Shown piece after piece: positions 1 to 40,549 of a DNA stretch of 40,549 nt. The stretch comes from Flavobacteriales bacterium (lineage in GTDB: Bacteria > Bacteroidota > Bacteroidia > Flavobacteriales_F > PHOS-HE28), in assembly GCA_020437805.1 (NCBI GenBank), contig JAGQVV010000160.1, positions 1 to 40,549 of the forward strand. Reading direction: 5' to 3'. The position numbers were made by a program, and so were the translations under genes. Under the pieces are notes generated by a model. The model worked only from the letters and a program-made list of their open reading frames with translations, was not told the DNA's origin and made no database searches. How positions within the stretch are numbered: the stretch's first letter is position 1; each line of letters starts with the position of its first letter.

Positions 1-362
1 CTGAAATCGAAATCCCCGATGTGCTGGAGGATCGCATAATACAGGGCCGAGGTGATCACTTCGTGAACGCTTGCGATCAGGAACCCGAAGCCGATGTGGA
101 TCAGGATGATCCGTACCAACGGTCGATCCTGGAATGACCAACGACGGAGGATGGAATACACCAAGGGGCAGAGCAACGCCCAGAAGAGGAAGTTGAGGTA
201 GGGGACCGGGGCTTCGCGCCACCAGTTGAATTCAGCGATGTCCTTGAGATCAGCGTACACGTAGTAGTGCATGTACGCTTGGAACAGGAACAAGGTGGCC
301 AGCACCCCGGCTGTGATCAGGATGGTCCGGTAACGGATGGGCGTGCGTTGGAAGTAGTTCAC
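1..362 (-). CDS. N-terminal part of a LytS/YehU-type membrane sensor histidine kinase (runs off the window)
   Basis: The minus-strand frame is open from a stop at 435-437 to the window edge, and only about 120 codons are present. It encodes hydrophobic segments (TILITAGVLATLFLFQAYM, YLNFLFWALLCPLVYSIL, IILIHIGFGFLIASVHEVI) linked by short charged loops. This pattern is typical of the multi-TM sensor region of Bacteroidota LytS-like kinases, which sit in the inner membrane and phosphorylate a LytTR response regulator. The kinase core would lie beyond base 1 and is not seen, so a membrane-anchored LytTR protein is an alternative. I chose the GTG at 362, just before NYFQRTPIRYR; a TTG at 410 is also in frame. 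A weak -7-like box (TAGCTTGG) lies at 430-437. Confidence 0.55.
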   Translation of the reverse strand, partial: MNYFQRTPIRYRTILITAGVLATLFLFQAYMHYYVYADLKDIAEFNWWREAPVPYLNFLFWALLCPLVYSILRRWSFQDRPLVRIILIHIGFGFLIASVHEVITSALYYAILQHIGDFDF

Positions 363-573
363 CGGAGATGCTATCGCCTCGTATCCGGATCGAGGACCAT
401 CCGGGCTCAAAGGGTCGGTTATCGTAGGACCAAGCTAGCGGCGACCGGAGCCAAAGGACAAGGGCTTGGTGATGGACGGCAAGTGGTGGGACGAACGGTT
501 GGGTGCTCGGGGGATCCACCGCAACTCGGGCTTATGGAGCACGCCCACGATGACCCCCTTGACGGAATTGCGA

Positions 574-1080
574 CTACGCTCGTTCGAGCACAACGAAGCT
601 GAAGGGGAAGGCATGCTGTTCGTCCGCTCCGTGGAACGTGCGTTCCACTTCCAACCAGTCCGCAGGGTCGATCATCGGGAATGAGGTGTCACCGGCAATG
701 TCAGCATGGACCAAGGTCAAGTACAAACGGTCGATAAGTCCTTGCTGTAGGACCGCTCGGTACAGTTCGCCACCACCGATCACGAAGACCTCTTCCTTTT
801 CGAGTTCAGTGGCCAGCGCGATGGCTTCGTTGATGGAGCCGCAAACTCTTGCCCCTGGCGCTTCATACCTCGGGTTGCGCGTTACAACGATGTTCACGCG
901 TCCACGGAGCGGGCGGTATTTCTCCGGAATGCTTTCGTAGTTCTTTCGTCCGGTGATCACCGGGTGCCCCATGGTGATCCGCTGGAAATACTTCAGATCA
1001 TCGGGCAAGTGCCAAGGAAGGTCGCCGTCGATCCCGATGGTGCCGTTGTCCGCAACGGCTGCGATGGCGGAGATGATCAT
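574..1080 (-). CDS. folA: dihydrofolate reductase
   Basis: This 168-residue protein reduces dihydrofolate to tetrahydrofolate with NADPH in the cytoplasm, regenerating the cofactor consumed by thymidylate synthase. The N-terminal strand is followed by the [15 protein letters not shown] loop, which holds the substrate-binding Trp23 and the catalytic acid Asp28 (equivalent to E. coli Asp27). The NADPH-binding stretch [13 protein letters not shown] and the [13 protein letters not shown] segment follow in family order, and the length is normal. The start codon overlaps the thyA stop by four bases, so the two are surely co-transcribed and translationally coupled. This thyA-folA order is widespread and matches the shared folate cycle. 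The downstream 211 bases to the kinase gene hold nothing I can recognise. Confidence 0.97.
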
Positions 1081-1871
1081 ACGGAAACGGCTGCCTTGAT
1101 GTGCGGGTGAGGGTCGTAATCCTTCAACGTGAAGTGCTCGAACCTGAAGTCGAGGAGGTTCTTCACCGAAGGGTCCAGCTCCATGGTCGGCAACGGGCGC
1201 ACATCGCGCGTCAATTGTAGCCGCGCCTGCTCCAAATGGTCATTGTACAAGTGCACATCGCCGAAGGTGTGAATGAATTCCCCGGGCTTCAGACCGCAGA
1301 CCTGAGCCATCATCAACGTCAGTAGCGCATAGCTGGCGATGTTGAAGGGCACTCCGAGGAACGTGTCAGCGCTGCGCTGGTAGAGTTGGCAACTGAGCTT
1401 GCCATCCGCGACATAGAATTGAAAGAGGCAATGGCAAGGCGGGAGTGCCATGCGGTCCACGTCGGCAGGGTTCCATGCCGTCACGATCATTCGACGGCTG
1501 TCAGGATTCTTCCTGATCATCTCTACCAGGTTGGTGATCTGATCGATGCTCTGACCATTCGGCGCCGGCCAATTGCGCCACTGATAGCCATAGACCGGAC
1601 CCAGGTTTCCGTTGGCGTCGGCCCATTCGTCCCAGATCTTCACGCCGTTGTCCTGCAGGTATTTGATGTTCGTGTCACCCTGCAGGAACCATAGCAGTTC
1701 GTGGATGATGCTACGCGTGTGCAGTTTCTTGGTCGTCAGCAAGGGAAAACCCTGTGCCAGATCGAAGCGCATCTGGTAGCCGAAACAACTGATGGTGCCG
1801 GTGCCGGTGCGATCTGTTTTTCGCGTGCCGTGGTCAAGGATGTGCTCAAGGAGATCGTGGTATTGTTGCAT
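1077..1871 (-). CDS. thyA: thymidylate synthase (ThyA type)
   Basis: The protein converts dUMP and methylene-tetrahydrofolate to dTMP and dihydrofolate. It has 264 residues, the same as the E. coli enzyme, and starts at [12 protein letters not shown]. The phosphate-binding DRTGTGT loop lies at 20-26 and the nucleophile Cys146 sits in [14 protein letters not shown], the family's position. The dUMP-binding [17 protein letters not shown] segment and the C-terminal folate-closing tail (PHIKAAVSV) are intact. It is the first gene of a two-gene unit with folA (4-base overlap). A -7 box of the TAnnTTCG form lies 22 bases upstream of the ATG and overlaps the stop codon of the preceding ClC gene, so thyA-folA can be transcribed on its own. 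Confidence 0.98.
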
Positions 1872-1892
1872 GATCGAGGGTCGGCTATGAGG

Positions 1893-1900
1893 CGAAATTA
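1893..1900 (-). promoter_or_regulatory. -7 promoter box of thyA-folA
   Basis: Reading the minus strand the sequence is TAATTTCG, a one-base variant of the Bacteroidota -7 consensus TAnnTTTG. Its last base is 22 bases before the thyA ATG. No clear -33 TTG is seen. Confidence 0.5.
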
Positions 1901-3370
1901 ACCCAGACCGAAGCCACCGATGGGTGGTTCCTCGTCATCCTCGGGCTGTGCTTGCCGAGGGTGTCTTCCGGGTCGTGGCGATGGTTGTCCATGGTCGGGC
2001 AAGGTGGCCAGAAGGCGCAGCTTCATGCGCTCGTAGTAGCTTTTGCGGTCGATGGCCATGGAGATCAGGTAACCGAAGCTCGCGGCATACATCAACTGGA
2101 ATATCACGCTGTGGCGATCGGTCATCTCAAGCACGAGGATCGCGCTGGTGAAAGGTGAACGCGAAACCCCCGTCAGGAAAGCGGTCATTCCGGCGAGGAT
2201 GAGAAGGTTGTGCTCGCCGCGGGTGGGTTCGAACCACTGTCCGATCCATCCCCCAATAGCCGCACCGGTGCTCAGTGCCGGTGCGAATATCCCACCTGCA
2301 CCGCCTGCGCTGAACGAGAAGAGGGAGCCCAGGAACCGCGCTCCGATGTGCCCGAAGCTCGGGTCTATGGTCGGGTCGAAGAGGTAGGTCTCCAAGGTGT
2401 GCTTACCGGAACCAAGGGCACTGGGTCCAAGCACGGTGACGCACAAGGCGAACAAAAGGCCACAAGCGATCACGAACAGCCCTTGCATCAGGTTGGATGT
2501 CAGGTTCTGGCGCAGCTTTCCGGTGATCAGGGCCGCCCGACAGAACAGTGCCCCTGCCGCTCCGGATACAAGCGCGATGACGAGTATCTTGTACATGAAC
2601 GAGAAGCCCACTGTCTTCACGCTGGGATAACCCAGGAACAGGTACGGTCCAAGCACCCATTGAGCGGTCATACCGCTGATGATCACCGCGGTAAGCACTG
2701 CGGTGCGGAATTGCGCGATGTGCGTCTTGGTCAACTCCTCCACAGCGAATACGATCCCGCCCAGCGGTGTGTTGAACGCGGCGCTCAGTCCTGCTGCACC
2801 ACCGGTGATCATCATCACGCGACGGCTCACTTTGGGCCAGAACGGGGGAAGGAGCTTGTGGACGATGCGGTATACGCTTCCTGCGATCTGCAACGTTGGT
2901 CCTTCTCGTCCCACCGCTCCACCGCAGAACACCATGGCCAAACTGCTTGCGATCTTCACGATGATGATGCGTAGGTTGAGGAAACGCCAAGATCGATCGC
3001 TCCTCCTATCGTTAGCCACCTCAATGGCGGCCATCAGCTGTGGGATCCCGCTTCCCCCGGCCATGGGTGCATAGCGTTTCACCAACCACCAGGACACAAG
3101 AAAGCCTGCTGGTGCCGCCACGAAGACCAAACGTGGGTCCGAGCCGTAGAGCCACAAGCTCAGGTTCTCCATCTTCTTGAAGAGCCAAGCGTAGCCTACG
3201 GCGATCAAGGCCGTTACGACCGCAGCGACCTGGTAAGGCAGTGTGAGCAGCAAGAGGTCCTTGGTACGGTTGTTCCTGACCCGCACCCGCACCAGCTCAA
3301 GCCACCCGGTTAGCTGCGCTTGCAGCTTTTCGAGCATTGGATAACGCTTCTTTTCGAGAGGTGTGGGCAT
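1898..3370 (-). CDS. ClC-family chloride channel/antiporter
   Basis: This 490-residue inner-membrane protein moves chloride, probably in exchange for protons. All three anion-pathway signatures are present: GSGIP at 106-110, GREGP at 154-158 with gating Glu156, and GGIFAPAL in the C-terminal half. The internal proton glutamate of the E. coli antiporter has a counterpart in FAVEELTK (211-212), which favours antiport over a pure channel; this is inference. There are no C-terminal CBS domains, only a short charged Pro/Gly-rich tail. The frame could begin at 3385, but a -7 box at 3383-3390 overlaps that codon, so the ATG at 3370 ([11 protein letters not shown]) is preferred; ATG 3337 is also possible. 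The cytoplasmic N-terminus is rich in Arg and Lys. Confidence 0.93.
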
Positions 3371-3382
3371 GGCTGCGGGCGG

Positions 3383-3390
3383 CAAAAGTA
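3383..3390 (-). promoter_or_regulatory. -7 promoter box of the ClC gene
   Basis: The minus strand reads TACTTTTG, an exact TAnnTTTG match, 13 bases before the ATG at 3370. It overlaps the further-upstream in-frame start at 3385, which argues against that start. Confidence 0.6.
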
Positions 3391-3463
3391 GCCGTCACGA
3401 CACGGGGGCTCCCCGGTCCGCGTGCAAAGAGATCAACAACGGGTCGCCCTGAGGGGATCGCGC

Positions 3464-5128
3464 CTATTCCCCCGAAAGTGATGGGTCGACGGTCGAATAC
3501 TTGTAGGTGGTATTCCTGTCATACGACTTAACGAGGTACTTGCCGTTGTATGGATCAAGAATGACGCAGGAAGGGCATGGGACAAGGTCTTCCTTGCCGA
3601 TCAATACCGTTCCGTTCCGCAAGACCTCACCGGAGCCGTCCAAGGCAATGGCTTTCAAAACCCCGGCTTCCATCGGGGCCTGAAGCTTGTCCTTCTTATT
3701 CTTGCCTTCGCTGGCCATTCCATCGGGCGCGGCCGTACCGGACCGGAGAATGGCCTCCAAACCGCGTGGTGTATGGTCGAAGAACAGGGTCAGCCCATCA
3801 CTGGTACGCTGGATGTGGATGCCTTCGTAGTCGCGCCCGGCGGTGGTCATGAACGCCCGTGGAAGGACCTGTTCCCATTGCACGGTATCATTCGCTGCGA
3901 CCAGGGAGACGCGGATGTCGCCGCATAGGCGACGCATGGCGATGGCACCGTCCATGGGGACCTGGAAGCCTTCGTCCAAGAATGTTTCCACCAGCAACAG
4001 GCCGCCATCCCGGGCGGTCATGATCTCCACGATCTCGTCCGGCACCTTGGCCGTGCGGGATGGGGTCTTGCGCTGTTCGCCAGGGTCGATGGAACCGTAC
4101 GCTACTAGCTTGGTCTTGTGGATGGAGTACGCGCGTTGATCGACCACTGGGGTGCCCTTCAATTTCGGGTCGTGCGGATCGAACGTGATCACGATCCCTT
4201 GCTGGCCGGTGAGCGCACCATATCGGATAGCCATGGATACCCGTCCACTGTCGCGCTCGCACAAACGCGCGGTTGAGACGAAATCCTTTTCGATCAGCAC
4301 ATCCGTTACGGTGTTCCCGCGATCGGTAAGGGTGGTCAGGTGCAGCTCATGGCACAACTTGTCGCGCATCTGTTCCTCCGAAGCACAGGCGAATACATGA
4401 CCGACCAAGTGGATGCTTCCTTCATTGCCTAGCGATATCTGATGGATCCTGCTTTTGGTGTCGGCGTATGGCAACTCCTTCACCCCGCTCCAGAGCATCG
4501 TGAACTCCTTGTCAAGGTATGCGAACCAGAACCGCTTCCCACCTTTTTCGTCCTTGGTGTGGTTGCTCAGCAGGAAATGCTCTCCATCCGGGGCCGCAAT
4601 GATGCGTTCCTGCTCAACGAACAACAAGCCTTTGCTTGATAGGATGGGGTCGGGGAGCGGGCGGCGTGGAAGGGTGTAGGTGGGGTCGGCGAGATAAGGG
4701 AGCTCGCTACTTGCGATCCGCCGGATCCCGGAAAGGGCCGGAGCTCCTCGGGTCTCCACGACCCCGATCGCATAATCGGCGGAGCGTTTACCAGGAGCCA
4801 CGAGTAGGCAATGCATCGATCCGTCCACGATCACGGGTGCAGCTCCCTGCCATAGAAGGCCATCGTAAGGGATGGAATGAAGCGCCAACTCGTCACTGGG
4901 CTCCAATCGTTGATCCACGCGTACCACCTTGTGGATGCCGTTCTCCACTACATACAACAAGGCATTCCCTTCCGAGGAGTGAAGCCCGGTGATCACTTGG
5001 TGCTGATCACCGGTCGCGTTCTTGAAGGACCGTGTGAACGGCTTACCCTCTCCGACCAAGGCCTTTTGCCCGAAGGTGAGCGTGGAGCTTATCAGGACCG
5101 GTAGGAACAGGGTGCGTGCTGCGTTCAT
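3464..5128 (-). CDS. secreted protein of unknown function, 554 residues
   Basis: I do not recognise a family. The protein begins with a clear Sec signal peptide (MNAARTLFLPVLISSTLTFG, cleavage near TFGQ), so it is exported. The rest has no membrane segments and no T9SS sorting domain. It shows repeated beta-strand pairs of the kind YVVENGIHKVVRVD, LVAPGKRSADYAIGVV and LFVEQERIIAAPDGEHFLLS, suggesting a beta-propeller-like fold, but I cannot count blades reliably. A Lys-rich loop (GKNKKDKLQ) and a CPSC pair lie near the C-terminus; the pair could form a disulfide in the periplasm. It lies 52 bases downstream of the nucleoside transporter on the same strand and has no promoter box of its own, so it is probably co-transcribed with it. 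Confidence 0.8.
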   Translation of the reverse strand: MNAARTLFLPVLISSTLTFGQKALVGEGKPFTRSFKNATGDQHQVITGLHSSEGNALLYVVENGIHKVVRVDQRLEPSDELALHSIPYDGLLWQGAAPVIVDGSMHCLLVAPGKRSADYAIGVVETRGAPALSGIRRIASSELPYLADPTYTLPRRPLPDPILSSKGLLFVEQERIIAAPDGEHFLLSNHTKDEKGGKRFWFAYLDKEFTMLWSGVKELPYADTKSRIHQISLGNEGSIHLVGHVFACASEEQMRDKLCHELHLTTLTDRGNTVTDVLIEKDFVSTARLCERDSGRVSMAIRYGALTGQQGIVITFDPHDPKLKGTPVVDQRAYSIHKTKLVAYGSIDPGEQRKTPSRTAKVPDEIVEIMTARDGGLLLVETFLDEGFQVPMDGAIAMRRLCGDIRVSLVAANDTVQWEQVLPRAFMTTAGRDYEGIHIQRTSDGLTLFFDHTPRGLEAILRSGTAAPDGMASEGKNKKDKLQAPMEAGVLKAIALDGSGEVLRNGTVLIGKEDLVPCPSCVILDPYNGKYLVKSYDRNTTYKYSTVDPSLSGE

Positions 5129-5180
5129 GGATGATGATTATGAGGTGAAGGTGAACGACCGCTGATCGGAGGAGGGGTGG

Positions 5181-6563
5181 TCAGACCATCATGCCCACGA
5201 TCGTCGCGCTCAACAACGAGGCCAGAGTACCACCCAACAAGGCTCGGAACCCGAATTCGCTCAACCATGCCCGCTTGGAAGGTGCCAAGGAACCGATGCC
5301 ACCGATCTGGATGCCGATGCTGGCGAAATTGGCAAAGCCGCACAGCATGTAGGTGGCCATGACGATACTGCGCTGATACGTGAATGCACCTTGGGTCTTG
5401 AGGCTGGCCAAACTCTCGTAGCCCACGAATTCGCTTGCGATGATCTTCTCACCGACGAGTCGACCGGTGAGCGTGATGTCCTCGCTGGCCACTCCGATCA
5501 ACCACATCAGTGGAGCAAAAAGGTAACCCAGGATGAACTCCAAGGAAAGGGCCTTGAAATTGCCACCGGAGAAATCGGCCACCCAGGCATTCAGTCCCGT
5601 CGATGCACCGAGTTTGAAGAACCCGTAATTGAACATGGCGATGAATGCGAAGAACACCAAGAGCATTGCACCCACGTTCACAGCGAGCTTGAGCCCTTCG
5701 GTGGTGCCGTTTGCCATGGCATCGAGGAAGTTGGAGCCGACCTTGTCCATGCTCACTTCCATGCGCTCATCGATGGGCTCCGTTTGTGGGAAGAGCACTT
5801 TCGCTACCACCACGGCACCGGGTGCGGCCATAACGCTGGCGGTCAATAGGTGTTTCGCGAAAAAGAGCTTCTGCACCGGGTCGTCCCCGCCAAGGAACTG
5901 CACGTAGGCGGCGAGCACCCCACCGGCCACGGTGGCCATGCCAGCGGTCATGATCAGAAAGATCTCCGAGCGGTTCATCTTGTCCAAGTACGCTTTGATC
6001 ATCAGCGGGGCTTCGGTCTGTCCAAGGAAAATGTTGCCCGCAGTGCTCAGGCTTTCCGCCCCGCTCAGGTGCATGGTCTTGTTCAAAGCCCATGCCAAGG
6101 CATACACCACTTTCTGGATGACACCGAGGTAGAACAGCACACTGGTGAGTGCACTGAAGAAGATGATAGTGGGAAGGATCTGCAGGGCGAAGATGAAGCC
6201 GAAGCTTTGCACATCCATCAGATCGCGGAACAGGAAGCGGCTACCGGCGGTGGTGAAGTCGAGGACCTTCACGAACCCCTTGCCGACGAACTCGAAGATG
6301 AACTGGACAGCGGGTACGTATAGAATGCAGAGCGCGAGAACGAGTTGGAAACCCAGACCGATCCCCACTACTTTCCAGTCCACGTTCCTTCGCTTGGCGC
6401 TGAAGACCCATGCTATGCCTACGATGCTCCCCATGCCCAATAGCCCACGCAACAAGCCTCCTATGGAGAACCCGGAAACCGGGATCGGGCTCCCTTGTGC
6501 CAATGCGGGCAAGGGCAGCACGAGCAACAACAGAAGCGCCCAGCGTAAGGGGATCGTTCTCAT
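5181..6563 (-). CDS. nupC: concentrative nucleoside transporter (CNT/NupC family)
   Basis: This is a 460-residue inner-membrane symporter that imports nucleosides using a sodium or proton gradient. The nucleoside-binding signature GNIFLGQTEAPL, with the Gln-Thr-Glu triad known from CNT structures, is near residue 180. The second pseudo-repeat (TTEGLKLAVNVGAMLLVFFAFIA) and the C-terminal FANFASIGIQIGGIGSLAP stretch are in the right order. The first 22 residues (MRTIPLRWALLLLLVLPLPALA) look like a cleavable signal peptide, an N-terminal extension relative to E. coli NupC. Which cation or nucleosides it uses cannot be read from the sequence. It supplies substrate to the two deoxynucleoside kinases further along the window. 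Upstream, 84 bases separate it from the bifunctional nuclease gene. Confidence 0.95.
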   Translation of the reverse strand: MRTIPLRWALLLLLVLPLPALAQGSPIPVSGFSIGGLLRGLLGMGSIVGIAWVFSAKRRNVDWKVVGIGLGFQLVLALCILYVPAVQFIFEFVGKGFVKVLDFTTAGSRFLFRDLMDVQSFGFIFALQILPTIIFFSALTSVLFYLGVIQKVVYALAWALNKTMHLSGAESLSTAGNIFLGQTEAPLMIKAYLDKMNRSEIFLIMTAGMATVAGGVLAAYVQFLGGDDPVQKLFFAKHLLTASVMAAPGAVVVAKVLFPQTEPIDERMEVSMDKVGSNFLDAMANGTTEGLKLAVNVGAMLLVFFAFIAMFNYGFFKLGASTGLNAWVADFSGGNFKALSLEFILGYLFAPLMWLIGVASEDITLTGRLVGEKIIASEFVGYESLASLKTQGAFTYQRSIVMATYMLCGFANFASIGIQIGGIGSLAPSKRAWLSEFGFRALLGGTLASLLSATIVGMMV

Positions 6564-6647
6564 TGAGGATGGGTTTGTATGGCGAAGATGGTGTTCCGCA
6601 ACGGATACACCACTATCGATCCGGATGGATGCACGGAGATCTACTGC

Positions 6648-7241
6648 TCAGTTGCTCGGCTCCCGCCGCTTGATCTCGTCCCGGAGCTTGGACGCGCCTT
6701 CGTAATCCTCGCTTTCCAAGGCGGTCTCCAATTCCGCTTGCAATTCCTCCAAGGTCATGGCCGAGGGTGGCTTTGAGCCTCCGGTGCCGGAGCCTTCTTC
6801 TGAGGCGGTTTCGCTCTCGCTTTCGTCGCCTTCTTCCACTTTCAGGCCAGCGGCGCTCAAGATGAACTCATATGTGGAAATAGGGCAATCGAAACGAAGT
6901 GCCAACGCGATGGCATCACTGCTCCGGGCATCGATCTCAACCTCGTGGCCGTTCTGCTCGATGATCAACTTGGCGTGGAAGATGCCCTCCACAAGATCGT
7001 TGATGACCACCTCCTTCAGGTTCACGCCCAAGGTATCGCTGATGTTCTTGAAAAGGTCGTGCGTGAGCGGGCGCGCTGGCTTGATGTTCTCCACTTGGAT
7101 GGCGATCGCTTGGGCTTCCACACCACCGATGATGATGGGCAGCCTTCGATCTCCTTTTACCTCGGAAAGGATCAAGGCATAGGCCCCCGCGTGGGTGTGG
7201 CTATAAGTGATCCTCAGGAAGCGCAGTTCGACCTTTTCCAT
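6648..7241 (-). CDS. bifunctional nuclease family protein (DUF151/BFN) with C-terminal UVR motif
   Basis: The first 140 or so residues form a BFN (DUF151) domain: RLPIIIGGVEAQAIAIQ, the LTHDLFKNI helix and the AKLIIEQNGHEVEIDARSSDAIALALR core. Members from plants and some bacteria have been reported to act as nucleases, but activity in Bacteroidota is untested. An acidic Ser/Glu/Gly linker (about 145-165) joins this to a C-terminal helical UVR motif (ELETALESEDYEGASKLRDEI), as in the UvrB-UvrC interaction segment. The total of 197 residues is usual for the Bacteroidota form. It lies downstream of etfBA in the same direction; a possible etfA terminator lies in the 132-base gap. From memory, the etf-BFN-nucleoside transporter order recurs in Flavobacteriia. 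Confidence 0.93.
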   Translation of the reverse strand: MEKVELRFLRITYSHTHAGAYALILSEVKGDRRLPIIIGGVEAQAIAIQVENIKPARPLTHDLFKNISDTLGVNLKEVVINDLVEGIFHAKLIIEQNGHEVEIDARSSDAIALALRFDCPISTYEFILSAAGLKVEEGDESESETASEEGSGTGGSKPPSAMTLEELQAELETALESEDYEGASKLRDEIKRREPSN

Positions 7242-7329
7242 CCTTTGTCAGCGGGCCGTGAAGTTAGGGAACCGTTGGCAGTTGTAACGCTGCCCCAAGT
7301 GCTTTACCGAGGAGGAACGAAGAAAGACC

Positions 7330-7351
7330 AAGGGCCGCGTGCTGGCCTTTT
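7330..7351 (-). terminator. possible terminator downstream of etfA
   Basis: On the minus strand AAGGCC and GGCCCTT arms flank a 7-base loop, with a one-base bulge, followed by a T-rich stretch (TTGGTCTTTCTT). The stem is short, so this is tentative. Confidence 0.3.
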
Positions 7352-7373
7352 GCCGGGCGAACACCTGCTGCTC

Positions 7374-8312
7374 TCAACGCTCCGCGTTCAGCTTCTTGGC
7401 GGCCTCGATCAACTTGGGTAACACCTCGAAGGCATCACCTACGATCCCGTAGTCCGCTGCCTTGAAGAAAGGTGCCTCGGGGTCCTTGTTGATCACACAT
7501 ATCACCTTGCTCTGGTTCACCCCGGCCAGGTGTTGGATCGCTCCACTGATGCCGATCGCGATGTACAGGTTCGGACGGATCGCCACGCCGGTCTGCCCAA
7601 CGTGCTCGTGGTGTGGGCGCCAGTCCATATCGGCGACCGGGCGGCTGCATGCGGTGGCCGCCCCCAGTTCCTTTGCGAGTTCCTCGACCGGTCCCCAATG
7701 CTCGGGTCCTTTCATGCCTCGGCCTGCGCTAACGACAAGTTCCGCTTCCGGCAACGGGATCCCTTCACCCGCTTTGCGGACTTCCTTCACGGCGATCCGA
7801 GGCGCGCCCAAGTCGCCGCTGTATTCCTCAACTGAAGCGGAACCACCGCCATTCTCGATCGGAATCGAGTTGGCCATGATACTGATCACCTTGATCGGGC
7901 TGGAGACCTCCACGAATGCCTGGGCCTTTCCACTGAACACGTTGCGCTTCACGCGGTTCCCGTCAGGGAGTGCGATGGCTCCGGCCACATGTCCGGCCTT
8001 AAGCTTGGCGGCCACCCGAGGAGCCACCGCTTTGCCTGTCCCGTCATGCACGAAGATGATGTTGGTGGCATTCTCCTTCGTCGCGACATCGGTCACGAAG
8101 CGGGTGAGTTGCTGACCGTCCACGGCGGAAATGCTTCGGGCAACGATCACTTTACCGGCACCGTTCGCGCCAAGTGCTTCCAAGCCTTCCGCACCACCGA
8201 AGGTCAAGGCGGTCACCGGGCCACCGGCAAGTTTGCTGGCATAGCTCACCGCTTCCTGTGCGGCCTTCGGGAGTTTCCCGCCCCGGGTATCAATGAATAC
8301 GATCGTGCTCAT
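7374..8312 (-). CDS. etfA: electron transfer flavoprotein alpha subunit
   Basis: This is the FAD-binding subunit of the soluble ETF heterodimer, which collects electrons from acyl-CoA and other dehydrogenases and passes them to the quinone pool through ETF-quinone oxidoreductase. It has 312 residues, normal for the family. The C-terminal FAD domain is easily seen: VVSAGRGMKG, the CSRPVADMDW segment, HEHVGQTGVAIRPNLYIAIGISGAIQHLAG, and CVINKDPEAPFFKAADYGIVGD. The N-terminal domain carries the usual alternating alpha/beta pattern. It starts with ATG three bases after the etfB stop codon, so the two subunits are made together. Nothing is missing or unusual. Confidence 0.97.
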   Translation of the reverse strand: MSTIVFIDTRGGKLPKAAQEAVSYASKLAGGPVTALTFGGAEGLEALGANGAGKVIVARSISAVDGQQLTRFVTDVATKENATNIIFVHDGTGKAVAPRVAAKLKAGHVAGAIALPDGNRVKRNVFSGKAQAFVEVSSPIKVISIMANSIPIENGGGSASVEEYSGDLGAPRIAVKEVRKAGEGIPLPEAELVVSAGRGMKGPEHWGPVEELAKELGAATACSRPVADMDWRPHHEHVGQTGVAIRPNLYIAIGISGAIQHLAGVNQSKVICVINKDPEAPFFKAADYGIVGDAFEVLPKLIEAAKKLNAER

Positions 8313-8315
8313 GGC

Positions 8316-9059
8316 TCAGATCACTTTGGCTTCGGTGTGCAACAATTCGATCAGCTTCCCGGCCTCATCGGCAGGGATCATTTTCACGGCACCTTTTGGC
8401 GGCGGAAGTTCGAAGGTGGCCGTCTTGGCCACGTTGACGTTGCCGGCCGCAGGTACTACGGTCAGGGGTTTCGTTCGCGCCGCCATGATGCCGCGCATGT
8501 TCGGGATCCGCTGTTCGGCCATGCCTTTGGCCGCGCTCAAGGCCAACGGAAGGGTCACTTCCAACACCTCCACGCCGCCAGGTACATCACGCTCCACTGT
8601 CGCTGTGGTTCCATTGATGTCCAATTTGCTGGCCAGCGGGACGTATGGAAGATCGAGCAGTTCGGCCACCATACCTCCGACCTGGCCGCCGTTGTGGTCG
8701 ATCGTCTCCTTGCCTGCCAGGATCAGGTCGAAGCCCTTGTCCTTCGCGAACGCGGCGATCTGCTCGGCCACTTGCAAGGCATCGGTGGCTTGGGCATCCA
8801 CGCGCACGGCCTCATCGGCTCCGATCGCCAAGCCCTTGCGGATCGTAGCTTCCGTATCGGCACCTCCTACGGTGATCGTGGTCACGGAACCGGCACCCGC
8901 CGCCTCCTTCAACTCCAAAGCGCGGACCAAGGCATACCATTCATCGTATGGGTTCACGATGAAGGTGACACCGTTGGGATCGAACTCGGTGCTCCCATTG
9001 GTGAAGGCGATGCGCGCCGTGGTATCGGGCACTTGGCTCAAGAGGACGAGGATCTTCAT
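8316..9059 (-). CDS. etfB: electron transfer flavoprotein beta subunit
   Basis: This 247-residue partner of EtfA binds AMP and carries the recognition loop used by partner dehydrogenases. Characteristic stretches are MKILVLLSQVPDTTARI at the start, NPYDEWYALVRALELKE, the GADEAVRVDA segment and LILAGKETIDHNGGQVGGM, with the AMP-binding region near 120-135. It is the first gene of an etfB-etfA unit with a -7 box 41 bases upstream. The unit is divergent from pdhB across a 156-base region, so both may share regulatory DNA. The pairing makes sense because both feed central carbon oxidation; a shared regulator is inference. Confidence 0.97.
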   Translation of the reverse strand: MKILVLLSQVPDTTARIAFTNGSTEFDPNGVTFIVNPYDEWYALVRALELKEAAGAGSVTTITVGGADTEATIRKGLAIGADEAVRVDAQATDALQVAEQIAAFAKDKGFDLILAGKETIDHNGGQVGGMVAELLDLPYVPLASKLDINGTTATVERDVPGGVEVLEVTLPLALSAAKGMAEQRIPNMRGIMAARTKPLTVVPAAGNVNVAKTATFELPPPKGAVKMIPADEAGKLIELLHTEAKVI

Positions 9060-9099
9060 GCTTAAGCAACGTTGTTGGCGAACCCTTGTTCGCGGGGCG

Positions 9100-9107
9100 C
9101 AAACTTA
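9100..9107 (-). promoter_or_regulatory. -7 promoter box of etfB-etfA
   Basis: The minus strand reads TAAGTTTG, an exact TAnnTTTG match. It would give a leader of roughly 37 bases before the etfB ATG. Confidence 0.55.
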
Positions 9108-9186
9108 ACCCTATCGGCTCGAACCTTGTTGGGGACAGGTAAGATGCCGCACCCCGAAAGGCCGTCCTGTGCTTCGCCTGACCGCC

Positions 9187-9194
9187 TACCTTTG
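9187..9194 (+). promoter_or_regulatory. -7 promoter box of pdhB
   Basis: TACCTTTG is an exact TAnnTTTG match, with its last base 22 bases before the ATG at 9216. It lies inside the longer open frame that begins at 9072 and therefore supports the downstream start. Confidence 0.6.
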
Positions 9195-9215
9195 CCCTTC
9201 CATTTTCCAACCGAC

Positions 9216-10199
9216 ATGCGCACAGTCCAGTTCCGTGAGGCCATAAATGAAGCGATGAGCGAGGAGATGCGCCGCGACCCGAACGTATTCCTGATGGGCG
9301 AGGAGGTGGCCGAGTACGATGGTGCCTACAAAGTGAGCAAAGGCATGTTGGCGGAGTTCGGGGCCGAACGCGTGATCGACACCCCGATCGCCGAACTGGG
9401 GTTCACAGCGATCGGCGTTGGGGCCGCCATGAACGGCTTGCGTCCGATCGTCGAATTCATGACCTGGAACTTTGCCGTGCTGGCCAGCGACCAGATCATC
9501 AACCACGCCGCGAAAATGCTGCAGATGAGTGGCGGCCAGTTCAACGTGCCCATCGTTTTCCGAGGAGGGAACGGCAGCGCAGGTCAGTTGGCCGCCACGC
9601 ATAGTCAGAGCTACGAGGCGATGTACAGCAACATCCCCGGCCTCAAGGTGATCACGCCGTATACGCCATACGATGCCAAAGGCCTGTTGAAAGCGGCCAT
9701 CCGCGACAACGACCCGGTGCTCTTCATGGAGAGCGAGCGCATGTATGGCGACAAGGGTGAGATCCCGGAGGGTGAATACCTCCTGCCGATCGGTGTGGCC
9801 GATATCAAGCGAGAAGGCAAGGACGTGACCATGATTTCCTTCGGCAAGATGATGAAAGTGGCGCTGGAAGCTGCTGAGGAACTGGCCAAAGAAGGCGTGG
9901 ATGCCGAGGTGATCGACCTGCGCACCATACGCCCCATGGACTATCCGACCATTCTCAAGAGCGTACGCAAGACCAACCGCTTGGTGGTGGTGGATGAGAA
10001 CTGGCCCATCGGAAGCATCAGCAGCGAAATAGCCTACCGCGTGCAAAAGGATGCCTTCGATCACCTCGATGCCCCAGTGTTGCGCGTGAATCAGGCCGAT
10101 ACCCCCCTGCCATTCACCCCGACCTTGATCGACGCGAGCCTGCCCAGCGTGGAGCGCACCGTGCGGGCCGTGAAGGAGGTGATGTACCTGGTGAAATAG
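9216..10199 (+). CDS. pdhB: pyruvate dehydrogenase E1 component, beta subunit
   Basis: This 327-residue protein is the beta chain of the alpha2-beta2 E1 that decarboxylates pyruvate with thiamine diphosphate. Family marks include MRTVQFREAINEAMSEEM, FLMGEEVAEYDGAYKVSKG (with the Glu that activates the cofactor), the PIVEFMTWNFAVLASDQI segment, FRGGNGSAGQLAATHSQS and the C-terminal transketolase domain with DLRTIRPMDYPTI and VVVDENWPIGSI. The frame is open back to 9072, but homologues start at MRTVQF and the -7 box at 9187-9194 lies inside the extension, so I use ATG 9216. The E1-alpha and E2 genes are not adjacent. A branched-chain or acetoin dehydrogenase beta chain is a less likely alternative. 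Confidence 0.94.
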   Translation: MRTVQFREAINEAMSEEMRRDPNVFLMGEEVAEYDGAYKVSKGMLAEFGAERVIDTPIAELGFTAIGVGAAMNGLRPIVEFMTWNFAVLASDQIINHAAKMLQMSGGQFNVPIVFRGGNGSAGQLAATHSQSYEAMYSNIPGLKVITPYTPYDAKGLLKAAIRDNDPVLFMESERMYGDKGEIPEGEYLLPIGVADIKREGKDVTMISFGKMMKVALEAAEELAKEGVDAEVIDLRTIRPMDYPTILKSVRKTNRLVVVDENWPIGSISSEIAYRVQKDAFDHLDAPVLRVNQADTPLPFTPTLIDASLPSVERTVRAVKEVMYLVK

Positions 10200-10203
10200 G
10201 ATC

Positions 10204-10308
10204 CAGGTGGCAGAAAGCAGGCGCTGGAGGCAACAGCACCTCCGTCGCTACTCGCACATTGTCCCTTACGGGTCGTTCTTGCTGCTTGCCTTTGCCACTT
10301 GCCACCTG
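10204..10308. repeat. imperfect long inverted repeat and quasi-tandem TTGCC heptamers between pdhB and hppA
   Basis: CAGGTGGCA (10204-10212) with AAGCAG (10215-10220) is complementary to CTGCTT (10282-10287) with TGCCACCTG (10300-10308). The right arm is built from 6-7 base near-repeats of the type TTGCCNN between about 10279 and 10308. In the loop a small GGAGG/CCTCC hairpin is present. There is no T-run, so it is not a standard terminator. Confidence 0.45.
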
Positions 10309-10311
10309 ACC

Positions 10312-10339
10312 TTGAGTTAACAACCGTTTCCTATTTTCG
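10312..10339 (+). promoter_or_regulatory. promoter of hppA
   Basis: A -33 TTG at 10312-10314 is separated by 17 bases from TATTTTCG at 10332-10339, the TAnnTTCG variant of the Bacteroidota -7 box. It predicts a leader of about 65 bases before the ATG at 10409. Confidence 0.6.
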
Positions 10340-10408
10340 CGCCCGCTTTCGTCCAAGGGGGACGGAAGGCGCTGAAGGACAAGAGCATACACAACTTAGA
10401 ACGAAGTA

Positions 10409-12646
10409 ATGGGAAGTGAACTGATGTACTACATCCCCGTAATGGGATTGATCGGCCTCATCGTGATGGTCGGGAAGGCCATGTGGGTGAGCAAGCAGGA
10501 TGCGGGGGATGCCAACATGCAAGAACTCGCTGGCTTCATCGCCCGCGGAGCAAGTGCCTTCTTGAAGGCCGAATGGAAGGTATTGGGCGTGTTCGCAATC
10601 ATCGCAGCAGCGTTGTTGGCTTGGAGCGGCACGTTGCACGAGAACAGCGACTGGGTCATCGCTATCGCCTTCATGATCGGGGCCTTCTTCAGTGCATTCG
10701 CGGGTTGGATCGGCATGAACATCGCCACCAAGGCCAATGTCCGAACCACGCAGGCTGCACGCACCAGTTTGAAGAAAGCGTTGCAGGTCTCTTTCAATGG
10801 TGGTGCCGTGATGGGCCTCGGTGTTGCTGGCCTTGCAGTGGTCGGTTTGAGCACGCTCTTCATTGTATTCCTCGGGATGTACGTTACCGATGGCGATGCG
10901 AACGGCCAGCAAATGATGAAGTGCCTTGAAGTACTCGCAGGCTTCAGCCTCGGCGCCGAGAGCATCGCACTGTTCGCTCGTGTTGGTGGAGGTATCTACA
11001 CCAAGGCCGCCGATGTGGGTGCCGATCTCGTGGGTAAGGTGGAGGCAGGGATCCCTGAGGATGATGCGCGGAATCCCGCTACCATCGCCGATAACGTGGG
11101 TGATAACGTAGGCGATGTCGCCGGCATGGGCGCAGACCTTTTCGGTAGTTACGTGGCTACGATGCTCGCGACGATGGTACTCGGTCGTGAGGTGGTCAGC
11201 GCCGACAACTTCGGTGGCATGGCCCCGATCCTGTTACCGATGGTGATCGCAGGTCTCGGCGTGTTGTTCAGTATCCTTGGAACGCTCTTCGTCCGCATCA
11301 ACAAGGACACCGATAGTGTGATGAACGCATTGAACCTGGGCAACTGGGGGTCGATGGTGCTCGTTGCGATCAGCAGCTACTTCCTGGTGGATTGGATGCT
11401 TCCAGAGACCATGCAGTTCGTACGCAACGGAGTATCCGTGGACGTGACCAGCATGAACGTCTTCTGGGCGATCATGCTCGGTCTGGTGGTCGGCACCTTG
11501 ATGAGCATGGTGACCGAGTACTACACGAGCATGGGTCGCCGTCCGGTGGACAGTATCGTGCAAAAGAGCGGCACGGGACACGGCACCAATGTGATCGGTG
11601 GTCTCGCTATGGGCATGGAAAGCACGGTGTTGCCGATCCTGATCCTCGCTGCCGGCATCTGGGGCTCGTTCAGCCTCGCTGGTATGTACGGCGTGGCGAT
11701 CGCGGCGGCAGGCATGATGGCCACAACGGCCATGCAGCTCGCCATCGACGCGTTCGGTCCGATCGCTGACAACGCCGGTGGTATCGCCGAGATGAGCGGA
11801 CTCCCGAAAGAGGTTCGTGAGCGCACCGACAACTTGGACGCCGTGGGTAACACGACCGCAGCCACTGGTAAGGGCTTCGCGATCGCTTCCGCTGCCTTGA
11901 CCGCGCTCGCGCTCTTCGCGGCATACGTCGGAATGTCCGGCATCACCGGTATCGACATATACAAGGCCGATGTATTGGCCATGTTGTTCGTTGGCGGAAT
12001 GATCCCCTTCTTCTTCAGCAGCCTCGCCATCAGCGCTGTGGGCAAGGCGGCCATGGACATGGTGAAGGAGGTTCGTCGCCAGTTCCGCGAGATCCCTGGG
12101 ATCATGGAAGGAAAGGCCAAGCCTGAATATGAGAAGTGTGTTGCCATCAGTACCAAGGCGTCGATCCGCGAGATGATCGCTCCCGGTGCATTGGCTCTGA
12201 TCTCCCCCTTGCTCGTGGGGTTCCTCGCAGGACCGGAAGCCTTAGGAGGATTGCTCGCCGGTATCACCGTCAGTGGTGTGCTCATGGGCATGTTCCAGAA
12301 CAACGCCGGTGGCGCTTGGGACAATGCGAAGAAGAGCTTCGAGAAGGGAGTGGTTATCGACGGCAAGGAATTCAAGAAAGGCAGCGAGCCGCACAAGGCC
12401 GCAGTGACGGGTGATACGGTAGGCGATCCGTTCAAGGACACCTCCGGGCCTTCGATGAACATCCTCATCAAATTGACCTCGATCGTGGCGTTGATCATTG
12501 CACCGCACATCAACGAGGGTGGGCACGATGTTGCTCCGATGCACCACGATCACGAGGGGCACGACCACGGTCATGACCATAGCGCATTGCCATTGGATCA
12601 AGCCCCAATTGCTGCTAAGACCTTGTCGTTGAGCGATCGTTTCTGA
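10409..12646 (+). CDS. hppA: membrane-bound pyrophosphatase (ion-pumping), K+-dependent type
   Basis: The 745-residue inner-membrane protein couples pyrophosphate hydrolysis to outward pumping of H+ or Na+. The substrate loop DVGADLVGKVEAGIPEDD begins at residue 202 and is followed by NPATIADNVGDNVGDVAG, both hallmark acidic clusters; a third, GDTVGDPFKDTSGPSMN, lies near the end. In GNTTAATGKGF the position that is Lys in K+-independent enzymes is Ala484, with Gly487, so the K+-dependent class is inferred. After the last membrane segment there is a tail with eight His in 22 residues (GGHDVAPMHHDHEG, HDHGHDHS), unusual for the family and expected to face the periplasm. It is transcribed alone: promoter at 10312-10339, strong terminator at 12664. 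Confidence 0.97.
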   Translation: MGSELMYYIPVMGLIGLIVMVGKAMWVSKQDAGDANMQELAGFIARGASAFLKAEWKVLGVFAIIAAALLAWSGTLHENSDWVIAIAFMIGAFFSAFAGWIGMNIATKANVRTTQAARTSLKKALQVSFNGGAVMGLGVAGLAVVGLSTLFIVFLGMYVTDGDANGQQMMKCLEVLAGFSLGAESIALFARVGGGIYTKAADVGADLVGKVEAGIPEDDARNPATIADNVGDNVGDVAGMGADLFGSYVATMLATMVLGREVVSADNFGGMAPILLPMVIAGLGVLFSILGTLFVRINKDTDSVMNALNLGNWGSMVLVAISSYFLVDWMLPETMQFVRNGVSVDVTSMNVFWAIMLGLVVGTLMSMVTEYYTSMGRRPVDSIVQKSGTGHGTNVIGGLAMGMESTVLPILILAAGIWGSFSLAGMYGVAIAAAGMMATTAMQLAIDAFGPIADNAGGIAEMSGLPKEVRERTDNLDAVGNTTAATGKGFAIASAALTALALFAAYVGMSGITGIDIYKADVLAMLFVGGMIPFFFSSLAISAVGKAAMDMVKEVRRQFREIPGIMEGKAKPEYEKCVAISTKASIREMIAPGALALISPLLVGFLAGPEALGGLLAGITVSGVLMGMFQNNAGGAWDNAKKSFEKGVVIDGKEFKKGSEPHKAAVTGDTVGDPFKDTSGPSMNILIKLTSIVALIIAPHINEGGHDVAPMHHDHEGHDHGHDHSALPLDQAPIAAKTLSLSDRF

Positions 12647-12663
12647 TGGACCTACGGATCATG

Positions 12664-12697
12664 AAGCCCCGATGATACCACGTCATCGGGGCTTTTC
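12664..12697 (+). terminator. intrinsic terminator of hppA
   Basis: A perfect 12-base stem (AAGCCCCGATGA at 12664-12675 with TCATCGGGGCTT at 12683-12694), 7-base loop, followed by TT and C. It starts 18 bases after the hppA stop codon. Confidence 0.85.
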
Positions 12698-12862
12698 GTT
12701 ACTGCTTCTCCATTGTAATGGCCGAAGTCGGTCATGTCCTGATCGCGTTCAAAGGGTGATGCACGTATGTCGATCCCGAACTTGGGAGCATCGATAACCA
12801 GAGCGGGTCGCTGGCTACCGTCTTCGCCACGTAGTGAAGGAGCGGTGGTAATACTGACAATG
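12698..12862. other. non-coding stretch between the hppA and deoxynucleoside kinase terminators
   Basis: About 165 bases lie between two convergent terminators. An open minus-strand frame (12652-12879, 75 codons) covers it, but it begins inside one terminator stem and ends beside the other and resembles no family I know, so I do not call it a gene. Confidence 0.5.
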
Positions 12863-12890
12863 AAGAAGCCCCATCCCAAGGATGGGGCTT
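12863..12890 (-). terminator. intrinsic terminator of the deoxynucleoside kinase gene
   Basis: GAAGCCCCATCC and GGATGGGGCTTC form a perfect 12-base stem around a 3-base loop. On the minus strand it is followed by TTCATTGTC and lies 26 bases after the kinase stop codon. The other strand has no T-run. Confidence 0.75.
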
Positions 12891-12915
12891 CGCAGGTTCG
12901 ATCGCGCGGCTCGGG

Positions 12916-13617
12916 TTATTTCTTCTTCACCACCTTCTTGGCCGCCTTCTTGGCCTTGTTCCGCGGTGCCGCCTTTTCCAAGCCCTTCGCTTCGTCGTCC
13001 ATCGGGAACAGACCGTGTATCTCCGCATCGATCTTGTTGATGATCCGGCCTAGATCCTCCCGGTTGTTGTGGAAGCTATTGTCCTCCACATCAATGATCA
13101 ACAGTTTACCCTTGTCATACGTCTGCACCCAAGCCTCGTACCGCTCGTTCAAACGCTTCAGGTAATCGATGCTGATGCTGTTCTCATATTCTCTGCCGCG
13201 CTCGCTGATCTGCTTCACCAGCTTTTCCACGGGTGCTTGCAGGTAGATCATCAGGTCGGGCGGAGTGATCGCATTGTCCATGTTCTCGAACAAGCGGAAG
13301 TAATTCTCGAAATCACGCGTGGTCATCAGTCCCATCGCGTGCAGATTCGGTGCGAAGATGTACGCATCCTCATAGATCGTGCGGTCCTGGATCACATTGC
13401 GCCCGCTCCGCCGGATCTCCAACAATTGCTCGAAACGGGAATTAAGGAAGAAGATCTGCAAGTTGAAGCTCCACCGCTGCATGTCCTTGTAGAAGTCGAA
13501 CAAGTAGGGGTTGTTGTCCACGGCTTCCTGCAACTGGTCCCATTTATAGTGCTTGGCCAGCAATTGTGTGAGGGTGGTTTTTCCGGAGCCGATATTGCCT
13601 GCGATCGCGATATGCAT
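12916..13617 (-). CDS. deoxynucleoside kinase (dAK/dGK family) with Lys/Ala-rich C-terminal tail
   Basis: This cytoplasmic salvage enzyme phosphorylates deoxynucleosides to monophosphates with ATP. The P-loop GNIGSGKT is at residues 7-14; NPYLFDFYKD, the WSFNLQIFFLNSRFEQL helix, the DRTIYEDAYIFA motif (equivalent to the DRS/ERS motif) and the lid GREYENSISIDYLKRL are all in family order. The catalytic core ends near residue 205. It is followed by a basic tail (KAAPRNKAKKAAKKVVKKK) that looks histone H1-like and is not part of the usual enzyme, giving 233 residues. A second paralogue lies at 20618-21247. A -7 box (TATCTTCG) is 36 bases upstream. Substrate choice between purine and pyrimidine nucleosides cannot be told from sequence alone. 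Confidence 0.94.
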   Translation of the reverse strand: MHIAIAGNIGSGKTTLTQLLAKHYKWDQLQEAVDNNPYLFDFYKDMQRWSFNLQIFFLNSRFEQLLEIRRSGRNVIQDRTIYEDAYIFAPNLHAMGLMTTRDFENYFRLFENMDNAITPPDLMIYLQAPVEKLVKQISERGREYENSISIDYLKRLNERYEAWVQTYDKGKLLIIDVEDNSFHNNREDLGRIINKIDAEIHGLFPMDDEAKGLEKAAPRNKAKKAAKKVVKKK

Positions 13618-13652
13618 GGTGTGGTTTGAGGGGCCTTTGGAAGAGGGAGCTG

Positions 13653-13660
13653 CGAAGATA
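13653..13660 (-). promoter_or_regulatory. -7 promoter box of deoxynucleoside kinase
   Basis: The minus strand reads TATCTTCG (TAnnTTCG type), ending 36 bases before the start codon at 13617. Confidence 0.45.
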
Positions 13661-13706
13661 TCCGACCATGCCGTTCGGCAGGCCGATGTGGAAAAGTCAT
13701 GGTGGA

Positions 13707-14510
13707 TCAGCGCTTTGTCTCCACGTCCTCGATCACGATACCCTCTACCGTTCGCATGTACAGTCTGCCACGCTCAACGCGAACATCGATCACCTTGCCG
13801 ATCAGGTCCTCTGGAAGGGTGTGCTCGGTAATGGCGAAGGAACGCATGTCGTAAACGAACAAGCGACCCCCTGAAAAGTAATAGAGCGCGTTGCCGCGTA
13901 CCTCGAAACAATCCGCCCCTTTGATCGGGATCGTTCTGGCGTACGTGCCGAAGAGGTCGAACACGAGGATACCTTCCGCTGGGTCGTTCACGTACAACCA
14001 ACTGTCGAACTCCTGCATGGCCACCGGTGACGGTGTGATCCCCAACAATTGATCCAATCGCCCGGTGTTGGCCAGTACACGTAGTTGAGGGTCCACCCGG
14101 ATCAATGCCAGTTCCCGTTGATCGAAGAACCAGAAGGCGTTCTGTACACCGACACAGGCAAGCACCACTTGCGTAAAGCCCGATCGTGGCAGGTTCAGTA
14201 CACTTCCCTGAAGGCTCAACGTATTGTCCAACATGGCCAGTTGCCCTTGTTCGGTGGAGAAGACCATCGGTTTCAAGGAGTAGAAGGCATCGAGGATATT
14301 GATCCGTCCGAAGGTCTTCACGCTGTTGCGCATGGTGGTAGCGCCTTTCAGATCGTACAGTTCAAGCACATCACCACGCAATACGTAGATGTTTCCGATC
14401 TCGTCGGTGGTGAACAGGTCGCACCCCCCTTCGATCACGAGCCTTTCTTGGGCGTTCGTAAGCATCATGGCAAGGATGCCGATGATCGTGAGGACGGTTC
14501 GGATGGGCAT
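13707..14510 (-). CDS. exported beta-propeller-like protein of unknown function
   Basis: The 267-residue product starts with a signal peptide (MPIRTVLTIIGILAMMLTNAQ, likely cleaved near NAQ) and has no other membrane segment. The mature part is a run of short beta strands with repeats such as FTTDEIGNIYVLRGDVLELYD, KPMVFSTEQGQLAMLD, FWFFDQRELALIRVD, YVNDPAEGILVFDLFGTYART and YYFSGGRLFVYDMR, consistent with a five- or six-bladed propeller. I know no named family. Its start codon overlaps the stop of the GH3 gene by one base (TGATG), so it is translated by coupling with that enzyme. A partner role outside the inner membrane is possible but not shown. Confidence 0.8.
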   Translation of the reverse strand: MPIRTVLTIIGILAMMLTNAQERLVIEGGCDLFTTDEIGNIYVLRGDVLELYDLKGATTMRNSVKTFGRINILDAFYSLKPMVFSTEQGQLAMLDNTLSLQGSVLNLPRSGFTQVVLACVGVQNAFWFFDQRELALIRVDPQLRVLANTGRLDQLLGITPSPVAMQEFDSWLYVNDPAEGILVFDLFGTYARTIPIKGADCFEVRGNALYYFSGGRLFVYDMRSFAITEHTLPEDLIGKVIDVRVERGRLYMRTVEGIVIEDVETKR

Positions 14511-16021
14511 CAGCTTTCTACGGGTTCAAGCAGGCTTTCCAGGATCACACGATCGTTGCACAATCGCGGTACCTTGTTCTGTCCGCCCAATTTTCCGCGC
14601 TGTTTCATCCACGCATAGAACGTGCCATTCGGTACCACATGCACCAACGGGGAGCGCATGGCGATATCGCCACGTCGTTTGGCATCGTAGTCGGAGTTGA
14701 GCGAACGCATGGTGCGGTCCAAGGCCTCGATGAACGCGCCGAGGTCCGATGGTGCTTTGGCGAACTCCACCAGCCATTCGTGCCCACCGGAGCCACCATT
14801 CTCCATGAAGATCGGCGCGGCGGTGTACTCGTTCAACACGGCACCTGTGGCATCGCATGCCGCTTCAATGCCGCGATCGGCGTTCTCCACGATCAGTTCT
14901 TCGCCGAAGGCATTGATGAAGCTCTTGGTGCGCCCGCTCACCTGGACCCGGTGCGGACGCAGGCTGGTGAAGCGCACCGTGTCCCCTGGCATGTAACGCC
15001 ACAGGCCACTGTTGGTGCTGATCACGATGGCATAGGACGGACCCACTTCCACCTCGTCAAGCAGAAGTGTGCGTGGCTTTACCTTGCCCACTTCATCCAG
15101 AGGCATGAATTCGTAGAATATGCCATAGTCCAACATCAAAAGCATGTCCTCGGCTCCTGCCCGGTCCTGGATCGCAAAGGAGCCCTCGGAGGCGTTGTAG
15201 CTCTCGAGGTAGTTCATGGATGACGACGGGATCAAGGCTTCGAACTGTGCCCGGTACGGCCTGAAGCTGACACCACCGTGCATGAAGAGTTCCAGGTTGG
15301 GCCATACTTCCAGGATGTTCTTCTTGCCCGTCAGCTCAAGGATCCGACGCAGTAGCACCAGCGTCCAACTGGGGACACCGGCAATGCAGCGCACATCCTC
15401 GCGCATCGTCTCCCTCGCCATCTGCTCGATCTTCACCTCCCAGTTGTCCAGCAAGGCGGTCTCGATCACGGGCGTGCGACGCACCTCCACCCACAAGGGC
15501 AAATTGCGGATGATGATCGCGGAAAGGTCGCCGGAATAAGCGTCGGCACGGAACTGCTCGATGTTGCTGCTGCCACCAACGACCAGGCTCATACCTTGGT
15601 ATAGCTTGCTCTCCGGGTATTGCTGATAATGGAATGCGATCAGGTCCTTGCCACCTTTGTAGTGGCAATCCTCCAGGGCCTCACGGCTCACGGGAATGAA
15701 CTTGCTCCGGTCGCCGGTCGTCCCGCTGCTTTTGGCGAACCAACGGATATCCGTTGGCCAAAGCAGATTCTGTTGGCCTTTGCGAAGACGTTCCACATAA
15801 GGCTTCACATCCTCATAGTCCTGTACGGGCACCACCGCACGGAAATGGTCCGGGTCGGTGATCGAGGCGTAGTTGTATTTCCGCCCCCATTCCGTGTACC
15901 GCGCAGCCTGAAGGAGGGCATGGAACACCTCCAACTGGGCCATCCGCGGGTGCTCACGGAACAACTCGATCTGCTGCAGCCGTTTGTTGATGAGGAAGGA
16001 GACGAGCGCGTTCAAGGGCAT
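14510..16021 (-). CDS. GH3 auxin-responsive-promoter family protein (acyl-acid amido synthetase-like)
   Basis: The 503-residue protein belongs to the GH3 branch of the ANL superfamily. Plant members adenylate carboxylic acids such as indole-acetate or jasmonate and join them to amino acids; the natural substrate of the bacterial members is unknown. The ATP motif SSGTTGDRSK is at 98-107, the second motif is in LESYNASEGSFAIQD, and the C-terminal domain begins near VRFTSLRPHRVQVSGRTKSFINAFGEELIVEN, where the Arg-Thr-Lys and Glu pattern matches the hinge region. It is 70-100 residues shorter than plant GH3s, as is usual in Bacteroidota. It is coupled to the propeller protein downstream and divergent from DUF2797 across a 63-base region holding a symmetric promoter-like repeat. 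Confidence 0.92.
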   Translation of the reverse strand: MPLNALVSFLINKRLQQIELFREHPRMAQLEVFHALLQAARYTEWGRKYNYASITDPDHFRAVVPVQDYEDVKPYVERLRKGQQNLLWPTDIRWFAKSSGTTGDRSKFIPVSREALEDCHYKGGKDLIAFHYQQYPESKLYQGMSLVVGGSSNIEQFRADAYSGDLSAIIIRNLPLWVEVRRTPVIETALLDNWEVKIEQMARETMREDVRCIAGVPSWTLVLLRRILELTGKKNILEVWPNLELFMHGGVSFRPYRAQFEALIPSSSMNYLESYNASEGSFAIQDRAGAEDMLLMLDYGIFYEFMPLDEVGKVKPRTLLLDEVEVGPSYAIVISTNSGLWRYMPGDTVRFTSLRPHRVQVSGRTKSFINAFGEELIVENADRGIEAACDATGAVLNEYTAAPIFMENGGSGGHEWLVEFAKAPSDLGAFIEALDRTMRSLNSDYDAKRRGDIAMRSPLVHVVPNGTFYAWMKQRGKLGGQNKVPRLCNDRVILESLLEPVES

Positions 16022-16051
16022 GCCGAATGGGAGAGGGCGAAGATCGCATCC

Positions 16052-16071
16052 TATCTTCAGCCCTGAAGATA
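16052..16071. promoter_or_regulatory. perfect inverted repeat with two opposed -7-like boxes (GH3 / DUF2797 divergent promoter)
   Basis: TATCTTCAG, two bases, CTGAAGATA: 9-base arms with perfect symmetry. Each strand reads TATCTTCA, close to TAnnTTTG. The plus box ends 26 bases before the DUF2797 start at 16085; the minus box ends 43 bases before the GH3 start at 16021. Confidence 0.45.
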
Positions 16072-16084
16072 CGCAGCGAACGAA

Positions 16085-16879
16085 ATGAACAAAGGGTCAC
16101 CCTTGAAGAAGATGCTCGCCGGGTTCGATGGGGAGGTGCGCTATGCCATTCCATTGGCCTCGGGGACGGTGGAACTGGCCTCTCGTATCGGCGAGGAGTT
16201 CGGCCTGCGTGCAACGGGTGTCCTCAGCTGTGTGAGCTGTGGGAGAAAGGTGAAGAAGTTGTTCGGGCAGGGGTTCTGTTTTCCGTGTTTACAGAACGCT
16301 CCCGAAGCCGCCGAGTGCATCGTCCGACCCGAACTGTGCAGGGCGCATCTGGGCGAAGGCCGTGATCCAGAATGGGAGGTGTCGCACCATGCCACCGAGC
16401 ATGTCGTATACCTGAGCATTACCGGCGGGATCAAGGTCGGGATAACCCGATCCACGCAAGTGCCGGTTCGCTGGATCGACCAAGGGGCTGTAGCTGCACT
16501 CGTGATCGCACGGGTGCCGTACCGTCAACTGGCAGGGCTGATCGAGGTTGACTTGAAACGTGCTTTCGCGGATCGGACCAATTGGCGAGCGATGTTGAAG
16601 AAGGTCCCCATTGACCACACCGCGTTGCTGAAAGCGCGTGATCTCGCGTTCGATACCTTGCGTCCCGACCTTCATCAGCACTTGCTCTCCGGTGAGGTCC
16701 CGTTGGATATCAACTATCCTGTTCTCGCTTATCCGCCGAAGCTGACCAGCGTTTCACTCTTGAAGTCCCCCGAAGTATGGGGTCGATTGATGGGGGTGAA
16801 AGGCCAATATCTCATGTGGGAGGATGGCCGTGTGTTGAATGTCCGCAACCAGAGCGGCATACATGTGGAGGTCCTATGA
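16085..16879 (+). CDS. DUF2797 protein (zinc-ribbon plus GIY-YIG-like core)
   Basis: The 264-residue product belongs to DUF2797, conserved and uncharacterised in Bacteroidota and Actinobacteria. Four cysteines in two pairs, CVSC (about 49-52) and CFPC (about 65-68), form a likely zinc ribbon with surrounding Lys residues (GRKVKKLFGQGF). The later VVYLSITGGIKVGITRSTQVPVRWIDQGA stretch resembles a GIY-YIG nuclease-like strand and helix, a known observation for this family that I recall rather than can test. A nucleic-acid role is plausible. Its TGA overlaps the ATG of the next gene by four bases, an odd pairing because that product is secreted. The start MNKGSPLKKM lies just downstream of the divergent repeat. 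Confidence 0.9.
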   Translation: MNKGSPLKKMLAGFDGEVRYAIPLASGTVELASRIGEEFGLRATGVLSCVSCGRKVKKLFGQGFCFPCLQNAPEAAECIVRPELCRAHLGEGRDPEWEVSHHATEHVVYLSITGGIKVGITRSTQVPVRWIDQGAVAALVIARVPYRQLAGLIEVDLKRAFADRTNWRAMLKKVPIDHTALLKARDLAFDTLRPDLHQHLLSGEVPLDINYPVLAYPPKLTSVSLLKSPEVWGRLMGVKGQYLMWEDGRVLNVRNQSGIHVEVL

Positions 16880-18177
16880 GGTCCGTGCTCCTTCCATGCG
16901 CTTTGTTGGTCGTCATGGCCCTTCAAGGGCAAGGCGACTGGTCCTGGGAGGAACGCGCACCACTCCCGATGCCCACAGCGAACAACGCTGTATGCGCAGG
17001 GGTGGTGGATGGTGATACACGCGTCTATTCTTTCGGAGGGATCGGCAGCGGGCTGGCCCGCACGGCCATTCATCGCAAGGCCTATCGGTACAGTACCCTT
17101 TCCGATTCATGGACCGTGCTACCCGATATACCGGACACCTCCGGCAAGATCGCTTCCGCCGCGAATGTGGTGGATGGGGTTGCATACGTCATTGGTGGTT
17201 ATCACGTGCTGGCCGGTTCCCCGTACGAGATCAGCTCGGATCGCGTGCATCGCTTGGACCTTGTGTCCGAACAATGGCTGGAGGATGGAGCCCCGATCCC
17301 GACCCCGATCGATGATCAGGTCCAGGTTGTTTGGCGCGATAGTTTGATCTACGTGATCACCGGTTGGAGCAACGTAACGAACGTGGCCGCCGTCCAGATC
17401 TATGACCCGTCGCTGGATGCGTGGAGCATTGGTACATCCGTTCCGAACAACAACCTGTACAAGGTCTTCGGGGCTTCGGGTTGCGTCTTGGGCGACACCA
17501 TTTTCTATTACGGTGGAGCATCCTTGGGAAGCAACTTCCCGGCTCAGGATGAATTACGCAAAGGCGTGATCGACCCGAACGATCCGACGGCGATCACATG
17601 GTCCCCGGCGATACCTACTGGACGGGCACGGTATCGCACGGCGTGTGGAACATTCGCGGACCGGCCTTTCTGGGTGGGTGGTTCCGCCGTGAGCTACAAC
17701 TATGATGCGGTCGCATACAACGGAAGCGGGGTGGTTTCGCCTTCTGGGGATCTGGCAGTATTGCATGGCGATGGGTCCACACTACAGTCCTTCTCGACGC
17801 CCAACGCGGCCATGGACCTACGCGGTCTGGGCGAATTGCCCGGTGGAGGGTTCCATGTGTGCGGTGGGATCGGCGCGAATGCCGAGGTGCTTTCCACGAA
17901 TTGGCTCGCGCGACCCACGGTCGTTGTCGATGAGTTGGTGGCCGGAAGTTTGAAGGTGTTCCCGGTGCCTTCCAACGGCTTGGTATTCGTGGAGCCTCCA
18001 ACAGGAATGCGCGTTGAACGCTACGCAGTGTTCAACGCATCGGGCCAGGAGGTCCGGTCCGGACCATGGGGTGCCCGAAGAGAATTGGACCTCAGTGGAA
18101 CCGCGCCTGGCATATACGTATTGCAACTTTTCGGGACCACTGCCGTATCAAGCAACAGGTTTTGGATCATGTATTGA
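16876..18177 (+). CDS. secreted kelch-repeat protein with T9SS type A sorting domain
   Basis: The mature protein is a kelch beta-propeller exported by Sec (signal MRSVLLPCALLVVMALQGQG) and then by the type IX system. Kelch blades are visible as W-x-APLP, RVYSFGG, AYRYSTLSDSWTVLPDIP, GVAYVIGGYHV, VHRLDLVSEQWLEDGAPIP, SLIYVITGWSN and TIFYYGGAS. The last 75 or so residues are a classic sorting domain: LKVFPVPSNGLVFV, then RYAVFNASGQEV, LDLSGTAPGIYVLQLF and a basic-aromatic end. The frame is open from 16777, but the signal peptide defines the ATG at 16876, which overlaps the DUF2797 stop (ATGA). It has 433 residues. Ligand or function is unknown; the surface attachment route is inferred from the family. 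Confidence 0.92.
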   Translation: MRSVLLPCALLVVMALQGQGDWSWEERAPLPMPTANNAVCAGVVDGDTRVYSFGGIGSGLARTAIHRKAYRYSTLSDSWTVLPDIPDTSGKIASAANVVDGVAYVIGGYHVLAGSPYEISSDRVHRLDLVSEQWLEDGAPIPTPIDDQVQVVWRDSLIYVITGWSNVTNVAAVQIYDPSLDAWSIGTSVPNNNLYKVFGASGCVLGDTIFYYGGASLGSNFPAQDELRKGVIDPNDPTAITWSPAIPTGRARYRTACGTFADRPFWVGGSAVSYNYDAVAYNGSGVVSPSGDLAVLHGDGSTLQSFSTPNAAMDLRGLGELPGGGFHVCGGIGANAEVLSTNWLARPTVVVDELVAGSLKVFPVPSNGLVFVEPPTGMRVERYAVFNASGQEVRSGPWGARRELDLSGTAPGIYVLQLFGTTAVSSNRFWIMY

Positions 18178-18190
18178 TCGATAGGGATAG

Positions 18191-18220
18191 CGAAAGGCCC
18201 CGGGTTTCCGGGGCCTTTCG
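18191..18220. terminator. bidirectional terminator between the kelch gene and sppA
   Basis: Perfect 13-base stem CGAAAGGCCCCGG / CCGGGGCCTTTCG with a 4-base GTTT loop. It stands between convergent genes and reads as a hairpin with a short T-run inside the right arm on either strand. Confidence 0.8.
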
Positions 18221-18238
18221 TGTGTCCTGTGGGATCGG

Positions 18239-20032
18239 TCAACGGATCTCCAGGTCGTAGGGCATACGGGCCAGGATCCCGGTTTGCTCCCTGGCCTGTT
18301 TGGCCTTGGTGAACTGCTTAAGCAATTGCGCGTCCTCACCCAAGAACCGGGTGGCCGCCCAAGTGCTCATCTGCCCGTTCAGGTCGGTCATGATCTGCTC
18401 AAAAAGATCCTTTTGTTCCGGCAGTTCAACGCGTTTGTAGTCCGCGATGCCAGCCAACTTCGCGGCTTCAGTGATCGCGGCTTCGAGGCCACCGAGCTCG
18501 TCCACCAACCCGATGCGTTTGGCATCCGTACCGGTCCATACTCGGCCTTGTCCGATGCTGTCCACCTCCGCCACGCTCATGTTGCGCCCTTCGGCAACGC
18601 GCTCCTTGAACCCTTCGTAGAACTCGTCCACGTATCCTTGGATGATGTTCTTCTCCTCCTCCGTGAGCGGTCGGCTCAGGGTCATCATATCGGCGTACTT
18701 GTGGGTCTTCTCACCATCAAAGGTGATCCCCAACTTGTTCTTGAAGAAGCCCTGCATATTGGGGATCATACCGAACACACCGATCGAACCGGTGATCGTT
18801 GTGGGCTCAGCGAAGATCTTCGTTGCCGGAGCACTGATATAGTAACCCCCGGATGCGGCCACATCACCCATGCTCACCACCACTGGCTTGTCCTTCTTTG
18901 CCAGTTCCACCTCACGCCAGATCACTTCGCTGGCCAGCCCGCTGCCACCGGGTGAATTCACCCGAAGCACAATGGCCTTGATCATCGTGTCCTCGCGCGC
19001 TTCACGGATCGTCTCGGAAAGTGAGGTCCCACCGATAACGCCGTCCTCGCTTTCGCCGCTTGCGATGCTTCCCTCGGCATAGATCACGGCCAACTTCTCC
19101 TTCTTGCCACCCTTGCTGTATCCTGGTGTGAAGGAGCGCGCGTATTTGCCGAGTTCGGCGAACTTCAATTCTTGATCGGCCGGAACGTCCATCCGTTCCC
19201 GCAGGATATCCAGGACCTCGTCCCGGTACTTGAGCCCGTCCACGAGTCCCAATTCCAGCGCGGACTCCGCGTTGCGAACAAGCAGGCTGTCCACGATCAG
19301 GTTCAATCGGTCCTTGTCGATCTTCCTGTTGGTGGATACCGCTTGCAAGTGTTCCGCCCAAAGCCCCGCCAATAGCACTCGGTTCTGTTCCCTGTTCGCT
19401 TCGCTCATCTTCTCCTCCGTGAAGACTTCTCCGAAGCTTTTGAATCGGTTGTTGCTGCCCCTGATGAACTGCACGTCGATGTCGAGCTTCTCGAACATTC
19501 CCTTGTAGAACATATACTCGCTGCGCAATCCACGATAGTCCACATCGCCCTTGGGCTGGAGGTAGATCGCATCGGCTGCAGTGGCCATGTAATACGTTCC
19601 TTGGGTGTATGAGTCACTGTACGCGATCACCGGCTTGCCGCTTTCCTGTTTGAAGGCGAGCAGTTTCTCCCGCACCTCTCTCATCGTGGCGAAACCAGCT
19701 TGCATACCGGTCAGGTCCAGGAAGATGCCTTCGATATGGTCATCGGTGCGAGCGTGGTCCAAGCTTGCCAACAGGATGTTGAGGCCGATGGTGTTGGCAT
19801 CGCGGAACGGACCGAGATCGAACAGGAAATCATCCTTGCTGCCGCGGTCCACGATCCCTTGGTCCAAGCGCAGGTGCAGGATCGAATTGTCGCTGATCGT
19901 GGTGGGTTTGTTGCCCGAAGAGAAACCGGAGCCAAGTGCTGCCAGTGAGCCGATCAGGATCATGATCAACACGAAGCCGATCAGAAAGGTGCCCACCATG
20001 CTGGCGAACATGAATTTCAGGAACTGTCTCAT
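18239..20032 (-). CDS. sppA: signal peptide peptidase SppA, 67K type
   Basis: This 597-residue inner-membrane serine protease degrades cleaved signal peptides and misfolded membrane proteins. One membrane segment (about 12-34) anchors a periplasmic body of two tandem protease-like domains. The catalytic Lys is Lys198 in NNRFKSFGEVF in the first half, and the nucleophile is Ser394 in MGDVAASGGYYISAPA in the second, the split dyad seen in E. coli SppA. The VNSPGGSGLASE oxyanion-region segment at 359-369 and TTITGSIGVFGM near 411-422 are intact. Length matches the full double-domain form, not the short SohB-like form. It is divergent from folK; its TAnnTTCG box is 22 bases before the ATG. Confidence 0.96.
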   Translation of the reverse strand: MRQFLKFMFASMVGTFLIGFVLIMILIGSLAALGSGFSSGNKPTTISDNSILHLRLDQGIVDRGSKDDFLFDLGPFRDANTIGLNILLASLDHARTDDHIEGIFLDLTGMQAGFATMREVREKLLAFKQESGKPVIAYSDSYTQGTYYMATAADAIYLQPKGDVDYRGLRSEYMFYKGMFEKLDIDVQFIRGSNNRFKSFGEVFTEEKMSEANREQNRVLLAGLWAEHLQAVSTNRKIDKDRLNLIVDSLLVRNAESALELGLVDGLKYRDEVLDILRERMDVPADQELKFAELGKYARSFTPGYSKGGKKEKLAVIYAEGSIASGESEDGVIGGTSLSETIREAREDTMIKAIVLRVNSPGGSGLASEVIWREVELAKKDKPVVVSMGDVAASGGYYISAPATKIFAEPTTITGSIGVFGMIPNMQGFFKNKLGITFDGEKTHKYADMMTLSRPLTEEEKNIIQGYVDEFYEGFKERVAEGRNMSVAEVDSIGQGRVWTGTDAKRIGLVDELGGLEAAITEAAKLAGIADYKRVELPEQKDLFEQIMTDLNGQMSTWAATRFLGEDAQLLKQFTKAKQAREQTGILARMPYDLEIR

Positions 20033-20053
20033 GGGAAGATTCTTTTGCAGGGA

Positions 20054-20061
20054 CGAAACTA
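20054..20061 (-). promoter_or_regulatory. -7 promoter box of sppA
   Basis: The minus strand reads TAGTTTCG (TAnnTTCG type), 22 bases before the sppA ATG. Confidence 0.5.
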
Positions 20062-20129
20062 GGTGCGTCCGGACCAGAGAACGGCCTGGATCACATGAAC
20101 GGCAAGGCGCCCGGATAGGAGGCCCCGGA

Positions 20130-20137
20130 TAGCTTTG
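20130..20137 (+). promoter_or_regulatory. -7 promoter box of folK
   Basis: TAGCTTTG matches TAnnTTTG exactly and ends 6 bases before the ATG at 20143, so the folK transcript may be leaderless or nearly so. The GTG at 20137 that also opens the frame lies within the box and is unlikely to be the start. Confidence 0.5.
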
Positions 20138-20142
20138 TGCCC

Positions 20143-20613
20143 ATGGCCGAAAAGCGTATCGTTCTACTTCTGGGAGGTAATATCGGGGTGCCTCAGGACA
20201 CGTTTGAGCAGGCAGAGAAGGTCATCAATACACGAGTTGGTGTCGTGCTCGCCCGCAGCAGGGACCACTGGAGCCCACCATGGGGGTTCAGCGATGAGCG
20301 CTTGTTCCTCAACAGGGCCTTGGTCCTTCGCAGCGGTCTATCAGCGTCCGAGGTGTTGAACGTATGTTTGCGCATCGAGACCGATCTGGGACGCGTACGA
20401 CCTGCCGATGGCACTGTGGTGGCGCGCCCGATCGACATCGACATCCTTGCGGTGGAGGGCCATGTGATCCAAGAGAACGCGCTGTTGGTGCCGCACCCGC
20501 GCCTGGAACAGCGACGTTTCGCCTTGGCTCCCATGGCCGACATTTGGCCTTCTTGGCGTCATCCTGTAACTGGGCTCACCGTTCTTGAGCTATTGGACAA
20601 CTTGCCTGCTTGA
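20143..20613 (+). CDS. folK: 6-hydroxymethyl-7,8-dihydropterin pyrophosphokinase
   Basis: FolK transfers pyrophosphate from ATP to hydroxymethyl-dihydropterin, the step before dihydropteroate synthase in folate synthesis. Marks are MAEKRIVLLLGGNIGVPQDTF, SPPWGFSDERLFLNRALVL (pterin pocket with Trp and Phe), and the signature GRVRPADGTVVARPIDIDIL with the Mg-binding Asp pair. It has 156 residues, a normal monofunctional FolK. It is followed after 4 bases by a deoxynucleoside kinase, so the two are an operon. It complements thyA-folA elsewhere in the window. The start is ATG 20143 rather than GTG 20137, which sits inside the promoter box. Confidence 0.95.
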   Translation: MAEKRIVLLLGGNIGVPQDTFEQAEKVINTRVGVVLARSRDHWSPPWGFSDERLFLNRALVLRSGLSASEVLNVCLRIETDLGRVRPADGTVVARPIDIDILAVEGHVIQENALLVPHPRLEQRRFALAPMADIWPSWRHPVTGLTVLELLDNLPA

Positions 20614-20617
20614 TCCC

Positions 20618-21247
20618 ATGCAGTATTCGTACATCGCTGTGGAGGGCCTGATCGGTGCCGGCAAGACGACCCTTGCGAAGCGTTTGGCCCAGCAATGGCA
20701 TGGGCGTCTGGTGCTGGAGGAATTCGATGACAACCCCTTCCTGCCCCGATTCTACAATGACCCCGAACGCTATGGCTTTTCCGTGGAGCTTTCGTTCCTG
20801 GCACAGCGCTATCATCAGCTCAAGCGAACCACCGAACAGGACTTGTTCAGCGCATGCACCATTGCGGATTATTCACTCGGCAAGTCGGTGATCTTCGCAA
20901 ACGTGACCTTGAAGGCGGATGAATATGCCCTGTTCCGGGACCTTTACGGGATCATGTACAAGGATCTGCCTCGACCGGAACTCATCGTGTACTTGCACCT
21001 GGGTATGGATCGGGTGAAGGAGCGTATCAAGGAACGGGGTAGGAGTTATGAACAAAGTATCCCCATTGATTATCTGGCAAAACTGCAGGACCGCTACCTG
21101 GACCATCTTCAAAAACTCGATCAGGGTCGCGTCTTGGTCGTTGATCTTGGGCAACACGACCTCATGCATGAGCCGCTTGTCTATGCGGAACTGCTGCGCG
21201 AGATCACCGCCGAAGTGCCTGCTGGGTACAGGGTGGTGGCACTGTGA
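20618..21247 (+). CDS. deoxynucleoside kinase (second paralogue)
   Basis: The 209-residue enzyme is a nucleoside-salvage kinase of the same family as the 12916-13617 gene. P-loop GLIGAGKT is at 10-17; the FDDNPFLPRFYNDPERYGF motif, the FSVELSFLAQRYHQL helix, ADYSLGKSVIFANVTL in place of the DR-Y-E motif of the other paralogue, and the lid RGRSYEQSIPIDYL follow. The motif difference suggests a different substrate from the first paralogue, in the way deoxyadenosine- and deoxyguanosine-preferring subunits differ; this is inference. It lacks the basic C-terminal tail. It begins 4 bases after folK. An earlier TTG (20585) is in frame but inside folK, and homologues begin at the hydrophobic YIAVEG strand, so ATG 20618 is used. 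Confidence 0.92.
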   Translation: MQYSYIAVEGLIGAGKTTLAKRLAQQWHGRLVLEEFDDNPFLPRFYNDPERYGFSVELSFLAQRYHQLKRTTEQDLFSACTIADYSLGKSVIFANVTLKADEYALFRDLYGIMYKDLPRPELIVYLHLGMDRVKERIKERGRSYEQSIPIDYLAKLQDRYLDHLQKLDQGRVLVVDLGQHDLMHEPLVYAELLREITAEVPAGYRVVAL

Positions 21248-21308
21248 TGCACCTCTGCATGTTAAGAAGTGGCATATTCTTGGGAAGCAAAGCATGGAAC
21301 GGCATGGT

Positions 21309-21316
21309 TATACTTG
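21309..21316 (+). promoter_or_regulatory. possible -7 box of the TPR/OmpA lipoprotein gene
   Basis: TATACTTG differs from TAnnTTTG by one base and ends 32 bases before the ATG at 21348. A TTG lies 26 bases upstream, rather far for a -33 element. Confidence 0.35.
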
Positions 21317-21347
21317 CAGCCGAAATCACTCACCAAGGAACGAATTC

Positions 21348-23057
21348 ATGGAAAAGCGGCACCTGAAGGGCCTGTCCCTATTGGCCATTACACTCATTGC
21401 CCTCAGCGGTTGCGGCGGCCTGGGGAAAATGAACAAGTACGTCGAGAACATCAAATACACGGTGGATCCGAACCCCCTGATCGTACAAGGCGATTCCGTT
21501 GCGGTGTCCGTGAATGGGAACTTCCCCGGGAAATACTTCTACAAGAAGGCCCAAGTGGAACTCACCCCCACCTTGATGTACACCGGTGGCGAGACCCCTT
21601 TCAAGACCGCCTACTTCCAAGGCGAGAAGGCCGTGGGCAACAACACCGTGATCCCGTATGAGACCGGTAAGGCATTCAACTACGCCCATAAGGTGGCGTA
21701 CACGCCGGCCATGAGCGAGAGCGAGTTGATGGTCAAGATCCTGGGCAAGCAAGGCAACAAGGAACTGGCCTTCGATCCCATCAAGTTGGCCGATGGTGTG
21801 ATCACCACCCCGTACTTGATGATGAGCGACGATAAAGTGCTCTTGGGCAAGGACGCGTTCGAGCGCATCACGAACCACAGCCAGGATGCAACGCTCAATT
21901 ACTTGGTGAATTCCTCACAGGTGCGCGGTACCGAATTGAAAGAGGACGACATCAAGGCCATGGCCACCTTCATCAAGGAGTTCGCCAAGAAGGGCAATAT
22001 CAAGCTCCAGAGCTTGGCCATCGACGCGTGGGCCAGCCCGGAGGGAGAATTGAGCCTGAATGAGAACCTGGCCGACGACCGCGCGAAGAGCGCCAAAGGA
22101 TGGGTGAAGCCGGAGCTGCTCCGCGCCAAGTCCGATACGGCAAAGGCAGATGAGTTCTACAAACTCACCCCTCGTGGCGAGGATTGGGATGGCTTCAAGG
22201 CCGCCATGCAGGCCAGTAACATCGCAGACAAGGACCTCGTGCTCCGCGTATTGGAAATGTATCCCGATGTGGCCAAGCGCGAAGCTGAGGTGAAGAACAT
22301 GGCTGCGACCTATGAAGAGATCGCTGACAAGATCCTGCCCGCCCTGCGCCGTAGCGAGATGAAGCTGAACTACCAGATCATCGGGAAGACCGATGCGCAG
22401 CTCACTGAAATGAGCCGCACAATGCCTGATTCCCTGAACGTGGAGGAGTTGCTCTTCGCAGCCACCTTGACCACCGACCTGAACGAGCAGCTCCGCATCT
22501 ACAAGGAGACCGAGCGCGTGCATTCCGGCGACTACCGCGGCGCCAACAACGTCGGCTACATCTACATGATGCAGAATAAGCTGGCCGAAGCCGAAGCCCA
22601 GTTCCAGAAGGCCAACACCATCATGGACAACCCGGTAAGCACCAACAACCTTGGTGTGGTGGCCCGGTTGAAAGGCGATCGCAAGAAGGCCGTTGAACTC
22701 TATGGCAAGGCCATGGCCGCCGGTCCGGAGGTGAAGTACAATCTTGGCATCATCAATATCCAGAATGGTGACTACGCCAGCGCCAATAGCAACATGAGCG
22801 GTACCAAGAGCTTCAACGCCGCATTGGCGAAGATGCTCGGCGGCGACCCCGCCGGAGCACAAGCTATCATGGATGGCAGCTCCGACAAGGACAGCGCCAT
22901 GGGCCACTACTTAATGGCCATCATTGGTGCACGCCAGAACAACGGCGACATGGTCCGGAACCACCTCGGCATGGCTGTTCAGAAGGACGCCAGCCTTCGC
23001 GAGAAAGCGATGAAGGACCTCGAGTTCCGTGAGTTCAAGGACAACCTGGGTCTCTGA
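21348..23057 (+). CDS. outer-membrane lipoprotein with OmpA-like domain and TPR repeats
   Basis: The 569-residue protein starts with a lipoprotein signal: a Lys/Arg n-region, LSLLAITLIA, then LSGC with the lipidated Cys at 22. Residues 30-160 are a beta-rich region. The middle (about 190-260) is OmpA-like, with YLVNSSQVR, EDDIKAMATFIKEFAKK, and the Bacteroidota ASPEG motif followed by N..LADDRAKSA, which in related proteins contacts peptidoglycan. The C-terminal 200 or so residues are TPR helices (GANNVGYIYMMQNKLAEAEAQFQKA, NNLGVVARLKGDRKKAVELYGKAMA). It probably links envelope layers or scaffolds a complex; the exact role is unknown. The frame is open upstream to 21048, but the signal peptide fixes ATG 21348. 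A strong terminator follows. Confidence 0.9.
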   Translation: MEKRHLKGLSLLAITLIALSGCGGLGKMNKYVENIKYTVDPNPLIVQGDSVAVSVNGNFPGKYFYKKAQVELTPTLMYTGGETPFKTAYFQGEKAVGNNTVIPYETGKAFNYAHKVAYTPAMSESELMVKILGKQGNKELAFDPIKLADGVITTPYLMMSDDKVLLGKDAFERITNHSQDATLNYLVNSSQVRGTELKEDDIKAMATFIKEFAKKGNIKLQSLAIDAWASPEGELSLNENLADDRAKSAKGWVKPELLRAKSDTAKADEFYKLTPRGEDWDGFKAAMQASNIADKDLVLRVLEMYPDVAKREAEVKNMAATYEEIADKILPALRRSEMKLNYQIIGKTDAQLTEMSRTMPDSLNVEELLFAATLTTDLNEQLRIYKETERVHSGDYRGANNVGYIYMMQNKLAEAEAQFQKANTIMDNPVSTNNLGVVARLKGDRKKAVELYGKAMAAGPEVKYNLGIINIQNGDYASANSNMSGTKSFNAALAKMLGGDPAGAQAIMDGSSDKDSAMGHYLMAIIGARQNNGDMVRNHLGMAVQKDASLREKAMKDLEFREFKDNLGL

Positions 23058-23078
23058 TCCCAGGAACACCGGTATTCA

Positions 23079-23108
23079 CGAAGCCCCCACAGCAATGTGG
23101 GGGCTTCG
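23079..23108 (+). terminator. intrinsic terminator of the TPR/OmpA lipoprotein gene
   Basis: Perfect 13-base stem CGAAGCCCCCACA / TGTGGGGGCTTCG closed by a GCAA tetraloop, 22 bases after the stop codon, followed by TCGTTCG. Confidence 0.85.
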
Positions 23109-23421
23109 TCGTTCGATCTCGTGGGTGATCGAACTGGATCTCGGTTTATCGACCAATGGCACGTGGTCCATTGATCTCACACTTCCCCTTTATGCGATCC
23201 GCTGAAGGCCGCATCTCGGGTAGCTCCATGGCAGTTGTCCGCAAGAGCTGCACGTTTACGAATCCTTCGCAATTGCCTCCCGGACGACCGCCGGTCTTTG
23301 ATAGAGGTCACGTTGGATGGGTATCGTGGTTCAATCGAGGGGTCCAGTAGGTGAGGCTTCACGATGATCCATATCCATCTGTCGCATGCACCGTCATCTT
23401 TGCAACGGACCTTGAGCAGCA

Positions 23422-23457
23422 CTACGCCGTGGCTCCGGATCCGGAGCCACAGCGTAG
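23422..23457. repeat. 36-base near-perfect palindrome in the intergenic region
   Basis: The core GTGGCTCCGGA/TCCGGAGCCAC (23429-23450) is a perfect 22-base palindrome. One mismatched pair (23428 and 23451) separates it from a further 6 paired bases, CTACGC / GCGTAG. No T-run follows on either strand. Confidence 0.8.
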
Positions 23458-23481
23458 GTAATGAAGGTCATCGGATATCAC

Positions 23482-23510
23482 CCTATCCAAACGCACACAT
23501 GCCTATCCAA
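23482..23510. repeat. direct repeat CCTATCCAA, two copies 20 bases apart
   Basis: Copies at 23482-23490 and 23502-23510 are identical; the 20-base period is close to two helical turns. Confidence 0.5.
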
Positions 23511-23562
23511 CGAGGAATGCCCTGCTCTATGCAAGTCCCATTTCCATGGATCCCCGTGGATC

Positions 23563-24537
23563 CTAGAACACGATCTTCTGGCGTCGGATACGCGTACGGT
23601 ACTTTTTGGAGCCGCTCCGGAACTTGACCAACTTGTAGTGCACTTGCGCCTTCAAGAAGAGGTAGGCATCAAGATCCGACTCATCGCCACGTTGCTGCCC
23701 GGTCGCGGTAGGGTTGATCCCGAATTCGGCCAGACTACCCAAGTTCGGGTCGGCCAAATAGGCACCGATCTCTCCGTGTGCCGCGAGCAGCGCATCGTTG
23801 TCGTAATAGACAGTGCTCACATCATCGATATAGTCCGTGAACGTCTTGGTGTACTGGATCTCCAGGCCATAGCTGATCTGTTTGCTCAGGGCCTTCCGGA
23901 TGCCGAAACCCATTGGGATGCACACTTGGAAGTTGTTGTACTCCGGTGCCCCGCCTTCCAAGCCCTGTCCTTCGGTGCCCAGGGGCTTCAGCCGCACCCA
24001 GGTGTTCTGGAACTGCGTCTTGGGGTCGAAATAGAAACCGCCGATGCCGACGAACGCATAGAATCCCACACGCGAGGACTTCGTCCCCTTGACTCCGCGC
24101 AGGTCATACACATGGCCGAGTTCCTCACTGAACATGTGGAACTCATAGACCACGGATAGTTCATACACATCGCTCTTGAAGTTCAAGTTCCTGTTCTGGC
24201 GGAAGGGCTCGGTCGTGAGGTTGTCATTGCCGGCAAGGATACCGTATGTGAAACGGGTCCGCAGGGCCATCTTTCGCGCTAGGAAATAGCGGAAGTCGAT
24301 GTGTGCTGCAGGCCGGGTCTTGCTCAACTCAAGATCCCACACGAACGGTGATCCGATCTGGTTCCGGCCACCGAGCTCTCCCAAGAAGTTGGAGACCCCG
24401 AATCCGAAGCTGAGTTCCTGCCGATGCGTTTTCCAATAGCTGGACTGCCGGAAGTACTGGCCATGGGCGGGCAACGCGCAAAGGCCCAAGCCCAGCACGA
24501 ACAGAACAAGAAGAAAGCTGGAGTATCGTTTCAGCAT
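23563..24537 (-). CDS. DUF6089 outer-membrane beta-barrel protein (PorG-like)
   Basis: The 324-residue protein has a Sec signal peptide (MLKRYSSFLLVLFVLGLGLCALPAHGQ) and a mature part made of amphipathic strands ending in aromatic residues, as in outer-membrane barrels. The start of the mature domain, QELSFGFGVSNFLGELGGRNQIGS, is characteristic of DUF6089, the family that contains the T9SS component PorG. Several paralogues occur per genome, so this may not be PorG itself. It ends in a very basic tail (GSKKYRTRIRRQKIVF) rather than the usual aromatic terminus. The upstream ATG 24561 overlaps an exact -7 box at 24559-24566, so the start is ATG 24537, 22 bases from the box. Confidence 0.85.
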   Translation of the reverse strand: MLKRYSSFLLVLFVLGLGLCALPAHGQYFRQSSYWKTHRQELSFGFGVSNFLGELGGRNQIGSPFVWDLELSKTRPAAHIDFRYFLARKMALRTRFTYGILAGNDNLTTEPFRQNRNLNFKSDVYELSVVYEFHMFSEELGHVYDLRGVKGTKSSRVGFYAFVGIGGFYFDPKTQFQNTWVRLKPLGTEGQGLEGGAPEYNNFQVCIPMGFGIRKALSKQISYGLEIQYTKTFTDYIDDVSTVYYDNDALLAAHGEIGAYLADPNLGSLAEFGINPTATGQQRGDESDLDAYLFLKAQVHYKLVKFRSGSKKYRTRIRRQKIVF

Positions 24538-24558
24538 ATGCGCGGGGCCGGTCGCGAC

Positions 24559-24566
24559 CAAATATA
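24559..24566 (-). promoter_or_regulatory. -7 promoter box of the DUF6089 gene
   Basis: The minus strand reads TATATTTG, an exact TAnnTTTG match, 22 bases before the ATG at 24537. Confidence 0.6.
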
Positions 24567-24644
24567 GCGGCTTTGGGGGATACGGACGGTAGGCTGCTTC
24601 CCTTCTATCCTCATAGACCTGTGAAAATCGTTTTGGTTGCCTTT

Positions 24645-25214
24645 CTACGTGATCCGGCCAAAATGTTGCATCAGTTCCCTAGGCAACGCGCTCAACCACC
24701 ACAGCACCACGCCCGTGCACACGGAAACATTCAACGAATGCTTACTGCCCTGTTGGGGCACCACCACACATGCATCCGCGGCTTCCACCACGGCGTCCGA
24801 CACGCCGTGCAACTCGTTCCCGAGCACCAAGGCCAAGGGGCGGTCTTGAGGTGCTTCCATGGTGTGAAGTGGCGTGGCTTCGGCCGTTTGCTCCACTGCC
24901 ACCACGTGGTAGCCTTCGGCCTTCAATTGTTCCACCGCCTCATGGGCACTGGTGGCGGTCGTCCACGGGACGGATACGGTGGCACCCAAGGCTGTTTTCT
25001 CGATCTCACGATGGGGCGGTCGGGGCGTGAAACCGCAGAGCACGATCCCTTCGGCCCCGAACGCATCCGCGGTACGGAAGATCGAGCCGACGTTATGCCT
25101 GCTCCGCACATCGTCCAGCACCAAGCGCACAGGGTTTTTTAGAGCATTCCGGTGAGCGGTAGGCTCGGGGCGGTCCAACTCCTCCATCGTCAACTTTCGG
25201 TCCGATCGTGGCAT
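24645..25214 (-). CDS. TrmH-family (SpoU) RNA 2'-O-methyltransferase
   Basis: The 189-residue enzyme uses S-adenosylmethionine to methylate a ribose in tRNA or rRNA. It has the three SPOUT motifs: motif 1 RSRHNVGSIFRTADAFGAEG with the catalytic Arg near 46, motif 2 PLALVLGNELHGVSD, and motif 3 VVVPQQGSKHSLNVSVCTGVV that forms the trefoil knot. It lacks an N-terminal substrate-binding domain, so it is the short form; which RNA it modifies is not clear. The frame stays open far upstream (to 26051) because it is antisense to mutS, but homology begins near MPRSDRKLTMEEL, so ATG 25214 is used. It is divergent from mutS; a TAnnTTCG box for it lies at 25327-25334. Confidence 0.93.
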   Translation of the reverse strand: MPRSDRKLTMEELDRPEPTAHRNALKNPVRLVLDDVRSRHNVGSIFRTADAFGAEGIVLCGFTPRPPHREIEKTALGATVSVPWTTATSAHEAVEQLKAEGYHVVAVEQTAEATPLHTMEAPQDRPLALVLGNELHGVSDAVVEAADACVVVPQQGSKHSLNVSVCTGVVLWWLSALPRELMQHFGRIT

Positions 25215-25326
25215 GATTGTTCGGAAAATGTGTAGAACGGTGGCCGTTCCACGGGTGTACAGGCGATCGCAGTGAATTAACTTGGCCGGCTTCGCCGAAT
25301 GGGCTCGACGCTGATCCCATCCAAGG

Positions 25327-25334
25327 CGAAAATA
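25327..25334 (-). promoter_or_regulatory. possible -7 box of the TrmH-family gene
   Basis: The minus strand reads TATTTTCG, identical to the hppA box, with a minus-strand TTG (25357-25359) 22 bases further upstream. It would give a leader of about 110 bases. Confidence 0.4.
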
Positions 25335-25352
25335 GGGCGGTCCATCCGGAGC

Positions 25353-28010
25353 ATGGCAATGAAAGGCAAAGCGATATCCCCACTGATGCAGCAATTCGGC
25401 AGCATCAAGGCCCAGTATCCCGATGCGCTCCTGCTCTTCCGCGTCGGTGATTTCTACGAGACCTTCGGGAGCGATGCCGTGAAAGCATCCGCCGTGTTGG
25501 GCATCACTCTCACCAAACGGAACAACGGCTCGGATAGCGAGACCGAATTGGCCGGCTTTCCCCACCATTCCTTGGAGAATTACCTGCCAAAGCTGGTGCG
25601 GGCCGGGTTCCGGGTGGCTATTTGTGACCAACTCGAGGATCCGAAGGCGACCAGGACGATCGTCAAAAGAGGGGTCACCGAGGTGGTCACCCCGGGGGTG
25701 GCGTACAGCGATCATGTCCTGGACCATCGAGCGAACAACTGGTTGGCTTCCATATGTGTTCAGGGTGGGCGCTATGGCCTGGCCTTCCTGGATGTCACCA
25801 CGGGTGAGTTCGTGGTGGCCGAGGAGGAACAGGAGGAAGCAGGGCGCTTGGTGGATCGCCATGCACCGAGTGAGCTGCTGTACCCAAGGGGAAACGTTGA
25901 TCCAATGTTGACCCGATTGGGCAACGCATACAACGGATATACCATGGACGACTGGGCCTTTACGGACGACTTCGCCCGGGAACGCCTCTTGGATCAGTTC
26001 TCCACTGCCACGTTGAAAGGATTCGGGATCGAGGATCTGAAGCTCGGCCAACGAGCCGCTGGCGCGATCCTACAGTACCTGGGGGAGACACGGCATGAAC
26101 GCTTGGCCCATTTGGACCGCATCGGCTGGATACGACCGGAAACCCATGTGGGATTGGATCGCTTCACAGTGCGCAACCTCGAACTCGTATCGCCGGTGAA
26201 TGAAGGTGCGCGTACCTTGTTACAAGCCATGGATCGGTGCATTACGCCCATGGGCTCCCGCCTGCTGAAACGCTGGCTTTTGTTCCCTTTGGTGGATCCC
26301 TCCACGATAGCTTCACGCCATGACCGGGTCGATGCGTTGATGAAGGATGCCAACTTGATGGAGGGCATGGGCCGTTCACTGGACCGTATCGGTGATCTGG
26401 AGCGCTTGGTGGGCAAAGCAAGCGCGGGAAGGATAAACCCCCGGGAATTGCTACAGGTCCATCGTGCTTTGGAGGCCACACGGGAATTACGCAACACCTT
26501 GGCGTCCGGGTCAGGCATCATCTCACGCCTTGCGAAGGAACTGACGGTACCCAAGGGTCTTTCGGAACGCATTTCAGCCACCATCGAGGAGGAGACCCCG
26601 GTGAATCCTTCGAAAGGTGGCGTGATCAAGACGGGTGTCAGCAAGGAGTTGGACGAATTGAGGCACGTCAGTGGCCATGCCAAGGAGTTGCTTTTGGACG
26701 TGCAACGTCGGGAGAGCGATCGGACCGGGATCCCATCCTTGAAGGTGGGATTCAACAATGTGTTCGGGTACTATCTGGAAGTGCGCAATACGCACAAGGA
26801 TAAGGTGCCGCCTGAATGGGTCCGGAAGCAGACCCTGGTGGGTGCTGAGCGTTACATCACCGATGAATTGAAGACACTTGAGGAGAAGATCCTAGGTGCG
26901 GAGGAGCGGATCCTTGCGTTGGAGCATGAGCATTATGGGGTTTTGGTGGAGCATGTGGTCGGCCATGTGGGTGCGTTGCGGACGCTGGCCGCGGCCTTGG
27001 CCGAATGGGATGTCATCCTGGGGTTTGCCTTGAATGCACAGAGTTGGAACTATTGCAGGCCCACCATGACAGAAGGGCGGGTCTTGGATATCCGGGATGG
27101 CCGGCATCCGGTGATCGAACAACAGTTGCCACCCGATGCGCCCTATGTTGAGAACGACCTATTGCTCGATCCGGAGGATCGTCAGCTCCTTATGATCACA
27201 GGACCTAACATGAGCGGTAAGAGCGCGTTGTTGCGTCAGGCAGCCTTGATCGTGTTGATGGCGCAGGTGGGCAGCCATGTTCCTGCAAAGGCCGCGACGA
27301 TCGGTATCGTGGACCGTATCTTCACGCGTGTAGGCGCTTCCGACAATCTCACCACGGGTGAGAGCACGTTCATGGTGGAAATGAACGAGACCGCGAGCAT
27401 CCTGAACAATCTCAGCGATCGGAGCTTGGTGTTGTTGGACGAGATCGGTCGTGGAACAAGCACTTACGACGGGATCTCGATCGCATGGGCGATCTCGGAA
27501 TTCCTTCACGATCACGCGGGCAGGCCCAAGACGATGTTCGCCACCCATTACCATGAGCTCAATGAGATGGCCGCGAGTTTTCCACGGATCAGCAACGCGA
27601 GCGTTGCCGTTCGCGAGGCTCAGGGTAGGGTGCTCTTCCTGCGGAAACTCGTGCCTGGCGGCAGCGATCGTAGTTTCGGGATACACGTGGCCGAGTTGGC
27701 GGGCATGCCGGCGCGCGTGCTGCAACGAGCGCGTAACGTCCTGGCCCATCTGGAGGCCAGCCACGCGGGTGATCTGGGTCAGGCGCCGGATCCGGAAGGA
27801 CCACAGCGCCCGTCCAAAGCCATTCCAGCGGGGATCGGTAAGGAACTTCAACTCAGCTTTTTCCAACTCGATGACCCCGCCTTGGAGCGGATACGGAAGC
27901 AGATCGCGGACCTGGACATCGATACGCTGACCCCTGTGGAAGCACTGTTCAAGTTGAACGAGATCAAACGGATGGTGACACCGGAAAAGGCACGCTTGAA
28001 AAAGGCATAG
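25353..28010 (+). CDS. mutS: DNA mismatch repair protein MutS
   Basis: MutS recognises mismatches and small loops and recruits MutL. The mismatch-binding Phe-x-Glu is in LFRVGDFYETFGSDA near the N-terminus. The connector, lever and clamp domains follow, and the C-terminal ATPase has Walker A GPNMSGKSALLRQ, the signature ASDNLTTGESTFMVEM, and Walker B SLVLLDEIGRGTSTYDG. The final LDIDTLTPVEALFKLNEIKRM is the canonical tetramerisation-proximal end. With ATG 25353 (MAMKGKAISPLMQQFG) the protein is 885 residues, matching close relatives; ATG 25299 or 25359 are alternatives. A weak -7-like TAACTTGG is at 25278. MutL is not in this window. Confidence 0.97.
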   Translation: MAMKGKAISPLMQQFGSIKAQYPDALLLFRVGDFYETFGSDAVKASAVLGITLTKRNNGSDSETELAGFPHHSLENYLPKLVRAGFRVAICDQLEDPKATRTIVKRGVTEVVTPGVAYSDHVLDHRANNWLASICVQGGRYGLAFLDVTTGEFVVAEEEQEEAGRLVDRHAPSELLYPRGNVDPMLTRLGNAYNGYTMDDWAFTDDFARERLLDQFSTATLKGFGIEDLKLGQRAAGAILQYLGETRHERLAHLDRIGWIRPETHVGLDRFTVRNLELVSPVNEGARTLLQAMDRCITPMGSRLLKRWLLFPLVDPSTIASRHDRVDALMKDANLMEGMGRSLDRIGDLERLVGKASAGRINPRELLQVHRALEATRELRNTLASGSGIISRLAKELTVPKGLSERISATIEEETPVNPSKGGVIKTGVSKELDELRHVSGHAKELLLDVQRRESDRTGIPSLKVGFNNVFGYYLEVRNTHKDKVPPEWVRKQTLVGAERYITDELKTLEEKILGAEERILALEHEHYGVLVEHVVGHVGALRTLAAALAEWDVILGFALNAQSWNYCRPTMTEGRVLDIRDGRHPVIEQQLPPDAPYVENDLLLDPEDRQLLMITGPNMSGKSALLRQAALIVLMAQVGSHVPAKAATIGIVDRIFTRVGASDNLTTGESTFMVEMNETASILNNLSDRSLVLLDEIGRGTSTYDGISIAWAISEFLHDHAGRPKTMFATHYHELNEMAASFPRISNASVAVREAQGRVLFLRKLVPGGSDRSFGIHVAELAGMPARVLQRARNVLAHLEASHAGDLGQAPDPEGPQRPSKAIPAGIGKELQLSFFQLDDPALERIRKQIADLDIDTLTPVEALFKLNEIKRMVTPEKARLKKA

Positions 28011-28013
28011 GGC

Positions 28014-28043
28014 TTGTGATGTTCCGAACCGGTGCTATATTTG
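28014..28043 (+). promoter_or_regulatory. promoter of tRNA-Gly
   Basis: TTG at 28014-28016, 19 bases, then TATATTTG at 28036-28043: the best full match to the Bacteroidota promoter consensus in the window. It lies just after the mutS stop codon and about 43 bases before the tRNA. Confidence 0.7.
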
Positions 28044-28086
28044 CCGCCTCATTCGCGAAAGCGGTCACGCCGAGCGGGTATTCATT

Positions 28087-28159
<73 letters not shown>

Positions 28160-28165
28160 CAGGTA

Positions 28166-28195
28166 GATGCCTCCCACGGGAGGCATCACTATTTT
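28166..28195 (+). terminator. terminator between tRNA-Gly and tRNA-Leu
   Basis: GATGCCTCCC and GGGAGGCATC form the stem (9-10 pairs) with a very short loop, followed by ACTATTTT. It separates the two tRNA transcripts. Confidence 0.75.
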
Positions 28196-28239
28196 CGGAC
28201 GGTCTTGTTGATCCTGGCCTTTGGCGTGGGTACGACAAG

Positions 28240-28324
28240 GCCCGGGTGGTGAAATGGTAGACACGAGGGACTTAAAATCCCTTGGTCCGTAAGGGCTGTG
28301 CGGGTTCAAGTCCCGCCCCGGGCA
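28240..28324 (+). tRNA. tRNA-Leu (anticodon TAA)
   Basis: The 85-base class II tRNA has acceptor GCCCGGG/CCCGGGC, D-loop with TGGTAGA, anticodon stem AGGGA/TCCCT with loop CTTAAAA (anticodon TAA), an extended variable arm and T-arm GCGGGTTCAAGTCCCGC. Discriminator is A, as required for Leu. CCA is not encoded. The glutamyl-Q synthetase gene begins 24 bases downstream. Confidence 0.97.
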
Positions 28325-28347
28325 CTATTCCGAAGGAACCTCACGCA

Positions 28348-29205
28348 ATGATCATCCATGGAGGCCGTAGCCGATTGGCCCCTACACCCAGTGGATACCT
28401 CCATGCGGGCAATGCGTTCAATTTCCTGGTCACAGCGTTGTTGGCGGAGCACTTCAGCAGCACGCTCGTTCTACGGATCGATGATATTGACGCCGAGCGT
28501 ATCCGTCCTGAATACGTGGAGGACATCTTCCGGTCAATGGAGTGGCTCGGTATCCGGGCGGATGATGGGCCCTCCGGACCGGAGGAATTGTATCGGACAT
28601 GGTCCCAGGTCCATCGTATGCCTCGCTACGTTGAATTGTTCGATGCGCTAAAGCGGCAAGGTCATTTGTACCCATGCGTGTGCTCCCGCGCCGAAATGGC
28701 CGAACGAGTGTCGCGGTGCGCGCCGCATTCGTGCAGGACGGACCCTCCGGCCCAAGTACCCGGCGGAACGCCATGGAGGCTCAGCATACCTCGGCCTTGC
28801 CCTTCGACTCTCTTGGACCTGCAGGGCCGTGTTGATGAACATAATCTGGCCGTGATGATGGAGGATCCCATCGTACTTGTTCGCGGAACGGGTCGACCTG
28901 CTTACCAACTGGTGTCCTTGATGGATGATGTTGATATGGACATCACATTCATTGTTCGTGGTGCGGACCTTCTGCCTTCCTCGGTTTGCCAAAGTCACAT
29001 GGCCGAACGCGCAGGACTTGAAGCATTCCGGGAAGTCCGCTTCCTGCACCACCCGTTGACCACTGGACCGGATGGTCGGAAGTTGTCGAAGTCGGCCGGG
29101 GCATCCTCATTGTGCGCCATGCGCGAGTCCGGGGGATCCCCGGATGTGCTCCGGCAGGAGGCGGAGCGCTATGTGGATGAGCTTCTGGGCAGCTTCAATG
29201 CCTGA
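28348..29205 (+). CDS. gluQ: glutamyl-Q tRNA(Asp) synthetase
   Basis: This short class I synthetase-like enzyme (285 residues) attaches glutamate to the queuosine base in the anticodon of tRNA-Asp. The HIGH-region motif is RLAPTPSGYLHAGNAFNFL and the KMSKS-region motif is GRKLSKSAGAS; a Cys cluster CVCSRAEM plus CAPHSC matches the zinc site of the family. The anticodon-binding domain of true glutamyl-tRNA synthetase is absent, as expected for GluQ. It follows tRNA-Leu by 24 bases, with the start fixed at ATG 28348 because the open frame upstream runs through the tRNA. Its last 11 bases overlap the end of the convergent Fic-like gene. A truncated GltX paralogue is the alternative. Confidence 0.9.
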   Translation: MIIHGGRSRLAPTPSGYLHAGNAFNFLVTALLAEHFSSTLVLRIDDIDAERIRPEYVEDIFRSMEWLGIRADDGPSGPEELYRTWSQVHRMPRYVELFDALKRQGHLYPCVCSRAEMAERVSRCAPHSCRTDPPAQVPGGTPWRLSIPRPCPSTLLDLQGRVDEHNLAVMMEDPIVLVRGTGRPAYQLVSLMDDVDMDITFIVRGADLLPSSVCQSHMAERAGLEAFREVRFLHHPLTTGPDGRKLSKSAGASSLCAMRESGGSPDVLRQEAERYVDELLGSFNA

Positions 29206-30334
29206 ACGCCAGTAGGCGCTCCAGACGTACCCTGAACCCATGAGGTCCTCGAAGCACGGTGCCGATATGTTCGAGATGGTCGATATCACGCCGGAGCGTC
29301 TTTTCAGATACCCCGGCATACATCTTCGCTAGTGTCGGGGATAGGGTGGGTATCGCGTTCAATGCCACCGGTCCATCCTGCAAAGCGAGGTCCAGTAGGA
29401 TCTGCTCTTGTCGCCGCGCTGGTGCTGCTTCGGATCCCGCGAACAGGTCGGCAAGGTATGCACGCCACTGTCCTTGGGCTTGTATGATCCTTGCTCGGGA
29501 CCGCAATTCGGTCAGTCCTTTGTTCAACCCTCGCAACCCGAAGGCCAAAAAGGGTATGGCATCGGGTACCCCGAGGGCCGCCTGTTGCACCTGCCGCCTG
29601 TATTCATGCTGGTGCTGAAGGAAGAACGTGGATAGGAGATGCCCCGGAACACTACCTGCACCCGCAGAGACCAGGATATGTTGGACCATGGTACCGGTGA
29701 TGCGTGCGTTCGTGGAACTGAATGGGCGTATCCACTGGATGTGGAGTTCGGTGATCAATGCATGCAAGAGGGCATAGGCCATGCGCTCCTCATTGGCGGG
29801 TGCGGCAAGCTCAGGTCCTTGAAGCCAATCAAGGAGTTCGGTCATGAATAGCGGGATGACATCAGGCGGTACTCCGTCCAGTGCTTTTGTTCCTGCAGGG
29901 ATCGTTCGCCAACGGCCATTGTCCCGCGCGCTGGTCGGATCGATCAAAAGGGCCTTTTGGTACGACAGGACCATGTCGGGGTCGAGACGTGGGAGATTCG
30001 AACCATCTGCGGCGATGCGTTGCCAAACATAGAGCAGGCCATCCAATTCCAGGAGACCTTGCTCCTGTGAGGGTAGTACCTTCAGGACTCCGGTCAAGTG
30101 CTGCATGACACGGCTCACGGTCAGCGACGAACCGTCCATGACCATCCGTGCGTGGATCCCTTCTGCGATGGTCTCCCGCTCAAGAGCCTTGCCCTCGGCG
30201 AGTGGTAGTGGTACCCGCGTCAAGGTCCTGATCCCGGTCACACATTCTCCGAGAACGAGCCAAAACGAAGGTGGCGCTTGTCGGAGGTCCAGACGAAAAT
30301 CCAGCCATGTTATCGTCTCGTCGAATGCCCGCAT
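29195..30334 (-). CDS. Fic-family protein with degenerate active site and C-terminal winged helix
   Basis: Active Fic enzymes transfer AMP from ATP to proteins using HPFx2GNGRx2R. The 379-residue protein keeps the Fic architecture: the N-terminal ITWLDFRLDLRQAPPSFWLVLGE segment, the HARMVMDGSSLT region equivalent to the helix-alpha motif (61-72), and LHIQWIRPFSSTNARITGTM (198-216). Aligned to the core, catalytic His is Arg203 and both Gly residues are changed to Thr208 and Ala210, while Phe205, Asn209 and Arg211 remain. Catalysis as AMP transferase is therefore unlikely. The last 50 residues (LAKMYAGVSEKTLRRDIDHLEHIG) form a DeoR-like winged helix, so it may be a regulator. Its start codon lies in an 11-base inverted repeat. 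Confidence 0.85.
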   Translation of the reverse strand: MRAFDETITWLDFRLDLRQAPPSFWLVLGECVTGIRTLTRVPLPLAEGKALERETIAEGIHARMVMDGSSLTVSRVMQHLTGVLKVLPSQEQGLLELDGLLYVWQRIAADGSNLPRLDPDMVLSYQKALLIDPTSARDNGRWRTIPAGTKALDGVPPDVIPLFMTELLDWLQGPELAAPANEERMAYALLHALITELHIQWIRPFSSTNARITGTMVQHILVSAGAGSVPGHLLSTFFLQHQHEYRRQVQQAALGVPDAIPFLAFGLRGLNKGLTELRSRARIIQAQGQWRAYLADLFAGSEAAPARRQEQILLDLALQDGPVALNAIPTLSPTLAKMYAGVSEKTLRRDIDHLEHIGTVLRGPHGFRVRLERLLAFRH

Positions 30335-30356
30335 CTGTGTCCAAAGATGCGGGCAT
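30325..30356. repeat. 11-base inverted repeat across the start of the Fic-like gene
   Basis: ATGCCCGCATC (30325-30335) and GATGCGGGCAT (30346-30356) are perfectly complementary, separated by 10 bases. The left arm contains the start codon; a minus-strand -7-like CATCTTTG (30342-30349) sits in the loop and right arm. It could be an operator or a translation-blocking hairpin. Confidence 0.7.
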
Positions 30357-30477
30357 CATGAAATCCTGGAAAACAAGTAGTTGTATAAATGATGAACAAG
30401 TTCATGTCCACATCCATGTCCGACTGATCGTCCATCGCAATGTCCACGGTGGGATCGTCGAACAACAGGGGCGTTGA

Positions 30478-31125
30478 TCAGAGCCCGCCCTGCAAAAGAG
30501 CGATCAATGTGATCAACCCGGCCAGTGCCCCGATGGTCAAGGCGGCCACGGCGAATCCTTTGCCCGACCATTCATTCGTTCGTCCCTTCTTCACCGCGAT
30601 GGCGGCTACCAGAAGCGTGAGAATGACAGCAATGACAATGACCGGCGCACTGGTCCCAAGGATCCCATACGTGATGGTCCCAAGAGCAAGGGCAAAGGCG
30701 GGTATGGCCCATGGATTGAAATGCGGGGATGGAGTATCCTCCGGGACGATCGATGGAACTGTGGTGGTGCCGATTTCCTGCGTGTCGCGGATCTCGACCG
30801 GTGAGGCGATCAACGAGGCTTGGATCGAAGGACTTGCAACTACTGGACCACGCACCGGTACTGCAGGGTATATGTCGGACGTAAAGGCTGGATCCCTCAA
30901 GGCGACCACAGGGATGGTGGTGCGCCTTGTCAAGTGTTCCCGTTCAGTTCCGGGCTCCGTGCGCAGTGTTGAGCTACTTGAACGGAGGTCGATGTGCCAG
31001 CCCGACTGATGCCTACGTTTCTGGATCCCTCCATCATGGACCGTCCCTCGCACCCCGGAGCAGCCCGTTGATCCGAATGTGAGGAGCACGGCCACTACGA
31101 CACAAGGCTTCGATGTTGCTTCCAT
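30478..31125 (-). CDS. small membrane lipoprotein-like protein of unknown function
   Basis: The 215-residue product begins with a hydrophobic signal ending in GSTGC (Cys22), a possible but non-standard lipobox. A short motif IQKRRHQSGWHIDL follows; similar Lys/Arg-rich QKR-x-GWH/FH motifs occur near the N-terminus of many small Flavobacteriales membrane proteins. A low-complexity Thr/Pro/Ser region (about 65-130) precedes a block of hydrophobic segments (AIPAFALALGTITYGIL, PVIVIAVILTLLVAAIAV, GFAVAALTIGALAGLITL). So it is probably an envelope protein with a flexible middle. It lies between the Fic-like gene (143 bases away) and ade. I do not know the function. Confidence 0.7.
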   Translation of the reverse strand: MEATSKPCVVVAVLLTFGSTGCSGVRGTVHDGGIQKRRHQSGWHIDLRSSSSTLRTEPGTEREHLTRRTTIPVVALRDPAFTSDIYPAVPVRGPVVASPSIQASLIASPVEIRDTQEIGTTTVPSIVPEDTPSPHFNPWAIPAFALALGTITYGILGTSAPVIVIAVILTLLVAAIAVKKGRTNEWSGKGFAVAALTIGALAGLITLIALLQGGL

Positions 31126-31158
31126 TCGTGGTGGAAGGTAGGCTTGCTATGGCTTGGT

Positions 31159-32775
31159 TCAGACTTCGAGCAAGCGGAAGGTGTCCGCGTCGAAGAGCCC
31201 TTTATCGCTCATTTTCAAGTGCGGGATCACGAGCAGGGCCATGAACGAGAGCGTCATGTACGGGGCGGAGAGCGTGCTGCCCAGCGCTTTCGCCTCCCTA
31301 TCCATGGCAGCGTATGCGTCGGCAACGGTGTACGCATCGGCATCGGTCATGATCCCGGCGACCGGCAGTGGCAGTATCCGGTGATGGTCCCCATGGGCCA
31401 AACTGATCCCGCCTTTTTCCCGGATCACCAAGTTGATGGCTTGGCAGAGATCAATATCGTTGGTGCCAACAGCAACGATATTGTGGCTATCATGGGCGAC
31501 ACTTCCTGCGATCGCCCCACGTTGGAAACCGGATCCGGTGATCCAGCCCACGGCCGGCGGAGCCTCATGGTAGCGGTTCACCACCACGATCTTCAGGAGG
31601 TCCTTCTTCGGGTCCGCTACGGTGGCACCATCCTTCAGGGTAGGAGGCATCCAGCGCTTCTTGGTGATGAGCTGCCCATCCAGCGCTTCGATCACCAAGA
31701 GGTCCTTGTCCGTGGCTTCGAAGTGCAGATCACTGATTTTCAGTGGCTTGCAGTTGAATCTATTGGGTCGTTCGCTGGATACGCGTTGAATGTGGCTGTG
31801 GCCGTTCTCAGCAACGAGTTCTCCGTTGATCCAGGTACGGATCACCTTGAATTCCTTCAGATCGGCCACTTGGATCATGTCCGCCATATCGCCCACCCGC
31901 AGGCGACCGACCGGAAGGTCATAGTGCTCTATGGGGGCCAAGCAGGCCGTGTAGAGGATATCGAACACATCGATACCGTGCTCCACTGCTCTTGCACAGA
32001 GGTCGTTGATATGGCCCTCGACCAGTCCATCCGGGTGTTTATCATCGCTGCAGAACATCATTTGGCGTGGATGGTCATGTAGTAGGCCGATGAGCGCCTC
32101 GAAGTTCTTCGCTGCACTGCCTTCCCTGATCTGGATCTTCATACCATGTCCCAGCTTTCCAGCGGCCTCCTCTGCCGTAAAGCATTCATGGTCGGTGCCG
32201 ATACCTGCTGCGATGTACTGTTCGGCCGCTCGGCCGTGAAGCCCTGGAGCGTGACCGTCCACGGGTTTGCCCAGACGCTTGGCATGGGCGATCTTCTTCA
32301 GCAGTTCGGGGTCTCCGTTCAGCACTCCCGGGAAGTCCATCACCTCGCTGAGGTAGACGATCTCCGGGCGTTCCAGCAATTCACCCACTTGGTCCGGATC
32401 GATACGTGCGCCAGCCGTTTCGAAGGTTGTGGCCGGTACGCAGCTCGGGGCCCCGAAGTAGAAGTGGAATGGTACCTGTTTTCCGTTCTCGACCATGAAG
32501 TCCACACCGGCAACGCCTAGGACGTTCGCGATCTCATGCGGGTCGCTGATCGTGGCCACGGTGCCATGCACCACCGCCAAGCGAGCGAATTCGCTGGGGA
32601 TAAGCATGGAACTTTCCACGTGCACATGCGCATCGATGAACCCCGGCATCAAATAGCCCTTCACGGGACCTTCGACCGCACGGATGGAGGTGATGCGACC
32701 ATCCTCGATGGTGATCTCTGATGCTTGGATCCGACGACCTTGAATGTCGACGAGATTTCCGGTAACGGTGGTCAT
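31159..32775 (-). CDS. ade: adenine deaminase
   Basis: The enzyme hydrolyses adenine to hypoxanthine and ammonia in purine salvage. It is an amidohydrolase with a binuclear metal site: MPGFIDAHVHVESS (His50, His52), SDPHEIANV with Asp78 and His80, EVMDFPG around Glu144, DGHAPGL (His175) and FCSDDKH (242-247), all in the order seen in the AdeC family. The C-terminal domain begins after the IEHYDLPVGRLRVGDMADMI strand. Length is 538 residues, close to the usual 550-600. It sits 33 bases upstream of the membrane lipoprotein and is divergent from the META-domain gene across 167 bases. A TAnnTT box is not clear. It belongs with the nucleoside and purine salvage set in this window. Confidence 0.96.
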   Translation of the reverse strand: MTTVTGNLVDIQGRRIQASEITIEDGRITSIRAVEGPVKGYLMPGFIDAHVHVESSMLIPSEFARLAVVHGTVATISDPHEIANVLGVAGVDFMVENGKQVPFHFYFGAPSCVPATTFETAGARIDPDQVGELLERPEIVYLSEVMDFPGVLNGDPELLKKIAHAKRLGKPVDGHAPGLHGRAAEQYIAAGIGTDHECFTAEEAAGKLGHGMKIQIREGSAAKNFEALIGLLHDHPRQMMFCSDDKHPDGLVEGHINDLCARAVEHGIDVFDILYTACLAPIEHYDLPVGRLRVGDMADMIQVADLKEFKVIRTWINGELVAENGHSHIQRVSSERPNRFNCKPLKISDLHFEATDKDLLVIEALDGQLITKKRWMPPTLKDGATVADPKKDLLKIVVVNRYHEAPPAVGWITGSGFQRGAIAGSVAHDSHNIVAVGTNDIDLCQAINLVIREKGGISLAHGDHHRILPLPVAGIMTDADAYTVADAYAAMDREAKALGSTLSAPYMTLSFMALLVIPHLKMSDKGLFDADTFRLLEV

Positions 32776-32942
32776 GGTCCGGCGAAGGTCGCAAGAACCA
32801 CCGCAATGCGCGTTCCTTGGGAACGTTGGGAAGTGCCGGTCCTCGGAAGCGGTCCATCACAAGTCGAACGGTCCATCGCACGCGCTTCGAGGAGGGGGGC
32901 ATCTTGCGTCTAACTTCCATCCCGAGACCAACACTCCACCCC

Positions 32943-33365
32943 ATGATGAAGCGCTTTTCCACCACGCTACCCGGGCTCGTTCTGACCTACGCCTTGATGG
33001 GTAGTGTAGTGTTCACAGGTGTGTCCTTGAGCCGAAAGCTGGTGGGGCGATGGCGTGTAGTGAAGGTTTACGATGCGGACCTGAGGAGCTCGTTCCCTCC
33101 AATGACCATCGAGTTGAACAAAGATGGTCAGGTGGTGGGTCGGTCCAGCTGCGGAACGTTCACCGGTCGATGGTCCACCGGGCGGGATCATGTCAGGTTC
33201 CGGGGTTTGGTGCCCTCGGGGTGCAGGTGCGGTGATCTGCGGACGGTGGAGGAACAATTGATCCGGGCGATGGGAGCGTCCGAGGAACACCGCTTGGAGA
33301 GGACCGGGTTGGTGCTGATCGATCACGGTCGCCCAGTGGCGCGTTTGGTGCCATTGAGGACCTAG
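32943..33365 (+). CDS. META-domain protein (HslJ-like)
   Basis: The 140-residue protein has an N-terminal hydrophobic signal or anchor (GLVLTYALMGSVVFTGVSL) without a lipobox, then a single META domain: LVGRWRVVKVYDADL, FPPMTIELNKDGQVVGRSSCGTFTGRW, FRGLVPSGCRCG and a final VLIDHGRPVARLVPL strand. In E. coli the domain is found in HslJ, an envelope-stress-linked protein; function is otherwise unknown. Three Cys (SSCG, GCRC) could form a disulfide. The frame is open from 32817, but the hydrophobic start defines ATG 32943 (or 32946). It is convergent with dnaJ, only 42 bases apart, with no visible terminator. Confidence 0.82.
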   Translation: MMKRFSTTLPGLVLTYALMGSVVFTGVSLSRKLVGRWRVVKVYDADLRSSFPPMTIELNKDGQVVGRSSCGTFTGRWSTGRDHVRFRGLVPSGCRCGDLRTVEEQLIRAMGASEEHRLERTGLVLIDHGRPVARLVPLRT

Positions 33366-33407
33366 CCGCCTCCGGCATCCAAGTACCGCTTTGCTGCTTA
33401 GCGACCG

Positions 33408-34535
33408 TCAAGTCCCGAACATCTCCTTCACCCGCTCGAAGAAACCTTTGTCCTTGGAAGTGGGCCGGGGCTGGAAGCCTTCGCTGTTCCGCATCTTTTC
33501 CAGCAGGTTCTTTTCCTCCTTGCTAAGGTTGGTCGGGGTCCAAACGGCGATATGAACGAAGATGTCACCATGACCATGTCTGTTCACGCTGGGCAGCCCT
33601 TTACCCTTGAGCCGGAGGACATGGTTGCTTTGGGTACCCGGTTCCACTGTGACCTTTGCCTTGCCGCTCACCAACGGCACTTCGATCTTTGCTCCCAAGG
33701 CCGCATCCACCATGTTGATGAAGGCCTCATGGTGCAGGTTCTGTCCATCCCGTCTCAATTCCGGGTGGGCCTCTTCCTCGATCACCACGAGCAGGTCGCC
33801 GGGAATTCCGCCAGCGGGGGCTTCATTGCCCATACCACTGATGTTCAACTGCATTCCTTCCTCAACACCGGCCGGGATCTTGATCGGAACCACGACCTCC
33901 TCGCGCACCAAGCCATGCTCATCACTACCTGGGCCTCGTTTGGTCACGGTCTGTCCAATGCCTCCGCAGGCTGGGCAGGTGGTCACCGTCTGCATTTGGC
34001 CGAGGAAGGTGCTTTGAACGCGACGCACCTGACCGTTGCCTCCGCATGTGCCGCACTTACCGTATTCACTCCCTTTGGAGCGGACGAGCTTGGTTACTTT
34101 GATCTTCTTTTCGGCCCCGTTGGCGACATCCTCCAAAGTCATTTTCAAACGGACCCGGAGGTTGCTTCCCTTCACGGTACGGCCGCCGCCGCGTTGCCCG
34201 AACCCACCGCCGAACGCACCACCCCCGAAGTGCCCGCCGAATATGTCGCCGAACTGGGAGAAAATGTCGTCCATGTTCATCCCACCGCCTTGGAACCCAC
34301 CACCGAAGCCTCCCGGTGCGTTGTGTCCGAAGCGATCGTACTTCGCCTTCTTTTCGGGGTCGCTCAGGATCTCATAGGCGCTGGCTGCTTCCTTGAAGCG
34401 TTCCTCCGCCGCTTTGTCGCCAGGGTTCTTGTCAGGGTGGTACTTGATGGCCAGTTTCCGGTAAGCCTTCTTCACCTCTTCGGCGCTGGCGTTCCGGGTG
34501 ATCCCCAGGACTTCGTATGGGTCTTTCTTGCTCAT
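33408..34535 (-). CDS. dnaJ: chaperone DnaJ with only one of the two zinc centres
   Basis: DnaJ delivers unfolded proteins to DnaK and stimulates its ATPase. The J domain is complete with HPD at 33-35, followed by a Gly/Phe-rich linker (about 75-118). The usual zinc region has four CxxCxGxG repeats; here only two are seen, CGTCGGNG (161-168) and CPACGGIG (187-194), which form zinc centre II. The first repeat is replaced by [10 protein letters not shown] and the fourth by [13 protein letters not shown], so zinc centre I is missing. The C-terminal substrate domains and dimerisation tail are intact (375 residues). It is 34 bases downstream of grpE, so the two form an operon; dnaK is not adjacent. 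Confidence 0.95.
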
Positions 34536-34569
34536 GGTTGCGTTGGACCCGAGGGTCCAGCATTTCGGC

Positions 34570-35199
34570 TTACTCGCCTACGACGACCTTTGCGAAGCGG
34601 ATCACTTTGTCGTTCATGGTATATCCATTCTCCACCACCTCCAGCACCTTGCCTTTCAACGCGGGCTCCGGGGCAGGGGCCTTGGTGATGGCCTCGTGCA
34701 CCTCGGGGTCGAACACCTCGCCTTTGGCCTTCATCACCCGCATTCCTTGTGCAGCCATGAGGTTGATGAATTTTTGATGGATCAGTTCCATCCCTTTACG
34801 TATCGCCTCAGGGTCCTCCACGTTGGCGTTGTTGGCAATGGCGCGTTCCATGTCGTCCATCACCGGGAGAATGTTCTTCAAGGTCTCTGCGCCGGCCAGT
34901 TGCAAGAGTTCAAGCTTTTCCTTCGCTGTGCGCTTTCGGAAGTTGTCGAACTCGGCGAACAGGCGGAGGTGCTTCTCGTGAAGGGCTTGATGCTCGGTGC
35001 GCAGAATATCCAATTCCGCGGCTTCTCGCGTGGACCCCTGGTCCATGGCCCCTGTCGGGCTGTCAGCGTTGTCAGTTCCAACTGACGGGTCCACGGTCTG
35101 TTCCAACGGCTCGGTTCGTGCTTGTTCGTTCTTCATGGTCTCTTTCTCCATGGTCGTCTTTTCCTTTTCAGTGCGGCGGAACGGGTTCTTCAGCACCAT
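34570..35199 (-). CDS. grpE: nucleotide exchange factor GrpE
   Basis: GrpE releases ADP from DnaK, completing its cycle with DnaJ. The 209-residue protein has an unstructured, charged N-terminal region (about 1-70, rich in Glu, Thr and Gln) leading to a long coiled helix ([29 protein letters not shown]), the four-helix dimer region [13 protein letters not shown] and the C-terminal beta domain [13 protein letters not shown] to [17 protein letters not shown]. All core positions look intact. The start at ATG 35199 gives [15 protein letters not shown] 35151 ([10 protein letters not shown]) is an alternative, and homologues vary in this region. No promoter box is obvious within 100 bases; a possible upstream terminator lies near 35302. 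Confidence 0.95.
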
Positions 35200-35293
35200 T
35201 GGTGGCTATCCGGCTACATGTTCCGGCGATCCCGCTCCGGCAGATCGGATGCCATGCGGGTTTGGCGGACAGGATGGCAGAAGAATGGGGATG

Positions 35294-35322
35294 AACGGAA
35301 GAACCCCCTGCCATGCAGAGGG
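35294..35322 (-). terminator. possible terminator of the thioredoxin gene
   Basis: On the minus strand ACCCTCTGC and GCAGGGGGT pair over 9 bases (one G-U) with a 3-base loop, followed by TTCTTCC. It lies about 28 bases after the thioredoxin stop. Confidence 0.45.
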
Positions 35323-35350
35323 TCCTCCCAAGGCTCGGTCCGGGTTTGAC

Positions 35351-35908
35351 CTATAAGCTCTTCACATGCTTGTCGAGTTCCTGGTGCAAGGCCATGCCGC
35401 GCAGGTTCTTGGCGATGATGATACCCTCCGGGTCAACGAGGAAGCTCATCGGGATGGAGTTCACACCATAGAGCTTTGCACCCTTGGAATTCCAGAATCC
35501 CAGATCGCTCACATGGTATTTCCACTTCAGGTCGTCCTGAGCGATGGCCTGCTTCCAAGCTTCACGGCTGCGATCCAAGCTCACGCTGTACACTTCGAAT
35601 CCTTTGGCATCGGTGAATTTGGCTTGGGTGTATTTGTCGTACGCGGCGACCACATTGGGGTTCTCCATTCGGCAGGGGCGACACCAACTGGCCCAGAAAT
35701 CGATGAGCACGTACTTGCCTTTGAGCTCGGAAAGCTTCAAGACCTTGGTGCTGTCCGCGTTCATGAAGGCCAGTTCCGGGGCCTTGTTCCCGATGGATGT
35801 CCCGACCTGGACATCCCCATCCGGAGCGGTTTTGTGCGATCTGTTGGTGAATCCATATATGGCCAGCACGGCTACGACGGCGGTAATGGCGATGCGTGTC
35901 TTCGACAT
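35351..35908 (-). CDS. TlpA-like thioredoxin-fold thiol-disulfide oxidoreductase
   Basis: The 185-residue protein has an N-terminal hydrophobic anchor or signal (MSKTRIAITAVVAVLAIYGF) and a thioredoxin fold with the active-site pair Cys76 and Cys79 in FWASWCRPCRMENP, as in TlpA/ResA-type periplasmic reductases. Later marks are GFEVYSVSLDRSREAWKQAI and the cis-Pro strand YGVNSIPMSFLVDPEG. It likely keeps exported or cytochrome-maturation thiols reduced. The open frame extends to 36007, but an exact TAnnTTTG box at 35931-35938 places the transcript start after it. ATG 35908 is 23 bases from the box, matching the 22-base spacing of other genes here; ATG 35926 (MEFRKIMSK) is possible. Confidence 0.9.
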   Translation of the reverse strand: MSKTRIAITAVVAVLAIYGFTNRSHKTAPDGDVQVGTSIGNKAPELAFMNADSTKVLKLSELKGKYVLIDFWASWCRPCRMENPNVVAAYDKYTQAKFTDAKGFEVYSVSLDRSREAWKQAIAQDDLKWKYHVSDLGFWNSKGAKLYGVNSIPMSFLVDPEGIIIAKNLRGMALHQELDKHVKSL

Positions 35909-35930
35909 GATCTTGCGGAATTCCATAGTG

Positions 35931-35938
35931 CAAAAGTA
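35931..35938 (-). promoter_or_regulatory. -7 promoter box of the thioredoxin gene
   Basis: The minus strand reads TACTTTTG, an exact TAnnTTTG match and identical to the ClC box, 5 bases before ATG 35926 and 23 before ATG 35908. Confidence 0.6.
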
Positions 35939-36015
35939 AAACGTTCGTTCAGCGGGTGACGGCGAACATCGTGCCGGGATGGGATGGCTACTTCGAGCGG
36001 CGTCCAACGCAAGGG

Positions 36016-37320
36016 TCAGATTCGTTCGATCCTTGCGCCAAGCGACTTCAAGCGGGAGTCGATCCGCTGATATCCGCGATCGATCTGTTCGATGTTGTCA
36101 ATGGTACTGGTGCCTTCGGCATTGAGGGCGGCAATGAGCAAGGAGACACCGGCCCGGATGTCCGGGCTCGTCATACGGATGGCGCGCAGAGGCGTTTGGA
36201 AGTCGTTCCCGATCACCAGTGCGCGATGTGGATCGCATAGCGTGATCTGTGCACCCATTTCGATCAGCTTGTCGACGAAGAACAGGCGGCTCTCGAACAT
36301 CTTTTGGTGCACGAGAACACTGCCTTTGGCTTGCGTGGCGGTCACCAGTACGATACTGAGCAGGTCCGGTGTGAAGCCCGGCCAAGGTGCATCGCTGACG
36401 GTCATGTTGCTGCCATCGATGAATTTCTGAATGGTGTAGTGCTCCTGCGCTGGGATATGGATGTCGTCCCCTCGGCGTTCCAAGGCGATCCCAAGCTTCT
36501 GGAATACATCCGGGATCACCCCGAGGTGATCATATCCCGTGTTCTTGATCGTGATCTCACTACGTGTCATCGCGGCCATGCCGATGAAGGAGCCGATCTC
36601 GATCATGTCGGGCAGCATGCAGTGTTCGGTGCCCCCGAGCTCTTTCACTCCGTCGATGTGCAACAAGTTGCTTCCGATCCCGCTGATCTTCGCTCCCATT
36701 CGGACCAGCATATTGCACAATTGCTGCAGGTACGGCTCGCAAGCGGCATTGAAGATGGTGGTGCGTCCTTCAGCCAAGGTGGCGGCCATGACGATGTTGG
36801 CCGTGCCCGTTACACTTGCCTCGTCCAAAAGCATGTACGCCCCCTTGAGCTGTTTCGCCTCGGCTTTGAAGAACCCTTCCGCAGCATCGTATATGAAAGT
36901 GGCACCCAGTTTCTCGAAACCGATGAAGTGGGTGTCCAAGCGTCGACGTCCGATCTTGTCCCCTCCGGGTGTGGGTATATAGCCGCGACCGAAGCGGGCC
37001 AATGAAGGGCCCACCAACATGACACTGCCGCGCAATCCACCACCCAGGGTCTTGAACTCGGGTCGAAGGAAGAATTCGATATCGACATCCTTTGCCGTGA
37101 ACCGCCAGCTGCCATCACCAAGATCGTCCACATGGACGCCCATGCGCTTCAACAGGTCGATGAGTTTGTTGACATCGATGATGTCCGGCACATTATGGAT
37201 GGTTACCGGCTGCTCCGTGAGCAACACGGCGCACAGGATCTGCAATGCCTCGTTCTTGGCCCCTTGCGGGGTCACTTCGCCTTTCAACCTATGCCCTCCT
37301 TCGATCCTGAAGCTTCCCAT
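36016..37320 (-). CDS. murA: UDP-N-acetylglucosamine 1-carboxyvinyltransferase MurA (Asp at the fosfomycin-target position)
   Basis: MurA transfers enolpyruvate from PEP to UDP-GlcNAc, the first committed step of peptidoglycan synthesis. The 434-residue protein has the inside-out alpha/beta barrel repeats: the active-site Lys22 in PQGAKNEAL, the PEP loop GRGYIPTPGGDKIGRRRLDTH, GTANIVMAATLAEGRT, and the final GADAIL-like segment replaced by SPDIRAGVSLLIAALNAEG. In E. coli the catalytic loop has Cys115; here the equivalent is Asp121, the variant known to make MurA insensitive to fosfomycin in mycobacteria and Chlamydia. A TTG start (37332) is in frame, but ATG 37320 (MGSFRIEGGH) is the usual start. 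Confidence 0.95.
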   Translation of the reverse strand: MGSFRIEGGHRLKGEVTPQGAKNEALQILCAVLLTEQPVTIHNVPDIIDVNKLIDLLKRMGVHVDDLGDGSWRFTAKDVDIEFFLRPEFKTLGGGLRGSVMLVGPSLARFGRGYIPTPGGDKIGRRRLDTHFIGFEKLGATFIYDAAEGFFKAEAKQLKGAYMLLDEASVTGTANIVMAATLAEGRTTIFNAACEPYLQQLCNMLVRMGAKISGIGSNLLHIDGVKELGGTEHCMLPDMIEIGSFIGMAAMTRSEITIKNTGYDHLGVIPDVFQKLGIALERRGDDIHIPAQEHYTIQKFIDGSNMTVSDAPWPGFTPDLLSIVLVTATQAKGSVLVHQKMFESRLFFVDKLIEMGAQITLCDPHRALVIGNDFQTPLRAIRMTSPDIRAGVSLLIAALNAEGTSTIDNIEQIDRGYQRIDSRLKSLGARIERI

Positions 37321-37492
37321 GATGCGAAGCAACGAAGCCCGAACGGGAGATCTGACGAGGGTTCCGGAAGGGTTTCAACAAGTGATTGTCATATGCCGAG
37401 GACGGTGGCGCACGAGGCGGGCGGAAGGAGGCACATGAAATGGCCATTCCCAAGCTACCGTTGGGTCGGCCAACGTCCTGGATCGCGCGGGC

Positions 37493-38158
37493 TCAGTACC
37501 GCTTCTTCCGGTTCCGGTTCCGCTTCTTTCCGCCGCCGCTGTTGTGGCGTTTGCGCGTATCCACCTCATTCTTCGGTCCTGATTGAATGATACGCAGGAG
37601 TTCGGCGGTGGCAGCGAGCTGGGTATCCGCTGGCAGCTTGAGTTTCCCTTTGCTCATTTCGCCCATGTCCTTCAAGATCAATGGGTCGGGAACGGTGTCC
37701 CTGTTCCACACCAGGAATTGGCGTTTCATATGGTTGGCGATCACCTGGGTGTAGGCATCGCGTGTGTCACCCTCCTCCATGGCCGCACATTGGTCGATCA
37801 TGCGCTGGACCATTTTTCCGTAATGCCCATACTTGATCTTCGACTGTGGGTAGTTTACCCGTGCCGGTTTGCTCTCCAGCCCTTCGGCGGTGGGCTTCGG
37901 GTATGGCCCGTCCACATCGAGCTGGAACGCGCTCATGATGTAGAGGTGGTCCCACAACGTGCGTTCGAAATTGTCGCTATTGCGCAGCTGTGGGTTGAGC
38001 CGTCCGATCACTTGGATGATGGCTTTGGCGGTACGTGTCCGTTGATCGCGGTCCTCCATCTCCATGCAATGGTCAACCATACGTTGCACATGCCTGCCAT
38101 ACTCGGGAATGGCGAGTTGCGGGCGCTGGGTGTTGTAATCGAAAGGGGCAGGTGTCAT
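37493..38158 (-). CDS. DUF4290 protein with basic C-terminal tail
   Basis: The 221-residue product matches DUF4290, a conserved and uncharacterised Bacteroidota family. It begins MTPAPFDYNTQRPQLAIPEYGRHVQRMVDHC and has two helix-rich repeats with similar motifs (YGRHVQRMVDHCMEMEDRDQR and YGHYGKMVQRMIDQCAAMEEGDTR), indicating internal duplication. A basic tail (KKRNRNRKKRY) follows a Gly-rich linker and could bind nucleic acid. The frame is open to 38479, but ATG 38158 fits the family start. A -7 box at 38227-38234 precedes it by 69 bases. It sits upstream of murA on the same strand (about 170 bases apart); from memory, DUF4290-murA pairs recur in the phylum. Function is unknown. Confidence 0.9.
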   Translation of the reverse strand: MTPAPFDYNTQRPQLAIPEYGRHVQRMVDHCMEMEDRDQRTRTAKAIIQVIGRLNPQLRNSDNFERTLWDHLYIMSAFQLDVDGPYPKPTAEGLESKPARVNYPQSKIKYGHYGKMVQRMIDQCAAMEEGDTRDAYTQVIANHMKRQFLVWNRDTVPDPLILKDMGEMSKGKLKLPADTQLAATAELLRIIQSGPKNEVDTRKRHNSGGGKKRNRNRKKRY

Positions 38159-38226
38159 GTGTCCAACGGGTTGATGCCGAGGGTCGTCGGCCGGCGAGTG
38201 GTCCGCCGTTCCACTGAAATGGTGGT

Positions 38227-38234
38227 CAAATCTA
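38227..38234 (-). promoter_or_regulatory. -7 promoter box of the DUF4290 gene
   Basis: The minus strand reads TAGATTTG, an exact TAnnTTTG match, 69 bases before the ATG at 38158. Confidence 0.5.
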
Positions 38235-38259
38235 ATGAACTGGCCGCTGGTAAGGGCGT

Positions 38260-38826
38260 TCAGCCCCCATCGCGGTACAGCGCGACCCACTTGGGGTCCT
38301 GCATGTCGCGCAGCAATCGGAAAGCATCCTTGCCGTAATAAGGGCCGTGCCAATGCTCGTACGCGGGGTTCCGGTAGGCTTGCAGGATGATCTGTTGGCG
38401 CACGGAAGGTGTGAATTCCTCTGCAGCCCATCCTGGGTCGTTGTCGCCCACAACATCGCGCTTGTAGCGTAGCTTCCACAGATCACGGATGGTGGAGCAG
38501 TCCAAACCATCGTGAAGACCTTGGTCATCCGCCCAGGGCCCGCAATGGGCAATCCCGAACTCGTAGAAGAGGTCCAAGCCTTCGAGGTTTGCCCGGCTCT
38601 CCTGCAAACCGGAAACTTGGAGAATGTATGGCTCGGGTCGCATCGGCACACTGCCCATGACCAGATCCTCGTGCACCGTGTAAATGAAGAGCGCGTACAA
38701 TTCGCCTTGGGCCGTGGGGTTCAGGCTGAAACCGAATTCCTGACGCGCCAAGATCGGTGGTTGGGCGCTTTGGCCCGTTCCGAACAGGATCAAGGTCGGA
38801 ACAATGAGCAGAACATAGCGGTTCAT
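38260..38826 (-). CDS. small exported protein of unknown function
   Basis: The 188-residue product starts with a signal peptide (MNRYVLLIVPTLILFGTGQSAQ, cleavage near QSA). The mature part is rich in aromatic residues (FGFSLNPTAQGELYALFIYTVHE, YYGKDAFRLLRDMQ) and has a CGPWADDQGLHDGLDCST segment where two Cys may pair. I recognise no domain. The longer frame to 38907 adds 27 residues that do not look like protein, so ATG 38826 is chosen. The gene lies between the helicase and DUF4290 genes on the same strand, about 100 bases from each, with no promoter box that I can see. Confidence 0.75.
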   Translation of the reverse strand: MNRYVLLIVPTLILFGTGQSAQPPILARQEFGFSLNPTAQGELYALFIYTVHEDLVMGSVPMRPEPYILQVSGLQESRANLEGLDLFYEFGIAHCGPWADDQGLHDGLDCSTIRDLWKLRYKRDVVGDNDPGWAAEEFTPSVRQQIILQAYRNPAYEHWHGPYYGKDAFRLLRDMQDPKWVALYRDGG

Positions 38827-38944
38827 GAAGAGAACGGTTCCGGAGCTTATATGGCCGTGACCATATACGTTGAACGCATTTTGTACGCTCCGGGTTCCCG
38901 AGGCCAATTCGCAAGGCCATGATGCACAAGCTATTGTGCGGATA

Positions 38945-40549
38945 TCATCCCTCGATCACCCGCAGCTTCGCGAAGCGCAATAGCAGCTGTTTCTGCCCCG
39001 CTTTCGGGAAGAATACCGTGGCCTTCAGGTCCGGGGCATTGCCCTCGACCTTGAGCACCTTGCCCTTGCCGAAACGTTCGTGTTCCACGGTCATTCCTTC
39101 CGCCAAGTCGGGACCGGCATCACCCAGTTGACTGGTGGCTTCCAAGGGTTTGCCCGTAGCTGAAACGCGCTTCAGGTTCTTGCGTTGCCCGGGCAAAGGT
39201 TCTTCTGTCGCGCTGCGACGGACCCGACCTGTCGAGGGGCCCTGCTTGCCGACCGAAGGGGCGGTACGCTCCCGACCGTACACGGGTTTGGACCCCATGC
39301 CATCGCCCGACCCTCCTTGGGCAGGACGAGCTTGTCGCGTCCATTGCGGAGCGGTTGGTCGCTGGTATACCGGGCGGTCTCCGCCACGTTCGTTACGAGC
39401 AGGCAGGTCGAGGTACTTCGGGTCGATCTCGTCGAGGAATCGACTGGGTTCGTTCGCCGAGAGGTTCCCCCACTTGTACCGGCTCATGGCATAGCTCAAG
39501 GTGGCCCGCTTCTCTGCGCGGGTCAAGGCCACATAGAAGAGGCGGCGTTCCTCCTCCAGGTCGGCCCGGCTTTGAACAGCCATCAGGTTCGGGAAGAGGT
39601 CCTCTTCCAAACCAACGATATGGATATACGGGAATTCAAGGCCCTTGGAACTGTGTATGGTCATCAAGCTCACCCGATCGTCATCGTTCGGGTCGTTGTT
39701 GTCGGCATCCGTTAGAAGTGCCACGTCGATCAGGAAGTCGCTCAAGGTGCGCGGTAGATCGCTTTCCTCGGCATTGCGGTCGCTGAACTCCTTCATGCCG
39801 TTCAGCAGTTCCTGGATGTTCTCGTATCGACTGACGCCCTCGGGGGTCTTGTCCACGAAGAGGTCCTTCAGGATCCCACTTTTCTGGGCGATGTGTTCGC
39901 CGAGCGCGTGGGCGCTGTGTGTTTCGAGCATGGTCCGGAAGCTCTGGATCATCAGCACGAAATCCGCGATAGCCTTCCGGGTGCCACTGTGGAAGCCAAG
40001 GTCGCCGAGGTGCTCTTGGACCACTTCCCAAATGGAGATGCCGTATTCGCTTGCGGCCACCACAAGCTTGTCCATGGTGGTCTGGCCGATCCCGCGTGTT
40101 GGGTAGTTGATCACCCGCTTCAGCGCCTCCTCGTCCTTGGGGTTGCAGACCAAGCGGTAATAGCTGATCAGATCCTTGATCTCCTTGCGCTGATAGAAGC
40201 TCAACCCACCATAGATACGATAAGGGATGTTCAGTTTCCGCAGCGCTTCTTCCATGCTTCGGCTTTGTGCATTGGTGCGGTACAGGATGGCGAAGCCCTT
40301 GTTGGGCACCTGCTTCTGCATCTTGGTCTCGAAGATGGAATGCGCTACGAACTGACCTTCCTCGTTGTCGCTCAACGAGCGGTGCACAATGATCTTCTCG
40401 CCTTCAGTGTTCTCCGTCCAGATCGTTTTTGGGATCTGTTCCTTGTTCTTGTCGATCAAGGAATTCGCCGCACCCACGATGGTCTTCGTGCTGCGGTAGT
40501 TCTGTTCCAGCTTGAAGATCTTCTGATCCGGGTAGTCGTTCCGGAAATT
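38945..40549 (-). CDS. uvrD: UvrD/PcrA-type DNA helicase, C-terminal part (N-terminus outside the window)
   Basis: The 534 codons seen are the second half of a superfamily 1A 3'-5' helicase used in repair and replication fork clearance. Helicase motif IV (IFKLEQNYRST) is at the window edge, followed by motif V, VSLMTIHSSKGLEFPYIHIVGLEEDLFPN, and motif VI, ERRLFYVALTRAEKRATLSYA. The C-terminal DLAEGMTVEHERFGKGKVLKVEG is the Tudor-like RNA polymerase-binding fold of PcrA/UvrD. An extended low-complexity Arg/Gly/Pro/Gln linker (about the last 160-60 residues) joins the two. The Walker A motif lies beyond 40549 and is not seen. The internal GTG at 40477 is not the start. Confidence 0.96.
   Translation of the reverse strand, partial: NFRNDYPDQKIFKLEQNYRSTKTIVGAANSLIDKNKEQIPKTIWTENTEGEKIIVHRSLSDNEEGQFVAHSIFETKMQKQVPNKGFAILYRTNAQSRSMEEALRKLNIPYRIYGGLSFYQRKEIKDLISYYRLVCNPKDEEALKRVINYPTRGIGQTTMDKLVVAASEYGISIWEVVQEHLGDLGFHSGTRKAIADFVLMIQSFRTMLETHSAHALGEHIAQKSGILKDLFVDKTPEGVSRYENIQELLNGMKEFSDRNAEESDLPRTLSDFLIDVALLTDADNNDPNDDDRVSLMTIHSSKGLEFPYIHIVGLEEDLFPNLMAVQSRADLEEERRLFYVALTRAEKRATLSYAMSRYKWGNLSANEPSRFLDEIDPKYLDLPARNERGGDRPVYQRPTAPQWTRQARPAQGGSGDGMGSKPVYGRERTAPSVGKQGPSTGRVRRSATEEPLPGQRKNLKRVSATGKPLEATSQLGDAGPDLAEGMTVEHERFGKGKVLKVEGNAPDLKATVFFPKAGQKQLLLRFAKLRVIEG

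Follow-up and report, generated by a model that had tools for sequence, protein, structure and literature searches.

The gene at nt 29195–30334 on the minus strand of the window, that is, the whole 40,549-nt stretch of Flavobacteriales DNA analysed here, probably encodes an autorepressor derived from a class II Fic protein with an HTH, one that would bind DNA, repress its own gene and engage a partner, having kept operator recognition and lost AMPylation. The catalytic His is missing throughout a conserved clade of the genus that is under purifying selection, and a row of GGACAT direct repeats is tied exclusively to the gene. The catalytic centre was lost long ago, whereas the DNA-binding end and the evenly spaced GGACAT row before the start were retained; the protein therefore most likely persists as a gene regulator that controls itself.

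The pseudo-Fic protein and its clade

The ORF list of the window and its translation gave a product of 379 aa, in which residues 201–211 read WIRPFSSTNAR. Active Fic AMP-transferases possess the motif HPFx[D/E]GN[G/K]R with a catalytic His. At the corresponding codons 203–211 (nt 29702–29728, minus strand), translation and alignment gave RPFSSTNAR instead of the canonical HPFxDGNGR, with the changes H203R, G208T and G210A and with N209 and R211 retained; the product thus lacks the hallmark of an active AMP-transferase, and the replacement of His by Arg and of the two conserved Gly residues by Thr and Ala, with Asn and Arg surviving, is as given in the preliminary description. From these residues, we infer that all enzymatic activity has been lost. 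Class II Fic proteins carry an N-terminal inhibitory motif, [S/T]xxxE[G/N], which appears as T..xEG in the intact homologs and has become RMVMDG in the window protein. In FicTA toxin–antitoxin modules, the inhibitory helix is supplied by a small antitoxin encoded next to the Fic gene. The inhibitory-type helix sits within the window protein itself, and the neighbours of the gene are gluQ and a membrane-protein gene.

Taken alone, the protein scored below the Pfam thresholds for Fic (E=0.039) and HTH_DeoR (E=6e-4). The family profile matched human FICD in the PDB at E=4e-21, the AlphaFold2 model had a mean pLDDT of 87, and the top Foldseek match of this model was Coxiella Fic protein 2 (8cil, probability 1.00), in agreement with the all-helical Fic/Fido core fold. 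With the family profile and the predicted model, the Fic and winged-helix assignments, sub-threshold for the lone protein, are firm as predictions. The C-terminal DeoR-like winged helix proposed earlier was recovered in the model at residues 325–371 (nt 29222–29362, minus strand), with helices at 325–330, 333–338 and 344–357 and strands at 360–363 and 366–369. Key positions of its recognition region, YA..KTL.RD..L, are invariant, Y339, R349 and D350 being present in 23/23 genus members and 46/46 intact homologs. DeoR family regulators consist of an N-terminal DeoR HTH and a sugar-phosphate sensor domain; the window protein, with a C-terminal HTH and only a sub-threshold HTH_DeoR match over residues 340–363, falls outside that family. 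It belongs to a Fic-winged-helix family marked by full-length co-linear homology including the YA..KTL.RD HTH, and positions 1–382 of the family profile align to homologs from many phyla.

A first search of 58 genomes revealed clear members in 17 of the genus genomes, including that of the window. In a larger genus sample (45 same-genus genomes, Flavobacteriales MAGs), a profile search identified 23 members, one in the window's genome and the others in 22 further genomes; the E-values and trees are drawn from partly incomplete genomes. All 23 lack the catalytic His, which is replaced by seven kinds of residue (R 11, A 5, Q 2, E 2, S, V and C), so that the loss of His is general in close relatives while Arg itself, whose conservation had been in question, is found in only 11/23. 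The inhibitory Glu remains in 4/23 and Asp is present in 19/23, and Arg211 is retained in all but one. The members formed one clade (UFBoot 100, IQ-TREE, rooted on the outgroup), midpoint rooting having split it before outgroup rooting and the IQ-TREE tree resolved the matter. Within this clade, a subclade of 12 that includes the window protein has a broken GNGR (TNAR, GHAR, AGYR, GHHR and similar variants), and 9/11 members of the sister subclade have GNGR. The ORFs are full length with dN/dS of 0.12–0.24 for the closer pairs (six where dS was estimable), which supports purifying selection on the His-less family. Pseudogene decay and sequencing error, which the preliminary description would have suspected had relatives with an intact HPFx2GNGR been found, are ruled out by the full-length ORFs, the dN/dS values and the clade-wide His loss: the entire genus clade is His-less and conserved, and the intact relatives that were found lie solely outside the genus.

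Nucleotide sensing, also suggested earlier, would have the dead pocket bind ATP/ADP or a related nucleotide and thereby control DNA binding. The near-universal Arg211 and the GNGR kept by nine sister-subclade members are in keeping with it, as is the coupling of DNA binding with (de)AMPylation in Coxiella Fic2 (PMC10628234). However, the TNAR-, GHAR-, AGYR- and GHHR-type loops of the 12-member subclade remove glycines needed for the phosphate-binding turn. Because the window's subclade has also lost these anion-binding glycines, a sensor role is disfavoured there while possible in the sister subclade, and as an account of the window protein it is unlikely.

The pseudo-Fic gene and gluQ are convergent, their coding sequences overlapping by 11 bp at the stop codons (nt 29195–29205), and this close convergence recurs in relatives. 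In the closer relatives, mutS lies beyond gluQ and a short membrane-protein gene is located upstream of the pseudo-Fic gene; in the window, the product of the upstream gene (nt 30478–31125, minus strand) is short, has hydrophobic segments at its C-terminal end and gave no Pfam match. In 19 genomes without the pseudo-Fic gene, gluQ was found with no family member beside it, and the membrane-protein gene directly adjoins gluQ in seven or eight of them. The same genus also has a smaller Fic protein of a different type (L150, genome G015), which reads YLRPFTAGNGR, with His likewise changed to Arg.

Repeats at the start codon and upstream

The inverted repeat at the start codon, described earlier with 11-base arms, is in fact perfect over 12 bp (ATGCCCGCATCT / AGATGCGGGCAT, 8-nt spacer, nt 30325–30356), and the near-consensus -7 box between its arms is indeed present as CATCTTTG (nt 30342–30349, minus strand; consensus TAnnTTTG). 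A search for perfect repeats of 11 bp or more with short spacers gave about seven locations in the window (15 overlapping entries), compared to a shuffle mean of 0.5; the repeat exceeds simple chance, yet is not unusual for the window. Around the start in the 16 relatives examined, no perfect inverted repeat of even 8 bp was present, and the repeat, seen only in the window's genome, is therefore genome-specific and was rejected as a conserved operator. Thus, of the autoregulatory DNA-binding pseudo-Fic protein envisaged in the preliminary description, the His-less protein under purifying selection stands, together with its probable autoregulation, but its cis element has to be exchanged for the conserved one, the GGACAT direct repeats.

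In the upstream alignment of the genus, head-to-tail GGACAT repeats with a 12-bp period lie about 70–135 nt upstream; closer to the gene, copies at -20, -8 and +4 overlap the -7 box and the start codon. Candidate distal operator repeats in the window, all on the minus strand, are GGACAT at -111 (nt 30440–30445), a degenerate GGACGA at -99 (nt 30428–30433), and GGACAT at -87 (nt 30416–30421) and -75 (nt 30404–30409). The proximal candidates on the same strand are GGACAC at -8 (nt 30337–30342) and, within the coding sequence in the same 12-bp register, GGGCAT at +4 (nt 30325–30330). GACA at -7 to -4 was invariant in the 17 starts aligned (17/17). If CATCTTTG is a -7 box with the spacing reported in Flavobacterium (PMC6847099), the transcript would begin about 3 nt upstream of the ATG, and the -8 repeat would therefore cover the start site.

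Among repeated 5-mers within 200 nt upstream of the genus genes, the top pairs were GACAT and GGACA spaced 12 or 24 bp apart, with a shuffle maximum of 3. The best triple-repeat score was 0–2 mismatches in 15/23 genus loci, whereas none of the 115 shuffles had fewer than 3; some arrays are imperfect, that of one genus member having 6 mismatches. In the window's genome, the exact GGACAT-N6-GGACAT occurs once, at the pseudo-Fic gene, and triples with at most 2 mismatches occur three times, all at the same gene; no second strong array was found there. The array was absent from all 19 gluQ loci without the gene (0/19). A generic genomic repeat or a large regulon was rejected at the thresholds applied, the exact site being present just once in the window's genome. 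Most array-like matches elsewhere in related genomes were isolated GGACAT pairs or weakly matching triples, and the pattern GGACATNNATG, tried as a regulon marker, was uninformative, with matches in most genomes.

Intact homologs and the spread of the array

A scan of public genomes with the sister-subclade sequences (alignment A3) gave full-length homologs, about 29–37% identical, from Verrucomicrobia, Gemmatimonadota, Actinomycetota, Acidobacteria-type, Chloroflexi and other groups, whereas the genome-contig scan with the window protein as query gave zero matches; viral contigs searched with the window protein contained zero relatives. The aligned full-length homologs from other phyla possess His in 46/46 and the class II inhibitory Glu in 46/46; both were therefore eroded within the genus (His 0/23, Glu 4/23). 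Two proteins of another Bacteroidia family (L254 and L255, genomes G126 and G088) are also His-less, with WMQPF, and cluster with intact Bacteroidia proteins at 100, indicating that His was lost at least twice; they represent an independent His-less Fic-winged-helix lineage, with TGTC-type repeats upstream. From the intact homologs to the genus, mean information fell from 4.20 to 3.00 bits for the Fic motif and rose from 2.60 to 3.17 bits for the HTH helices; the genus set being less diverse than the intact set, the direction of this contrast counts and the absolute bits do not.

The repeats extend to the intact homologs. GGACA at 12 bp was their top repeated word and spacing (20/47; shuffle maximum 3), and 12/47 had a triple with 0–2 mismatches, a score that no shuffle reached, about 40% scoring 5 or worse; the set is uneven, with over a dozen Gemmatimonadota-type sequences, so that the counts are non-independent, although arrays occur nonetheless in widely separated groups. 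In 476 kb around the intact homologs, triples were located in the own upstream region of 22 loci and at only two further places, both just within assigned gene starts, the start codons of some homologs being assigned by script. The repeats are reversed (TGTCC) in other Bacteroidia, and among other Fic-HTH genes, taken as a control, GGACA was not in excess. By the presence of GGACA direct repeats of 12-bp period in its own upstream region, the window gene agrees with the Fic-winged-helix family.

Of the intact homologs, the six that carry Met346 are mostly without GGACA, and the association of Thr/Met346 with the operator gave a Fisher p of 0.0016; it is non-independent, since the Met loci include five of Verrucomicrobia type that closely resemble one another. 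Verrucomicrobia-type intact homologs (L179, L181, L182, L184 and L186) have RM in place of KT in the recognition helix, lack GGACA and have CGTCA/TTGAC words upstream that are common to them. An operator switch is possible in this group.

The arrays might be bound by another regulator, or be a promoter or RNA feature, with the winged helix serving something else. Promoter constraint could account for part of the conservation of the proximal copy, which overlaps the -7 box. This explanation is rather improbable, however: the array tracks the family through phyla whose sigma factors differ and does not occur at loci without the gene, it was not found elsewhere in the searched loci and is in reversed orientation in other Bacteroidia, and another Fic-HTH group carries a repeat of its own.

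According to the preferred autorepressor reading, the ancestor belonged to a widespread class II Fic-winged-helix family. Its intact members are probably self-repressing AMP-transferases, and their C-terminal winged helix would bind head-to-tail GGACA(T) sites 12 bp apart. The catalytic His would have been lost in a Flavobacteriales-lineage ancestor; the inhibitory Glu would have eroded as well, followed in the window's subclade by the anion-binding-loop glycines, with the winged helix and the operator retained. The window protein most likely occupies the distal array, from about -111 to -70, as well as the proximal repeats, which run across the -7 box, the transcription start and the ATG, and such occupancy would shut off its own transcription. 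The Fic fold would now be a dimerisation and ligand- or partner-binding module.

Comparison with known systems

HTH-bearing Fic proteins are common. Among the closest counterparts by description is CccR of Yersinia pseudotuberculosis, a class II Fic domain protein with a C-terminal HTH, which represses its own promoter by direct binding; unlike the window protein, it is a catalytically active, secreted T6SS effector, and its operator consists of two inverted 10-bp boxes, AGATAATCAT-N26-ATGATAATCT, rather than 12-bp direct repeats (PMC9755527). In the open-licence literature, CccR was the only Fic-HTH protein with a specific operator that was found, and no dead member kept for DNA binding was found. 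Coxiella burnetii Fic2, the best Foldseek match, shares the Fic domain and a DNA-binding C-terminal HTH, but is an active AMPylator/deAMPylator that binds random DNA with high affinity, a specific operator being unreported (PMC10628234). SoFic (PDB 3eqx, 3zcn) is a structural match in its Fic core and C-terminal winged-helix region, whereas it is an intact active enzyme with 13–14% identity across that match. BldC and other HTH proteins that bind head-to-tail direct repeats offer a precedent for the operator geometry, their folds being unrelated to that of the pseudo-Fic winged-helix protein (PMC5859096, PMC9723621).

Bartonella BepC and other Beps likewise have a non-canonical FIC motif, and for BepC enzymatic activity was not found and protein binding is its mode of action; in contrast to the window protein, Beps are host-targeted effectors with a BID domain and without an HTH, and BepC keeps His146 (PMC8401265). 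Some Fic proteins with non-canonical motifs perform other modifications (PMC8401265), but that the altered motif supports another reaction is hardly credible here, since the variable replacements of His cannot be a common new catalyst.

Another Bacteroidota Fic-HTH group with an intact HPF (L232–L249, e.g. L233, L235, L239, L248 and L249; proteins beginning MKPPY) has a 13-bp repeated palindrome, TGATAgTATCAaaTGATAgTATCA, just before the start codon in about nine loci. It is probably another family-specific autoregulatory operator.

Tentatively, with a chance a little short of even, the findings can be extended to a cross-phylum family of self-repressing Fic-winged-helix enzymes reading a 12-bp GGACA code, from which at least two Bacteroidia lineages would have become pure pseudo-Fic transcription factors, the enzyme dead and the operator and its reader kept, and a Verrucomicrobial subgroup would have switched both helix (KT to RM) and operator (CGTCA/TTGAC). 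A whole-family operator readable from sequence across phyla makes Fic-mediated autoregulation directly testable. The 12-bp direct-repeat geometry is a structural puzzle for a presumably dimeric HTH protein, and two independent pseudoenzyme conversions with the DNA-binding part retained reveal which function selection preserved.
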